Source of the DNA: Kineococcus rubinsiae
GTDB lineage: Bacteria > Actinomycetota > Actinomycetes > Actinomycetales > Kineococcaceae
NCBI RefSeq assembly: GCF_011839805.1
Contig: NZ_VWPY01000032.1
Location: 1-52,357, forward strand
DNA length: 52,357 nt
Reading direction: 5' to 3'
The notes beneath the pieces were generated by a model that saw only the letters and a program-made list of their open reading frames with translations, did not search any database and was not told the origin of the DNA. Made by a program: the position numbers and the translations under genes. Positions within the stretch are counted from its first letter, which is position 1. The number at the start of each line of letters is the position of its first letter. Below, one piece after another: positions 1-52,357 of this stretch.

Positions 1-664
1 CCGTCCCGGCCACCAGACCGGCGCGCGCGGCCACGGCCAGCCCGGCGGCGACGTCCACGGCAGGGGCGCCGTCGCCACGGGCGGCGAAGAGCCCCTGCAG
101 CGCAGCGGAGTCCACGCTCCCGCGGGCCGCGGAGGCCAGGAACCGCTCCCCGGCCGCGGTGAGCGCGGCGACTCCGGCCTCGTCGGCCGGGTCGTACCCG
201 GCCCAGTCGGTCTGCACCTGGAGGAGCTCGCTGAGCGCCCGCCGGTCACCGCCCACGAGGCCGAGCAGGCCGGCGCGACCGTCGTCCACCCCGGCGGGGT
301 AGCCGACCCGTCGCCACCCGGTGCCCGGCGCGAACCACACCACCCACCCGAGGAGCTCCTGCGCCGCGAGCGCGCCCAGGTGCTCGAACGGTGCCCAGTC
401 CGGGGCCCCCGCGCAGAGGTCGATCGGCGGGGAGTGGTCCCCGGTGTCGCTGCCGTCGCGGTCCCACCCGTAGCAGAGGGCGCCCCCGTCCTCGCCGAGG
501 ACGAGGTGGGCCGCGCTGCCCCCGTGGTCGTCCAGGTGCGCGCCGGCCTCGTCGATCCACCAGACGTCGCGCACCCCGAGGCAGGCGAGCGCCGCCGAGA
601 ACGCCGCCCAGCGCGACCACATCAGGGCGGGGTCGGGGAGGTCGACCGGTTCGGTGCTCACCAC
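1..664 (-). CDS. Hypothetical protein, GTG start, C-terminus beyond left edge
   Basis: An open minus-strand frame runs from a GTG-GTG pair (664-659) to the left edge without a stop, about 221 residues. Codons end almost always in G or C, and a purine-rich GGCAGGA lies 6 bases before the first GTG. The protein starts VVSTEPVDLPDPALMW and is rich in Asp, Gly and Trp (DVWWIDEAG, GWVVWFAPGTGW), with no signal peptide or membrane segment. I do not recognise the family. Competing frames here have much poorer codon use. It diverges from the thioesterase at 758. Confidence 0.6.
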   Translation of the reverse strand, partial: MVSTEPVDLPDPALMWSRWAAFSAALACLGVRDVWWIDEAGAHLDDHGGSAAHLVLGEDGGALCYGWDRDGSDTGDHSPPIDLCAGAPDWAPFEHLGALAAQELLGWVVWFAPGTGWRRVGYPAGVDDGRAGLLGLVGGDRRALSELLQVQTDWAGYDPADEAGVAALTAAGERFLASAARGSVDSAALQGLFAARGDGAPAVDVAAGLAVAARAGLVAGT

Positions 665-757
665 AACATCCTGCCCGCCAACGGATCGGGAGCGCGGGAG
701 GCCGGTGTCGGGACCGGCCGGGCGACCCGGGAGCGCGCACCCGGCAGACTGCCGCGC

Positions 758-1225
758 GTGAGCACCCTCGCCGACCTCTCCCTGCCGCACGCCGTGGCGG
801 TCCCGATCCCGTTGCGCTGGTCGGACATGGACGCCTTCGGCCACGTCAACAACACGGCGTTCCTGCGCTTCTTCGAGGACGCCCGCTTCACGGCGTTCCC
901 CGCGGCCGGCGTCGGCACCGGTGGGCAGATGTCGACCCGGGTCCTGCTGGCCGCGCGCCACGAGGTGGAGTACCGCGCGCCGCTGCTCTACGGCCGCCAC
1001 CAGCTCACCATCGACATCTGGGCGACCCGGCTGGGCACCAGCAGCGTCGACGTCGCCTACCAGGCCCTCGCGCTGCACGGCGGTCAGGCGAGCGTGGCCG
1101 CGGTCGCCCGCAGCCGCATGGTCATGGTCGACGTGACGTCCGGGCGCCCGCAGGCGCTGGACGAGCAGGAGCGCGCGCAGTTCACCCCCCACCTCGGCGC
1201 CGAGGTCGAGTTCCGCGGCTGGTGA
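758..1225 (+). CDS. Acyl-CoA thioesterase, 4HBT hotdog family
   Basis: A 155-residue protein of usual length for the 4-hydroxybenzoyl-CoA thioesterase (hotdog) family, which hydrolyses acyl-CoA thioesters. The N-terminus carries the family signature WSDMDAFGHVNN (residues 22-33), where the Asp is the usual catalytic residue and HVNN follows it; the core beta strands include HEVEYRAPLLYG. The longer reading frame upstream is not coding-like. I chose GTG 758: CAGACT at 745-750 followed by exactly seven bases gives a leaderless arrangement, and homology begins just after. Substrate is unknown. Confidence 0.85.
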   Translation: MSTLADLSLPHAVAVPIPLRWSDMDAFGHVNNTAFLRFFEDARFTAFPAAGVGTGGQMSTRVLLAARHEVEYRAPLLYGRHQLTIDIWATRLGTSSVDVAYQALALHGGQASVAAVARSRMVMVDVTSGRPQALDEQERAQFTPHLGAEVEFRGW

Positions 1226-1307
1226 GCGCTGGGCCGGGGACGGCGGGCGAGCGGTCGCGAGGAGTTCCACCACGCCGGGCCGCGAGCGCGTGCGTAGGGT
1301 GCCGCGC

Positions 1308-2288
1308 ATGGACTACCGCCGACTCGGCCGCACCGGCCTGCGCGTCTCCCCGCTGTGCCTGGGCACCATGAACTTCGGGCCCCGCACCAGCGAGAGCGAC
1401 AGCCACACCGTCATGGACGCCGCGCACGAGCACGGCATCAACTTCTTCGACACCGCCAACGGCTACGGCAGCCACAAGGGCGAGACGGAGGAGATCGTCG
1501 GGCGCTGGTTCGCCCAGGGCGGTGGCCGGCGCGACCGGACCGTCCTGGCCACCAAGCTGTACGGCGACATGACCGACTGGCCCAACGACGGGAAGCTGTC
1601 GGCCGTCAACATCCGCAAGGCCTGCGACGCCTCGCTGAAGCGGTTGCAGACCGACCACATCGACCTCTACCAGATGCACCACGTCGACCGCGCGACGCCG
1701 TGGGAGGAGATCTGGGAGGGCATGAGCGTCCTGCGGCAGCAGGGCAAGGTCGTCTACGCGGGTTCCTCCAACTTCGCCGGCTGGCACCTCGCGGCCGCGC
1801 AGGCCAGCGCCGCCGAGCGCAAGCTGGTCGGCCTCATCAGCGAGCAGTCCCTCTACAACCTGCTCTCGCGCTGGGTGGAGCTCGAGGTGCTGCCCGCGGC
1901 CGAGCACTACGGCCTCGGCGTCATCCCGTGGTCGCCGCTGGCCGGCGGTCTGCTGGGCGGGGTGCTGGCCAAGCAGGCCGGTGGGGTCGAGGGCCGCGGC
2001 ACCTCCAACGCGGCCGGCATCGAGGAGAACCGCACCGCGCTGGAGGGCTACGAGGCGTTCTGCCGCGAGCTGGGTCACGACCCGGCCGACGTCGGGATCG
2101 CGTGGTTGCTGACCCGGCCCGCGGTCACCGCCCCCATCATCGGCCCTCGCACCGTCGAGCAGCTCACGGGCTCGTTGCGTGCCCTCGACCTGACGCTGGA
2201 CCAGGCGGCGCTCGACCGCCTCGACGAGCTCTTCCCGGCCCCGTTCCCGCACGGGAGCAAGCCGGCGCCCGAGGCCTACGCCTGGTGA
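1308..2288 (+). CDS. Aldo/keto reductase
   Basis: A 326-residue NADPH-dependent aldo/keto reductase, a TIM barrel that reduces carbonyls to alcohols. It begins MDYRRLGRTGLRVSPLCLG, typical of the YajO/YghZ-like branch. The catalytic tetrad is visible as Asp and Tyr in DTANGYG, Lys in ATKLYGD and His in YQMHHVD. The C-terminal nucleotide-binding stretch TAPIIGPRTVEQL is intact. ATG 1308 is preferred over GTG 1290 because TAGGGT (1295-1300) lies seven bases before it, a leaderless -10 layout. The gene ends just before a strong hairpin at 2299 shared with the convergent helicase. Confidence 0.9.
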   Translation: MDYRRLGRTGLRVSPLCLGTMNFGPRTSESDSHTVMDAAHEHGINFFDTANGYGSHKGETEEIVGRWFAQGGGRRDRTVLATKLYGDMTDWPNDGKLSAVNIRKACDASLKRLQTDHIDLYQMHHVDRATPWEEIWEGMSVLRQQGKVVYAGSSNFAGWHLAAAQASAAERKLVGLISEQSLYNLLSRWVELEVLPAAEHYGLGVIPWSPLAGGLLGGVLAKQAGGVEGRGTSNAAGIEENRTALEGYEAFCRELGHDPADVGIAWLLTRPAVTAPIIGPRTVEQLTGSLRALDLTLDQAALDRLDELFPAPFPHGSKPAPEAYAW

Positions 2289-2298
2289 CCCCGCGCTC

Positions 2299-2320
2299 GG
2301 GGGTGCCGGTCGGCACCCCC
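2299..2320. terminator. Bidirectional terminator hairpin
   Basis: A perfect 9-bp stem (GGGGGTGCC at 2299-2307, GGCACCCCC at 2312-2320) with a 4-base loop lies between the convergent aldo/keto reductase and DEAD-box helicase, so it can serve both. Confidence 0.75.
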
Positions 2321-2327
2321 GGGCGGC

Positions 2328-4106
2328 TCAGTCGCGGGGCGGCCGGTCGTCCCCGCGGTCCGGCCGCCCCTGCGCCGGGGCGTCGGAGCCACCGGCCTGG
2401 TCGCGCTTGACCGTGGGCCGCCGGCCCTTGATCGTCGCCTGCCGCAGCGCGGCGATCACGTCGGCGGCCGAGGTCTCGGGGACCTCGACCAGCGAGAACC
2501 GCTCGGAGATCTCGATGCCGCCGACGTCGCGGCCGTTCAGCCCCGCCTCGCCGGTGATCGCGCCGACCAGGTCGCCCGGCCGGACACCCGCGCTGCGGCC
2601 CAGGCCGATGAACAGCCGGGCCATGCCCGCCCCCGAGCGGGGCCGACCGCCCGCGCCCCGGCCCCGGGGGTCCGCACCGGAGCGCGGGGAGCCGCCGCGG
2701 TCGCGGTCGGAGCGGTCGGGGCCGGAGCGCAGCGGCACGTCGGGGATGTCCTCGTCGTCCCCGGCCGGGGCGCTGGCCTCGTGCGCGAGCTTCACGGCGG
2801 CCAGGGCGACGTCGACGACGTCGAACTCGTCGGTGAGCGCGTCCACGACCGCCCGGAAGCGGTCCAGCTCGTCCTCCAGCAGGCTCTCCCGCAGCGCCGC
2901 CCGGGTGAGCTCCAGCCGCCGGGCGCGCAGGTCGGCCACCGTGGGCAGCTTCTCCACGCTGATCCGCGACCCGGTGACGTGCTCGATGGTCTTCAGCATC
3001 CGGTGCCCGCGGGGTTCCACGAGCGTGATGGCGGTGCCCTCGCGCCCGGCGCGGCCGACCCGGCCGATGCGGTGCACGTAGGTCTCCGCCGCCGCCGGCA
3101 CGTCGTAGTTCACGACGTGGGTCAGCTGGTCGATGTCGAGCCCGCGGGCGGCGACGTCGGTGGCCACCAGCAGCTCCGCCGTGCCGGCCCGCAGCCTCCC
3201 CATCACGCGGTCGCGCTGCTCCTGGCTCAGCCCGCCGTGCAGCGCCTCGGCCCGGTACCCGCGGGCGTTCAGCGTCTCCGACAGCGAGTTAACCTCCTCG
3301 CGCGTGCGGCAGAACACGATCGCCGCGGTCGGCGCCTCCAGGTCCAGGACGCGACCCAGGGCGGCCGGCTTGCTGGCGCGGGGCACGACGTAGGCGGTCT
3401 GGCGGACCAGCGGCCCCTCCCCGGACGCCGGCCGCTCGCGCGCGATGGCCAGGCGCACGGGGTCGCGCAGGTAGCGGCGGGCCAGGGCGTCGAGGCGGCG
3501 CGGCATGGTCGCCGAGAACATCACCGTCTGCCGCTCGGCCGGCGTCTCGTCGAGGATGGCCTCGAGGTCCTCGGCGAAGCCCATGTCCAGCATCTCGTCG
3601 GCCTCGTCCAGGACGACGGTGGTGAGACCGCCCAGGCGCAGGGTGGAGCGCTGCAGGTGGTCCAGCGCCCGGCCGGGGGTCGCGACGACGACGTCGACGC
3701 CGCCGTCCAGCGCCCGCAGCTGCCGGCCGATGGGCTGCCCGCCGTAGACCGGGACGACCCGGGTGCCCAGCCCGCGGCCGTAGCGGTAGAAGGCCTCGGC
3801 CACCTGGATGGCCAGCTCGCGGGTGGGCACGAGGACCAGGGCCGCCGGGTCCCGCTCCGTCCGGCCGGCGGGCAGCCGCTGCAGCACGGGCAGCGCGTAG
3901 GCCGCGGTCTTGCCGGTGCCCGTGGCCGCCTGCCCCTGCAGGTCCCTGCCCTCGATGAGCGGCGGGACCGCCTCGCGCTGGATCGGGGTGGGCTCCTCGT
4001 AGCCCAGGCCGGTCAGCACGCTCAGCAGCTCGGGACGCAGGCCCAGCGCGGCGAAGGTGCCGCCGTCGTCGTCCGCCGGCGGGGTGGTCTCTGCGGGGCT
4101 GGTCAC
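2328..4106 (-). CDS. DEAD-box ATP-dependent RNA helicase with DbpA-type RNA-binding domain
   Basis: A 592-residue RNA helicase. In order: Q motif GYEEPTPIQ (35-43), motif I ATGTGKT (61-67), motif Ia PTREL, motif II DEAD (167-170), motif III SAT (198-200), the second RecA lobe with TDVAARGLD and HRIGRVGR, an acidic and Arg/Gly-rich linker, then a C-terminal fold starting ARLFIGLGRSAGVRPGD that matches the DbpA/CsdA RNA-binding domain. The likely role is ribosome assembly or mRNA unwinding at low temperature (DeaD/CsdA-like), inferred from the domain order. GTG start at 4106. It stands alone, and its promoter must lie in 4107-4300. Confidence 0.93.
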   Translation of the reverse strand: MTSPAETTPPADDDGGTFAALGLRPELLSVLTGLGYEEPTPIQREAVPPLIEGRDLQGQAATGTGKTAAYALPVLQRLPAGRTERDPAALVLVPTRELAIQVAEAFYRYGRGLGTRVVPVYGGQPIGRQLRALDGGVDVVVATPGRALDHLQRSTLRLGGLTTVVLDEADEMLDMGFAEDLEAILDETPAERQTVMFSATMPRRLDALARRYLRDPVRLAIARERPASGEGPLVRQTAYVVPRASKPAALGRVLDLEAPTAAIVFCRTREEVNSLSETLNARGYRAEALHGGLSQEQRDRVMGRLRAGTAELLVATDVAARGLDIDQLTHVVNYDVPAAAETYVHRIGRVGRAGREGTAITLVEPRGHRMLKTIEHVTGSRISVEKLPTVADLRARRLELTRAALRESLLEDELDRFRAVVDALTDEFDVVDVALAAVKLAHEASAPAGDDEDIPDVPLRSGPDRSDRDRGGSPRSGADPRGRGAGGRPRSGAGMARLFIGLGRSAGVRPGDLVGAITGEAGLNGRDVGGIEISERFSLVEVPETSAADVIAALRQATIKGRRPTVKRDQAGGSDAPAQGRPDRGDDRPPRD

Positions 4107-4308
4107 CGGGACATCCTGCCGCCCGGCGCCCCGCCGCGTGCGACGCGGGCTCCCGCGCCGCTCGCCGGACCGGGCGCGGGAGCCGGTTCGGCGGGCTGCG
4201 CACCGCTCCCGCTAGGACCGGCGCTCACGCGGCGCGATGGCGCTGCTCCGTCCGGGGCGCTGTCCGCGGCCCACCGCGGTCCGGCTTGCACCCCGCTCGC
4301 CCTCATCC

Positions 4309-4328
4309 CTACCCTCACGTAAGGGTAG
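4309..4328. promoter_or_regulatory. Inverted repeat, possible operator
   Basis: CTACCCT (4309-4315) and AGGGTAG (4322-4328) form 7-bp arms around six bases. The repeat lies in the divergent spacer between the helicase and the acyltransferase, immediately before a TTGACC (4331-4336). It resembles a dimeric repressor site; no regulator is identified. Confidence 0.35.
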
Positions 4329-4353
4329 AGTTGACCGTCAGGTGAGGGAGGGC

Positions 4354-4370
4354 GGTGCGCACAGCGCACC
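4354..4370 (+). promoter_or_regulatory. 5'-leader hairpin before the acyltransferase ribosome binding site
   Basis: GGTGCGC (4354-4360), a 3-base ACA loop and GCGCACC (4364-4370) form a 7-bp hairpin that ends five bases before the ribosome binding site GGGGAGAGG (4375-4383). It argues that translation starts at GTG 4388 rather than at GTG 4355, which lies inside the stem. Confidence 0.35.
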
Positions 4371-4387
4371 CTCCGGGGAGAGGTGGC

Positions 4388-5584
4388 GTGGGTCCGACCG
4401 CGAGGCACACCGGTGAGCCGACCCGTGCCGTCCCGACGCCGGACCGACCGGACCCGACGAGCCGGCACGGCGCGGCCCCGGTCGAGGACCGGCGGGCGAA
4501 CCTCGCCCAGGCGTTCGACCCGCGCAGCAACGCGCTGAACGTCCTGCGGCTGCTGTTCGCGGGAACGGTGGCCCTCGCGCACACGCTGCTGCTCGGGTTC
4601 GGGTACCAGCCCCTCACCGGTTCCACCGACCTCGGCAGCCTCGCGGTCGACGGCTTCTTCGTCCTCAGCGGTTTCCTGGTCGCCCGCAGCTACCTGCGGC
4701 TGGACTCGTTGCGCCGCTTCGCCTGGCACCGCGCGCTGCGCATCCTCCCGGGTTTCTGGGCCTGCCTCCTGGGCACCGCCCTCGTCGTCGCCCCCCTGCT
4801 CGCCGTGCTCGCCGGGCGACCGGCGGCGTCGGTGTTCTCGGGCGAGGACTCCGCCGGGTCCTACCTGGGTTCCAACGCGCTGCTGGTGATGCGCCAGTTC
4901 GGGATCTCGGGGCTGCCCGGCGAGGCCGCCGTGCACGACCAGCTCGACGGGTCGCTCTGGACGCTGTTCTTCGAGGCCGGGTGCTACGCGCTCGTCGCGG
5001 TCCTCGGGGTCCTGGGTGTCCTGCAGCGCAGGCGCTCCCTCGTCCTGGGGCTGTGCGTCGCGCTGTGGGCGCTGACCGTCGCACCGCTGGTGGGGGTGCC
5101 GGTGCTCGAGCACCCGCTGCTGCAGGCGCTGCACGCCGGTGACGTGCTGCGCTTCGGGCTGATGTTCCTGCTCGGCTCCGCGGGTCACCTCTTCGCCGAC
5201 CGCGTCCCGGTCCGGCGCCTCCTGGCCCTGCTCGCCCTCGGCCTCCTCGCCGCCGGGCTGTTCCTGCTCCCCGACCGGATGCCGGCCGCCCCCGCCTCCG
5301 CCTACCTCTGCCTGTACGCCGTCGTGCGCCTGCCGTGGCGGTGGAACCCGCGCTGGGACCTGTCCTACGGCGTGTACGTGTGGCACTGGCCCGTCGCCCT
5401 GGTGCTGGTCGCGCTCGGCGCGAGGGGTCTCACGACCGTCCCCTTCGTCCTCGCCGGCCTGGCCGTCACCGCGGCCGTCGCCGCGGCCTCGTGGAACTTC
5501 GTGGAGAGGCCCGCGTTGAGCTGGAAGGACGCCGCGTGGGTCACCCGCGCAACGCCCCGACCGCACACCCGGACACGACCGTGA
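4388..5584 (+). CDS. Acyltransferase 3 family membrane protein
   Basis: A polytopic membrane protein of about 398 residues in the acyltransferase-3 (OafA/NodX-type) family, which transfers acyl groups to cell-surface sugars or lipids. Family landmarks are the His in ALAHTLLLGFG, the VDGFFVLSGFLVARSYLR segment, the Arg-rich HRALRILPGFW motif, and the late GVYVWHWPVALVL helix. About ten hydrophobic segments follow one another with short loops. Start GTG 4388 is chosen for its GGGGAGAGG ribosome binding site. A glycosyltransferase follows 68 bases later on the same strand, so the pair may build or decorate one surface glycan. Confidence 0.85.
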   Translation: MGPTARHTGEPTRAVPTPDRPDPTSRHGAAPVEDRRANLAQAFDPRSNALNVLRLLFAGTVALAHTLLLGFGYQPLTGSTDLGSLAVDGFFVLSGFLVARSYLRLDSLRRFAWHRALRILPGFWACLLGTALVVAPLLAVLAGRPAASVFSGEDSAGSYLGSNALLVMRQFGISGLPGEAAVHDQLDGSLWTLFFEAGCYALVAVLGVLGVLQRRRSLVLGLCVALWALTVAPLVGVPVLEHPLLQALHAGDVLRFGLMFLLGSAGHLFADRVPVRRLLALLALGLLAAGLFLLPDRMPAAPASAYLCLYAVVRLPWRWNPRWDLSYGVYVWHWPVALVLVALGARGLTTVPFVLAGLAVTAAVAAASWNFVERPALSWKDAAWVTRATPRPHTRTRP

Positions 5585-5652
5585 TCCCCGCCGCGCCCCC
5601 GGGCGCGGCAGACCACGCGCTGCCTGCAGTGCGACCACCCGAGGAGCAGAGC

Positions 5653-6918
5653 ATGGACGACGTCCGAGGTGACGCCGACGTGGCGGGAACGACCGGGGTC
5701 ACGGCTCCGCCGCCGCCCTTCCGGGCCCCCTCCCCCCGGAGCTCCGCCGAGTCCGCGCCGGTCGGCTCACGGCTGCGCGTCCTGGTCCTGGGGGTCGGAT
5801 GGGACCGCCCCGGCGGCCTGAACCGCTACGTCCAGGACCTGCACCGGGCGCTGTCCGGGCGAGGCGGCGCCCGTCCCGGCAGCCGCAGCGCGGTCCGCAC
5901 CGTCGTCCTGGGACCCGCGGAGGACGCGCCGCACGACGTCACCGAGGCGGCCGCCGACACCCGCCCCCTGCCGGTCCGGCTGCGCTCGTTCGACCGCACC
6001 GCGCGGCACTGGGGCGCCGACTGCGACGTCGTCGACGTGCACTTCGCCTACCTCGCCTACCTGCCCGTGGTCGTCGGCGCCCTGCGGCGCAAGCCCCTGG
6101 TCGTGCACTTCCACGGCCCCTGGGCGGGCGAGAGCCAGGAGGCGGGCGAGCGCAGCGGGCTCGCGCTGCGCGTCAAGCGGTCCCTCGAGCGCGCGGTCTA
6201 CACCCGCGCCCACCGCCTCGTGGTGCTGTCCGAGGCCTTCGCCGAGCTCCTCGTGCGCGAGTACGGGGTGGACCCGGCGCGGGTGAGCGTCGTGGCGCCC
6301 GGGGTCGACCTGACCGCGTTCACACCCGGCCGGGAGGCGGCCCGCCGCCGGCTCGGCCTCGAGGCGGGACGCCGGGTCGTCTTCGCCGCCCGCCGCCTGG
6401 TCCCCCGCGTCGGCCTGGACGTGCTGGTCGAGGCCTGGGCGCGCCTGCCGCGCCGCCCCGACGACCTGCTCCTCCTCGCGGGTGAGGGCCCCGAGCTCGA
6501 CGCGCTCACCGACCTCGTGCGGAGTCTCGGCCTCGAGGACTCGGTGCGCCTCCTGGGCCGGATCGGTGAGGCGGAGCTCGTCGACCACTTCCGCGCCGCG
6601 GACCTGTCCGTGATGCCCTCCCGGTCCCTGGAGGGCTTCGGTCTCAGCGCCGTGGAGTCCCTGGCGTGCGGGACCCCGGTCGTCGTCACCGACGTCGGTG
6701 GCCTGCCCAGCGTGGTCCGCGGCCTCGACGCCTCGCTCGTGGTCGCGCCGGGCGACGCCGACGCCCTCGCTGCGCGGCTCTCCAGCGCCCTGGCCGGGGA
6801 CGTGCCCGACGCCGACGCCTGCCGGCGTCACGCCGAGGGCTTCTCCTGGCGGCGCGCGGCCGACCACCACGAGCGCATCTACGCCGAGGCGTTCCAGGCC
6901 GCGACAGGGACGCGGTAG
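5653..6918 (+). CDS. GT4-family glycosyltransferase
   Basis: A 421-residue GT-B glycosyltransferase. The N-terminal lobe begins after a Pro-rich leader with RVLVLGVGWDRPGGLNRYV, the GG loop of GT4 enzymes. HFHGPWAG follows, and the C-terminal donor lobe has the EX7E motif with E327 and E335 in LEGFGLSAVE, then CGTPVVVTDVGGLP. Start ATG 5653 follows a GAGGAG ribosome binding site; longer upstream frames lack coding character. It probably transfers a nucleotide-activated sugar to a cell-envelope acceptor together with the upstream acyltransferase. The sugar specificity cannot be read from sequence. Confidence 0.9.
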   Translation: MDDVRGDADVAGTTGVTAPPPPFRAPSPRSSAESAPVGSRLRVLVLGVGWDRPGGLNRYVQDLHRALSGRGGARPGSRSAVRTVVLGPAEDAPHDVTEAAADTRPLPVRLRSFDRTARHWGADCDVVDVHFAYLAYLPVVVGALRRKPLVVHFHGPWAGESQEAGERSGLALRVKRSLERAVYTRAHRLVVLSEAFAELLVREYGVDPARVSVVAPGVDLTAFTPGREAARRRLGLEAGRRVVFAARRLVPRVGLDVLVEAWARLPRRPDDLLLLAGEGPELDALTDLVRSLGLEDSVRLLGRIGEAELVDHFRAADLSVMPSRSLEGFGLSAVESLACGTPVVVTDVGGLPSVVRGLDASLVVAPGDADALAARLSSALAGDVPDADACRRHAEGFSWRRAADHHERIYAEAFQAATGTR

Positions 6919-7142
6919 CGGCACCCGCTCCCGGCACCTGCTCCCGGCGCCTCATCCGGGGCGTCGCCTGTGGGCCACGCACCCGGCGCGCCCGCCGGCA
7001 TCGCGGACGCATCCAGCCTGCGAGGGACCGCCGGCTCCAGCAGACGCATCCTCAGGACCCAGATCCACCACAGTCGACGCACAGCTCGGGAGGCGACAAA
7101 GGAGGTGCCGGAACGCTCCGGCCACACCGGACGGGGAACACG

Positions 7143-7808
7143 ATGAAGATCAACAAGAGGAACATCGCCGCGGGCACCATCGGTGCCGTCGCCGCCAGCG
7201 GGCTGGGGCTGGTCATGCTGGGCGCACCGCTGGCCTCCGCCGCGACCAGCACCACCGATGGCAGTTCCTCCACGGCCACGACCGCGACGGGCGTGAGCGG
7301 GCGCCTGCAGGCCATCACCGATGCGCTGAAGGGCCTGGTCACCGACGGCACCTTGACCCAGCAGCAGGCGGACACCGTGGCGAGCACCCTGGGCTCCTCC
7401 GACGCCCTGCGAGGGGGGCGCGGCGGCGGGCGGGGCCTCGACCTGGACGCAGCAGCCACCGCGATCGGCATCAGCGCCGACGACCTGCGCACCGCGCTGC
7501 AGGCCGACGGCGCCACCCCGGCCACGGTCGCGGCCGCGCACGACGTCGACGAGCAGACCCTCGTCGACGCTCTGGTCGCGGCGGGCAAGACGCGGGCGCA
7601 GCAGGCCGTCACCGACGGCCGCCTCACCCAGGCGCAGGCGGACCAGCGCATCGCCGATCTGCCCGCTCGCGTGGCCACCGCCGTCGACGCCGAGTTCACC
7701 GGCGGGCACGGCGGCTCGCGCGGCGACGACAGCGACTCCACCAGCGGCTCCACCAGCAGCTCCGCGAGCGCCTCGACCAGCAGCTCGACGAGCACCAGCA
7801 GCACCTGA
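7143..7808 (+). CDS. Secreted alpha-helical protein with Ser-rich tail
   Basis: A 221-residue exported protein. A basic N-terminus (MKINKRN), a hydrophobic core and an ASA cleavage site near residue 34 form a Sec signal peptide. The mature part holds two similar helical segments, LVTDGTLTQQQADTV and AVTDGRLTQAQADQR, around an Asp/Ala-rich middle, and ends in about 40 residues of almost only Ser, Thr, Gly and Asp. Such proteins are common and uncharacterised in actinobacteria. ATG 7143 fits the signal peptide. The cytochrome-like pair at 8035 follows beyond a terminator, so it is a separate unit. Confidence 0.75.
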   Translation: MKINKRNIAAGTIGAVAASGLGLVMLGAPLASAATSTTDGSSSTATTATGVSGRLQAITDALKGLVTDGTLTQQQADTVASTLGSSDALRGGRGGGRGLDLDAAATAIGISADDLRTALQADGATPATVAAAHDVDEQTLVDALVAAGKTRAQQAVTDGRLTQAQADQRIADLPARVATAVDAEFTGGHGGSRGDDSDSTSGSTSSSASASTSSSTSTSST

Positions 7809-7830
7809 GACAGGCTGCTGCGTTCACCTC

Positions 7831-7858
7831 TGCGCCGACCCGCCATCGGGTCGGTGCA
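7831..7858 (+). terminator. Terminator hairpin after the secreted protein
   Basis: TGCGCCGACCCG (7831-7842) pairs with CGGGTCGGTGCA (7847-7858), a 12-bp stem with one G-T pair and a 4-base loop, 23 bases after the stop codon. There is no U-tract, as is usual in such GC-rich genomes. Confidence 0.65.
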
Positions 7859-8034
7859 GGGCGGAGCCCGCTCAGCCTGCAGCGGCCGCTGAACCGGCCG
7901 ACCCCCCGCACCTGAGGACCGGCGGTCCACTCCCTCCCCCGCTCAGGTGCCGCGGCACCCGAGTCCACTCCCCGAGGCTGGTAGCTGATGTCCAGAGAAC
8001 CGTCCGTGCCGACCCACCGACAGGAGCGGTCGAC

Positions 8035-8370
8035 GTGACCTCGCACCCTGGACGACGCGCTGGGTCCGTCGCGGTGTCCATCGCCCGCCACGGCCGCCGC
8101 TTCACGGGAGCGGTCCTGATCGTCGCGGCGGTCGTCGGGATCGGCGTGGGCGTCGCCGCCCCGGAGATCAGCCCGGTCGCCCCGGCCACCGTCACGGCCG
8201 CCGCCGTCCCTGCCGCCGTCGACGACACCCCGACGGCCACCCCTCTGGATGCGCGCACCGACCGCGGTCGAGACGGCAGGGGCCAGGACGGCGTCGGCCG
8301 GATCACCGTCACCGACGGCGGCCAGCAGAACGCCGGGCCGGGGCGTGGCGGAAATGGTGGTCGGCGGTGA
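8035..8370 (+). CDS. Small single-TM protein coupled to the ferric-reductase-like gene
   Basis: A 111-residue protein. The basic N-terminus (residues 1-22) leads into one hydrophobic helix (GAVLIVAAVVGIGVGVAA), followed by an Ala/Pro/Thr stretch and a Gly/Arg/Asp-rich tail predicted to be disordered outside the membrane. The start is GTG 8035, eight bases after AGGAG. The stop overlaps the next start (GTGA at 8367-8370), so the two are translationally coupled. I do not recognise the family; it may be an accessory subunit or assembly factor of the flavocytochrome. Confidence 0.6.
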   Translation: MTSHPGRRAGSVAVSIARHGRRFTGAVLIVAAVVGIGVGVAAPEISPVAPATVTAAAVPAAVDDTPTATPLDARTDRGRDGRGQDGVGRITVTDGGQQNAGPGRGGNGGRR

Positions 8371-9752
8371 CACCTTCCCGACACGCTCACCCCCACACCG
8401 GAGCTACCAGGCCCGGGCGGACCACCGCAGGCCCTGGTCGCCGGCTGGATCCCTCGACCCTGCTCTTCCTCATCTTCGCCGGAGCGGCCTCGGTCGCCTG
8501 GTGGCCGATCCTGCTCACCTTCGCCGGGCCGCAGCCGTTCCCGTCCCAGCCGCCGGCGTGGGCGCCGCTGACCGCTCACGTGTCCGGCATGCTCGCCGGG
8601 TACGGCGTCCTGGTCATGATCGCGTTGATGTCGCGTGCTCCCGCCCTGGAACGCGGCGTCGGCGCTGACGTCCTGGCCCGCTGGCACGGCGTCGGTGGAC
8701 GCATCGTCGTCACCCTCGTCCTGGTCCACGCCTGGGCGGCGGTGCTCACCTGGAGCCAGTCGCGCGGCGAGGGTCCACTGCTGTCCTCCTGGCAGGTGCT
8801 GCACCTGCCGGACCTGATGACCGCGACCCTCGGCACGCTCCTGCTGCTCACCGTCGCCGCGGTCTCTGCCCGCTCCGCGCGACGACGCCTGTCCTACGAG
8901 ACCTGGCACGGACTGCACCTGCTGACCTACGTGGCCATCGGGCTGTCCTTCGCCCACCAGCTCGCCGGTCCCGACTTCACCGGTCACCTGTGGCTGCAGA
9001 TCGTGTGGAGCCTGCTGTACGCCGAGGTCTTCGGCCTCCTGCTGGCCCACCGCGTCATCGCACCCCTGCGCCAAGGCGTCCGGCACCGCCTGCGCGTCGA
9101 TGCCGTCCTCCCGCTCGCACCGGGCGTGGTCAGCATCGTCGTGGCCGGCGAGCACCTCGAGGAGCTGCACGCCGAACCGGGGCAGTTCTTCCGCTGGCGC
9201 TTCCTCACCTCCCCCACCTGGCGCAGCGCCCACCCCTTCTCCCTGTCCGCTGCGCCCACCGGTCATCACCTGCGCATCACCGTCAAGGCTCTCGGCGGCG
9301 GCAGCACCCTCCTGCAGCACATCCCCGTGGGAACACGTGTCCTGGCCGAGGGGCCCTACGGCGCGATGACCGCTGCCGCCCGCACCCGCCGCCACGTCCT
9401 GCTCATCGCCGGCGGAGTGGGCATCACGCCCCTGCGGACCCTGCTCGAGACGCTGCCGGTCCTGCCCGGCCAGGACCTCACCCTGCTCTACCGAGCCCGC
9501 AGCACGGCCGAACTCCTCTTCCGCGACGAACTGGACGCGATCGCTCACCACCGCAGCGTCCGAGTCCGCTACCTCCTCGGCGCCGACCGCAGCAGCCTGA
9601 CCGCCCCTGGACTGCAGCGCCTGGTCCCCGACATCGCCGAACGCGACGTCTACCTCTGCGGACCACCGAACCTCGCCGACACCGTCCGGCGGACCTTGGC
9701 GGAGCTGAACGTTCCCGACCGTCAGGTGCACGAGGAGCGCTTCGCCTTCTGA
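8367..9752 (+). CDS. Ferric-reductase-like transmembrane flavocytochrome
   Basis: A 461-residue protein with an N-terminal ferric-reductase-like haem-binding membrane domain and a C-terminal FNR-like reductase module. The helices contain His residues in RWHGVGGR, VLVHAWAAV, TWHGLHLL and FAHQLAG that suit bis-haem ligation. The flavin loop is HPFSLSAAP, the NAD(P)-binding motif is GGVGITPLRTLL, and the end VYLCGPPNLADTV is the usual C-terminal Cys-Gly motif. No C-terminal 2Fe-2S domain is present, unlike some relatives. It should move electrons from NAD(P)H across the membrane, perhaps to metal ions or another acceptor. Its start overlaps the upstream small gene. Confidence 0.85.
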   Translation: MTPSRHAHPHTGATRPGRTTAGPGRRLDPSTLLFLIFAGAASVAWWPILLTFAGPQPFPSQPPAWAPLTAHVSGMLAGYGVLVMIALMSRAPALERGVGADVLARWHGVGGRIVVTLVLVHAWAAVLTWSQSRGEGPLLSSWQVLHLPDLMTATLGTLLLLTVAAVSARSARRRLSYETWHGLHLLTYVAIGLSFAHQLAGPDFTGHLWLQIVWSLLYAEVFGLLLAHRVIAPLRQGVRHRLRVDAVLPLAPGVVSIVVAGEHLEELHAEPGQFFRWRFLTSPTWRSAHPFSLSAAPTGHHLRITVKALGGGSTLLQHIPVGTRVLAEGPYGAMTAAARTRRHVLLIAGGVGITPLRTLLETLPVLPGQDLTLLYRARSTAELLFRDELDAIAHHRSVRVRYLLGADRSSLTAPGLQRLVPDIAERDVYLCGPPNLADTVRRTLAELNVPDRQVHEERFAF

Positions 9753-9867
9753 GGAGGTCGCCGACCGGGCGGGAGGGAACCAGGCGGGACACAATCGTCG
9801 TCGCCCGTCCGTCCGGCACTGCGTCAGGCGGCCCCGTCCAGTCCCCGAGCTCGAAGGCGGCCCCGAC

Positions 9868-10722
9868 ATGGAGAGCCCCTCCCTGATCGCCACGTGCTGG
9901 ACCACGTCCGGCACCGCTCGACCCCTCGATGCCTCCGAGGTCGCTTCCTGCTCCCCGCAGGAGCGCGTCGAGGCGGTCGCCGCCGGCGGCTGGGCCGGGC
10001 TCGGCTTCGCCCACGAGGACCTGGCCGCCATGCGGGAGGGACCAGGGTTCCCCCGCGTCGCCCGGGCTGCGCGCGATGCTGGGCTGGCGCACGTCGAAGT
10101 GGAGCTGATCACCGACTGGTGGCTGGGTGAGGAGTCCTGGCGCGAGCGGTGGGACCTGCTGCTGGAGGCGGCCGATGCCTTCGACTCCCCGTTCATCAAG
10201 GCGGGCACTGCGTTCAGCGAGCCCTGGACGGACCTGTCGGGTCTCGTCGGACCGCTGCGCCGGCTGGCCGTGGAGGCGGGTCAGCGTGGGGTGCGCGTGG
10301 CCTTGGAGCCCCTCCCGTTCTCCATGGTCGGTTCGGTCCCCGCCGCAGCCGACCTCGTCCGCGCTGTCGACCACCCGGCCGCAGCGCTGGCCGTGGACTA
10401 CTGGCACGTCTTCCGCGCCGGAACGTCGCTGGACGAGCTGACGGCCTCCCTGACCCTGGACCTGGTCGCCGCGGTCGAGCTCAACGACGCCGACGCCGAG
10501 CCGGTCGGGACCCTGTTCGAGGACACCCGGGACCGCCGTCGCTACTGCGGTGAAGGCGCCCAGGACGTACCGGGTTTCATCCGCGTCCTGGAGCAGCTGG
10601 GCTACCGGGGCCCGTGGGGCGTCGAGATCCTCTCCGACGAGCACCGCGCCGCGCCGCTGGACGAGGGACTCGCCCGAGCGCGGTCCACCACGCTGCGCTG
10701 CTTCGAGGCGGCGCGGGCCTGA
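9868..10722 (+). CDS. Sugar phosphate isomerase/epimerase, xylose-isomerase-like TIM barrel
   Basis: A 284-residue AP-endonuclease-2 type TIM barrel, the fold of many sugar, inositol and hydroxypyruvate isomerases. Likely metal ligands are Glu in ALEPLPF, Asp/His in VDYWHV, and Glu in the C-terminal GVEILSDEH. ATG 9868 follows GAAGGCGG. It converges on the PhyH-type dioxygenase and lies near a LacI regulator, which suggests a small catabolic locus, but the substrate is unknown. The 115 bases before it hold no recognisable element. Confidence 0.8.
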   Translation: MESPSLIATCWTTSGTARPLDASEVASCSPQERVEAVAAGGWAGLGFAHEDLAAMREGPGFPRVARAARDAGLAHVEVELITDWWLGEESWRERWDLLLEAADAFDSPFIKAGTAFSEPWTDLSGLVGPLRRLAVEAGQRGVRVALEPLPFSMVGSVPAAADLVRAVDHPAAALAVDYWHVFRAGTSLDELTASLTLDLVAAVELNDADAEPVGTLFEDTRDRRRYCGEGAQDVPGFIRVLEQLGYRGPWGVEILSDEHRAAPLDEGLARARSTTLRCFEAARA

Positions 10723-10756
10723 GCCCTCGCCGCCTCGTCGCTCACCAGCTCGTGCC

Positions 10757-11956
10757 TCAGCCCCCGATGTCGTCGGTGCGGTGCCGGGTGGCGTAGGCGT
10801 CCAGGGCCGCGCTGACGGCGGCGGTGTCCCAGCCCTGGCTGAGCGCCCGGTGCAGGAGCTCGCTCTGCGACAGGGGGGTGAGCCCGTCCACGTTCGGGTC
10901 CAGGTCGAGGTTCGTCGGGAAGGGGTAGCCCTCGCTCGCGGCGGTGACGGCGTGGGCGAGCAGCGCCGGGTCCAGGCCGGCGGCCTGGCGGGCGGCGAGG
11001 GCGGGGTAGACGGCCTTGGCGGTCTTGACCCGGTCGACGGTCTCCATCGCCCGCCCGAACGCCGAGGACACCTGCAGGAGGTTCGCGACGCGCTGGACGT
11101 CGGCGGACACGTTGGACCCGGCGCCGTGGAAGAGGGCGGGGTTGAAGAACGCGGCGTCGCCCTTGCGCAGCGGCAGCTGCACGTGGTGCTCGGCGAAGTA
11201 GGCGCGGAACTCCGGCCGGCGCCAGGCCAGGTAGCCCTGCGGATACTGGTGGGAGTAGGGCAGGTACAGCGTCGGGCCGCTCTCCACAGGCATGTCGCTG
11301 TGTGCCACGGCGCCCTGCAGGGTGAGGACCGGGGACAGCAGGTGGACGTGGCGGGGGTAGCGCGCCGCCACGGCGTTGGACAGGAACCCGAGGTGGTAGT
11401 CGCGGTGCGGGTCCTGGGCCTTGCCCCCGGGGCGGACGACGTTGACCTGGGAGGTGACCTGGTAGCCCGGCCCGAGCCAGGCCGTGGAGATCAGCGCGAG
11501 GACGTCGTTGGCGTAGTAGTCGACGAAGGCGTCCGGGTCGGCGACGGCGAGCTTCTCCAGCGCGTTCCAGACCCGGTCGTTGGCGCCGGCCTTCGCGAAG
11601 TGGTCGCCCTTGGCCGTTCCATCGGCCTTCTCGCGGGCGATCATCGCGTCGAAGGCGGCGGTCACGCGGTCCACGACACCCAGATCGGGGAAGGCCCCGC
11701 GCAGGACGACCACGCCGGGGCCGTCGGTGAGCGCCCGGACGAGTTCACCCTCGACGGCCTCGCGGCCCGCCTCGTCGACGACGGCCTCGCGCAGCCGGGC
11801 CGCGTCGTAGATCAGCACGTCCTGCGCGACCTCGACGGCGTGCGGGTAGTCGGCCAGGTCCGTGGTGCGGTCCAGCAGCCTCGCGAACTCCGCGACGTCG
11901 CAGTCGCTCTCGCGGAAGCGGTGGGGCGTCGTCGTGGTCGTCGTCGTCGAGCTCAC
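10757..11956 (-). CDS. Phytanoyl-CoA dioxygenase family Fe(II)/2-oxoglutarate oxygenase
   Basis: A 399-residue member of the PhyH family of non-haem iron, 2-oxoglutarate-dependent hydroxylases. The iron-binding pair HxD is seen in DPHRDYHLGF, the distal His in FHGAGSN, and an Arg for 2-oxoglutarate a little further on (DVQRVANLL). The start is GTG 11956, preceded by GAGGAGATCACC; the Thr run right after it is a low-complexity leader. It is transcribed away from the LacI regulator at 12064, whose operator candidate lies in the shared 107-base spacer. A role in catabolism of a hydroxylated carbon source is inferred. Confidence 0.88.
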   Translation of the reverse strand: MSSTTTTTTTPHRFRESDCDVAEFARLLDRTTDLADYPHAVEVAQDVLIYDAARLREAVVDEAGREAVEGELVRALTDGPGVVVLRGAFPDLGVVDRVTAAFDAMIAREKADGTAKGDHFAKAGANDRVWNALEKLAVADPDAFVDYYANDVLALISTAWLGPGYQVTSQVNVVRPGGKAQDPHRDYHLGFLSNAVAARYPRHVHLLSPVLTLQGAVAHSDMPVESGPTLYLPYSHQYPQGYLAWRRPEFRAYFAEHHVQLPLRKGDAAFFNPALFHGAGSNVSADVQRVANLLQVSSAFGRAMETVDRVKTAKAVYPALAARQAAGLDPALLAHAVTAASEGYPFPTNLDLDPNVDGLTPLSQSELLHRALSQGWDTAAVSAALDAYATRHRTDDIGG

Positions 11957-12025
11957 GGTGATCTCCTCGTCAGTGGTCGTGGTCGGTGCGTGCTGTCGAC
12001 GGTAGGCACCCGTGAGTCCGTCGTG

Positions 12026-12052
12026 GCATCGTGAACGCATCACGTTCGCATC
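12026..12052 (+). promoter_or_regulatory. Operator candidate of the LacI-family regulator
   Basis: GAACG (12033-12037) and CGTTC (12043-12047) form an inverted repeat. It is embedded in three GCATC copies starting at 12026, 12037 and 12048, exactly 11 bp apart. The element abuts the ribosome binding site of the LacI gene and lies in the spacer shared with the dioxygenase, as expected for autoregulation and control of the divergent target. Confidence 0.5.
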
Positions 12053-12063
12053 AGGGGGACTGC

Positions 12064-13098
12064 GTGGCTCACGAGTACCGGGTGCGGGAGATCGCGCAGC
12101 AGTCGGGCCTGAGCACCGCCACGGTCGACCGCGTGCTGCACGGGCGTCCCGGGGTGCGTGCCGGCACCGTCGCCGCCGTGCACCGTGCGATCGCCGACCT
12201 GGAACGTCAGGCGTCGCAGCTCGGGGTGAGCGGCCGCACCTTCCTCGTCGACGTCGTCGTCCTCGCGCCACCGCGGTTCACCCGGGCGCTGCGATCGGCC
12301 TTCGAGGCCGAGCTCCCCTCCCTGCGACCCGCGGTCGTCCGGGCCCGGTTCCACTTCCGCGAGGAGGGGCACCCCGAGGACCTGGTCGAGGTGCTGGACA
12401 GCATCGCCCGCAAGGGATCGAGCGGCGTGGTGCTGAAGGCGCCGGACGTCCCCGCCCTCGTGGAGGCGGTGTTCCGGCTGGAAGAGCGCGGCACCCCCAC
12501 GATCACCTTCGTCACCGACGTCCCGACGAGTCGCCGCGTCGCCTACGTCGGCATGGACGACCGCGCCGCCGGCGCGACCGCCGCCTACCTGCTGAACGCG
12601 GTCGCCCCGAACTCCGGTGGCGTGCTGGTCTCGCTGAGCCGCAGCAGCTTCCGGGGTGAGGGCGACCGGGAGGTCGGTTTCCGGCAGGCCCTGCGCGAGA
12701 TGGCTCCGGACGTCCCCGTCCACGTCGTCGAGGGCGCCGACGGCCTCGACGCCTCCACCCTCTCGACCGTGACGTCCGCGTTGTCCCGCGGTCCGGTGAT
12801 CGACGCGGTGTACTCCGTCGGCGGCGGGAACCGCGCCGTGCTCGACGCCTTCGACGACGCCGGCCGGACGGTTCGGGCGTTCATCGCGCACGACCTCGAC
12901 GCCGAGAACGTGGCGCTGCTGCGGGAACGCCGGCTGACGGCCGTGCTGCACCACGACCTGCGGGCGGACGTGCGACGCCTGTGCCGTGCGGTGATGCAGG
13001 CGCAGGGTGCGCTGCCCGGGCGCCCCCGGTCGCACCCCTCCCAGATCCACGTGATCACGCCTTTCAACGAGCCGGCCGGCCTGGTGGAGGACGACTGA
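12064..13098 (+). CDS. LacI-family transcriptional regulator
   Basis: A 344-residue repressor. The N-terminal helix-turn-helix and hinge are clear: VREIAQQSGLSTATVDRVLH followed by GRPGVRAGTVAAV. The rest is a periplasmic-binding-protein-like sensor domain with strands such as VGMDDRAAG and IDAVYSVGGGNRA; its end (HVITPFNEPAGL) is typical of regulators of sugar or polyol use. Start GTG 12064 lies 7-8 bases after AGGGGGA; an upstream GTG at 12031 would overlap the operator. It probably controls the divergent dioxygenase and perhaps the isomerase at 9868. Confidence 0.88.
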   Translation: MAHEYRVREIAQQSGLSTATVDRVLHGRPGVRAGTVAAVHRAIADLERQASQLGVSGRTFLVDVVVLAPPRFTRALRSAFEAELPSLRPAVVRARFHFREEGHPEDLVEVLDSIARKGSSGVVLKAPDVPALVEAVFRLEERGTPTITFVTDVPTSRRVAYVGMDDRAAGATAAYLLNAVAPNSGGVLVSLSRSSFRGEGDREVGFRQALREMAPDVPVHVVEGADGLDASTLSTVTSALSRGPVIDAVYSVGGGNRAVLDAFDDAGRTVRAFIAHDLDAENVALLRERRLTAVLHHDLRADVRRLCRAVMQAQGALPGRPRSHPSQIHVITPFNEPAGLVEDD

Positions 13099-13193
13099 CC
13101 GCCGGCCCGGCAGCCCGTCGGGGGGACCACCGCCCGCCTCGTCGGACGTGGGCAGCGGACCGGTGTTCCGCCCTCACAGGAAGAGCACAAGCG

Positions 13194-13258
13194 CTTCAGG
13201 TGGGAGGAACAGTCGCTCCGGTCGTACTAGGGGTTGTTCATCTGCCCTTGACCTGAAG
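13194..13258 (+). promoter_or_regulatory. Long-range inverted repeat covering the DUF4956 ribosome binding site
   Basis: CTTCAGGT (13194-13201) is exactly complementary to ACCTGAAG (13251-13258). The second arm overlaps the AAGGA ribosome binding site of the gene starting at 13267. If both arms are transcribed, pairing would hide the site. A TACTAG -10-like element inside the loop (about 13225-13230) would instead give a transcript lacking the first arm. Confidence 0.35.
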
Positions 13259-13266
13259 GACACCCC

Positions 13267-13890
13267 GTGACCCCCTTCGTCCTCTACGCAGCCGACCTCG
13301 TCGGCATCGTCGTCCTCGTCTTCGGCCTGTTCCTGCCCCGCCACCGTCGTCCCGAACTCGTCGTCGCCTTCCTGACGACGAACATCGGCGTGCTGGCGGT
13401 GTCCTCGGCCCTGGCCAGCAGCACGATCGGCGCCGGACTCGGCCTGGGCCTGTTCGGGATCCTGTCGATCATCCGGCTGCGCTCGGAGGAACTGGCCCAG
13501 CACGAGGTGGCCTACTACTTCGCCGCCCTCGCCCTGGGGCTCCTGGGCGGGCTGAACACCGCCGCGAACGGCATCGACCTGGCCCTGATGGCCGCGGTCC
13601 TGGCGGCCGTGGCGATCGGCGACCACCCGCGGGTCTCCCCGCGAACCCGCTCCCAGCAGCTCCTGCTGGACCGCGCGCACACGAGCGAGGACGCCCTGCG
13701 CCTCCACCTGAGCGTCCTGCTGGACGCAGCCGTGCTCTCCACGAAGGTGGTGCGCACCGACCTGGTCAACGACACCACCCTCGTCGACGTCCGCTACCGG
13801 ACGAGTCCACGGACACCACCAGCCTCGGTCGCCGGCCCCACCACGACCGCCGCGACCCCCGAGGCGGCTCGGACCGGGGTGCTGCGGTGA
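13267..13890 (+). CDS. DUF4956 membrane protein
   Basis: A 207-residue membrane protein with about four hydrophobic helices in the first 125 residues, and a soluble C-terminal domain ending in a Pro/Thr/Ala-rich tail. The central GLFGILSIIRLRSEEL motif and the partner genes identify the DUF4956 family. Start GTG 13267 follows GAAGGA. Its last four bases (GTGA) are the start of the VTC-domain gene. DUF4956 proteins are commonly found beside VTC polyphosphate polymerases and probably form the membrane part of that system; the exact role is unknown. Confidence 0.8.
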   Translation: MTPFVLYAADLVGIVVLVFGLFLPRHRRPELVVAFLTTNIGVLAVSSALASSTIGAGLGLGLFGILSIIRLRSEELAQHEVAYYFAALALGLLGGLNTAANGIDLALMAAVLAAVAIGDHPRVSPRTRSQQLLLDRAHTSEDALRLHLSVLLDAAVLSTKVVRTDLVNDTTLVDVRYRTSPRTPPASVAGPTTTAATPEAARTGVLR

Positions 13891-14711
13891 CCGCGACGAC
13901 GGCGCACCGCACCACCAGCGGGACGGTGGGGACCGCCGGCCGCGGTGTGGGGCAGCTCCCGGCGGTGGGCCTGGCCGAGCTGGTCGAAGAGGCCGAACTG
14001 CTGACCCGCGTCGACCGCAAGTACGTCATCGACGCCGGCACGCTCGAGTCGCTGCTGGCTGACGTCCCCAGCGGTACCCGGGTCCTGGAGATCGGGGGCC
14101 GACGCGACTTCGCCTACGTCTCGACCTACCTCGACACCCCTGACCTGCTCAGCTTCCACAGCTCGGGCCGCTCCCGGCGTCGCCGGTGGAAGGTCCGCGA
14201 GCGCACCTACCAGGACACCGGCGGCAACTGGCTGGAGGTCAAGACCACCGGCCCCCGCAGCCAGACCGTCAAGCAGCGTCTGGCCCACCCCGGCGCGGTG
14301 CGCGACGGGCTGTCGAGCGATGGTGTGGCCTTCGTGAGCGGCATCATCGGCGACAGTCCAGCCCGGTCCCTGCACCCCGTGCTCGTCACGTCCTACCGGC
14401 GCACCACGCTGCTGCTGCCGACGTCAGGAACCCGCGTGACCGTCGACGTCGACCTGGGCTGGACCTCCCTGCAGACCGGGCGCGACCTCGAGCGCGGCCG
14501 GCTCGCCGTCGTGGAGACCAAGACCGGATCCACCCCCTCCCCCGTCGACCGCCTGCTGTGGGCCCACGGTCACCGACCGGTCCGCATCTCCAAGTACGGC
14601 GCCGGGATGGCCGCCCTGCACCCCGAACTGCCCCGGCTGAAGTGGCACCGGGCCCTGGACCGTCACCTGTCGTGCCCGAGCACACCCCTCCGACGAGGAG
14701 TCACCCCATGA
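13887..14711 (+). CDS. VTC-domain polyphosphate polymerase
   Basis: A 274-residue tunnel-fold protein of the VTC family, which in yeast makes polyphosphate from ATP. The tunnel is marked by basic and acidic strand motifs: LLTRVDRKYVID, VSTYLDTPDLLSFH, RRRRWKVRERTY, WLEVKTTG, TSYRRTTL, VTVDVDLGW, and the closing AVVETKTGS and ISKYGAGMA. The Arg/Lys and Glu residues needed for phosphate and metal binding are all present. It overlaps DUF4956 upstream and the lipoprotein downstream (ATGA at 14708-14711), so the three are one operon. Polymerase activity is inferred from fold and motifs. Confidence 0.85.
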   Translation: MTATTAHRTTSGTVGTAGRGVGQLPAVGLAELVEEAELLTRVDRKYVIDAGTLESLLADVPSGTRVLEIGGRRDFAYVSTYLDTPDLLSFHSSGRSRRRRWKVRERTYQDTGGNWLEVKTTGPRSQTVKQRLAHPGAVRDGLSSDGVAFVSGIIGDSPARSLHPVLVTSYRRTTLLLPTSGTRVTVDVDLGWTSLQTGRDLERGRLAVVETKTGSTPSPVDRLLWAHGHRPVRISKYGAGMAALHPELPRLKWHRALDRHLSCPSTPLRRGVTP

Positions 14712-16237
14712 CCCGCCGCACGCTCCGCCACCGCCTCGCCACCTCCGGCGCCGCCGCCCTGCTGGTCGTCGGTCTCGCGGCCTGCTCGGGGACGGCCGAC
14801 GACGAGACGGCCGGCGCAGCGGCTACCGGCGCCGCAGCCGTGGACGCCACGACCGTCTCCTCGACCGTCCCCACCCTGGCCGACACGCACGCCGACGCGG
14901 ACGACGGGGCCTACGACGCCGCCGGCGCCACCGCCGTCACGCTGGCCGACGGCGCCAGCACCGTCGAGGGGTCGGGCGCGGTCGTGGACGGCGACGTCGT
15001 CACGATCTCCGACCCCGGGACGTACACGGTCTCCGGCACCCTGACCGACGGCCAGGTCGTCGTCGACAGCGCCGGCGACGGCGAGGTCGTGCTCGTCCTG
15101 GACGGCGTCGACATCACCTCCGCCAGCACGTCACCGCTGGTCGTGGCGGCCGCCGACGAGGCCGTCGTGGTCCTGGCCGACGGTTCCACGAACTCCCTGG
15201 CCGACTCCGCCGCCTCCTCCGCGGACGACGAGGCGGACGACGCCCCGAACGCCACCCTGTTCTCGATGGCCGACCTGACCATCGCCGGGACCGGTGCCCT
15301 CGACGTCACCGGCGCTAGCGCCGACGGCATCACCGGCAAGGACGGCGTCGTCATCCTCTCGGGCACCATCACCGTGAACGCCGTCGACGACGGCATCCGC
15401 GGCAAGGACTACCTCGTCGTCGAGGACGGCGACGTCACCGTCCAGGCCGGCGGCGACGGCCTGAAGTCCGACAGCGACACGGCCGGCGAGCTGGGCTGGA
15501 TCCTCGTCGACGGCGGGACGGTCACCACCTCCGGGGAGTCCGACGGCGCCGACGCGGTCGGCGCGGTCTACGTCACCGGCGGCACCGTGACGGTCCCCCC
15601 GTCAGGGGAGGGCCTCGAGGCCGCGGTCATCACCGTCACCGGGGGCACCGTCGACGTCACCGCCTCCGACGACGGCCTCAACGCGACGAACGGCAGCGTC
15701 GCCGGTGGGGGCGAGGACGCCGAAGACGGTGTGCTGGTGACGATCAGCGGCGGCACGGTCCTCGTCGACGCGGGCAGCGACGGCATCGACTCCAACGGCT
15801 CGGCCACGGTCAGCGGCGGCACCACCGTCGTCGCGTCGTCGGCGGGCGGGGGTGGCAACGGCGCCTTCGACGTCAACGGCACCCTGACCGCCCCGGCCAC
15901 CGTCACCACGCAGGCGGGCAGCGTCACCGCCGGCCAGCTGGTCGCCGTGGTCGACGCCGACGGTGCCGTCGTGGCGAGCTTCGTCCAGCCTGGTGACGGC
16001 TCGGTCGTCGTCGCCTCCACCGGCTTCGTCGCCGGGCAGAGCTACTCGGTGTACTCCGGGACCAGTGCGGCGACGACCGCGACCACGCTCGACGGCCTCA
16101 CCCAGGTGGCCACCCTGACCGCCGCCGAGCCGGGGTTGACGGCCGCTGGTGGCGGTGGGGGCCGCGGCGCCGCCGGCGGTGGGCCCGGCGGTGGACGTCA
16201 GGCACCGGCCGGGACAGCCGCCGTCGCGACCACCTGA
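14708..16237 (+). CDS. Carbohydrate-binding beta-helix lipoprotein (Cthe_2159-like)
   Basis: A 509-residue exported lipoprotein. The signal peptide ends in the lipobox LAAC with the lipidated Cys near residue 23. The mature part repeats short strands such as GSGAVVDGDVVTISDPG, GITGKDGVVILSG, DDGIRGKDYLVVEDG and GGTVDVTASDDGLNA, the ladder of a right-handed beta-helix with DDG turns, as in Cthe_2159-type carbohydrate-binding domains. The C-terminus is Gly-rich and low complexity. It completes the VTC operon; in related operons a spore-coat CotH or this protein is the third member. Ligand unknown. Confidence 0.8.
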   Translation: MTRRTLRHRLATSGAAALLVVGLAACSGTADDETAGAAATGAAAVDATTVSSTVPTLADTHADADDGAYDAAGATAVTLADGASTVEGSGAVVDGDVVTISDPGTYTVSGTLTDGQVVVDSAGDGEVVLVLDGVDITSASTSPLVVAAADEAVVVLADGSTNSLADSAASSADDEADDAPNATLFSMADLTIAGTGALDVTGASADGITGKDGVVILSGTITVNAVDDGIRGKDYLVVEDGDVTVQAGGDGLKSDSDTAGELGWILVDGGTVTTSGESDGADAVGAVYVTGGTVTVPPSGEGLEAAVITVTGGTVDVTASDDGLNATNGSVAGGGEDAEDGVLVTISGGTVLVDAGSDGIDSNGSATVSGGTTVVASSAGGGGNGAFDVNGTLTAPATVTTQAGSVTAGQLVAVVDADGAVVASFVQPGDGSVVVASTGFVAGQSYSVYSGTSAATTATTLDGLTQVATLTAAEPGLTAAGGGGGRGAAGGGPGGGRQAPAGTAAVATT

Positions 16238-16730
16238 GGACACCCGCCGCAGCCACGGGCGCATCGGTACCCCGAACCGCACCCGCGCCCCGTGCTCTCC
16301 GCCCCCGTCAGCGGAGGATGACTCCGCCGGCACGGATCGCCTCCACCAGCCTCGATGGCGCGACGACGGTTCACGGCGCGGGGCTGTCACCGTCGCCGGG
16401 ACCGCCGCGTTCGCGACCCCGGTGGTCGCGTGTGGACGCTCAGCGGATCAGCGACGACAGCGGACCCCGGCCTGTGCGCCTCCGTGGGGGGCCGGTCGAG
16501 CAGCCACCGTCACCACGTCGACGACTGGGCTGCTGGGACGAGCAGGTGCGTCGACTGGTCCGCGAGGTCGCCGACGTGGTGACGGTTGCGGCCGCGGCCT
16601 CGGCGTGATCCCGGACGTGGTGTTCCCCGGGGTCCCGGGTACACCACCGGGACTGCTGGGACGGCAGGCCTGGAGCCGCACCTCCCGTTGTCCGACCGGC
16701 GCCGACACGACCCTGGTCAGGACGCAACAA
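16238..16730. other. Gene-free stretch after the polyphosphate operon
   Basis: No frame here has a ribosome binding site with consistent third-position G/C, and the open frames on both strands read as Arg/Pro/Ser-rich shadows. A 7-bp hairpin (GTCCCGG 16632-16638, CCGGGAC 16647-16653) is the only structure seen. It may be decayed DNA at the outer edge of the island. Confidence 0.5.
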
Positions 16731-16809
16731 CGGCCCTGACCTGCACGAGTGTTAGTCAGGGCCGTGACTGTCGCTGTCTCAACGAGTGTCCGGAGGGGGA
16801 CTCGAACCC
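16731..16809 (-). repeat. Decayed copy of tRNA-Leu 3' end and terminator (att-like)
   Basis: Bases 16770-16802 are identical to 26213-26245, which covers the last 16 bases of tRNA-Leu(GAG) and its downstream flank. The match continues with one mismatch to 16809. The adjacent terminator is also copied: CGGCCCTGAC (16731-16740) pairs with GTCAGGGCCG (16755-16764). The T-stem partner strand is broken and nothing upstream resembles the rest of a tRNA, so this is not a working gene. It has the position expected of the far attachment site of an element inserted at the tRNA. Confidence 0.7.
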
Positions 16810-17068
16810 TGCCGTCGCCGAGCCGCCACGGACGTGCGCCTCACCGAGCCTTGTGTGACGTCGGCGAACCTGCGAACGGTGCCGGTCTCAATGCACGACC
16901 AGCGCCAGCCACGTGGGCGGTGTGGACCGATGACCGACGACCAGCGGTCACTACTCCGGGCCGCGCCAAGGCGCGCTCATGCAGCTGAACGCGCGAAGGC
17001 GCGCTCAGGCCGCTGGCCGCACGCCAGGTAGCCGGCGCGCACTTCTTGTCATCGCCGTTCGTTTGGTG
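16810..17068. other. Spacer with short direct repeat
   Basis: No gene is supported. AAGGCGCGCTCA occurs twice (16968-16979 and 16996-17007), 28 bases apart. The stretch leads into the DtxR-like box of the ZIP transporter. Confidence 0.4.
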
Positions 17069-17087
17069 TTAGGTGAGGCTCACCTGT
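17069..17087 (+). promoter_or_regulatory. DtxR/IdeR-like iron (or MntR-like manganese) box
   Basis: TTAGGTGAGGCTCACCTGT contains a perfect palindrome, AGGTGAG-G-CTCACCT (17071-17085), and matches the DtxR/IdeR pattern TTAGGTTAGnCTAACCTAA at most positions. It lies 22 bases before the ZIP transporter start, where a bound repressor would block transcription when metal is plentiful. Confidence 0.7.
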
Positions 17088-17109
17088 CCCTGCGGTCCGC
17101 GAGGTTCCC

Positions 17110-17970
17110 TTGTCCCTGTCTTCGACCCTGGTGCTGGGTCTCATCGCCGGGGGAACCATCCTCCTGGGTCTGCCGCTCGGGCGGTTGCGCCGGCCAGCGC
17201 CCGGCTTGCGCGTCCTGCTGAACGCCACGGCGATCGGCGTCCTGCTGTTCCTCCTCTGGGACGTCCTCTCCGCAGCCTGGGAGCCGCTGGACGCGGCACT
17301 GGGTGCCCTGGGCCAGGGCGAGGGCGGCGCCGGGCCCGCGGTCGGCTACGGCGCGCTCTTCGCCGTCGGACTGGCCGCCGGGATGTTCGCCCTGGTGGGC
17401 TACGAGGCGTGGATGCGCAGCCGCTCCGCTCCCTCCGCACGGCGGTTCGGGCCCGGCGCGATGACCGCGGGTGAGCTCCGTGGGTCGACGACACCGCCGG
17501 CTGTCGCCGGCAGTCCGGCGCGCCAGCTGGCGTTCCTCATCGCCGTCGGCATCGGCCTGCACAACTTCGCGGAAGGCCTGGCGATCGGGCAGTCAGCCGC
17601 CACGGGAGAGATCGCCCTCGCGACCCTCCTCGTCGTCGGCTTCGCCCTGCACAACGCCACCGAGGGCTTCGGCATCGTCGCGCCCCTGGCGGCCGAGGGC
17701 GAGCGGCCCAGCTGGGCGCTGCTGGCCCTCCTCGGCCTCATCGGCGGCGGCCCGACCTTCGTGGGAGCAGCGCTGGGGCACGGCTTCACGAGCGAGCCCG
17801 TCAGCGTCGCCTTCCTCACCCTCGCCGCGGGTTCCATCCTGTACGTGGTCGTCCAGCTCATGCCGCTGGCGGCCAAGGCGAAGCGTCCCACCCTCCTCGG
17901 CTGCGGGCTCCTCCTGGGACTGCTCGCCGGTTTCGCCACCGACGCCGTCGTCACCGCCGCCGGCGTGTGA
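17110..17970 (+). CDS. ZIP-family divalent metal transporter
   Basis: A 286-residue membrane protein with about eight helices. Two helices carry paired metal-binding motifs, GLHNFAEGLAIG and LHNATEGFGI (HNxxEG), the mark of ZIP transporters in TM4 and TM5 that import Zn, Fe or Mn. A less conserved cytoplasmic loop (about residues 100-135) separates TM3 from TM4. The start is TTG 17110 after GAGG (17101-17104). The upstream DtxR-like palindrome suggests repression by Fe or Mn, which makes one of those the likely substrate. It converges on the small membrane gene at 18014. Confidence 0.8.
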   Translation: MSLSSTLVLGLIAGGTILLGLPLGRLRRPAPGLRVLLNATAIGVLLFLLWDVLSAAWEPLDAALGALGQGEGGAGPAVGYGALFAVGLAAGMFALVGYEAWMRSRSAPSARRFGPGAMTAGELRGSTTPPAVAGSPARQLAFLIAVGIGLHNFAEGLAIGQSAATGEIALATLLVVGFALHNATEGFGIVAPLAAEGERPSWALLALLGLIGGGPTFVGAALGHGFTSEPVSVAFLTLAAGSILYVVVQLMPLAAKAKRPTLLGCGLLLGLLAGFATDAVVTAAGV

Positions 17971-18013
17971 GAGCCGCCGCCGGCCCCCGCGATCCCGGCC
18001 CAGCGACGCCCGG

Positions 18014-18229
18014 TCAGCGGCGGTGCCGGCGGAGGACCGGAGGCGCACTGCAGACGCCGACACCGAGCATCACCAGCACCGTCACCGGAGGCAGCCACCA
18101 CACCGGCAGTCCCGCCGCACGACCGCCGGTGATGACCAGCAACATCGCGGCGATTCCCGCGACCATGCGCCAGTCGTCACCGATGACGAGGTCCCGGACG
18201 ACGTCGAGGACCACCCGCAGCGCCCTCAC
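18014..18229 (-). CDS. Small two-helix membrane protein coupled to the Ftr1-like gene
   Basis: A 71-residue protein too short to stand out by length. It begins MRALRVVLDVVRDLVIGDDW, then has two hydrophobic helices (VAGIAAMLLVITGG and WWLPPVTVLVMLGVGV) and a basic end (VLRRHRR). Its GTG start (18229-18227) overlaps the stop of the upstream membrane protein as GTGA, so it is translationally coupled. Codon use is strongly coding-like. It is probably an accessory subunit of that transporter-like protein; I do not recognise the family. Confidence 0.65.
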   Translation of the reverse strand: MRALRVVLDVVRDLVIGDDWRMVAGIAAMLLVITGGRAAGLPVWWLPPVTVLVMLGVGVCSAPPVLRRHRR

Positions 18230-18984
18230 GACCCCACCCGCGCGGCCGCGTCCACGCGCGGGGTCCGCGCACCGAGCACCAGGGTGTAGCCGACGGCGAC
18301 GCACGCGGTGAACACGACGAGCACCGGCAGGGCGGCGTCGGCACCGGGCCAGACCACCCCGGCACCCTCGCCGCTCCAGAACATCCCGAAGCTGGTCAGC
18401 AGCACACCGACGACGAACTTCAGCTGGTTCTCCGGCACCCGCGACAGCGGGCCCCGGACGACGAGGCCGGCGAGAGCGACCACGACGACCGCCGCGGACG
18501 CCCCGATCGCCGCCAACCCGATGCGCCCGGCGTTGGCACCGAAGGTCAGGACGATGAAGACCACCTCGAGGCCTTCGAGGAGGACGGCCTTGAAGCAGAG
18601 CGTGAACGCGTAGACGTCGACGGTGGACGAACTGCTGGTCGCCTGGGACCGTGCCGCCTCCGCCTGCGCCGCGAAAAGGGCCGACTCGTCGTGCAGGGCC
18701 TTGCGCCCGGCGGCCCGCAGGACCGCCTTGCGCAGCCACTGCAGCCCGAAGACCAGCAGCAGCGCGCCCACGACGACGCGGACCGCTTGCAGGGGGACCA
18801 CCGTCAGCGCCGGCCCCAGGACCGCCACGAGCACCGCCAGCGCGGCGAGGCCCGCGAGGACGCCGAGTCCGCTGGAGCGCCAGCCCCGCGTCACCCCCAC
18901 GGCGAGGACCACCGTCAACGCCTCGACGGCTTCGACGGTGCAGGCCAGGAAGACGGAGAGGAAGAGCGCGGAGGTCGCGGTCAC
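18226..18984 (-). CDS. Membrane protein with Ftr1-like EGLE motifs
   Basis: A 252-residue protein with about seven hydrophobic helices in two similar halves. Each half opens with an acidic helix: TVEAVEALTVVLAVG near residue 14 and LLEGLEVVFIVLTFG near residue 130. These resemble the REGLE helices of Ftr1 iron permeases, where the Glu residues bind iron, but the Arg is absent. It resembles the uncharacterised COG4280-type membrane proteins. Start GTG 18984 lies after CGGAGC. Given the metal-linked ZIP gene next door, a metal transport role is plausible, not shown. Confidence 0.6.
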   Translation of the reverse strand: MTATSALFLSVFLACTVEAVEALTVVLAVGVTRGWRSSGLGVLAGLAALAVLVAVLGPALTVVPLQAVRVVVGALLLVFGLQWLRKAVLRAAGRKALHDESALFAAQAEAARSQATSSSSTVDVYAFTLCFKAVLLEGLEVVFIVLTFGANAGRIGLAAIGASAAVVVVALAGLVVRGPLSRVPENQLKFVVGVLLTSFGMFWSGEGAGVVWPGADAALPVLVVFTACVAVGYTLVLGARTPRVDAAARVGS

Positions 18985-19018
18985 GGGTGCTCCGGGCTCC
19001 GTGCGGGTGGCATCCCGG

Positions 19019-19918
19019 TCATCCCCGGTCCGCTTCGCCGTCGCCAGGCCGGGACTCGGTCGCGAAGCGGGCGGACGACGGGGACGGCGCAGCGCGGCGC
19101 ACCGGCAGGTCCACGCCGGCAGCCCCGAAAGGCACACCCTCCACCTGCCCCTGCACGTCGCCGCGCCTCACCGCCAGGTACGCCACGAGGGCGAGGATCA
19201 CGACGAGGGCGACGAGGGTCACGGGGCCGTCTCCGAAGCCGACACCACCACCGACGGAGGGTTCCTTCGCCAGCCAGTCGGCGAAGGAGGCCCCCAGCGG
19301 GCGGGTCAGCACGTAGGCCACCCAGAACGTCGCGACCGGGTTCGCCCCGAGTCGCCACGCCACGAGTGGAACCGCGATGGCCGCAGCGAAGAGCAGACCC
19401 GAGGGCAGGAAGCCGAGGTGCATCGTCAGCCCGGTCAGGTCCCCGACGGCCGTGCCCAGCGCGAAGGTGGCGACGACGGTGGCCCAGTAGAACCGCTCCC
19501 GGCGCGCGGTCGTGATGCTGTGGATGTCGAGGGTGCCCTCGCTGCGCCGCCACCAGGCGAACAGGACGATCACGACCACCCCGTAGAACGCCGACGTCAC
19601 GTAGTAGGACAGACCCGTCACCACGTGCAGGACGTCGGCGACGATGGTCCCGAAGACGGCGATCATCGCGACGGCGGACCAGTAGCGGACCGCGTGGTAG
19701 CGCGTCGAGCGCAGCTGCCACCGCAGGGCGAGGGCGAAGCCCCCGACGCCGACCACCCCGCCGAGGACGAGGTTCGTGGTGCCGAGGAAGTCCGAGGCGG
19801 CTTCCCCCATGCCGGTGGTGAGCACCTTCACCACCCAGAACAGGACGGTGATCTCCGGGACCTTCGCCGCGACCGGAGGACGCGCACGGGGGAACAGCTG
19901 CGGGGGCGTGCGGGCCAT
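19019..19918 (-). CDS. COG4705-type membrane protein, paralogue 1
   Basis: A 299-residue membrane protein with about eight helices and a charged C-terminal tail of about 50 residues. It contains four spaced Gly-Asp signatures: MGEAASDFL, FGTIVADVL, LGTAVGDLT and RPLGASFADWL. The loop SEGTLDIHSI is shared with the paralogue at 20662. It resembles uncharacterised COG4705 membrane-anchored proteins. ATG 19918 follows GGAGACG, and an 11-bp-spaced GCTGA repeat sits at 19985-20001 in its promoter region. The shorter C-terminus of the paralogue suggests the tail is not essential to the fold. Confidence 0.7.
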   Translation of the reverse strand: MARTPPQLFPRARPPVAAKVPEITVLFWVVKVLTTGMGEAASDFLGTTNLVLGGVVGVGGFALALRWQLRSTRYHAVRYWSAVAMIAVFGTIVADVLHVVTGLSYYVTSAFYGVVVIVLFAWWRRSEGTLDIHSITTARRERFYWATVVATFALGTAVGDLTGLTMHLGFLPSGLLFAAAIAVPLVAWRLGANPVATFWVAYVLTRPLGASFADWLAKEPSVGGGVGFGDGPVTLVALVVILALVAYLAVRRGDVQGQVEGVPFGAAGVDLPVRRAAPSPSSARFATESRPGDGEADRG

Positions 19919-19984
19919 GGCGTCGTCTCCAGACGTCGGGGGGGGGAGGCGGTCGAGGGGTCGTTCCCATGCTGCCCCCGGGTC

Positions 19985-20001
19985 GCTGAACCGCGGCTGA
20001 G
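19985..20001 (-). promoter_or_regulatory. Direct repeat GCTGA-N6-GCTGA, site 1
   Basis: GCTGAACCGCGGCTGAG holds two GCTGA half-sites 11 bp apart, one helical turn, as bound by OmpR-family dimers. It lies 67 bases before paralogue 1 (start 19918). The same pattern recurs at 21515 and 24871. Confidence 0.55.
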
Positions 20002-20038
20002 AGCGTCCGACGCGGACCGGGACGCGGGCGCCCGTCGG

Positions 20039-20665
20039 TCAGCGGCGCGAGGAGGCTCCCCGCCGGGCCTTGAGGAGTTCGACCAGCACCGGCAGCAGCG
20101 AGACCACCACGACGACGGCGATGATGGGGAGCAGGTAGGCGTCGATCCCGGGGATCTGCCCGCCGAGCACGTGCCCGGCCAGGGGAACGCCGAGGGCCCA
20201 CAGGAGCCCACCGACGCACTGCCACAGGGTGAAGGTGCGGGCCGGGACGCCCACCGTCCCCGCGAGGGGGTTCATCAGCGTCCGCACGACCGGGATGAAG
20301 CGGGCCAGCACGATCGCCTTGCCGTGCCCGTAGCGCCCCAGGACGGCGCGGGCGCGCTGCACCCCGGCGTAGCGGCGACGGTGCTCGGGACGCTCCAGCA
20401 GAGCCGGGCCGGCGGCCCGGCCGATGAGGTAACCGACCTCTGCCCCCAGGAGGGCACCGCCGGCTGCAGCCAGGAGCACCGGGACGAGAGACAGGTGGAC
20501 CGAGGAGGTGACGCCCGTCGCCGTCAGCAGGCCGGCGGTGAACAGGAGCGAGTCACCGGGCAGGAAGAACCCCACGAGCAACCCGGTCTCGGCGAACAGG
20601 ATGACGAAGACACCCAGGGTCCCGAACGACGAGAGCAGGTGCTGCGGGTCCAGCAGCCCGGTCAC
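20039..20665 (-). CDS. DedA-family (VTT/SNARE-associated) membrane protein
   Basis: A 208-residue DedA protein, a family of envelope lipid transporters or flippases needed for membrane homeostasis. Landmarks are the early acidic helix FAETGLLVGFFLPGDSLL, EVGYLIGRAAGPALL, the FIPVVRTLMNPLAG motif with its Arg, and the closing amphipathic segment. About five helices are present. The GTG start (20665) overlaps the stop of the upstream COG4705 paralogue (GTGA), so the two are co-translated. A second, broken DedA copy lies at 24502-24860. Confidence 0.88.
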   Translation of the reverse strand: MTGLLDPQHLLSSFGTLGVFVILFAETGLLVGFFLPGDSLLFTAGLLTATGVTSSVHLSLVPVLLAAAGGALLGAEVGYLIGRAAGPALLERPEHRRRYAGVQRARAVLGRYGHGKAIVLARFIPVVRTLMNPLAGTVGVPARTFTLWQCVGGLLWALGVPLAGHVLGGQIPGIDAYLLPIIAVVVVVSLLPVLVELLKARRGASSRR

Positions 20666-21492
20666 GACGACGACGCCGCAGCGGAGACGCGGCGCCGGTC
20701 GGGGGCGTCCATCCTGCTGAAGCTCAGGTAGACGACCACCGCCAGGATCGCCGCGAGGAACAGGACGCTCGTCACGGTGGTGCCCAAGCCGAGGCCGCCG
20801 TCGGCCCGGTCCTGGGACAGCAGGTCACCCAGGGACGCACCCAGCGGGCGGGTGAGGACGTAGGCCGCCCAGAAGGTTCCGACGGCGTTCAGGTGCAACC
20901 CGAAGCGCAGGACGGCGACCACGGCGATCGCGACCGCGAACAGGACGACGGAGGAGAAGTAGCCGATCCCGGTCGTCTCGGCCACGAAGTCACCGGCTGC
21001 GGTTCCCAGCGCGAAGGTGAAGAGGATGGCGAGCCAGTAGAAGGCCTCCCTCCGGGGGCTGTCGATCGCGTGGATGGACAGCGTGCCCTCGACCCGGTGC
21101 CAGATCAGGAACGTCGCGGTCAGCAGGACCGCGAAGACGATGGTGGACACGAGCAGCGGCACGCCGAGGCCGTCGGTGAGGTTGTCGGTGAGCAGCGTCC
21201 CCACGACGCTGATGAGCACCACGGCCAGCCAGTAGACCGGGGGCCGGTAGCCGCGGGTGCGGAACTGCGCCACCAGCACCACCGCGAGCAGCACCGTCAT
21301 GACGACGCTGGTCACGGTCAGACCCAGGCCGAGGGTCTCGTTGAGGTAGTCCGCTGCGGTCTCGCCCACCGTGGTGGCCAGCACCTTCACGATCCAGAAG
21401 AACGCGGTGACCTCGGGCACCTTGTTCGCCGCCGTGCGCAGGGCGGCACCGGTGCCGCGCCGGGTTCCGTCCGGACCAGGAGTCTCAGTCAT
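20662..21492 (-). CDS. COG4705-type membrane protein, paralogue 2
   Basis: A 276-residue membrane protein, clearly homologous along its length to the protein at 19019 and lacking that protein's long tail. The four repeated signatures are VGETAADYL, VGTLLTDNL, LGTAAGDFV and RPLGASLGDLL, and the shared loop reads EGTLSIHAI. ATG 21492 is preceded within about 40 bases by the GCTGA direct repeat (21515-21531). It is translationally coupled to DedA downstream. Function is unknown; the link with DedA, PAP2 and a two-component system suggests envelope or metal stress. Confidence 0.7.
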   Translation of the reverse strand: MTETPGPDGTRRGTGAALRTAANKVPEVTAFFWIVKVLATTVGETAADYLNETLGLGLTVTSVVMTVLLAVVLVAQFRTRGYRPPVYWLAVVLISVVGTLLTDNLTDGLGVPLLVSTIVFAVLLTATFLIWHRVEGTLSIHAIDSPRREAFYWLAILFTFALGTAAGDFVAETTGIGYFSSVVLFAVAIAVVAVLRFGLHLNAVGTFWAAYVLTRPLGASLGDLLSQDRADGGLGLGTTVTSVLFLAAILAVVVYLSFSRMDAPDRRRVSAAASSS

Positions 21493-21514
21493 GACCCCAG
21501 CGTGCCGAGCGCCT

Positions 21515-21531
21515 GCTGAACCCCTGCTGAG
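21515..21531 (-). promoter_or_regulatory. Direct repeat GCTGA-N6-GCTGA, site 2
   Basis: GCTGAACCCCTGCTGAG has the same 11-bp spacing and orientation as site 1, and lies 23 bases before the start of paralogue 2 (21492). Confidence 0.55.
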
Positions 21532-21628
21532 TGACGTCAGGCAGCCCCGGGTCACCTGTGGGACCAACGCGGGCCGAGCCGGGGCGCCGCGGAGGCCGCC
21601 CACCCGCCCCGGTGCGGGCGCCGTCGCC

Positions 21629-22120
21629 CTAGCCGCCGCGGACCGTGAGGTAGGAGAAGTCGCGCTGATCGGCAGCGAGGTAGCGGTCGGCCCCACGCGT
21701 CATGTCGGGCAGGAGCTCGGTGGGCGCGACGGTCGCTCCCCCACCGCCCGCCGGCGCCCAGCTGGCGAACGACACCATCCCGCGGTGCATGTCGAGCTCC
21801 ATCCCCTGCACCGCTCCGACGGCGGTCAGCGCCTGGGCCAGGTGCACGAGGTCGAGCCCGTTCCCGGCTACGTAGAGGAGGTTCCCCGCCCGGTCCGTGC
21901 CCAGCGCGGAGCGCCAGGTGAACTGGGTCTGGTTGCGGGCCGTGCCCCACCGCCCACCGGCGTCGGTGCCCAATCCGGGAACGCTGCGCCCCCCGTCGAC
22001 GATCAGGTGCAGGTTCTGCCGCGCGGCGACCACGTGCGGCGTGAGCGCGACACCAGCGCCGAGAGCACACACGGACAACCGTCCCGCCTTGTCGACGACG
22101 GCGGTCGCGAGCCCGTCCAC
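21629..22120 (-). pseudogene. N-terminally truncated phosphodiester glycosidase (DUF2233/NAGPA-like)
   Basis: The 163-codon frame reads as the C-terminal half of a phosphodiester glycosidase: HVVAARQNLHLIVDGGR, PGLGTDAGGRWG, TFWRSALGTD-like TWRSALGTDRAG, GMELDMHRGMVSFASW, ELLPDMTRGADRY. Homology already starts at the first codons (FSVDGLATAVVDKAG continues upstream of the GTG at 22120), while the signal peptide and first half expected in a protein of roughly 300-400 residues are missing. The response-regulator promoter begins there instead. It is most simply a truncated gene left by rearrangement. Confidence 0.6.
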
Positions 22121-22182
22121 GCTGAACGCAGAGGACGCCGGTCTCCAAGGGCGAACGCCGGGGCGGCGGTAGCGTGGTCGAG

Positions 22183-22869
22183 GTGCGGATCCTGCTCGTC
22201 GAGGACGAGACCACCCTCGCCACCACCCTGGCCCGGGGACTGAGCGGCGTGGGGTTCACGGTGGAGATCGCGCCCGACGGGGGAACCGGTCTGCGCCGCG
22301 CCCAGGAGGGTTCCTTCGACGTCCTCGTGCTCGACATCATGCTGCCCGTCCTCAACGGCTACGAGGTGTGCCGGAACCTGCGGACTGCGGGGGTGTGGAC
22401 CCCCGTGCTGATGCTCACCGCCAAGGACGGCGAGTACGACGAGACCGACGCGTTCGACCTGGGCGCCGACGACTACCTGCGCAAGCCCTTCGTCTTCGAC
22501 GTGCTGGTGCGGCGCCTGCGAGCCCTCGTCCGGCGCAGCGCCCCGGAACGCCCGACCGTCCTCGAGGTGGGCCCGATCTCGCTCGACCCCGTCGGGCAGC
22601 ACGTCCACCGCGACCGCGAGCTGGTGCGCCTGACCGCACGCGAGTTCCAGGTCCTGCACTACTTCATGCGCCACCGGGGCGCGGTCGTCACCAAGACGGA
22701 CATCCTCGAGAACGTGTGGGACGTCAACTACGACGGCGACCACAACGTCGTCGAGGTGTACGTCGGCTACCTGCGGCGCAAGCTCGGGCGGCACACCATA
22801 GAGACCATCCGCGGGGCCGGCTACCGCTTCAGCGATCCCGACGCGGCCGCGTCGAACCGTCGGGCCTGA
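22183..22869 (+). CDS. OmpR/PhoB-family response regulator
   Basis: A 228-residue response regulator. The receiver domain begins RILLVEDE, has the phospho-acceptor D51 in LVLDIMLP, Thr in MLTAKDG and Lys in YLRKPF. A winged-helix DNA-binding domain follows (LTAREFQVLHYFMRH, ENVWDVNYDGDHNVVEVYV, IETIRGAGYRF). GTG 22183 is chosen because TAGCGT (22170-22175) lies exactly seven bases before it, a leaderless promoter; GTG 22174 would fall inside that box. Its partner kinase is encoded on the opposite strand and their 3' ends overlap by 41 bp. The 11-bp direct repeats in this region are its likely targets. Confidence 0.9.
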   Translation: MRILLVEDETTLATTLARGLSGVGFTVEIAPDGGTGLRRAQEGSFDVLVLDIMLPVLNGYEVCRNLRTAGVWTPVLMLTAKDGEYDETDAFDLGADDYLRKPFVFDVLVRRLRALVRRSAPERPTVLEVGPISLDPVGQHVHRDRELVRLTAREFQVLHYFMRHRGAVVTKTDILENVWDVNYDGDHNVVEVYVGYLRRKLGRHTIETIRGAGYRFSDPDAAASNRRA

Positions 22870-24403
22870 CCGGCACGCCAGCGAACCGGCCCGGGACCTC
22901 GTGTCCGACGGCGGCCGCCCCATCGACCACGCCAGGGTCGTCGGACCCACCCTCGCTGACGAACTCGCCGTCGGCGTCGTCGAGGACGAGGAGGGGCAGC
23001 ACGACCTGGAAGCGGGTCCCCTGTTCCTGAGGCACGACCCGGACCGTCCCTTCGTGGGCGTCGACCAGTTCCCGCACGATCGCGAGGCCGAGGCCGCTGC
23101 CGCCGCTGTCACGCGCCCGGCTCTCCTCGAGCCGGACGAAGCGGCCGAACACCCGGTCCACGTCGGCCGGCTCGATCGCCGGGCCGTCGTTGGCGACTTC
23201 CAGGACGGCCGAGTCGCCCGCTGTCCGCAGCCGGATCTGCACCCAGGACTCCGCGTGGATCACGGCGTTGTCGCTGAGGTTGCGCAGCACTCGGGACAGG
23301 GAATGGGGGTCACCCACCACCCGGGCCGCGACCAGGTCGACCTTGACGCGCACGGCGGACGTGGCCCGCAGTCGCCTCGCCTCCGCGTCCACGAGGTCGT
23401 CCAGGTCCACCTCCTCCGCGCGCACGCGGACGCCGTCGTCGTCGTGGCGCGCGAGCAGGAGGAGGTCGGAGACCAGGCGTTCCAGCCGTCGTGACTCTCC
23501 ACCCACCAGCTCGGCGAGCTCGGCGGTGCTGATCGAGCCGGGGACGGAGGCCGCGATGTCCGCGGCCGCCTGCAGCGTCGCGATGGGGCTGCGCAGCTCA
23601 TGGCTGGCGTCGGCGACGAACTGGCGCTGTGCCCCGGCTGAGGTCTCGAGGCGGGTCAGCATCGCGTTCATGGTCCGGGCCAGCTGGGAGACCTCGTCGC
23701 GGCCCTCGGGGACCGGGACGCGTTCGGCGAGCTGACGTTCGGTGATCCGTTCGACGGTCTGCCGGATGGCCCCGACCGGTCGCAGCGAGCGGCCGACGAA
23801 GACGGAGGTGGCGAGCGCGACCACCAGGAGCAGGATCGGCAGTCCGACCGCCAGGGTGATCTCCGCGATGTGCAGGCTGTCCTCGACGGAGCCGAGGGAC
23901 TGTGCGACCACGACGGTGAACGCCCGGCCGCCGACGGAGCTGCTCACGGCGATCGCACGGTAGGCGTCGTCGTCGAAGCGGACGTGGATGCGGGAGGTGT
24001 CGTTGGCTCCCGGCGGGGGCAGGTCGGTGGTGAGGGGCGGTTCTCCGGCGACCTCCGCGCTGCTCGCCACCACGCTGCCCGTGCTGTCGAGGACCTGGAC
24101 CACGGCGCGGCGCGGCGCGCCCTCGGCGATGGCGGACTCGAGGTCCTCCTGCCCCTCGGGGCCCGGCGTCGCGTCGAAGACGTCGGCGCTCACCTGCGCG
24201 CTGATCCCCTGGGCGATGGCGGTGTTGCTCGAGTCGATCCCCTGAACCAGGTCGTGCTGCAGGGTCATCAGCAGGACGGCGCCCGCACCGGCGATGACCA
24301 CGGCCAGGAGCGCGGTGGCGGCCAGAGCGGAACGGGCCTGTACACCCGCCTCACGCCACCGGCGGGAGGCACTCGCGACGACGTCCCGGAGGAAGTCGCT
24401 CAT
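22829..24403 (-). CDS. Two-component sensor histidine kinase
   Basis: A 524-residue kinase: a TM helix (about 27-47), an extracytoplasmic sensor of about 140 residues, a second TM (about 190-212), HAMP, then the H-box FVADASHELRSPIATLQ with the phospho-His, N-box LRNLSDNAVIHAE, G1 VANDGPAI and G2 GGSGLGLAIV. About 55 extra residues follow the ATPase domain, Asp/Gly-rich and probably unstructured; the last part is antisense to the response-regulator end. ATG 24403 follows GAGGAGGA. Sensor ligand is unknown; neighbours point to envelope or metal stress. Confidence 0.9.
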   Translation of the reverse strand: MSDFLRDVVASASRRWREAGVQARSALAATALLAVVIAGAGAVLLMTLQHDLVQGIDSSNTAIAQGISAQVSADVFDATPGPEGQEDLESAIAEGAPRRAVVQVLDSTGSVVASSAEVAGEPPLTTDLPPPGANDTSRIHVRFDDDAYRAIAVSSSVGGRAFTVVVAQSLGSVEDSLHIAEITLAVGLPILLLVVALATSVFVGRSLRPVGAIRQTVERITERQLAERVPVPEGRDEVSQLARTMNAMLTRLETSAGAQRQFVADASHELRSPIATLQAAADIAASVPGSISTAELAELVGGESRRLERLVSDLLLLARHDDDGVRVRAEEVDLDDLVDAEARRLRATSAVRVKVDLVAARVVGDPHSLSRVLRNLSDNAVIHAESWVQIRLRTAGDSAVLEVANDGPAIEPADVDRVFGRFVRLEESRARDSGGSGLGLAIVRELVDAHEGTVRVVPQEQGTRFQVVLPLLVLDDADGEFVSEGGSDDPGVVDGAAAVGHEVPGRFAGVPVRPDGSTRPRRDR

Positions 24404-24501
24404 CGGGTCCTCCTCGCGTCGCGGATCCCCACCATGATGCCTCGCCGCCACGTCGCGCCGGGGCCTGCCGTGAAGGCCCTGCAGACCGCGGTACGCCGCG
24501 G

Positions 24502-24860
24502 TCACGGCCGCGTGCGCCTCAGGTGACCAAGGGCCTGGCACCGGGCGCCCCCAACCCGGCGGCGGTGGACCACCGCGGCGACGAGCAGGGCGTCGACCAC
24601 GGCGACGACCGCGAGCCCGGTGCCCCCCGCCCCAGGAGGCGGGCTGCCGTCGCGGAGGAAGCACCGGCTGAGTAGCCGACGAGCACCAGAGCCGCCGCCC
24701 AGCTGAGACCACCGAGCACGTTGCAGACGGCTGACCGCCGGTAGGGCATGCCCCCCCGGCCAGGGCTGCGGTGACCGCGCGCAGGAGCGCCGTGGACCGC
24801 CCCGAGAACACCGCGGCACCGCGTCGGCGATCCACCAGCAGTCGGGCCCGCGCCACCGCC
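24502..24860 (-). pseudogene. Decayed DedA-family gene (frameshifted, 5' truncated)
   Basis: DedA-like sequence is spread over three frames. The first reads RRRGAAVFSGRSTALLRAV (from about 24835), then LAG; after a run of seven G (24751-24757) the match moves to GMPYRRSAVCNVLGGLSWAA and LVLVGYSAGASS. A third frame supplies GTGLAVVAVVDALLVAAVV to the end. The N-terminal half is absent. The first shift can be explained by slippage in the G-run. The GCTGA repeat at 24871 lies directly upstream in promoter orientation, as for the intact genes. Confidence 0.6.
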
Positions 24861-24870
24861 GCCCACCGTC

Positions 24871-24887
24871 GCTGAACCTCCGCTGAG
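24871..24887. promoter_or_regulatory. Direct repeat GCTGA-N6-GCTGA, site 3
   Basis: GCTGAACCTCCGCTGAG, with 11-bp spacing, lies between the broken DedA gene (minus strand) and the PAP2 gene (plus strand, start 24993). Its orientation relative to DedA matches sites 1 and 2; it may also serve PAP2. Confidence 0.55.
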
Positions 24888-24992
24888 TCACCCGCACGGC
24901 GACGAGCGGCCCGCCGGGCGAACCCGTGACACGCTCGACGCCCTGCGGCGCCGAGAGGTACCGCGCAGACGACCGTCGACGGAGGTGGAGCA

Positions 24993-25886
24993 GTGCCGGA
25001 ACCAGAGCAGGCCCGTGGCGAGGCGCACCGGTCGACCGGACCGCGCGGGTACGACCTGACCGGGCGGCTCTCCGAGAGCCGCGCTCAGGACTTCGTCGGT
25101 CGCCGGGACCTCACCCACTGGCCCAGCACCGCGGGGCGACGACTCGTCCACGTGGCGCTGCGGCTGGGACACCGGCTGGCGCCCCACCAGGTGATGCTGC
25201 TGACCCTGGGCATCGGCCTGCTGCTCACGGCAGCCCTCGCGGCCCTCACCGACGGCATCTACGACAGCGTCGTGGAGGACGACGGGATCGCCGCACTGGA
25301 CCACCCCGTGCTCGCCCTGGCGATGCGGCAGCGCACGCCGCTGCTCGACTCGTGGGTCACGGGCTTCACGCACGTGGGCGGTCCCGTGGGGATGCCTGTC
25401 CTGGCCGCCGCGACAGCGATCGGCCTCTCCGTCGCGTGGCGACGCCTCTCGCCCGCGGTGCTGATCGTCTCCACGATGCTGGGGTCCCTCGCCCTGACCG
25501 TGGCGGGCAAGGCGGCCGTGACCCGGGCCCGCCCACCGCACGTCGACGCCGTGCCTCCGTACGAGTTCGGCTTCTCGTTCCCCAGCGGGCACTCGCTGAA
25601 CGCCGCCGCCTTCGCGGGCATACTGACCTACCTGCTGCTGCGTCGCCTGCGCCGGACCTGGGCGCGCCGGCTCACCGTGGTCCTCGCCACCGCGTTCGCC
25701 ACGGCGATGGGGCTCAGCCGGGTCTTCCTCGGCCACCACTGGCTCACCGACGTGCTCGTCGGCTGGGCCCTGGGCCTGGCGTGGCTGAGCGTCGTCATCA
25801 CCAGCCACCGCCTGTTCCTGACCGTCTACCGGAACTCACCGAGCTCCCACCGCGCCCGTCCTCCTCGCCGCGGCCGTTCTACCTGA
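24993..25886 (+). CDS. PAP2-family membrane phosphatase
   Basis: A 297-residue lipid phosphatase (phosphatidic acid or undecaprenyl-diphosphate type). The tripartite PAP2 motif is complete: KAAVTRARPP, FPSGHS, and SRVFLGHHWLTDV with the catalytic His residues. About six helices follow a hydrophilic N-terminus of about 55 residues. GTG 24993 has a strong ribosome binding site, GGAGGTGGA. It is divergent from the DedA remnant and shares a putative regulatory direct repeat with it. It probably acts on membrane isoprenoid or lipid phosphates outside the cytoplasm. Confidence 0.88.
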   Translation: MPEPEQARGEAHRSTGPRGYDLTGRLSESRAQDFVGRRDLTHWPSTAGRRLVHVALRLGHRLAPHQVMLLTLGIGLLLTAALAALTDGIYDSVVEDDGIAALDHPVLALAMRQRTPLLDSWVTGFTHVGGPVGMPVLAAATAIGLSVAWRRLSPAVLIVSTMLGSLALTVAGKAAVTRARPPHVDAVPPYEFGFSFPSGHSLNAAAFAGILTYLLLRRLRRTWARRLTVVLATAFATAMGLSRVFLGHHWLTDVLVGWALGLAWLSVVITSHRLFLTVYRNSPSSHRARPPRRGRST

Positions 25887-25898
25887 CGACGACATCGC

Positions 25899-26024
25899 TC
25901 ACTCGATCTCGCGGCGCGGGGCCGACGTCCCGACGATGGTGGCCAGGACGCCGTAGGCGGTGAGGACCGCCGCGCCCACCCGCTCCGGCGTGCTCTCGGT
26001 GAACGTCTCCACCGGTGAGGTCAT
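25899..26024 (-). CDS. Possible 41-residue membrane peptide or gene remnant
   Basis: A short frame starting at ATG 26024 reads MTSPVETFTESTPERVGAAV and contains one hydrophobic helix (VGAAVLTAYGVLATIVG) before a basic end. Third codon positions are almost all G or C, unlike other frames here. No clear ribosome binding site is seen, and coding-like residues continue a little upstream, so it may be the tail of a lost gene near the island edge. Confidence 0.35.
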   Translation of the reverse strand: MTSPVETFTESTPERVGAAVLTAYGVLATIVGTSAPRREIE

Positions 26025-26170
26025 CACCGTGGACGCCGCGAAGATGCTGGGCGCGCCGCGGGATGACCGGGAGGCCGACTCAGGATGGTGGCGGGTCCGG
26101 CTCCAGCGGCCACAGGTCGATCTCGATGACCACGTTCCACGAGGCGCCTGCATGATCACGACGGGAACGA

Positions 26171-26210
26171 GAAAGGCCCTGACCGGCACGAGTGCTGGTC
26201 AGGGCCTTTC
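26171..26210 (-). terminator. tRNA-Leu terminator
   Basis: GAAAGGCCCTGACC (26171-26184) pairs perfectly with GGTCAGGGCCTTTC (26197-26210), a 14-bp stem with a 12-base loop, 20 bases beyond the tRNA 3' end. Confidence 0.75.
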
Positions 26211-26229
26211 CCGTCGCTGTCTCAACGAG

Positions 26230-26314
26230 TGTCCGGAGGGGGACTTGAACCCCCACCCACTATACGTGGACTAGCACCTCAAGCTAGCGCGTCTGCCTAT
26301 TCCGCCACCCGGAC
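26230..26314 (-). tRNA. tRNA-Leu (anticodon GAG)
   Basis: Read on the minus strand, GTCCGGG at the 5' end pairs with TCCGGAC near the 3' end, followed by discriminator A. The anticodon stem CTAGC/GCTAG encloses the loop TTGAGGT, giving GAG for CUC/CUU. A long variable arm of class II type follows, and the T-arm is GGGGG-TTCAAGT-CCCCC. CCA is not encoded. Its 3' end is duplicated at 16786. Confidence 0.93.
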
Positions 26315-26601
26315 GAGTGGGCTCCGCACCCGGCGCGGACGCCGGAGGGAACGGGGAAAACCGTAGCACGCAGGAGCAGCCCCGCTGCGCACGGTGGATC
26401 ACCGCGGGGCCTGCGGGGAACCGCCGGGGGCGTCGTGCGCGTTGACCCGGCAGACGACGATTCCGCTCACTCTCGGCGCTCCACCGGCGACGGTCGGTGA
26501 TCGCAGGGAGGTGCGGGGGCCCGGGGAGGCACTGCGCGGAGGCGCGATCCCGAACGGCGGCTAACCTGGGCCAGCGCCGCTGAACAGCCACGCGGGCGCC
26601 C
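26315..26601. other. Spacer upstream of oleA
   Basis: No gene supported. A TAACCT element at 26562-26567 is a possible -10 for oleA; no good -35 is seen at the usual distance. Confidence 0.4.
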
Positions 26602-26655
26602 ATGACGAGCGTAGAGCCCGGGTGGGCGGTCGACCACCACGGACTGGGGAAGCCC

Positions 26656-27702
26656 TTGAACGACACCACCAACCCGGACCGGTCGGGCAACTCGACGTTC
26701 CGGCCGGCCAACGCGGCCCTGCTCTCGGTGACGCACCTCGAGGCTCCGGTCGTCGTGCCCTCCTCCTACTTCGACGACGTCCTGGCGCCCACGATGGAGC
26801 GCCTGCGGCTGCGACCGGGGCTGCTGGAGAAGGTCGCGGGCGTCCGCGAGCGCCGCTGGTGGTCCGACGGGGCCAACGCCTCCGACGCGGCCGCCGAGTG
26901 CGGCCTCAAGGCCCTCTCCGAGGCCGGTGTGGAGGCCAAGGACGTCGGCGTGGTCATCAGCACCACCGTGACCCGGCCCTTCCTCGAGCCGGCGGTCGCG
27001 ACCTCGGTGCACCACGCGATGGACCTGCCGACGTCGGCGCTGAACTTCGACCTCACGAACGCCTGCCTCGCGTGGGTCAACGGCCTCCAGGTCGCCTCCG
27101 CCATGATCGACTCGGGCGCCGTGCGCTACGCGGTCGTGCTGGGCGCGGAGGACGTGCGCCCGATGCACGAGGGGACGATCGAGCGGCTGCTGCGCCCCGA
27201 CGTGACCCGCCGCGACTTCCTCGACCAGTTCGCGACCATGACCCTGGGCTGCGGTGCCGCCGCGGCCGTGCTGGGCCGCGCCGACGAGCACCCCGAGGGC
27301 CACCGCATCCTGGGCGGCACGGGCCGCGCGGGCACCCAGCACCACGAGCTCTGCATCGGCGACATGACGCACATGCGCACCGACGCGAAGCTGCTGCTGA
27401 CCGAGGGCATCGAGATCGTCGCGAGCGCCTTCGAGAGCGGCGACGCGCAGTGGGGCTGGCGCGACGCGGACCGCTTCGTCATCCACCAGATCTCGCGCGT
27501 GCACACCCAGACGGTCGTCGAGCGCCTCGGGCTGGACCCGGAGAAGGTGCCGCGGACGTTCCCGCACTGGGGCAACGTCGGGCCGATCTCGCTGCCGATG
27601 ACGCTCGCGCACACCGCCCCGGAGCTGACCCGCGGCGACCGCGTCATCGCCATGGGGGTGGGCTCCGGCCTGAACTCCGCCATGGTCGAGATCGCCTGGT
27701 GA
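26656..27702 (+). CDS. oleA: OleA, thiolase-fold head-to-head fatty-acyl condensing enzyme
   Basis: A KAS-III-like thiolase of about 348 residues that condenses two fatty acyl-CoAs head to head to a beta-ketoacid. Catalytic residues are visible: Cys137 in NACLAW, Glu111 in RPFLEP (the OleA-specific base), His277 in VIHQIS and Asn307 in HWGNVGP. Homology to known OleA starts at LLSVTHLEAP. I prefer TTG 26656, with GGGGAAG upstream, over ATG 26602, whose extra 18 residues lack family support; this choice is uncertain. OleBC begins 11 bases after the stop. Confidence 0.9.
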   Translation: MNDTTNPDRSGNSTFRPANAALLSVTHLEAPVVVPSSYFDDVLAPTMERLRLRPGLLEKVAGVRERRWWSDGANASDAAAECGLKALSEAGVEAKDVGVVISTTVTRPFLEPAVATSVHHAMDLPTSALNFDLTNACLAWVNGLQVASAMIDSGAVRYAVVLGAEDVRPMHEGTIERLLRPDVTRRDFLDQFATMTLGCGAAAAVLGRADEHPEGHRILGGTGRAGTQHHELCIGDMTHMRTDAKLLLTEGIEIVASAFESGDAQWGWRDADRFVIHQISRVHTQTVVERLGLDPEKVPRTFPHWGNVGPISLPMTLAHTAPELTRGDRVIAMGVGSGLNSAMVEIAW

Positions 27703-27712
27703 CGACGACCAC

Positions 27713-30511
27713 GTGACCGCCTCCGCCACCCCCGCCCCGCCCGGCTCCTCCCCCGGCACCCGGCCCCACGCCCCGTCGCCCGGCTCCACCCTGCGCCCGG
27801 CGCGTCCCGCGACCCTGCCGCCCGCGGGTCTGCCGGGCCTCGACCCCGCGTGGTCGCGGCTCGTGCAGGCGCCTGACGCGGGCGGGACCGTCAGGACGTG
27901 GCACGTCCTGGACGCGGGCCCGCGCGAGCCGCGGGGGACGCTGCTGTGCCTGCACGGCAACCCGACGTGGTCCTACCTGTGGCGCGACCTCGTCGCGCGG
28001 GGTGCGGCCGCGGGGTGGCGGGTGGTGGCCGTGGACCAGCTGGAGATGGGCTTCTCCGAGCGCACCGGACAGCGCCGCGGGCTCGCGCACCGCGTGCGGG
28101 ACCTGACCGGGCTGGTGGACGCCCTGGAGCTCACGGGTGACGTCGTGGCCGTCGGCCAGGACTGGGGCGGGGTCGTCGCGACGGGCTGGGCCGCCCTCGA
28201 GCACGCACGCGGCCTGGTCGCCGCGCAGGCCCCCGCGGGTCGGCACGCGGCCGCCCGTCCGGTGCGCCGACTGGCGGGTCTCGTGGTGATGAACACCGCG
28301 GCCGCGCACGACGTCGACGACGCCGCGCCCGGTCCGCTGAAGCTCGCGACGCTGCCCGGCGTCCTGCCGCTGGTCACCAGCCGCACCGACGCGTTCCTGC
28401 GCACCACGCTGGCGCTGACGCACCCGCCGCTGGAGCGCGCCGTGCGCGAGGCCTACCGCGCGCCCTACCGGCACGCCGCGGACCGCGCCGGCATCGAGGA
28501 CTTCGTCGCCGACGTGCCCGTGGGCCCCGCCCACCCGTCGCGGCCGGCGATCGACCAGGTCGCCGCGGGCGCCGAGGAGCTCGGCCGCTCCGGGCTGCCG
28601 GCGCTGGTCCTGTGGGGCCCGCGCGACCCCGTGTTCGGCGAGGGCTACCTGCGCGACTGGCGGCGCCGGCTGCCGCAGGCCGACGTGCACCGCTTCGAGG
28701 GCGCCGGGCACCTGCTGCCCGAGGACGCCGACGTCGCCGGGGCCGTCCTGCGCTGGCTCGACGTCCGCCTCGGCGCCGGCGCGTCCACCGCGGCCGTCGA
28801 GGAGGACCCCGCCCCGCACGTGCCGCTGTGGACGCGGCTGGACGAGCGCGCGGACTCCGCCGAGCCCGCCGTCGTCGAGATGGGCCCCGCGGGGGTGGCG
28901 CGGCGCGTGCCGTGGTCGCTGTTGCAGCGCCGCACGCAGGAGCTCGCCGCGGGGCTGCTGGAGTTCGGCGTGGAGCCGGGCCAGCGCGTCTCGCTGCTCG
29001 TGCCGCCCGGTGCGGACCTCACGGCCGTGATGTACGCCGTCGTGCGCATCGGCGCCGTCGGGGTCGTCGCGGACGCGGGGCTGGGCCTCGGCGGCCTCAC
29101 CCGCGCCGTGAAGGGCGCCGGCGTCGACGTCGTCATCGGCGTCTCCCGCGCCCTCGTGGGCGCCCGCGCGCTGGGCTGGCCGGGGCGCCGCATCGCCGCC
29201 GGCCCGGTCTCCGACACCGTGCTGCGCCTGACGGGCACCCGCGTCACGCTGGCCGACCTCGCGGCCCTGGGCGCGCGCCGCCTCGCCGACGGCGTCGCGC
29301 TGCCGCCCGCACCCGAGCCGTCGGCCGAGGCCGCCGTGCTGTTCACGTCCGGCTCGACGGGCCCCGCCAAGGGCGTCGTCTACACCCACCGCCAGCTCTC
29401 GCAGCTCGCGCAGGCCATGGGCGCGACCATCCGCATCGGCCCCGGCGCGGGTCTCGTCTCGGCGTTCGCCCCGTTCGCGCTGTTCGGACCGGCGCTCGGC
29501 GCCACCTGCGTCGTGCCGGCCATGGACGTCACGAAGCCCGCAACCCTCACCGCGAGCGCCCTCGCGGCGGCCGTGGCGGCGAGCGGCTCGACGTCGGCGT
29601 TCCTGTCCCCCGCGGCGCTGGTCAACGTGCTCGCGACCGCGGACGGCCTCGACGAGGGCGGCCGGGCCGCGCTGCGCGGCGTCGAGGTGCTGCTCTCGGC
29701 CGGGGCCCCCGTGCCGAACGCGCTGCTGCAGCAGGCGCGGACGCTGATGCCGCTGGCCGACCCGCGCAGCCCCTACGGCGCCACCGAGGTGCTGCCCGCG
29801 ACCGACGTCAGCCTCGACGACGTGCTCGCAGCCGGCCCGGGCGAGGGCATCTGCGTGGGCCGCCCCATCGAGGGCGCGGTCATCGCCATCGCCCCCCTGG
29901 ACGCCGACGGGCGGGCCGGCGCCCAGCTCGTCCTGGAGCCCGGGGTGACCGGCGAGGTCGTCGTCGGGGCCTCCCACGTCAAGGACCACTACGACCAGCT
30001 CTGGCTCACGCAGACCGACAGCGTCTCGGTGACCGCCCCGGACGGCGCGGGTGACGGCGCCCGCCGCTGGCACCGCACGGGCGACGTCGGGCACCTGGAC
30101 GAGCAGGGCCGCGTCTGGATCGAGGGCCGCCTCGCGCACGTCGTGGTCACCGGCACCGAGGTCGTCACTCCCGTCGGGGTGGAGCAGCGCGCCGAGTCGG
30201 TGCCCGGCATCGCCCGCGCCGCGCTCGTCGGGGTCGGCCCCCGCCACGCGCGGCAGCTCGCGGTGGTCGCGGAGGCCACCGCGCCCGTGGCCCGCACCAC
30301 CGTCGCGGACCCGGACCTCGCCCAGGCCGTGCGCGCGGCGACGGGGCGCAACCTCGTCGCCGTCCTGCTCGTCCCGGCGCTGCCGACCGACGTGCGGCAC
30401 AACTCCAAGATCGACCGGGCCCGCGTGAGCGCGTGGGCCGGCCGGGCCCTGGCGGGCGACCGGGTGGAACCGCTCGTGCGCCCGCGCACGGCGAAGGGGG
30501 GACGACGGTGA
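27713..30511 (+). CDS. oleBC: OleBC fusion: beta-lactone decarboxylase plus beta-lactone synthetase
   Basis: A 932-residue fusion. Residues 60-350 are OleB, an alpha/beta-hydrolase of haloalkane-dehalogenase type: HGNPTWSYLW (81-90), nucleophile D150 in GQDWGGVV, acid D305 in WGPRDPVF and H333 in GAGHLLP; it decarboxylates a beta-lactone to an olefin. Residues from about 375 are OleC, an adenylate-forming enzyme with FTSGSTGPAKG (544-554), SPYGATE and the hinge RTGDVGHLDEQGR, closing the beta-lactone from a beta-hydroxyacid with ATP. This fusion is known in actinobacterial ole clusters. The start is GTG 27713, preceded by a Pro-rich leader. Confidence 0.93.
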   Translation: MTASATPAPPGSSPGTRPHAPSPGSTLRPARPATLPPAGLPGLDPAWSRLVQAPDAGGTVRTWHVLDAGPREPRGTLLCLHGNPTWSYLWRDLVARGAAAGWRVVAVDQLEMGFSERTGQRRGLAHRVRDLTGLVDALELTGDVVAVGQDWGGVVATGWAALEHARGLVAAQAPAGRHAAARPVRRLAGLVVMNTAAAHDVDDAAPGPLKLATLPGVLPLVTSRTDAFLRTTLALTHPPLERAVREAYRAPYRHAADRAGIEDFVADVPVGPAHPSRPAIDQVAAGAEELGRSGLPALVLWGPRDPVFGEGYLRDWRRRLPQADVHRFEGAGHLLPEDADVAGAVLRWLDVRLGAGASTAAVEEDPAPHVPLWTRLDERADSAEPAVVEMGPAGVARRVPWSLLQRRTQELAAGLLEFGVEPGQRVSLLVPPGADLTAVMYAVVRIGAVGVVADAGLGLGGLTRAVKGAGVDVVIGVSRALVGARALGWPGRRIAAGPVSDTVLRLTGTRVTLADLAALGARRLADGVALPPAPEPSAEAAVLFTSGSTGPAKGVVYTHRQLSQLAQAMGATIRIGPGAGLVSAFAPFALFGPALGATCVVPAMDVTKPATLTASALAAAVAASGSTSAFLSPAALVNVLATADGLDEGGRAALRGVEVLLSAGAPVPNALLQQARTLMPLADPRSPYGATEVLPATDVSLDDVLAAGPGEGICVGRPIEGAVIAIAPLDADGRAGAQLVLEPGVTGEVVVGASHVKDHYDQLWLTQTDSVSVTAPDGAGDGARRWHRTGDVGHLDEQGRVWIEGRLAHVVVTGTEVVTPVGVEQRAESVPGIARAALVGVGPRHARQLAVVAEATAPVARTTVADPDLAQAVRAATGRNLVAVLLVPALPTDVRHNSKIDRARVSAWAGRALAGDRVEPLVRPRTAKGGRR

Positions 30512-31476
30512 GGGTCCTGGTCACGGGCGCCAGCGGGATGCTGGGCCGCGAGACCGCCCGCGCCTTCGCGCGGCGCGGCGACGACGTGCGGGTGCTGCAG
30601 CGGCGCCCCAGCGGCATCGACGGGGTCTCCGAGGTCCTCGGCTCCCTGACCGATCCCGCGTCGGTGCGCGCGGCCGTGGCCGACGTCGACACCGTCGTCC
30701 ACCTCGCCGCGAAGGTCTCCATCACGGGCCCGCACCCCGAGTACGTGGCCGTCAACGTCGAGGGCACCCGCACGCTGGTCGAGGAAGCCCGCGGGGCCGG
30801 GGTCTCCCGCTTCGTCATGGTCTCCTCGCCGTCCGTCGCCCACGCGGGTGCGGCGCTCGTCGGCGAAGGCACCGGACCGGCGGACCCGTCCTCGGCGCAC
30901 GGCTCCTACGCCATCACCAAGGGGCAGGCGGAGCTGCTCGCGCTCGCCGCGGACGCCCCCGGCTTCGCGGTCGTCGCCATCCGCCCGCACATCGTGCTGG
31001 GCCCGGGCGACACGCAGCTCGTGCAGCGCATCGCCGACCGGGCCCGCGCGGGCCGGCTGCCGCTGCTGGACGACGGCACCGCGCTCATCGACACCACCTA
31101 CGTCGACAACGCCGTGGACGCCCTGCTCGCCGCAGCCGACCGCGCCGAGGTCGCCCACGGGCAGGCCTTCGTGGTCACCAACGGCGAGCCGCGCACGGTC
31201 GCCGAGGTCTTCGCCCGCATCTGCCAGGCCGCGGGCGTCGCGGCCCCGACCCGCCGGGTGCCGTCGGCCGCGGCCAAGGTCGCGGGCAGCCTCGTGGAGC
31301 GGGTCTGGACGTGGGGCCGGCTGCCCGACGAGCCGCCCATGACGCGCTTCCTCGCGGAGCAGCTGTCCACCGCGCACTGGTTCGACCAGCGCCGCACGCG
31401 CGAGGTGCTGCAATGGGCCCCGCGCGTGCCGCTGGACGAGGGCTTCCGCCGCCTCGCCGCGGGCTTCGGCCGCTGA
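30508..31476 (+). CDS. oleD: OleD, NADPH-dependent beta-ketoacid reductase
   Basis: A 322-residue extended short-chain dehydrogenase of the 3-beta-HSD-like group. The nucleotide-binding motif is VTGASGMLG (residues 5-13), the acid HLAAKVS and the catalytic YAITK (Tyr-x3-Lys) follow, with Ser in VMVSSPS. In the pathway it reduces the OleA product to a beta-hydroxyacid for OleC. GTG 30508 overlaps the oleBC stop (GTGA), with GGGGGG as ribosome binding site. An 8-bp hairpin follows 15 bases after the stop, closing the operon. Confidence 0.92.
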   Translation: MRVLVTGASGMLGRETARAFARRGDDVRVLQRRPSGIDGVSEVLGSLTDPASVRAAVADVDTVVHLAAKVSITGPHPEYVAVNVEGTRTLVEEARGAGVSRFVMVSSPSVAHAGAALVGEGTGPADPSSAHGSYAITKGQAELLALAADAPGFAVVAIRPHIVLGPGDTQLVQRIADRARAGRLPLLDDGTALIDTTYVDNAVDALLAAADRAEVAHGQAFVVTNGEPRTVAEVFARICQAAGVAAPTRRVPSAAAKVAGSLVERVWTWGRLPDEPPMTRFLAEQLSTAHWFDQRRTREVLQWAPRVPLDEGFRRLAAGFGR

Positions 31477-31490
31477 CGCGCCGCCCGTCC

Positions 31491-31511
31491 CGGGGAGCGA
31501 CGAGCTCCCCG
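31491..31511 (+). terminator. Terminator after oleD
   Basis: CGGGGAGC (31491-31498) and GCTCCCCG (31504-31511) form an 8-bp stem with a GACGA loop, directly before the App1 gene's -10 element. Confidence 0.6.
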
Positions 31512-31529
31512 CGCAGCTAGCCTTCTGGC

Positions 31530-32750
31530 GTGATCACGCCGGACGAGCGCAGGGCCCGCCGCGTGCAGCTGCGCCAGCAGGCCCGCCGCAACTACGAGCA
31601 GCTGCGGGAGGTGGACCTGCAGTCGCGGCCCGGGGAGCACTCCCTGCACCGCGCCGCCCGCATCGAGAACGCCCTCAAGGGCGTCGTCGGGGCGGGGCTG
31701 CGCCGCCGCGGCTACCACGCCCACGCGCTGGCCTTCCCGGGCTACGGCGGGCCGGGGTGGGTGCGCGTCCTCGGTCGCGTCCTGCTCGGCCGCGACGAGC
31801 CCGTGACGCCCGCGCCCGGGGCTCCCCCGGCGTCGGTGCGCGGCTGGCGCAACTTCCTCACCGTCCCGGTCGCCGGGCACGAGGTGACCGTCCGCATCGG
31901 CGGCCACGAGCGGGTCCTGACCACCGACCGTGGCGGCTACCTCGACCAGGTCATCGACGTCGACCTGCCCCCCGGCGAGCACGAGCTGACGCTGACCGTG
32001 GGCCTCGACGCCGCCCCGGCCGAGGAGGAGGTCGTCGAGAGCGTCCAGGACGACACCGAGGGCGGCGCTGACCTCGCGCCGGAGCTGGCCGCGGCCCGCC
32101 ACACCGGGACGGCCCGCGTGATCGTCGTCGGGCCCGAGCCGCAGCTGGGCCTGCTCAGCGACATCGACGACACCGTCGTCGTCACGCGCCTGCCGCGGCC
32201 GCTGATCGCGGCGTGGAACAGCTTCGTCATCGACGAGCGCGCCCGCGTGCCCGTCAACGGCATGGCCGAGCTGTACCAGCAGTTCGTCGAGGAGAACCCC
32301 GGCTCCCCCGTCGTGTACCTCTCCACCGGGGCCTGGAACGCCGCGCCGACGCTGGCGCGGTTCCTGTCCCGCTCCGGCTACCCCGAGGGTCCGCTGCTGC
32401 TGACCGACTGGGGCCCCACCAACACCGGCTGGTTCCGCGACGGCAGCGCGCACAAGCGCGGGTCGCTGGCCCGTCTCGCGCAGGAGCTGCCGCAGGTCAC
32501 GTGGCTGCTGGTCGGCGACGACGGCCAGCACGACCCGGTGCTGTACGCGGAGTTCCTGGCCGCGGCCCCCGAACGGGTTGCGGCGGTGGGCATCCGGCGC
32601 CTGACGCCGGCGGAGCAGCTGCTCGCGGGCGGGCACCCGCTGGCCTCGCCCAGCACGCCCGACGACAGCGACGTCTGCTGGGTCAGCGGTGACAACGGCT
32701 ACGAGCTGATGCACCGCTGGTACCGCGCCGGCGTCCTGCGCCGCGGCTGA
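31530..32750 (+). CDS. App1/DUF2183-family phosphatase
   Basis: A 406-residue protein of the App1 family, related to yeast phosphatidate phosphatase App1. The HAD-like core begins LGLLSDIDDTVVVT (DxDxT), followed by YLSTGAWN, the Lys in AHKRGSL and the acidic GDDGQHDP. The first 200 residues hold a basic helix and a beta-sandwich-like domain (HEVTVRIGGHE, GEHELTLTVG). TAGCCT (31518-31523) six bases before GTG 31530 marks a leaderless start. It follows the ole operon but has its own promoter, so a link to lipid remodelling is only inferred. Confidence 0.85.
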   Translation: MITPDERRARRVQLRQQARRNYEQLREVDLQSRPGEHSLHRAARIENALKGVVGAGLRRRGYHAHALAFPGYGGPGWVRVLGRVLLGRDEPVTPAPGAPPASVRGWRNFLTVPVAGHEVTVRIGGHERVLTTDRGGYLDQVIDVDLPPGEHELTLTVGLDAAPAEEEVVESVQDDTEGGADLAPELAAARHTGTARVIVVGPEPQLGLLSDIDDTVVVTRLPRPLIAAWNSFVIDERARVPVNGMAELYQQFVEENPGSPVVYLSTGAWNAAPTLARFLSRSGYPEGPLLLTDWGPTNTGWFRDGSAHKRGSLARLAQELPQVTWLLVGDDGQHDPVLYAEFLAAAPERVAAVGIRRLTPAEQLLAGGHPLASPSTPDDSDVCWVSGDNGYELMHRWYRAGVLRRG

Positions 32751-32794
32751 GGAGTCGGCCGCGGGGCCGCGGGCCCGGGACGGGCCCCGGAACG

Positions 32795-32833
32795 CGACGA
32801 GGGCCGGTCCGCGGTGCGGACCGGCCCTCGTCG
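32795..32833. terminator. Perfect 18-bp bidirectional terminator
   Basis: CGACGAGGGCCGGTCCGC (32795-32812) and its exact complement (32816-32833) enclose a GGT loop. It lies between the convergent App1 gene and the 30-codon gene at 32851 and serves both. Confidence 0.9.
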
Positions 32834-32850
32834 TCGCGATGTGCTGCTCG

Positions 32851-32943
32851 TCAGAGCCGCACGCGCCGCGGGTTGGCGACCGTGGTGAGGTCGATCGCGT
32901 CACGGACGTCGATGACCTGGATGTCGTTCTGGTGCTCGTTCAT
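32851..32943 (-). CDS. 30-residue peptide with very strong ribosome binding site
   Basis: ATG 32943 is preceded by AGGAGGT at ideal distance. The peptide begins MNEHQNDIQVIDVRDAIDLT and ends NPRRVRL, 17 bases before the terminator stem. It is acidic in the middle and basic at the C-terminus, without Cys or a membrane helix. A TAGACT -10-like element (33100-33095) would give a leader of about 145 bases containing the hairpin ACCCC-CGGA-GGGGT (33032-33045). No modifying enzymes are nearby. I do not recognise it. It could be a regulatory peptide, a RiPP-like precursor or a small protein partner. Confidence 0.6.
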   Translation of the reverse strand: MNEHQNDIQVIDVRDAIDLTTVANPRRVRL

Positions 32944-33254
32944 CGTCTGACCTCCTGGTAGGACCGGCCGGCGCTTCCTCGTGGGCACGCCGGACCCTGC
33001 TGCTCGCCGAACCGCAGACGGCACTGTCCTCACCCCCGGAGGGGTTCGCGGGTCGAGAAGGGACTCGATCGCTGTCGCGCCTCGTCCGATGAGCAGTCTA
33101 GGAGCGCAGCCGCGCGAGCGCTCCCCCCAGACCCCCGTCCGGACGGGTGACGTGCATCACCGCGGGTGCCCCTCGGCACCCCGCCGGACCACGGCGAGGG
33201 CCCCGGACGGGCGCAGGGGGCGGGTGGGGAGCCGAGCGGGTCGGGAGCCGGGGG
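32944..33254 (-). other. Long leader and promoter region of the small peptide gene
   Basis: Contains TAGACT (33095-33100, minus strand) as a possible -10, and a 5-bp hairpin with a 4-base loop at 33032-33045 in the predicted leader. No FliA-type box and no second gene are seen. Confidence 0.4.
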
Positions 33255-35009
33255 TCAGGCGGCGCGCCAGCAGGCGCGGCCGGCCGCCTTCGCCCCGTAC
33301 ATGGCGGTGTCGGCGTCGACCAGCAGCTCCGCGGCCGAGCGCGAGCCGTCGGTGAGCACGGCGCCCACGCTCGCGGTGACGTGCGCGAGGCCCTGCTCCA
33401 GCTCCAGCGACACGGACAGCTCGCCGCACACCCGGGCGGCGATGGTGGCGAGCACCGCGGCGTCCTCGACGTCCTCGCAGACGACGACGAACTCGTCCCC
33501 GCCCAGGCGGGCCGCGGTGTCGCCGGCCCGCAGCACCCCGCGCAGGCGGTCGGCGACCTCCTTCAGCACGAGGTCGCCCGCACCGTGGCCGAGGGTGTCG
33601 TTGACCTCCTTGAAGTGGTCGAGGTCCACGAACAGCACGCCCACGCAGCCGCCGCGGCGCCGCGCGCGCGTCACCGCCGCGGCGAGGCGCTCCTCGGCCA
33701 GCGCCCGGTTGGGCAGGCCCGTGAGCGGGTCGTGGCGGGCGGCGTGGGCCAGCTGCTCCACCTCGCGCCGGCGGGCGGTGACGTCCTCGACGAAGACGAG
33801 CACGGCGGGCTGGCCCTCGCTGGTGGTGGTGGCCGACAGCGACAGCTGCGCCCACACGACCGCCCCCGAGGGCAGCTCGAAGCGACGCTCGCGGTGCACG
33901 ACCTCGACGGCCCCGGAGACGAGGTCCGCGACCTCGGCCGCCCAGGCCCGCCGCCGGAGCTCGTCGCCGGCGTCGGCGTCCCCGCCCGGCGGCGGAGCCA
34001 GGAGCTCCTCGGCGCTGGTGCCCAGCAGCTCCGCGGCGTCGCGCTCGAGGAAGCCGCACAGGGCGTCGTTGACCTCGCTGATCCAGCCGTCCAGGCCGTG
34101 CAGCAGCATGCCGACCGGACCGCGGGCGAAGATCTCGTGGAAGCGGCGCTCGGAACCCGCCAGCGCGTCCATCGTCGTGATGGTCTCGGTGAGGTCCTGC
34201 GCGATGCCGACGGCACGCACCGGCACCCCGGCGCGCCGGTCGCTGACGACCGTGCGGGTGTGCACCCAGCGCCACTCGGCGCCCTCGCTGACCCGGTAGG
34301 TGCACTCGACGACCTCGCCCTCGCCCGCCCGGGCGAACGACTGCAGGGCCTGCGCGACGGCGGGGCGGTCGTCCTCGTGGACGGGTTCCGGCACGGCCAG
34401 CGGGTCGTCGCCCGGCAGCCCCAGCACGACGGCGCCCGGGGTGCTGGTCCACTCCACGCGCCGCTGCGCGAGGTCGAGGCGGTAGATGGTGTCGGGCGAG
34501 GCGGAGATGACCGCCTCCTGGCGCAGGAGCACCTCGCGGGCCAGCCGCGTCGCGGCGCGCTCGGGGCCGACGTCGCGCAGGACGAGGGTGGCTCCCCCGC
34601 CGGGCAGCGCGACGGCCCGCACGTGCACGAGGAGCCGCCGGGCGCCGGTGAGCTCGACGTCCACGTCGAGCTCGAGCGGGCCGGCGGCCAGCGCCCGCAG
34701 CAGGTCGGCGCCGTGCGGGGCGGGGGCGGCGAGCGCTCCGGGGAGCGAGGGGTGCGCGCCACCGGTGGCCTCGGGGTCGGGACCCGCCCACCAGTCCAGC
34801 CGCGCACCGCCGAGGACGTCGTCGGGGGCGAGGTCGAGGAGGTCGGCCGCACCGCGCGTCAGGTGGCGCAGCGCTCCCCCGGCGTCGAGGACCAGGAGGG
34901 CCACACCGCTGACCTCGAGGGCGTCCAGGAGGTCGGGGTCCTGGACCGGAGCAGCGGGCTGGGTCGCGTCGCCGGCGGACCGGCGCGCGCTCGTCCGCGC
35001 AGCAACCAC
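33255..35009 (-). CDS. PAS-domain diguanylate cyclase (GGDEF)
   Basis: A 584-residue soluble c-di-GMP synthase. Three PAS-like domains (starting near ALEVSGVALLVLDAGG, ISASPDTIYRLD and FARGPVGMLLHGLDG) precede a GGDEF domain that begins HDPLTGLPNR. The active loop RLGGDEF has GGDEF at 503-507, and an inhibitory I-site RAGD lies at 494-497, five residues ahead, so product feedback is expected. GTG 35009 follows GAGGAGGACACG. A FliA-type box (35111-35086) lies upstream, placing it in the flagellar regulon; the PilZ protein at 35868 is a likely receptor. Confidence 0.92.
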   Translation of the reverse strand: MVAARTSARRSAGDATQPAAPVQDPDLLDALEVSGVALLVLDAGGALRHLTRGAADLLDLAPDDVLGGARLDWWAGPDPEATGGAHPSLPGALAAPAPHGADLLRALAAGPLELDVDVELTGARRLLVHVRAVALPGGGATLVLRDVGPERAATRLAREVLLRQEAVISASPDTIYRLDLAQRRVEWTSTPGAVVLGLPGDDPLAVPEPVHEDDRPAVAQALQSFARAGEGEVVECTYRVSEGAEWRWVHTRTVVSDRRAGVPVRAVGIAQDLTETITTMDALAGSERRFHEIFARGPVGMLLHGLDGWISEVNDALCGFLERDAAELLGTSAEELLAPPPGGDADAGDELRRRAWAAEVADLVSGAVEVVHRERRFELPSGAVVWAQLSLSATTTSEGQPAVLVFVEDVTARRREVEQLAHAARHDPLTGLPNRALAEERLAAAVTRARRRGGCVGVLFVDLDHFKEVNDTLGHGAGDLVLKEVADRLRGVLRAGDTAARLGGDEFVVVCEDVEDAAVLATIAARVCGELSVSLELEQGLAHVTASVGAVLTDGSRSAAELLVDADTAMYGAKAAGRACWRAA

Positions 35010-35085
35010 CGTGTCCTCCTCGTTCCCCGCCGTCGTCCCGTACCCCGGACCCGTGCTCCGGAGCCGCGCCGGGCCTCACCAGACC

Positions 35086-35111
35086 ATCGGCGGCGCGGGA
35101 CGGGACTTGAG
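35086..35111 (-). promoter_or_regulatory. FliA-type promoter of the diguanylate cyclase
   Basis: On the minus strand CTCA (35111-35108), 16 bases, then GCCGAT (35091-35086). Spacing and sequence match the boxes before flbD and flhA. Confidence 0.65.
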
Positions 35112-35147
35112 CCTTCGAGCGACCCGCTCGCGCGACCGCGGGCCTCT

Positions 35148-35171
35148 CACCGGGCCGACGTCAGCCCGGTG
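35148..35171 (-). terminator. Terminator after csrA
   Basis: CACCGGGC (35148-35155) and GCCCGGTG (35164-35171) form an 8-bp stem with an 8-base loop, about 50 bases beyond the csrA stop. Confidence 0.5.
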
Positions 35172-35219
35172 CGGCTCGGGGTGGCCGGAGCCGGGACGAC
35201 CGGGGCGGGGACCCGCGGC

Positions 35220-35456
35220 TCAGGAGCCGGCGCGCCGCACGATGCCGCGCAGGGCCGAGATCGCCTCCTCCGAGGCGGAGGCCGCGGCGATGTTCGCCTC
35301 GCGGACGGCCTCGTACACCTCCTGGCGGTGCACCTGCACGTCGCGGGGGGCGTCGATGCCGACCCGGACGACGTCACCACGCACCTCCAGCACGCGCACG
35401 ACGACTTCGTCACCGATGACGACGGATTCCCCGGCCTTGCGCGTCAGGACCAGCAT
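35220..35456 (-). CDS. csrA: CsrA, translational regulator
   Basis: A 78-residue CsrA with the canonical start [16 protein letters not shown], the [21 protein letters not shown]-binding surface (Arg of GIDAPR region) and a longer Ala/Ser-rich C-terminal helix. It binds GGA motifs in mRNA leaders; in Gram-positive flagellates it represses flagellin translation and is released by FliW. The ATG at 35456 fits the family and lies seven bases after TATGCT (35469-35464), a leaderless -10. The longer frame would start inside that box. fliW is not in this window. Confidence 0.93.
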
Positions 35457-35558
35457 GGGGCCCAGCATAGGTGACGAATCGTGATCGTCCATGTCAAACC
35501 AGTGATGTCATCCCGCCGCACGGGCACCAGGCGCCGCGACGACCCACCCCGGGGACGA

Positions 35559-35593
35559 CGACGGCCCCGTCCCGGGAGGGGACGGGGCCGTCG
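35559..35593 (-). terminator. Terminator after the flhA-flhF operon
   Basis: CGACGGCCCCGTCCC (35559-35573) and GGGACGGGGCCGTCG (35579-35593) form a perfect 15-bp stem with a 5-base loop, 21 bases after the last gene of the operon. Confidence 0.85.
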
Positions 35594-35613
35594 AGCTGGG
35601 CCGTGGGCTCGGA

Positions 35614-35871
35614 TCAGGCGGTGCGGCGGCGCTCGCCCGCCTCGGCGCGGCGGGCGCGCGCCTCCTCGAGCTGCGCCTCGCGGGCGGACTCGCGCGCGGA
35701 CTCCTCGTAGCCCGTCAGCACCGAGCGCAGGACCTTGCCGGCGACGGTGGAGACGACCAGCGCCAGGGCCAGGTGCCACAGGGCGGTGTCGACGCCGCCG
35801 CGCCCGGTGAGGGCGGCGACGATCGACGGGCCGGCCATGAGCAGGCTGGCGGCGAGCACGAGTGATTTCAT
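35614..35871 (-). CDS. Small membrane protein at the end of the flhA operon
   Basis: An 85-residue protein: two hydrophobic helices (LVLAASLLMAGPSIVAAL and ALWHLALALVVSTVAG) followed by a highly charged helical tail rich in Glu, Arg and Ala (EESARESAREAQLEEARARR). ATG 35871 follows AGGGGAACG and overlaps the stop of the PilZ gene (ATGA). I do not recognise the family. Its position suggests a minor flagellar or motor accessory role. Confidence 0.7.
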   Translation of the reverse strand: MKSLVLAASLLMAGPSIVAALTGRGGVDTALWHLALALVVSTVAGKVLRSVLTGYEESARESAREAQLEEARARRAEAGERRRTA

Positions 35872-36635
35872 CGTTCCCCTCGGCGGCGGTTCTCGAGCTG
35901 GACCCTCATGACGTAGCGGCGCACGCGGTCGGCGGCCGGCACCGGCTCGACGAACTCCAGGACCACGTCGTGCTGCTGCTGGTCGCGGTCCAGGGGCACG
36001 GCCCCGGGTGCTGGCCGCACCCGCAGGACCGCCGCGAGCTGCACGACGGGAGACCCGTCGACGTCGAGTTCGACGCGGACCTCGCGCCGGGCCGCCACCC
36101 ACGTGCGGGCGGTGGCGCGGACGCAGGCGCCGCCCTCACTCAGATCGACCAGCTGGGCGTCGAGCTTGAGCAGCTCGGGGTCCTCGACGCCGGCCGTCGC
36201 GGTGTCGTCGGGCTCGGTCGCGCTCGGCACCGCACGCAGGACGACGCGCCCCGCGACGGGGACGCGGACGTAGCGGCGCCGCTGCTCCTGGGTGACGGGC
36301 CCGGTGGCCAGCAGCTCCCAGCACGGCACGAGGCGCCGCACGACGGCCGTGATAACGAAGTCCTGCCGCGAGTGGCCGCGCGGCGTGGACCAGGCGACGG
36401 TGACGCTACGGCCCTCGACCGCCACGTGCAAGTCACCGGCGAAGGGCGGGGCCGCGACCACCAGCACGTCGCCCCCGCGCTCGGAGCGGACGTCCTCGAC
36501 GCGCGTGATCTCGTCGAACTCGTCCTCCCCCGGCCGCGAGGGCAGGTCCAGGCGCACGTGCACCCGGTCGTTGAGACCGGGCCACCCCGCGGGGACGCCC
36601 ACCTGCGCGGACGTCCCCCCGAGGGCGGGGCTCAC
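35868..36635 (-). CDS. PilZ-domain flagellar brake protein (YcgR-like)
   Basis: A 255-residue c-di-GMP receptor. The N-terminal YcgR-like barrel spans about residues 15-115; the PilZ domain follows with the nucleotide-binding RRRYVRVPV (RxxxR) and DLSEGGACV (DxSxxG) motifs. YcgR-type proteins slow the motor when c-di-GMP is bound. The GTG start (36635) overlaps the flhF stop (GTGA), and its own stop overlaps the next start. With the GGDEF enzyme at 33255 it completes a local c-di-GMP control loop for motility. Confidence 0.85.
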   Translation of the reverse strand: MSPALGGTSAQVGVPAGWPGLNDRVHVRLDLPSRPGEDEFDEITRVEDVRSERGGDVLVVAAPPFAGDLHVAVEGRSVTVAWSTPRGHSRQDFVITAVVRRLVPCWELLATGPVTQEQRRRYVRVPVAGRVVLRAVPSATEPDDTATAGVEDPELLKLDAQLVDLSEGGACVRATARTWVAARREVRVELDVDGSPVVQLAAVLRVRPAPGAVPLDRDQQQHDVVLEFVEPVPAADRVRRYVMRVQLENRRRGER

Positions 36636-38620
36636 CGGCCGAGCGGGCTGCCGGACTCCGACGTCGCGTCGAGCAGGAGGCCCGCCCACGCGCCGGAGGT
36701 CGCGGGGCGTCCGTCGAGGAAGCCGACGGGCACGTCCAGCGACAGGACGTCGAGCGGGTCCGGGCTCTCCGCGGCGCGGTGCACGGCGACCCGGCGGGCG
36801 GGCACGCCCGCCGCGTCCAGGGCGCGCAGCAGGCCGGTGACGGCGTGCGAGCGGCGCGTGGCGTCGACGCAGACGACGACGGCGGCGGGGCCGACGCTCG
36901 CGGCCAGGCGCGCGGCGCGCTCGGCGTCCGCACCGGTCGGGCGGGCGGGCAGCGCCACGGTGAGCGGGGCGCTCCAGCGGCGCGCCTGCTCCTGGCGCTG
37001 CGGCAGCTCCTCCGCGGTCACCGTGTGGTGCACGTCGGCGCGGCCCAGGACGACGGGCGCCTCGGAACCGACCTCGTCCGCCACCAGCAGGCTGGCGGCC
37101 ACGACGGCGTCGGCCTCGCCGACCACGACGACGATCTCGCCGGCGCCGATGCGCAGCGGGCTCGGGACCTCGATCTCCCGCGCCAGGCGCAGCACGTCGG
37201 TCGGGTCGTTCTGCTCCCGCGAGACGGAACGGCGGGGCGCCTGACGGTCGCTGTACGTAGTCACATCGTCACGATACGCCGAACGCGGCTCGGGTGCCTC
37301 GTTCTCCCGGCGATCCGCGGACTCGCGGGCCGCGGGGCGCTCGCGGGGGGCGTCGAAGCGGTCCCCGGCGTACAGGTCGGACTCGTAGCGGTCCGCCTCG
37401 TAGCGGTCGGCCTCGTAGCGCTCGGACTGCGGGCGGCGGGCCTCGCGCTCGTCCGCCTCGGGCTCGAAGGCCTGGGCGTCCTGGCCGCGGGCCTCCTGGC
37501 CGTAGGCGGCGGCGACGCGCTGGTGCTCGTCGCGGGGGGCGGCGCCTCGGGGCTCGGCGTAGCCGTCCGCGTTCTCGGCGTACGCGCGCTCACCGACGCG
37601 GTGGGCCGAGGCCACACCGTTGGACGTGCCGAACTGGTCAGGGCTCACGAGGTCCTCCGTCTGGCGTGCGGCGGCCCCGGAGCCCGAGTGGCGACCCAGG
37701 GGTGCTTGTGTGACAGACGGTACAACAGGTGTGACGTTGGGTGCAGCCGAAGGAGTGCCGTCGGTGAGGTGACGACGCATCGAGGCCAGCGCGAAGGCGA
37801 AGTTGTCGCCCTCCGTCGAGATGGGGCGGTGCGGTGCCGGCACCGGCACCTCCTCGGGGAGCTCGTGGACGGCCTCGCGGGCGGCCCAGCGGTCGTCGCG
37901 ACGGTCGTCGCGGCGCGCGTCGCGGTGGTCGTCGCGGTGGTCGCGGCGCTCGGCGTCGCGGTGGAACGGGTGGTCGACGGGGTGGTCGACGGGGTGGTCG
38001 ACGGGGTGGCCCGCGGGGTGGTCGAACCGGTGGCCGGCCGGCCGGGGCCGGGGGGCGGGGACCGGCTCGCGGCGGGCGGCGGTCTCGGCCCGCTCGGCCA
38101 GGGCGGCGGCCATCTTCTCCTCGCGCTGCGCCGCGGCGCTGGGCGCCTTGGCCCCCGCGGAGAGCATGGCGCCGAGGCGGTCGGCGCCGTCGGAGGCGTC
38201 GGCCGCGGCGAGGAGGTCGCCGAGGCTGGGGGTCGCCGCGGCAGCGGCGGCCGGGGTGGGCCCCGCGGGCAGGGCCGGGGGCAGCGCGACCCGGGAGCCG
38301 GGCAGCTGCTGGAACGGCAGCTCGGCGTCGTCGCGGTGCTGCACCGAGAGGTCGGCGCGCTCGAACTCCTGCTGCCGGCGCAGCGCCGCGAGAGCGGCCT
38401 GCTCGACGAGGTGCGCGGTGTCGACGCCGGGGGCGAGCACCTCGCCGTCCTCGGGCAGCTCGACGGTCACCTCGTAGCGCTCCTTGGAGAAGAAGCCGGC
38501 GACGCCGCCCGTGCGGATGCGCTCCGCGCGGACGATGCGCGCCGCCTCCCCGTGGGTGGAGCGGACCTGGGCGAGGAGCTCGTGCAGGTCAGTGCCTTCA
38601 AGAAGCAAGTGCGTGGACAC
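36632..38620 (-). CDS. flhF: FlhF-like protein with degenerate GTPase domain
   Basis: A 662-residue protein. Residues 1-55 match the FlhF N-terminus (HELLAQVRSTHGEAARIV, GGVAGFFSKERYEV). A long disordered centre (about 115-440) is rich in charged residues and carries HPVD and RYEAD repeats. The C-terminus keeps the outline of an SRP-GTPase fold (EIVVVVGEADAVVAASL, AVVVCVDATRRSHAV, VPVGFLDGRP), but the P-loop GxxGxGKT, the DTAGR switch and the TKLDE base motif are all gone. It cannot bind GTP in the usual way. It overlaps flhA by 23 bases and is co-transcribed with the PilZ gene. Confidence 0.75.
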   Translation of the reverse strand: MSTHLLLEGTDLHELLAQVRSTHGEAARIVRAERIRTGGVAGFFSKERYEVTVELPEDGEVLAPGVDTAHLVEQAALAALRRQQEFERADLSVQHRDDAELPFQQLPGSRVALPPALPAGPTPAAAAAATPSLGDLLAAADASDGADRLGAMLSAGAKAPSAAAQREEKMAAALAERAETAARREPVPAPRPRPAGHRFDHPAGHPVDHPVDHPVDHPFHRDAERRDHRDDHRDARRDDRRDDRWAAREAVHELPEEVPVPAPHRPISTEGDNFAFALASMRRHLTDGTPSAAPNVTPVVPSVTQAPLGRHSGSGAAARQTEDLVSPDQFGTSNGVASAHRVGERAYAENADGYAEPRGAAPRDEHQRVAAAYGQEARGQDAQAFEPEADEREARRPQSERYEADRYEADRYESDLYAGDRFDAPRERPAARESADRRENEAPEPRSAYRDDVTTYSDRQAPRRSVSREQNDPTDVLRLAREIEVPSPLRIGAGEIVVVVGEADAVVAASLLVADEVGSEAPVVLGRADVHHTVTAEELPQRQEQARRWSAPLTVALPARPTGADAERAARLAASVGPAAVVVCVDATRRSHAVTGLLRALDAAGVPARRVAVHRAAESPDPLDVLSLDVPVGFLDGRPATSGAWAGLLLDATSESGSPLGR
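37384..37428 (-). repeat. 15-bp tandem repeat inside flhF (RYEAD units)
   Basis: Three imperfect 15-bp units of the form CGTAGCGGTCCGCCT (plus strand) encode three successive Asp/Arg/Tyr/Glu pentapeptides in the disordered middle of FlhF. Confidence 0.7.
37970..38029 (-). repeat. 12-bp tandem repeat inside flhF (HPVD units)
   Basis: Three identical copies of GTGGTCGACGGG (37970-38005) followed by two diverged copies encode a His-Pro-Val-Asp ladder. Length variation between strains is likely. Confidence 0.8.
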
Positions 38621-40652
38621 CGCTCACCGATCCAACCGTCTCGATACGGGCATGGTTGCTGACGTCGTCGTAGGAGAGGACGTTCAGGCGGCCGACGGCC
38701 ACCTTGAGCAGGCGCCGCAGGGGCGCTCGCAGGGGAGGTGCGCAGACCAGGACTGCGGAGATGCCCTGCCCTTCGGCACGTTCCAGGCAGGAACTTGAGG
38801 CGGTCACCAGGTGCTCGGCCGTCAGCGCGTCCAGCGCCAGGTTCGCGCCGTGCTCGCCGGGGCGCAGGGCCTCGGCGAGGGTCTGCTCCAGCACCGGGTC
38901 GAGCGTGATGACGTGCAGGACGCCGTCCTGCTCGTGCACCGCCGCCACGGCCGGCCCGAGGGCGGCGCGGGAGGCCTCGACGAGCCCGTCGAGGTCCGCG
39001 CCCTGCTTGGCGCGCAGGCTGAGCGCCTCGAAGATGCGCGCCAGGTCGCGGATGGGGACGCTCTCGTCGAGCAGCGCCTGCAGCACGCGCTGCACCTCCC
39101 CCAGCGTCAGGACGCTGGGCGTGAGCTCCTCGACGACCACCGGGTGGGTGCGCTTGAGCGTCTCCACCAGCGAGCGGACGTCCTCGCGGGACAGCAGGCG
39201 CGGCGCGTGGCTGCGGACGAGCTCGCCGAGGTGGGTGATGAGGACGCTGGCGCGGTCGACGACCGTGGCCCCCATGAGCTGCGCCTGGTGGCGCAGCTCG
39301 GCCGGGACCCACTTGCCGGCGAGCCCGAACACGGGCTCGACCGTCGCGCGGCCCGGGAGGCCGTCGAGGTTGTCGCCGAGCGCCAGGACCTGACCGGGCG
39401 GGGCCAGCCCGCGGGCGACCTCGACGCCGGAGATGCGGACGGCGTACGTCGACATCGGCAGGTCGAGCGAGTCGCGGGTGCGCACGGGCGGGATGACGAG
39501 CCCGAGCTCGAGGGCGACCTTGCGGCGCAGCGCCCGCACGCGCTCCAGGAGGTCTCCCCCGCCGGAGGTGTCGACGAGGTCGACGAGGTCGGGGGCGAGG
39601 ACCACCTCGAGGGGGTCCACCCGCATCTCCTCCAGGAGCGACTCCGCGGCGTCGGCCGGGCTCGGCGGGGCGATGACCGACGCCAGCTCCAGCTGCGCGG
39701 CCGCCTCCCGGTCGCGCTTGGCGACGAGGGTGGAGGCGAAGATGGTCAGGCCGCCGACGAGCAGGAACGGCACCTTGGGCATGCCCGGGATGAGGGCCAG
39801 GACGATGCCGGCGCCGCCCGCGATCTGCAGGACCATGCGGTTCTGCCCGAGCTGCCTGATGGCCTCCGAGCCCAGGTCCCCGTTGGACGTGGAGCGGGTC
39901 ACGATGAGGCCGGTGGCCACGGACAGCAGCAGGGCCGGGATCTGCGAGACGAGGCCGTCGCCGACGCTCAGCAGCGTGTACTTCTGGATCGACTCCGCCG
40001 GGCCGAGGCCGTGCTGGAGCATCCCGATCGCGAAGCCGCCGATGAGGTTGATGAGGACGATGATCACCGAGGCGATCGCGTCGCCCTTGACGAACTTCGA
40101 GCCACCGTCCATGGCGCCGTAGAAGTCGGCCTCGGCGGTGACGTCGGCGCGGCGCTGCCGGGCGGCGTCCTCGTCGATGAGGCCGGCGTTCAGGTCGGCG
40201 TCGATCGCCATCTGCTTGCCGGGCATCGCGTCGAGGGTGAAGCGGGCGCCGACCTCGGCGACCCGCTCGGCGCCCTTGGTGATGACGACGAACTGGATGA
40301 CGACCAGGATCAAGAAGATCACCAGGCCGATGACCAGCGACCCCGAGATGACGAAGTGCCCGAAGGCCTCGATGACCTTGCCCGCGAAGCCGTCCGCCAG
40401 CACCAGGCGCGTCGAGGCGACGTTCAGGCCGAGCCGGAACAGCGTCAGCACGAGGATGAGCGAGGGGAAGATCGAGAAGTCCAGGGGCCGCTTCACGAAC
40501 ATGGCCACCAGCAGCGCGATGAGCGAGCAGGTGATGTTCGTGGCGATCAGCACGTCCAGCAGCGCCGCCGGCAGCGGGACCACGAGCAGCAGGATGATGC
40601 CGACGACACCCATCGGCACGATCATCTGCGTGAGCTTGCGAGGTTGCACCAC
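38598..40652 (-). CDS. flhA: FlhA, flagellar export gate protein
   Basis: A 684-residue FlhA, normal length. The N-terminal half has eight membrane helices with the hallmark cytoplasmic FHIPEP-type loop (VITKGAERVAEVGARFTLDAMPG region). The C-terminal cytoplasmic domain follows from about residue 340 (VDPLEVVLAPDLVDLV onward) and docks export chaperones; GATVVDRASVLITHLGEL is well conserved. The start is GTG 40652. A FliA-type promoter lies at 40764-40738, and palindromes fill 40663-40685 just ahead of the start. flhF overlaps its end. Confidence 0.95.
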   Translation of the reverse strand: MVQPRKLTQMIVPMGVVGIILLLVVPLPAALLDVLIATNITCSLIALLVAMFVKRPLDFSIFPSLILVLTLFRLGLNVASTRLVLADGFAGKVIEAFGHFVISGSLVIGLVIFLILVVIQFVVITKGAERVAEVGARFTLDAMPGKQMAIDADLNAGLIDEDAARQRRADVTAEADFYGAMDGGSKFVKGDAIASVIIVLINLIGGFAIGMLQHGLGPAESIQKYTLLSVGDGLVSQIPALLLSVATGLIVTRSTSNGDLGSEAIRQLGQNRMVLQIAGGAGIVLALIPGMPKVPFLLVGGLTIFASTLVAKRDREAAAQLELASVIAPPSPADAAESLLEEMRVDPLEVVLAPDLVDLVDTSGGGDLLERVRALRRKVALELGLVIPPVRTRDSLDLPMSTYAVRISGVEVARGLAPPGQVLALGDNLDGLPGRATVEPVFGLAGKWVPAELRHQAQLMGATVVDRASVLITHLGELVRSHAPRLLSREDVRSLVETLKRTHPVVVEELTPSVLTLGEVQRVLQALLDESVPIRDLARIFEALSLRAKQGADLDGLVEASRAALGPAVAAVHEQDGVLHVITLDPVLEQTLAEALRPGEHGANLALDALTAEHLVTASSSCLERAEGQGISAVLVCAPPLRAPLRRLLKVAVGRLNVLSYDDVSNHARIETVGSVSGVHALAS

Positions 40653-40662
40653 ACCGCCTGAG

Positions 40663-40685
40663 AGGTTCGGGAACCTGGGGTTCCC
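40663..40685 (-). promoter_or_regulatory. Overlapping palindromes in the flhA leader
   Basis: AGGTTC-GG-GAACCT (40663-40676) overlaps GGGAACC-TGG-GGTTCCC (40669-40685). The pair lies between the FliA-type promoter and the flhA start and could be an operator or a switchable RNA hairpin. Confidence 0.45.
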
Positions 40686-40737
40686 TCGTCCAGCGGCCCG
40701 TCCGTTGGCCTTGCGTCGCCGTCCTGGCTCCCACCAC

Positions 40738-40764
40738 TTCGGCAGCCCCCGCCCCCACCTTGAG
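40738..40764 (-). promoter_or_regulatory. FliA-type promoter of flhA
   Basis: On the minus strand CTCA (40764-40761), 17 bases, then GCCGAA (40743-40738), the FliA/sigma-28 pattern. The predicted leader is about 80 bases. Confidence 0.7.
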
Positions 40765-40871
40765 TGCGCCGACCGGGCGGGACGGGCGCGGGGCCACCCG
40801 GGTGACGGCGCGCCGGGAGGGCCGCGGCCGCGCCCGGCGGGGGCGCTCGGGCGGGGGGCTCGGGCGGGTGC

Positions 40872-41954
40872 TCAGGCGGGGACGGTGTGCGCGTCGCCCA
40901 GGGGCGTGCTCGCGCCGCGGTTGCGCAGGCTCATGACGAAGGCGAGCACCTTGGCGACGGCGGCGTAGAGGTCGGCGGGGATCTCCTGGCCGACCTTGAC
41001 GCTCTTGTAGACGGTGCGCGCCAGCGCGATGTCCTTGACGAGCGGCACGTCGTTCTCCCGCGCCCGCTCGCGGATCTTCGTCGCGATCGCGCCCGCGCCC
41101 TTGGCCACCACGCGGGGCGCTCCCGTGCCGGGCTCGTAGCGCAGGGCGACGGCGATGTGGGTGGGGTTGACGATGACGACGTCGGCCTTGGCGACGTCGG
41201 CCATCATGCGGTTGCGGCTCATGGCCATCTGCTTGGAGCGGATCGCACCCTTGAGCAGCGGGTCGCCCTCGGCGTTCTTGTGCTCCTGCTTGATGTCCTG
41301 GACGCTCATCTTCAGCTTGCCCATGATGCGCCGCCGGCTCATGCCGTAGTCGGCGGCGGCGATGACGAGGCCGACGAGCACGGTCACCGTGATCATGGAG
41401 ACGATCGACGCCTTGGTCTGCCCCACGATGGTCGACATCGGCAGCAGGCCCGACCCGACGAGCTGCGGGGCGAGCCCCTTGGCGACGTTCCACAGCACGA
41501 GGCCGATGACGGCCGTCTTCAGCAGCGACTTGGTCCCCTCCCACACCCCCGCCGGGCCCCAGTGCTGCTTGAAGCCGTTGACCGGGTTGAGGTTGGAGAA
41601 CTTCGGCTTGAGCTTCTTCGTCGCCGGGGCCAGCGTGCCCTGCATCGCCCCGGCCACGACGACCGCGAGGACCGTGACGACGGCGAGCGGCCCGACGACG
41701 CCGGGGACGGCGGAGAAGGTGCTGCCCAGGACGGCCAGCGCGCGGGCCGGGTCCGGGTCGGCGGCCACGACGGCGACCTGGGAGAAGGCCTGCTGGCACA
41801 TCTGCCGGCCGGCCTCGATCGTGCGGGGGATCATGACCGCTCCCGCGGCCGTGCTCAGCCAGGCCGCGACGTCGCGGGACTGGGGGATGTTGCCTTCCTG
41901 CCGGGCCTCCTTGAGCTTCTTCGGAGTCGGCTTCTCGGTCTTCTCACCGCTCAC
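40872..41954 (-). CDS. flhB: FlhB, flagellar export gate and specificity switch
   Basis: A 360-residue FlhB. It begins SGEKTEKPTPKKLKEARQ, the typical hydrophilic start, followed by four membrane helices and the cytoplasmic domain with the self-cleavage motif NPTH at 263-266, which changes export from hook to filament substrates. The C-terminus AAVAKVLAFVMSLRNRG is canonical. The GTG start (41954) overlaps the fliR stop. It ends the fliM-flhB operon; a 219-base spacer with a new promoter separates it from flhA. Confidence 0.95.
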   Translation of the reverse strand: MSGEKTEKPTPKKLKEARQEGNIPQSRDVAAWLSTAAGAVMIPRTIEAGRQMCQQAFSQVAVVAADPDPARALAVLGSTFSAVPGVVGPLAVVTVLAVVVAGAMQGTLAPATKKLKPKFSNLNPVNGFKQHWGPAGVWEGTKSLLKTAVIGLVLWNVAKGLAPQLVGSGLLPMSTIVGQTKASIVSMITVTVLVGLVIAAADYGMSRRRIMGKLKMSVQDIKQEHKNAEGDPLLKGAIRSKQMAMSRNRMMADVAKADVVIVNPTHIAVALRYEPGTGAPRVVAKGAGAIATKIRERARENDVPLVKDIALARTVYKSVKVGQEIPADLYAAVAKVLAFVMSLRNRGASTPLGDAHTVPA

Positions 41955-42733
41955 GGGGCGCCTCCGGCGACGACGCGGACGACGAGCTCGCGCGCGGTTC
42001 CGGCGAGGTCGTCGACGACCCCGGGCAGCAGGGCGAACGCGAACCCGCCCAGGGTCAGCGAGATCATGATCTTCAGCGGGAAGCTCATCGAGAAGACCTG
42101 CAGCGCAGGCGCGACGCGGGAGAGCAGGCCGAGCCCGAGGTCGGCGACGAAGAGGACGGCGACGAGCGGCCCGGCGATCTGCAGGGCGGACAGCATGAGG
42201 TCGCTGAGGCCCTGGCTGTAGACGCGGGCCAGGGTGGCGGTGGAGACGCCGGCGTCCAGCGGCAGCACGTCGTAGGTGCGCATGAACCCCTGCAGGACCA
42301 GCAGGTGTCCCCCGGTGACCACCAGCAGCGCGGTCGTCGTCCAGGAGTACAGCTTGCCGAAGATCGCGGTCTGCGCCTGCATCAGCGGGTCGTAGGCGCT
42401 GGCCAGCTGGAACCCGCCGAAGAGGTCGAGGAGGTCGCCGGCGGCCTGGACCGCGGCGAACACGAGGGCGCAGAGGGCGCCGAGCACGGCGCCGACGAGG
42501 GCCTGCTGCAGCACGGCCGTGATGAGCGGGGCCGGCTCGATGGCCGGGACCTGCTCGCGCAGGCGGCCCGCGACGGGCAGGGCCAGCGCGACCGACAGCA
42601 TCGCCTTGACGCGTCCGCTGACGGCCCGGTTGGCGAACGGCGGGGCCAGGAGCATCCACGCGGCGGCGCGGACGGAGGCCAGCAGCACCGAGACCAGCAG
42701 GTCGAGCGGGACGGCGCCCGTCGTTCCCTCCAC
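41951..42733 (-). CDS. fliR: FliR, flagellar export gate protein
   Basis: A 260-residue membrane protein of usual FliR length with about six helices. Recognisable parts are the early MLLAPPFANRAVSGRVKAML segment and the long middle loop FGGFQLASAYDPLMQ. The C-terminal half has LGLLSRVAPALQVFSMSFPL. It forms the export gate with FliP and FliQ. GTG 42733 lies six bases beyond the fliQ stop, and its end overlaps flhB. Confidence 0.93.
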   Translation of the reverse strand: MEGTTGAVPLDLLVSVLLASVRAAAWMLLAPPFANRAVSGRVKAMLSVALALPVAGRLREQVPAIEPAPLITAVLQQALVGAVLGALCALVFAAVQAAGDLLDLFGGFQLASAYDPLMQAQTAIFGKLYSWTTTALLVVTGGHLLVLQGFMRTYDVLPLDAGVSTATLARVYSQGLSDLMLSALQIAGPLVAVLFVADLGLGLLSRVAPALQVFSMSFPLKIMISLTLGGFAFALLPGVVDDLAGTARELVVRVVAGGAP

Positions 42734-42738
42734 CCGGC

Positions 42739-43017
42739 TCAGCCGCCGTGGCTGAGGAAGGACGGGATCTGCCCGTACAGCGCGGTCGTGAAGGCCGTCA
42801 TCTCGTGCAGCATCCAGCGGCCGCACAGCACGATCGCGGTGCCCACGGCCACGGCCTTGGGCACGAAGGAGATCGTCTGCTCCTGCAGCTGGGTCACGGA
42901 CTGGAACAGCGAGATGGCGAACCCGACGAACAGCGCCGTCAGCAGCATCGGGGCGGACAGCTTGGCAGCGAGGACGAGAGCGGTCATCCCGAGGTGGATG
43001 ACGGTCACGTCGGTCAT
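42739..43017 (-). CDS. fliQ: FliQ, flagellar export gate protein
   Basis: A 92-residue, two-helix protein with the family features AAKLSAPMLLTALFVGFAI and SLFQSVTQLQEQTISFVPK. ATG 43017 follows GGAAGG. It lies between fliP and fliR as in most flagellar operons, 125 bases after fliP. Confidence 0.94.
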   Translation of the reverse strand: MTDVTVIHLGMTALVLAAKLSAPMLLTALFVGFAISLFQSVTQLQEQTISFVPKAVAVGTAIVLCGRWMLHEMTAFTTALYGQIPSFLSHGG

Positions 43018-43142
43018 CGCGGTGCCTTCCGTTGGAGGGTGCGTGCGGGAACTGCATCGGCCGTCCGGGTGACGTCCTTGAACGGGCCTCGCGGCGCGGC
43101 CCGGGGGCAGGTGGCGGCGCGGCGCCGGGCGGTGCGGCGCGC

Positions 43143-44099
43143 TCAGCCCGCGTAGCTGGAGACGAGCGCCTTCACGATGAGGCCCCACCCGTCGACCATG
43201 ACGAACAGCAGCAGCTTGAAGGGCAGCGACACCGTGACCGGCGGCAGCATCATCATGCCGAGCGACATCAGCGCGGAGGACACGACGATGTCGATGACCA
43301 GGAAGGGGATGAAGATGACGAAGCCGATGATGAAGGCGGACCGCAGCTCCGAGAGCGCGAACGCCGGGACGAGCGTCGTCAGCGGCACCTCGGCCCGGTT
43401 CTTCGGCAGGTCGCGCTTGGCGGCCTGCGTCATGAGGGCGAGCTCCTCGCCGCGGGTCTGCTTGAGCATGAACGCCTTCAGCGGCACGGAGCCGGACTCG
43501 AAGGCGGCCGTCGCGGTCTTCTCGCCCTTGAGGTAGGGCTGCACGGCGGTGTCGTTGATGGTGCTGAACGTCGGCGCCATGACGAACATCGTCAGGAACA
43601 GGGCGAGCCCGGCGAGGACCTGGTTGGGCGGGGTCCCCGTGAGGCCCAGGGCGTTGCGGGTCAGGCCCAGGACGATGAGGATCTTGGTGAAGCTCGTCGT
43701 GAGCAGCAGCAGCGACGGGGCGATGGACAGCACCGTCATCGCGACGATGATGACGATCGACTGGCTGGGCTTGCCGTTCGCGCCGTTCACCCCGTTGACG
43801 CCGATGGTGACCTGCCCCTCGGCGGGGGCGGCCGGCGCCGTGGGCGCGGCGGGGCCCGTGGGGGCCACGGGCGCGGTCGCCGCGGAGAACACCGCGGGCA
43901 GCTGCAGCGGCGCGCTCGCGGGGGCCGCGAGGTGCAGGGCGGCGGCGGGGACGGCGGCGGGAGCGGTGGCGGGGGCGGCGGCCGAGGAGGCGCCGGCCCC
44001 GGCGACGAGGAGGCCACCGGCGAGCAGGGTCCCGGCGGCCAGGCCGCGCCAGGCGCGGCCCCGTCCGGGGGCCGGGGTGGGCCGCACTCGTGCGGTCAT
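43143..44099 (-). CDS. fliP: FliP, flagellar export gate protein
   Basis: A 318-residue FliP with a cleavable signal peptide and a long Ala/Pro-rich exported stretch (about residues 40-95) before the core. The core is typical: LSIAPSLLLLTTSFTKILIV, RNALGLTGTPPNQVLAGLAL, FLTMFVMAPTF, and the late PAFALSELRSAFIIGF and SLGMMMLPPVTVSLPFK. ATG 44099 overlaps the fliO stop (ATGA). The extended N-terminal region is longer than in enteric FliP. Confidence 0.95.
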   Translation of the reverse strand: MTARVRPTPAPGRGRAWRGLAAGTLLAGGLLVAGAGASSAAAPATAPAAVPAAALHLAAPASAPLQLPAVFSAATAPVAPTGPAAPTAPAAPAEGQVTIGVNGVNGANGKPSQSIVIIVAMTVLSIAPSLLLLTTSFTKILIVLGLTRNALGLTGTPPNQVLAGLALFLTMFVMAPTFSTINDTAVQPYLKGEKTATAAFESGSVPLKAFMLKQTRGEELALMTQAAKRDLPKNRAEVPLTTLVPAFALSELRSAFIIGFVIFIPFLVIDIVVSSALMSLGMMMLPPVTVSLPFKLLLFVMVDGWGLIVKALVSSYAG

Positions 44100-44602
44100 C
44101 GGCGGGTCGTCCTCTCGCGCAGCACGTCGACGGCCTTGGTCCAGGTGGCCGGCGAGAGCGCCGAGCCGGTGAGCGCACCCGCGGCCGCGTCGTGCTCGGC
44201 GGGGGTGGTGGGGTCCTGCTCCGCGAGGTGCGCGCCGAAGGCGTCCGGGCTCGCGAGGAGCTCCTCGACGGTCGGGACGGACGCGGTGGAGCCCCCCTGC
44301 CGGGGGATCTCGACGACGCTGCGGGTCTCCGCGGGCGCCGGGGTGACCGAGGCCAGCGGGACCTCCGAGAGCAGGGTGACCTGGTGCTCGGTGACGCCCA
44401 CGACGATGGCGCGCTCGCCGACCCGGACGACCGCGACCCCGGCCTTGTGGCTGATGGCCTGGCGCGAGAGCACGGCGATGTCGCTGCCGGCCGCCGCGGC
44501 CGCGCCCTTGGAGCGGCGCAGCCAGCGGGCGATCAGCCACAGCAGCCCGAGGACCGCGACGAGCGAGACCGACATGCGCCCCAGGGCGGCGAGGGCGTCC
44601 AT
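44096..44602 (-). CDS. fliO: FliO, flagellar export assembly protein
   Basis: A 168-residue protein with one N-terminal helix (SVSLVAVLGLLWLIARWLRR) and a small beta-rich cytoplasmic domain (VLSRQAISHKAGVAVVRVGE, VVVGVTEHQVTLL) characteristic of FliO, which helps FliP ring assembly. The C-terminal 70 residues are low-complexity. Overlaps fliN upstream (TGATG) and fliP downstream (ATGA). Confidence 0.88.
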   Translation of the reverse strand: MDALAALGRMSVSLVAVLGLLWLIARWLRRSKGAAAAAGSDIAVLSRQAISHKAGVAVVRVGERAIVVGVTEHQVTLLSEVPLASVTPAPAETRSVVEIPRQGGSTASVPTVEELLASPDAFGAHLAEQDPTTPAEHDAAAGALTGSALSPATWTKAVDVLRERTTRR

Positions 44603-45345
44603 CAGGAGTGGACCTCGGTGCCCGGGGTGACGATCTCGGTGACGCGGATCGCGTAGTCCTCGTCGACGACGACGACCTCGCCCCGGGCGATCAGCTGGCC
44701 GTTGACCAGGATGTCGGCGGGGCTGCCGGCCGCGCGGTCGAGCTCGACGACCGAGCCGGGCTGCAGGGACAGCAGGTCCTGCACGGTCATGCTCGTGCGG
44801 CCCAGCTCCACGGTGACGTCCATCTGCACGTCGCGCAGCAGGTCCATGGTGCGGCGGGGGCCGGCCGCGGTCGCGGTGGCGGTCGCCACCGGCTGCGGCG
44901 CAGGCGCTTCGCCGGAGGCGCTGATCCCGATGAGCGCGACGACCTCGCCGTCGGAGGACACGACCGCGACCGCACCGGCGGGACCGAGCGCGGCCAGGGC
45001 CTCGGCGGGGCTGCCCTCGACCGCCGCCTCGAGCGTGCACGGCCCGAGCGTGGCGACGGCGGTCTCCAGCGCGGGGCGCACGGCGTCGACCGGGTCGAGC
45101 GCGCCCTCGGGGCTGGACAGCAGCGCGTCGGTGGCGGCCTCGCCGATGATGACGACGACCGTGCCCGAGGCGGCGCCCGCGAAGCGCGCCGAGACGCCGG
45201 TGCCCTCCTCGCCGAGGTCGGGGGCGTCGCCCACGGCCAGGACGGCGGTGATGGTGCCCGGGGTCGGCAGGGGCAGGACGGACAGCGCCGCCTCGGCGGC
45301 CTGGCTGACGAACGCCTGGGCGTCGGTGTGGGTGGCGGTGCTCAT
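44602..45345 (-). CDS. fliN: FliN/FliY, flagellar C-ring switch protein
   Basis: A 247-residue protein. The C-terminal 80 residues are a standard FliN domain ([57 protein letters not shown]). The N-terminal 140 residues look like a diverged CheC/FliY-type domain ([17 protein letters not shown]) joined by an Ala/Pro linker, so the protein is nearer FliY in layout. ATG 45345 follows GAGGAG and overlaps the fliM stop. Confidence 0.92.
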
Positions 45346-46286
45346 GCGGACTCCTCGGGGGTGGGGACGACCAGGCAGGCGAGCCGCGGGCCGCGGCTGC
45401 CGGCGACGGCGGTGGCGATGCGAGCGCCGGAGGCGACGATGTCGAGGGGGACCTCGGAGCGGTGCGGCAGCCGCAGGACGTCGCCGGGTGAGAGCGCGAG
45501 GATCTCGTCGGGCCGCAGGCGGGCCGGCGCGAAGCGCACGGAGACGTCGATCGGGATGTGCTCGAGGTGGTCGTCGAGCCGGTCGCGCATGAGCCGGCGG
45601 GTGCGCAGCTCCTCCGGGCTCGCCACCCGCAGCTCGGCGGCGGTCAGGGCCGTCGACAGCGGGTCCAGCGGCATGGCGAGGGTGGCGCGGCCGGCCACTC
45701 CCCCGAGGACCATCTCGAAGGTCGCCACGATCATGACGTCGGTGGCCGAGCCGGCCTGCGCGAACTGCGGGTTCTGCTCCAGGCTCGTGAGGCTGGGGTG
45801 CAGGTCGACGACGGAGGTCAGCGAGAACGCGAGCTCGGTGAGCGTGCGCTCGATCAGCTGACGGCCCAGGACGGCCTCGATCTCGGTGAGGGCGCGGGTC
45901 GGCTGCTGCCCACCCCCGTTGCCGCCGAGCATGCGGTCGACCCAGCTGAGCAGGGCGGGCGTGTCCAGGTGCAGGATCCCGGCCCCCACGAGCGGCTGCG
46001 GGTCGAAGACCGCCATGACGCTGGGGGTGGGCAGCGACGCCACGTACTCGTCGTAGCTGAACTGCTGGATGCCCTCGAGCTCGACCTGCACCGTGGTGCG
46101 CAGCGTGGAGCTCAGCAGGGTCGCCCACTGCCGGCAGAAGGTCTCGTAGGTGATCTCGAGGACCCGGGCGTGCTGGCGCGACAGCTTGGTGGGCCGCCGG
46201 AAGTCGTACGGGACGGGAACACCGCGCCGACGCGAGCGTCGCCCTGTGCTCGTCCGCCCGGGGGCGGTGGAGGTCTCGGTTGCCAC
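45342..46286 (-). CDS. fliM: FliM, flagellar motor switch protein
   Basis: A 314-residue FliM: a short N-terminal peptide, the CheC-like middle domain ([51 protein letters not shown]) and the C-terminal FliN-like domain ([20 protein letters not shown]). The usual N-terminal CheY-binding LSQ.EID peptide is not obvious. GTG 46286 lies six bases after GCCGATAG, so the transcript may be almost leaderless. First gene of the fliM-flhB operon. Confidence 0.92.
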
Positions 46287-46292
46287 GCTGAC

Positions 46293-46321
46293 CTATCGGC
46301 ACGCAGGGGGTTCACCCTTTA
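46293..46321 (-). promoter_or_regulatory. Variant FliA-type promoter of fliM
   Basis: On the minus strand TAAA (46321-46318), 17 bases, then GCCGATAG (46300-46293). The -10 part is excellent; TAAA is the enteric form of the -35, and the spacer is at the long end. Confidence 0.5.
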
Positions 46322-46392
46322 GCGCTAGGCCGGACGAGTGACGGGAGCGGCCGGCGACGCTGCCGGCCCGCTCCCCCGCCGTCCGGCCGGAA

Positions 46393-46429
46393 GCACCGTC
46401 CCGGGGCTGCGCCGCCCCCGGGACGGTGC
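46393..46429 (-). terminator. Terminator after fliL
   Basis: GCACCGTCCCGGGG (46393-46406) and CCCCGGGACGGTGC (46416-46429) form a perfect 14-bp stem with a 9-base loop right after the fliL stop. Confidence 0.85.
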
Positions 46430-46431
46430 GC

Positions 46432-46980
46432 TCACTGCGTGACGAACTGGGTGAAGTAGATGCCCATGATGACCTTGTGGGGGTGCTCGCCCTCCTTGGC
46501 GGGCTCCTCCTCGTAGGCGGTGATGATCTTCTCCTGGAGCTCGTCCTTGTAGTGCTGGCGCTGCTCGGCGTTGGACAGCTCCGCCGTGGACAGGCCGCTG
46601 AACTCGGCGATGGCCAGGTCCAGGGCCTTGCTGCCGTCGGGGCCGCCCCCGCCCTCGTGGCCGCCCCCGGTGGACAGCGTGGCCTGCAGCGCGAGGCCCA
46701 GCTTCAGGTAGTGCCCGTCGGCGAGGTTGACGGTGATCGGGTCCAGCGCCGTGACGTCGCCCGCCACCAGCACCTCCTCGACCGGCTTCTCCGCCGCGGC
46801 CGCCGGCTTCATCATCATGTAGGTCCCGGCCCCGCCGCCGCCGAGCAGCAGCACGGCACCGAGGCCGACGACGATGAGCTTCTTCTTCTTCCCGCCGGCC
46901 GGCGCGTCGGCGGCCGTGCCACCGTCGCCCCCGGGTCCGGGGGTCTTGCCGCCGCTCTTGCCTGCCATCTTGCGCTCCAT
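46432..46980 (-). CDS. fliL: FliL, flagellar basal body-associated protein
   Basis: A 182-residue FliL: Gly-rich N-terminus, one helix (KLIVVGLGAVLLLGGGGAG), then the periplasmic domain with DPITVNLADGHYLKLGLALQ and the end VIMGIYFTQFVTQ, which marks the family. FliL stabilises the stator near the rotor. ATG 46980 uses GGAAGG inside the motB end; a second ATG four codons later is less well placed. Last gene of flbD-motA-motB-fliL. Confidence 0.92.
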   Translation of the reverse strand: MERKMAGKSGGKTPGPGGDGGTAADAPAGGKKKKLIVVGLGAVLLLGGGGAGTYMMMKPAAAAEKPVEEVLVAGDVTALDPITVNLADGHYLKLGLALQATLSTGGGHEGGGGPDGSKALDLAIAEFSGLSTAELSNAEQRQHYKDELQEKIITAYEEEPAKEGEHPHKVIMGIYFTQFVTQ

Positions 46981-46981
46981 C

Positions 46982-48049
46982 TCAGTGGCCTTCCGGTGTG
47001 GTGTCCGCGTGCTCGGCGACGGCCTGCTCCGCGGTGTTCTCGGTGGTGCTGACCTGGGCGACCTCGACGGGCCCCGCGAGGCCCGGGTCGACGACCGGGG
47101 CCGCCGGGGCCTCCGCCGGCGCGGGGTCCGCGGCCGGGGGCTGCACCTCGTCGGGACCCGTGGTGGGCGTGCCGGCCGCGACCTGCGGCAGGAGCGCCTT
47201 GACGGCCTCCGACGACGGCGAGGCGACCACCAGGTCCACGCGGCGGTTGCCGGCGAGGGCCCGGGGGTCGGAGTCCGGGTACAGCGGCCTCGCCGAGCCG
47301 AAGCCCGTCGAGGACAACCGCTGGTCGGAGACCCCGTTCGCCGCGATGAAGCGGGTCAGCACGCTGTTCGCCCGCGACGAGGACAGGTCCCAGTTGTCGC
47401 GGAAGCGCACGGTGCTGCTCAGGGGCAGGGAGTTCGTGTGGCCCTGCACGGCGATGTCGTTGGGCAGCGCGGCGAGCGTCGGCCCGATGACGTCCAGGAC
47501 CTGCAGGCCCACGGGCTGGATGTCCGCGCTGCCGTTGGCGAAGAACACGTTGTCGGCGACCAGGCCGATGACGAGCCCCTCCGAGGTGATCCGGTAGGTC
47601 ACCTGGTTCTCCTTGCCCTGCGCCGTCAGGGCGTTGTCCAGCTCCTCCTCGACGTCGCGGTACTGCGCGACCTCGGCCTGGGCGGCGTCCAGGTCGGACT
47701 GGTTCGCCTTCTTCTGCGCCTGGTCCAGCACCTGCTGCACCGACATCTCCTGCATCGGGTCGCCGCCGGCCAGCGGCATCAGGTCGATGGGGTCCTCGCC
47801 GTTGTCGACCTGGTTGATGCCGTCGTTGCCGGGCAGCACCAGGTTCGACGCCGAGGCGCCGTCGGTGAGCCCGGCCTTGAACTGGGCGAACTTGACCGCG
47901 TCGACCTGGCTGAGCGCGAAGAGGACGATGAACAGGGCCACGAGGACCGTGAGCATGTCCGCGTAGGACACCAGCCACCGCTCGTGGTTGACGTGCTCCT
48001 CGTGCTCCTCGTGCTTCGCACGGCGCTTGCCGTGCCCGCCTCCGGACAT
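46982..48049 (-). CDS. motB: MotB, flagellar stator protein
   Basis: A 355-residue stator subunit. After a basic N-terminus the single TM carries the proton-binding Asp31 in SYADMLTVLVALFIVLFA. The OmpA-like peptidoglycan-binding domain spans about residues 150-275 (VFFANGSADIQPVG, VQGHTNSLPL, SSSRANSVLTRFI, GNRRVDLVV). The tail of about 65 residues is Pro/Ala/Glu-rich. Start overlaps the motA stop (TGATG). Confidence 0.94.
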   Translation of the reverse strand: MSGGGHGKRRAKHEEHEEHVNHERWLVSYADMLTVLVALFIVLFALSQVDAVKFAQFKAGLTDGASASNLVLPGNDGINQVDNGEDPIDLMPLAGGDPMQEMSVQQVLDQAQKKANQSDLDAAQAEVAQYRDVEEELDNALTAQGKENQVTYRITSEGLVIGLVADNVFFANGSADIQPVGLQVLDVIGPTLAALPNDIAVQGHTNSLPLSSTVRFRDNWDLSSSRANSVLTRFIAANGVSDQRLSSTGFGSARPLYPDSDPRALAGNRRVDLVVASPSSEAVKALLPQVAAGTPTTGPDEVQPPAADPAPAEAPAAPVVDPGLAGPVEVAQVSTTENTAEQAVAEHADTTPEGH

Positions 48050-48822
48050 CAGGCGGCCTTCTTGTCGGGCACCGCGGTGCCCGGCGGCAGGAGGCTCTCC
48101 AGCTTCTTGGCGACCGAGCGGGGGTTGGAACCGGCCTGGATGGCGAGGATGCCCTCGACGACCAGCTCCATCTGGGCGACCTCGAGGCCGGACAGGCGGG
48201 CCAGCCGGCTCTGGATCGGCAGGAAGAAGACGTTGGCGCTGGCCACGCCCCAGAAGGTGGCGACGAAGGCCGCGGCGATCATCGGGCCGAGGGCCGAGAC
48301 GTCGTCGAGGTTGGCCAGCACGACGGTCAGGGAGATGACGGTGCCGCAGATGCCGACGGTGGGGGCGTAGGCGCCCATGTCGCCCCAGGCCTTGCCGCCC
48401 TGCTTGTCGAACGCCTTCTTGGCCGAGATCTTGGCGGTGAGGATCTCGTAGAGCTCGTCGGGGTCGGTGCCGTCGATGGCCGTCTGCAGACCGTCGCGCA
48501 GGAAGTCGTCGTCGACGGCCTTGATGGCGTCCTCGAGCGCCAGCAGGCCCTCGCGGCGGGCCCGCTCGGCCATCGAGACGATGACGCCGACGGTCTCGGC
48601 GGCGTTCTTCGGCTTGCCGAGGAACGCGGTCTTCAGGGAGCCGATGAGGTTGGTGCCGTCCTTCAGGACGCCGCCCATGAGGGTGACGCCGAGGGTGCCG
48701 ACGAAGACCAGGACCAGGGGGCCCGGCAGGAGGATGTCGCTGGGCGAGCCGCCCTCGTGGTTCTGCGCCCACAGGATGGCCGCCGCGGCCATGACCAGGC
48801 CGACGATGGTTGCGATGTCCAT
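48049..48822 (-). CDS. motA: MotA, flagellar stator protein
   Basis: A 257-residue MotA with four membrane helices: the first at MDIATIVGLVMAAAAILW, the second at LVLVFVGTLGVTLMGGVL, then a cytoplasmic loop with charged residues for rotor contact (MAERARREGLLALED, DDFLRDGLQ), and the last two at GICGTVISLTVVLANL and FVATFWGVASANVFFLPI. ATG 48822 follows AGGAGGACC, four bases from the flbD stop. Confidence 0.95.
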   Translation of the reverse strand: MDIATIVGLVMAAAAILWAQNHEGGSPSDILLPGPLVLVFVGTLGVTLMGGVLKDGTNLIGSLKTAFLGKPKNAAETVGVIVSMAERARREGLLALEDAIKAVDDDFLRDGLQTAIDGTDPDELYEILTAKISAKKAFDKQGGKAWGDMGAYAPTVGICGTVISLTVVLANLDDVSALGPMIAAAFVATFWGVASANVFFLPIQSRLARLSGLEVAQMELVVEGILAIQAGSNPRSVAKKLESLLPPGTAVPDKKAA

Positions 48823-48826
48823 GGGG

Positions 48827-49153
48827 TCAGGTCCTCCTGCGGTGCAGCGGCACCGGCGCGGGCAGCGTGCCCCCGGTGTCGTCGTGGTCGTCGTCGTGCG
48901 AGGTATCGGCACGCGTGTGCGGCAGCTCGAGCACTTCCGCGGAGGTGCCCCGCTCCTCCAGCGCGTGCGCGGTGGCGACGACGCGGGCCCGGAACGTCAT
49001 GATGCGGTCGATGATGTCCGCGAGGGGCTCCGTGATGACGAACTTGACGCCGTCGACCAGCGTCACGACCGTGTCGGGCGTGGCGTCGACGCGCTGGATG
49101 AGGTCGGGGTTCAGGGCGAACACCGACCCGTTGAGCCGGGTCACGAGGATCAC
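48827..49153 (-). CDS. flbD: FlbD-family flagellar protein
   Basis: A 108-residue protein whose first 60 residues are the FlbD domain: MILVTRLNGSVFALNPDLI, VDATPDTVVTLVDGVKFVI. The C-terminal extension is His/Asp-rich and unusual. FlbD proteins of this short type precede motA in many Gram-positive flagellar operons; function is poorly known, and this is not the Caulobacter FlbD regulator. GTG 49153 fits the domain start. A FliA-type promoter lies at 49240-49215. Confidence 0.88.
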   Translation of the reverse strand: MILVTRLNGSVFALNPDLIQRVDATPDTVVTLVDGVKFVITEPLADIIDRIMTFRARVVATAHALEERGTSAEVLELPHTRADTSHDDDHDDTGGTLPAPVPLHRRRT

Positions 49154-49214
49154 GAGGGGTCCATCCTTGGAGGGTGGTGGCGGGGCCCGTCCATGGGCCG
49201 GGGTTCACCGGTCA

Positions 49215-49240
49215 ATCGGCGGTGGGAGCAGCGAGCTGAG
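49215..49240 (-). promoter_or_regulatory. FliA-type promoter of flbD-motA-motB-fliL
   Basis: On the minus strand CTCA (49240-49237), 16 bases, then GCCGAT (49220-49215); predicted leader about 55 bases. Confidence 0.7.
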
Positions 49241-49333
49241 CGGACACCTTGCGTCCGAGCGGGTGAACTGCTAGTGGCGCAGCGTGAGTGCGCCGGCAGC
49301 GGACGACCCGGTCCGGGGAGGGCCGCACGACGA

Positions 49334-49374
49334 ACGCCCCCCGGGACCGCGCACCACGCGGCCCCGGGGGGCGT
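49334..49374 (-). terminator. Terminator after flgE
   Basis: ACGCCCCCCGGG (49334-49345) pairs with CCCGGGGGGCGT (49363-49374), with a second inner stem CCGCG/CGCGG; located 43 bases beyond the flgE stop. Confidence 0.75.
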
Positions 49375-49416
49375 CCAGTCCTGCCCGGCCGCCGGCTCAG
49401 CCGGCGGCCGTCACGC

Positions 49417-50709
49417 TCAGCGCTTGATGTTGATGACGTCCTGGAGGATCTCGTCCGAGGCGGTGATGATCTTGGAGTTCGCCTGGAAGCCGCGCTGGGC
49501 GAGGATCAGGTTGGTGAACTCCGTCGACAGGTCGACGTTGGACATCTCCAGCTGCCCGGCCCCGAGGGTGCCGCGGCCGGCCGCACCCGGGATGCCGACG
49601 TTCGGCGTGCCGGAGTTGACCGAGACGTTGAACAGCGAGCCGCCGGCCTTCTGCAGCCCGGCGTAGTTGTTGAACGTCGCGACCGCCACCTGGCCCAGGT
49701 TGCGCTTGAGGCCGTTGGAGTAGCTGCCGGACAGGATGCCGTCCGCGCCGAAGGTGAAGGACTCCAGCGTGCCGATCGCGGCACCGTCCGCCGTGGCGCT
49801 GAGGTTGGACTTGCCGTTGCCGACCAGGCCGGTCAGGGACGTCAGGTCCACGACGGTCGCCTGACCGTTGGAGAGGGCGACCGGGTTGGGGGCCGCCGAG
49901 ACGTCGATCGCGTAGTTCGCGGCCGGGTCGAAGGAGATCGTGCCGCCGTCCGCGGTCTGCGTCGCCCCGGCCGCGTCGACCCAGCTGTAGCCCACGGTCC
50001 ACTCGTCCGTCGCGGCGGACTTCGCCTCCGCGGCGCTCGCGGTCGACCCCGGTCCAGTGTTGATGAAGGACACCGTGATCCGGGTCCGGGTGCCCTGGGC
50101 GTCGTAGCTGTCGAAGGCCGTGGTGACGGCCGGGGTCTTCCACGTGCCGGTGAGGTCCTTGACCGGGTCCGCGGAGTTGTCCAGGTTGCCCTTGACGAAC
50201 GACGCGGCCGTCGGCTCCGCCGGCATGACGCTGTCGGCCGGGATGCGCAGCTGCCCGGTGGGCTGGTTGACGTTGATCGTGCCGCCGTTGTCCGCCTGCC
50301 AGCCCTGGACGTAGGCGCCCTCGGGGGTCGTGAGGTAGCCGTCCTTGTCGAGCGAGAAGGCCCCGGCGCGCGTGTACATGGTGTTCTCGCCCTGCTTGAC
50401 GACGAACATCCCGTCGCCGTTCAGCATGAGGTCGGTGGCCTTGCCCGTGCTCTGCGCGGAGCCCTGCTGGAAGTTCTGGGCGATCGTGTTGACCCGCACG
50501 CCGAGGCCGACCTGCGACGGGTTGGTGCCGCCGTTGTCGTTCTGCGGGGCGCCGGCCGCCTTGGTCAGCTGGCTCAGGGTGTCCGCGAAGACCACGGTCG
50601 AGCTCTTGTAGCCGGTGGTGTTGACGTTGGCGATGTTGTTGCCGACGACGTCCATCATCGTCTGGTGGGAGCGGAGACCGCTCACACCCGAGAACATGGA
50701 ACGGAGCAT
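49417..50709 (-). CDS. flgE: FlgE, flagellar hook protein
   Basis: A 430-residue hook protein. The N-terminal rod/hook motif is MLRSMFSGVSGLRSHQ followed by VVGNNIANVNTTGYKSS; the C-terminal coiled region is EMSNVDLSTEFTNLILAQRG and the end ILQDVINIKR. Between them lie the FlgE-type beta domains. ATG 50709 has GAAAGG upstream. It follows flgD by 126 bases in the fliK-flgD-flgE order typical of hook operons. Confidence 0.95.
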   Translation of the reverse strand: MLRSMFSGVSGLRSHQTMMDVVGNNIANVNTTGYKSSTVVFADTLSQLTKAAGAPQNDNGGTNPSQVGLGVRVNTIAQNFQQGSAQSTGKATDLMLNGDGMFVVKQGENTMYTRAGAFSLDKDGYLTTPEGAYVQGWQADNGGTINVNQPTGQLRIPADSVMPAEPTAASFVKGNLDNSADPVKDLTGTWKTPAVTTAFDSYDAQGTRTRITVSFINTGPGSTASAAEAKSAATDEWTVGYSWVDAAGATQTADGGTISFDPAANYAIDVSAAPNPVALSNGQATVVDLTSLTGLVGNGKSNLSATADGAAIGTLESFTFGADGILSGSYSNGLKRNLGQVAVATFNNYAGLQKAGGSLFNVSVNSGTPNVGIPGAAGRGTLGAGQLEMSNVDLSTEFTNLILAQRGFQANSKIITASDEILQDVINIKR

Positions 50710-50835
50710 GTGTCGTTGCCTTTCGGACGGCTGGCCTGGATCGTGCCGGGGGTCGTGCGTGGAGGGGCAGTGCGGTCGGGCTGCGCAGCGGGTGCTGCGG
50801 TTGGTGCTGACCTGCAGGGGTTCAGGTGCAGGGGA

Positions 50836-51393
50836 TCAGGGGGTCGCGCCGGCGGTGCCGGTCGCGGGGCCGGTCGCGGTGGCGCTCGCGGTGTGGCCCG
50901 CGGGGACGTCGATGCTGGAGATCTTCGACAGCAGGACGTCCTTGCCGTCGACCTTGAGCACGGGCTCGCCGCCCGTGCCGCCGGCCGAGGTGGCCGTGAA
51001 GGAGGCCGAGGACACCACGCCGGTGACGGTCTTCCCGTCACCGCCCGGGTAGCTCACCGTCTGGCCCACGAGGGTGCTGGCCTGCAGCTTGAGCTGGGCC
51101 GCGAGCATCGACGTGTTGTTGGTGCTCATCTCCTCGAGCGTCTCCAGCGTGGAGAACTGGGCGGTCTGGGCGATGAACTGCGAGGAGTCCACGGGCTTGG
51201 ACGGGTCCTGGTAGCGCAGCTGCGCCACGAGGAGCTTCATGAAGGTGTCCTTGTTCTCCTTCGTGGTGCCCGACGCCTTGGCGCTCGTCGTCACGTCGTT
51301 CCTCAGCTTCGACAGGGCACCGGCGGTCGCCGCGTTGGACGACGCCAGGAGGGAGTCGAAGGCCGAGGCGCCGCTGGCCGCATCGATGGTCAT
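50836..51393 (-). CDS. flgD: FlgD, hook assembly scaffold
   Basis: A 185-residue FlgD. The conserved N-terminal half contains KDTFMKLLVAQLRYQDPSKP and DSSQFIAQTAQFSTLETLEEM; the C-terminal half (LVGQTVSYPGGDGKTVTG, VLKVDGKDVLLSKI) is shorter than in enteric FlgD. I use ATG 51393, five bases after GAAGGAG, instead of GTG 51399, which would touch that site. FlgD caps the growing hook. Confidence 0.93.
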   Translation of the reverse strand: MTIDAASGASAFDSLLASSNAATAGALSKLRNDVTTSAKASGTTKENKDTFMKLLVAQLRYQDPSKPVDSSQFIAQTAQFSTLETLEEMSTNNTSMLAAQLKLQASTLVGQTVSYPGGDGKTVTGVVSSASFTATSAGGTGGEPVLKVDGKDVLLSKISSIDVPAGHTASATATGPATGTAGATP

Positions 51394-51514
51394 GCGCACT
51401 CCTTCGGTCGTTCGGGGGACGAGCTGTAGGCCGATCGGTGGTTTCGGGGCTCCAGGGCTGAAGGACCCGGGTGCACGGGCTCAGACCCGGGCCCCGTCGG
51501 ATCCGGAGGTCGCG

Positions 51515-52357
51515 TCAGATCCGGAGGTCGAGCCGGCCCGCGGCGGCGGCCACCGCCGCCCGGCGGGCGGAGCGCTGCTCGTCCGCGGCGAAGAGGTGAC
51601 GCCGCTCGCCGCCGCCCTCTCCCCCGCCGCCGTGCCCGCGGCGGCCCTGGTCGCCGCCGGACGCGCTCCCGGCCTGAGCGTCGGCGCCCTGGCGCTGCTG
51701 CTGCGCGCCGGTGTCGGAGCGCAGGTCGGAGCGGACGTCGGCGGTCGCCTGGGTGAAGCTCGTCGTGGCCAGCTCGCGCAGCAGTTCCGGCAGCGCGGTG
51801 CGCAGGGCGTGCCGCGCGGCGTCGGAGGTGCCCGCCAGCTGCACGTGCAGGGCGCCGTCCTTGACCTCGGCGCTCACCTGCACGGGGCCGAGGCCCTCGG
51901 GGTTCACCTCCACCGACATCCGGTGCAGACCGTCGGTGTGCTGCGGGAGCACGTCGAGGCGGCCGGCGAGGCCGTGCGCGAAGGCGGCGGGGTTCGTCAG
52001 CGGCAGCGGGGCGGGCGGCGTCGAGGCCCCGCTCCCGGCGACCGGGCTCGAGCCCACGGGGGTCGCCACGGGGACCGGCACGGCCGTGACCGCTCCGGAG
52101 GGTGTGGTGGCCGTCGTCTCGGCCGGCACGTCGAGCGCAGCGACGGTGGCGGCCGCGGCGGTGGTCGCCGGCGCCGAGGTGACGGCGGACGGGAGCACCA
52201 CCGGCGGGAGGACCGGCACCGGGGCGACGGCCGTCGGGACGGTCCGGGCCGGGGCAGGCGGCGGTGTCGCACCGGGGCCTGCGTCGACGGCGGGGGCCGC
52301 GGCCGCGGCGGGTCCGGTCCCGGGCGGCAGGGGCGCGCGGCCCGACGGCCCGTCGCC
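51515..52357 (-). CDS. fliK: FliK, hook-length control protein, N-terminus beyond right edge
   Basis: An open frame of 281 codons reaching the right edge. The visible N-terminal part is Pro/Ala/Val/Thr-rich and disordered, as expected for the ruler domain. The C-terminal hook-switch domain is clear: HRMSVEVNPEGLGPVQVSAE, followed by LHVQLAGTSDAARHALRTAL. The last 60 residues are Gln/Gly/Arg-rich. It measures the hook and triggers the FlhB switch. Adjacent flgD and flgE support the call. Confidence 0.85.
   Translation of the reverse strand, partial: GDGPSGRAPLPPGTGPAAAAAPAVDAGPGATPPPAPARTVPTAVAPVPVLPPVVLPSAVTSAPATTAAAATVAALDVPAETTATTPSGAVTAVPVPVATPVGSSPVAGSGASTPPAPLPLTNPAAFAHGLAGRLDVLPQHTDGLHRMSVEVNPEGLGPVQVSAEVKDGALHVQLAGTSDAARHALRTALPELLRELATTSFTQATADVRSDLRSDTGAQQQRQGADAQAGSASGGDQGRRGHGGGGEGGGERRHLFAADEQRSARRAAVAAAAGRLDLRI

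Follow-up and report, generated by a model that had tools for sequence, protein, structure and literature searches.

Do three direct repeats beside the DUF347 (COG4705) genes of Kineococcus rubinsiae mark a regulon, and does the OmpR-family regulator encoded among them act there? The locus lies in a stretch of 52,357 nucleotides that was analysed at its full length and is called the window. We know of no function for DUF347/COG4705. COG4705 was not named in the literature searched; the literature mentioning DUF347 includes, among the matches listed, one report on bacterial metals. With a probability of about 0.8, we regard the repeats (boxes) as predicted activator sites of the OmpR/PhoB-type regulator at 22174, serving DUF347, DedA and FTR1-like genes. 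Once DUF347 is tied to a single regulator, with a promoter that can be read, its function becomes testable via inducer and cargo.

Table 1. Features of the island, numbered by position in the window
Feature	Position	Strand	Remarks
FTR1/OFeT-like permease (PF16955)	18226..18984	-	28.3 bits; cut-off 26.9
DUF347a (PF03988, COG4705)	19019..19918	-	144.5 bits; cut-off 28.2
-10-like CAGCAT	19969..19974	-	exactly 10 bp after box 1
Box 1, CTCAGC-N5-TTCAGC	19985..20001	-	precedes DUF347a, which the FTR1/OFeT-like gene follows
DedA family (PF09335 VTT domain)	20039..20665	-	abuts end of DUF347b
DUF347b (PF03988)	20665..21492	-	214.9 bits
-10-like CACGCT	21499..21504	-	10 bp after box 2; ATG 6 nt further on
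Box 2, CTCAGC-N5-TTCAGC	21515..21531	-	upstream of DUF347b and DedA
NAGPA-like C-terminal remnant	21629..22120	-	22.8 bits, below cut-off of 25
Response regulator, OmpR/PhoB family	22174..22869	+	start 22174 or, in the original prediction, 22183
Sensor histidine kinase	22829..24403	-	tail-to-tail with regulator; 41-nt overlap at the 3' ends
DedA2 remains	24502..24866	-	tblastn E 3e-21 to intact G009 protein
GGCGGT at -10 place of box 3	24855..24860	-	without the -10 A
Box 3, CTCAGC-N5-TTCAGC	24871..24887	-	adjoins remains of DedA-family gene
PAP2-family phosphatase	24993..25886	+	84 bits; divergent from box 3

Genes of the island

The proposed OmpR-family regulator among the sites was recovered with matches above cut-off to PF00072 (85.6 bits) and PF00486 (90.6 bits). 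The tail-to-tail order of regulator and kinase genes is unusual, and it was seen again in several genera. DUF347b is predicted to have eight long membrane helices, and its model has a mean pLDDT of 90.9; a fold search gave no solved-structure match at E 0.001 (best 0.41). Judged by shared strand and adjacency, the FTR1/OFeT-like permease is perhaps co-transcribed with DUF347a. Of the DedA2 protein of congener G009, only the second half has a good match in the remains, where it is divided between two frames; the front was not found there with that protein as query. In the congener the gene is intact and stands behind an intact promoter. Longer copies of the NAGPA-like gene are present in G006 and G009.

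Three repeats confined to the window

The predicted 17-mers at 19985, 21515 and 24871 were all confirmed, as was the distance of 11 bp between half-site starts at each of them; direct repeats with this period are found in tandem operators of the OmpR/PhoB type. The sense strand of the boxes is the minus strand, reading into both DUF347 genes and towards the DedA remains. The sites precede both COG4705 paralogues, as proposed, and box 3 does lie between the DedA remains and PAP2, but it reads towards DedA and away from PAP2. The window contains no fourth exact copy, in agreement with the original prediction, and the next best match, at 23626, has two mismatches. No box was found in the window before the regulator gene itself, and the third DUF347-DedA pair of the genome has no box with 0-1 mismatches.

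The original prediction had called for a genome-wide scan. In the whole genome (4,880,137 bases, 119 contigs), CTCAGCNGNGGTTCAGC has three exact copies, all within the window, and no random copy of the exact form was found elsewhere. A first-order Markov model gives 0.0002 expected copies of CTCAGCNGNGGTTCAGC per window and 0.02 per genome, and 0.17 copies of CTCAGCNNNNGTTCAGC per genome. With its 15 fixed bases, the exact form is confined to the three window sites, with ~0.02 copies expected in the 4.88 Mb genome; such expectations flatter the exact form because the pattern was derived from the three sites themselves. Two copies with one mismatch exist (C2:53659 and C34:49662), and the former, which has no -10 element, was taken as chance. 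With up to three mismatches, CTCAGCNGNGGTTCAGC gave 333 genome matches against 208 for the backward pattern.

The loose form TCAGC-N6-TCAGC was rejected as evidence. It stands at composition level in the genome (14 copies against 12.8 expected; backward control 0), and with two mismatches allowed its window count is at shuffle level (69 against 64 in shuffles). This would suit a chance occurrence in GC-rich DNA, whereas the three exact copies in 5 kb with none elsewhere in the genome, the -10 spacing conserved in relatives and the boxes conserved in congeners make chance extremely unlikely as the origin of the boxes.

The three copies might instead be duplicates of one promoter with its gene, without separate selection. 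DUF347a and DUF347b are indeed paralogues (43% identity), and both their promoters have box and -10. Box 3, however, adjoins a gene of another family. On visual comparison, the sequences around the three boxes have little in common apart from the box and the -10, and no long stretch that could be aligned from one promoter to another was seen. In G009 the corresponding genes still have boxes 1 and 2, each with its -10, despite much change in the flanks. We therefore consider duplication very unlikely.

A -10 element at a fixed distance

The full pattern is YTCAGS-N5-YTCAGS, 10 bp, NANNNT, with N as first -10 base in a scan of 12 family genomes and B in a scan of 296 genomes of the class. It matched the home genome twice, at sites 1 and 2, both in the window (control 0), and the family genomes 20 times, in 7 of the 12 (control 1). 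The box 3 promoter is probably dead, because its -10 place lacks the A.

In relatives, NANNNT lay exactly 10 bp after TCAG/CAGG repeats with a period of 11 bp in 15 of 18 genus sites, in 12 of 18 sites from class loci of regulator relatives and in 18 of 24 sites before DUF347 genes; the remaining 33 offsets had 0-3 sites each in the three sets. The regulator-locus set comprised 18 of 22 class repeats (four with <60 nt of downstream DNA were dropped) and kept three repeats inside regulator genes, which lower its offset-10 count. The binomial tails for offset 10, corrected for 34 offsets, were 1e-21 (genus), 5e-13 (regulator loci) and 2e-22 (DUF347), on the assumption of independent sites, which sites from kin are not.

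At PhoB-type promoters the activator takes over the -35 contacts at a fixed spacing to the -10, and a fixed distance from box to -10 is what we found. The regulator might nevertheless repress from the boxes: box 2 and the start codon are 22 nt apart, and protein bound at the box could block polymerase. The fixed 10-bp spacing is, however, what one would expect if an activator replaces -35 contacts, and repression seems unlikely to us. The arrangement, with box, -10 and start codon at set distances, provides a search pattern for targets in other actinobacteria.

Among sites with the -10 at offset 10, a start codon lay 21-24 nt past the box in 10 of 15 genus, 5 of 12 regulator-locus and 18 of 18 DUF347 sites. 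Because start codons so often fall there, many transcripts from box promoters may be leaderless, and the position of the DUF347b ATG, 6 nt past its -10-like element, makes a leaderless start possible for this gene. Start-codon triplets peak at offset 14 as well (9 of 18 genus sites, with a GTG sharing the last -10 base), and this counts against the activator reading.

Linking the boxes to the regulator

That the sites form a regulon, as originally proposed, is supported: two of the boxes are kept in the congener, and across the class such boxes occur near regulator relatives and are locked 10 bp from the -10. Of the 296 genomes of the class, 52 have the regulator and 37 of these have the full pattern, against 78 of the 244 others (p 2.5e-7), a comparison confounded by kinship. 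Nineteen of the 67 full sites listed for the class were within 3 kb of a regulator gene (0.086 expected); four full sites of G098 and G226 fall outside these 67. In the class, 29 loci of regulator relatives yielded 22 copies of TCAG-N7-TCAG, against 0-6 for 14 other spacers. Three of these 22 repeats lie within regulator coding sequence, and 17 of the 29 loci have none in the ~2.4-3.7 kb taken per locus. A repeat search over whole regulator loci was set aside; conserved coding repeats dominated it.

In the family, five genomes with a regulator >70% identical have 5-11 boxes, and the other seven have 0-3; genomes without the regulator still hold full patterns (two in G003, one in G004). The single site of G011, which has no regulator relative at E 1e-60, was taken as chance. 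Eight paralogous regulators of the genus (60-66%) have no box within about 1.5 kb. Two of the five plasmid relatives examined have no box. Convergent gene order was rejected as a means of predicting boxes: a box stood within 2.5 kb in 16 of 29 convergent and 4 of 20 co-directional rows (9 rows uncalled), and a test on independent pairs gave p 1.

The half-site alone cannot name the regulator, because another OmpR-type regulator of the same genome (C35; about 40% identical) adjoins a divergent pair of 11-bp TTCAGS repeats with the same core. Such divergent pairs are also found in G001, G004, G006 and G009. The boxes could thus be bound by another OmpR-type regulator, such as that of C35, with the 22174 regulator as a bystander. 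Against this, the C35 pair lacks a -10 at 10 bp, and none of the eight pair sites in the four genomes is among the full-pattern matches. In other genera of the class, full sites also gather beside relatives of the 22174 regulator. In G001 and G002, which have no DUF347 above the family cut-off, they adjoin its kinase. We judge a bystander role improbable and retain the 22174 regulator as the predicted activator.

Boxes before DUF347 genes and a model of the proposed regulon

Promoters of this form also lie upstream of DedA2, DUF347 and FTR1 genes of relatives, and in one congener BacA/UppP stands behind DedA2. When all 4-mers with spacers of 2-12 were counted upstream of 76 DUF347 genes (of the best 80 of 97 relatives), CAGG-N7-CAGG (19) and TCAG-N7-TCAG (14) came out on top; the largest count in 50 shuffles was 12. 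No such repeat was present upstream at 57 of the best 80 loci.

In the mechanism that we propose, the kinase would activate the regulator of 22174, and a regulator dimer would bind head to tail on the two half-sites 11 bp apart. Bound in the place of the -35, it would recruit RNA polymerase to the -10 exactly 10 bp downstream. Transcription would begin about 7 bp after the -10 and would therefore often begin at the start codon itself. Box 1 would serve DUF347a, perhaps with the FTR1-like permease, and box 2 DUF347b with DedA; box 3 is probably a relic of the promoter of a second, now broken, DedA gene.

The output of the regulon is probably envelope lipid-carrier recycling and metal traffic. 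The regulon is perhaps a response to lead or another heavy metal, and our guess at the signal would be metal or lipid-carrier stress. An operator of this form was not found in the literature searched, which covered few subscription papers. We put it at slightly better than even that the boxes belong to a stress regulon of actinobacteria that spans the class and has not been described before, with the full pattern and an often leaderless start, a tail-to-tail two-component system and a DUF347 context in undecaprenyl-phosphate recycling and metal handling.

Comparison with known systems

According to the available text of PMC4415409, the PHO box consists of two 11-nt direct repeats on which a regulator of the OmpR/PhoB family binds head to tail, with the half-sites CTGTCAT in E. 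coli and GTTCACC in S. coelicolor. The boxes follow the same direct-repeat plan as PhoB/PhoP promoters but with another regulator and cargo, and the half-site YTCAGS is neither of these two, which argues against membership in the Pho regulon. The enterobacterial PmrA, QseB and CreB boxes are direct repeats of 5-6 bases, 11 bp apart and near the -35; they are alike in spacing, but their half-sites (CTTAAG, CTTAA and TTCAC) differ from YTCAGS. The best NCBIfam match of the regulator is the CztR/SilR/CopR heavy-metal subfamily (TIGR01387), and the kinase best matches the partner family; both scored below the cut-offs for membership (202.6 against 279.2 and 214.6 against 292.55). A pbr-like lead-resistance locus brings together an undecaprenyl-diphosphatase and an iron-lead-family permease. 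Candidate components are PAP2 and OFeT_1 in the island and BacA in congeners G002 and G009.

CutRS of Streptomyces, which is linked to secretion stress, is likewise an actinobacterial two-component system of the OmpR family. The CutR site is TAWATAAA in the available text of PMC12802291; the boxes are GC-rich and contain no TAWATAAA, and identity with CutR was rejected. In Frankia, DUF347-UppP operons are reported to be up under lead, and metal export and precipitation were proposed; the available text of this report gives no regulator or operator (PMC4531530). The 13 Frankia DUF347 loci among the best 80 of 97 relatives include eight with a TCACA 11-bp repeat and three with a TCAGG/CAGG repeat; the TCACA repeats have the same 11-bp period, with a -10 at offset 10 in only 4 of 12. 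The Frankia operons, too, place DUF347 with an undecaprenyl-phosphate enzyme. If our reading is true, the regulon would show the setting in which this membrane family is controlled, namely undecaprenyl-phosphate recycling and the handling of metals.

Three boxes confined to the island

The original prediction had placed three 17-mer direct repeats in the window, and all three are present as described, with half-sites 11 bp apart. Their sense-strand (minus) sequences are CTCAGCCGCGGTTCAGC (box 1), CTCAGCAGGGGTTCAGC (box 2) and CTCAGCGGAGGTTCAGC (box 3). A scan of the 4.88-Mb genome for random copies found the exact form only in this island. A first-order Markov model predicts 0.02 copies genome-wide, a flattering expectation because the pattern was derived from the same three sites. 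The looser form TCAGC-N6-TCAGC was observed 14 times versus 12.8 expected (the pattern read backward, 0 times); the signal therefore sits in the extra bases. A 17-mer, CTCAGCGGTGCTTCAGC, is common to two congeners (G000:C2:53659, in the genome studied here, and G008:C55:276111), and no -10 element follows the former copy.

The sites do precede both COG4705 paralogues: box 1 lies before DUF347a, which is followed by an FTR1/OFeT-like gene, and box 2 before DUF347b and its accompanying DedA gene. Box 3 points at the remains of a second DedA-family gene, DedA2. Compared with the intact relative in congener G009, these remains are the second half of the gene, immediately behind box 3 and overlapping it in part; the best-matching stretch, residues 135-181, lies in one frame, and a weaker stretch ending at 137 lies in another. 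The front half was not found. A third DUF347-DedA pair in the same genome (contig C1) has no box at 0-1 mismatches. The 81-nt repeats flank a 9.4-kb stretch with all three boxes, as would be the arrangement of an integrated island; none of the genes scanned in this stretch matched an integrase family.

Features of the island
Feature	Position in window	Remarks
Box 1	19985-20001	minus strand
Box 2	21515-21531	minus strand
Box 3	24871-24887	minus strand
NAGPA-like gene, broken	21629-22120	relatives in congeners longer or intact
Regulator/kinase 3' overlap	22829-22869	tail to tail, 41 nt
DedA2, broken	24502-24866	relatives in congeners longer or intact
81-nt direct repeat	16729-16809 and 26172-26252	89% identical; includes 3' end of tRNA-Leu(gag) and an inverted repeat
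tRNA-Leu(gag)	26229-26314	

The tail-to-tail order of regulator and kinase is seen in 29 of 49 callable regulator rows (9 further rows were uncalled), with overlaps of 19 nt in a Mycobacterium avium plasmid and 25 nt in a Rhodococcus plasmid.

Predicted promoter layout

Repeats of TCAG with an 11-bp period, and of CAGG too before DUF347 genes, were chosen blind to the downstream sequence. The -10-like NANNNT stood at offset 10 in 15/18 genus, 12/18 class and 18/24 DUF347 sites, and at the remaining 33 offsets only 0-3 times; binomial tails for this spacing are too strong because congener sites share descent. Where the -10 was present, a start codon followed 21-24 nt past the box in 10/15 genus, 5/12 class and 18/18 DUF347 sites. 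A second peak of start triplets at offset 14 is GTG made by the last -10 base and the following bases. Box 2 matches this layout exactly (CACGCT, 6 nt, ATG). The hexamer at offset 10 is CAGCAT for box 1, with a predicted leader of ∼ 44 nt, and GGCGGT, lacking the A, for box 3. Scanning the genome for box, 10 bp and NANNNT returned two matches, boxes 1 and 2. The same scan gave eight in G009, five in G006, one in G001 and one in G002. It also picked up two in G003 and one in G004, both genomes without a regulator of > 70% identity.

Congeners and plasmids

CTCAGCNNNNGTTCAGC occurs in 3 of the 12 family genomes (three copies in our genome, three in G009, one in G011). In G009 the island genes have relatives, and boxes stand before DUF347a, DUF347b-DedA and intact DedA2; boxes 1 and 2 are conserved there together with their -10 elements. 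The set of sites behind the regulon originally proposed is real and conserved in a congener. In G006, boxes precede DUF347b, DedA2 and DUF347a, and another lies where a NAGPA-like reading frame begins. G002 has a box 22 nt ahead of DedA2, with BacA/UppP downstream, and G001 has one adjoining the kinase. DUF347 above the family cut-off was found in 3/12 genomes and the regulator at > 70% identity in 5/12. YTCAGSN5TTCAGS counts were 5, 5, 5, 11 and 10 in these five and 1, 2, 1, 1, 3, 0 and 1 in the seven remaining genomes, including in part the divergent repeat pair of another system. This second OmpR-type system has TTCAGS-like 11-bp repeats ≈ 40 bp apart (contig G000:C35; locus L199, 914 and 954), a pair also present in G001, G004, G006 and G009 (L191-L194).

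Five plasmid records were examined among 2862 with a match. On the M. avium plasmid the tail-to-tail pair is accompanied by three boxes, each followed at 10 bp by TANNNT; one of them precedes an FTR1-family gene and another a hemolysin III-family gene. In an Arthrobacter plasmid the interval from PAP2 to the regulator holds two boxes, each with a -10, and an Embleya replicon has a single box without one. No boxes were found on the Rhodococcus sp. ZPP and M. lentiflavum records.

Linkage to the regulator across the class

Regulator relatives were detected in 52 of 296 class genomes (search at E 1e-76). TCAG-N7-TCAG occurred 22 times (three within regulator genes) in 12 of 29 regulator-relative loci, the window excluded, versus 0-6 for 14 alternative spacers; among other arrangements of these letters the commonest, TCGA, reached 10 (reverse complement aside). 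The full pattern was present in 115/296 genomes, against 23 for the backward control (hand count): 37/52 with the regulator and 78/244 without. Among the 67 full sites listed for regulator genomes, 19, in 14 genomes and including the window's own two, lay ≤ 3 kb from the regulator (0.086 expected). Several class sites stand directly ahead of the regulator's own start, which suggests autoregulation in those loci; in the window, no box was found before the regulator.

DUF347 genes elsewhere

Among the best 80 of 97 DUF347 relatives, 23 have a TCAG or CAGG repeat of 11-bp period ≤ 260 nt upstream. A search of 76 non-redundant upstream regions (all 4-mers, spacers 2-12) ranked CAGG-N7-CAGG (19), TCAG-N7-TCAG (14) and CACA-N7-CACA (11) highest; no arrangement exceeded 12 in 50 base shuffles. 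A relative of the regulator at 22174 (≥ 50% identity) lies in the flanks of just 3 of these 23 repeat-bearing loci, and the rest of the 23 may therefore be served by other regulators.

Frankia DUF347 loci L102, L109, L111, L113, L114, L116, L128 and L131 show a different, CTCACA-based 11-bp repeat upstream, and a DedA relative lies near 7/8 of these genes.

The predicted DUF347b structure has eight long helices (mean pLDDT 90.9) and matched no solved fold at E 0.001. A Frankia study places UppP-DUF347 operons among lead-upregulated genes and proposes export and precipitation (PMC4531530). In this island and its relatives, the cargo genes (DUF347, DedA, BacA, FTR1, with PAP2 nearby) would fit envelope carrier recycling and metals.

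The box set very probably serves an OmpR/PhoB-type system as its activator box; our confidence is slightly lowered because the gene behind box 3 lacks its front half and because some full patterns occur in genomes without the regulator. This type of switch is already known, and the island is a new example with an unusually clean layout and unstudied cargo.
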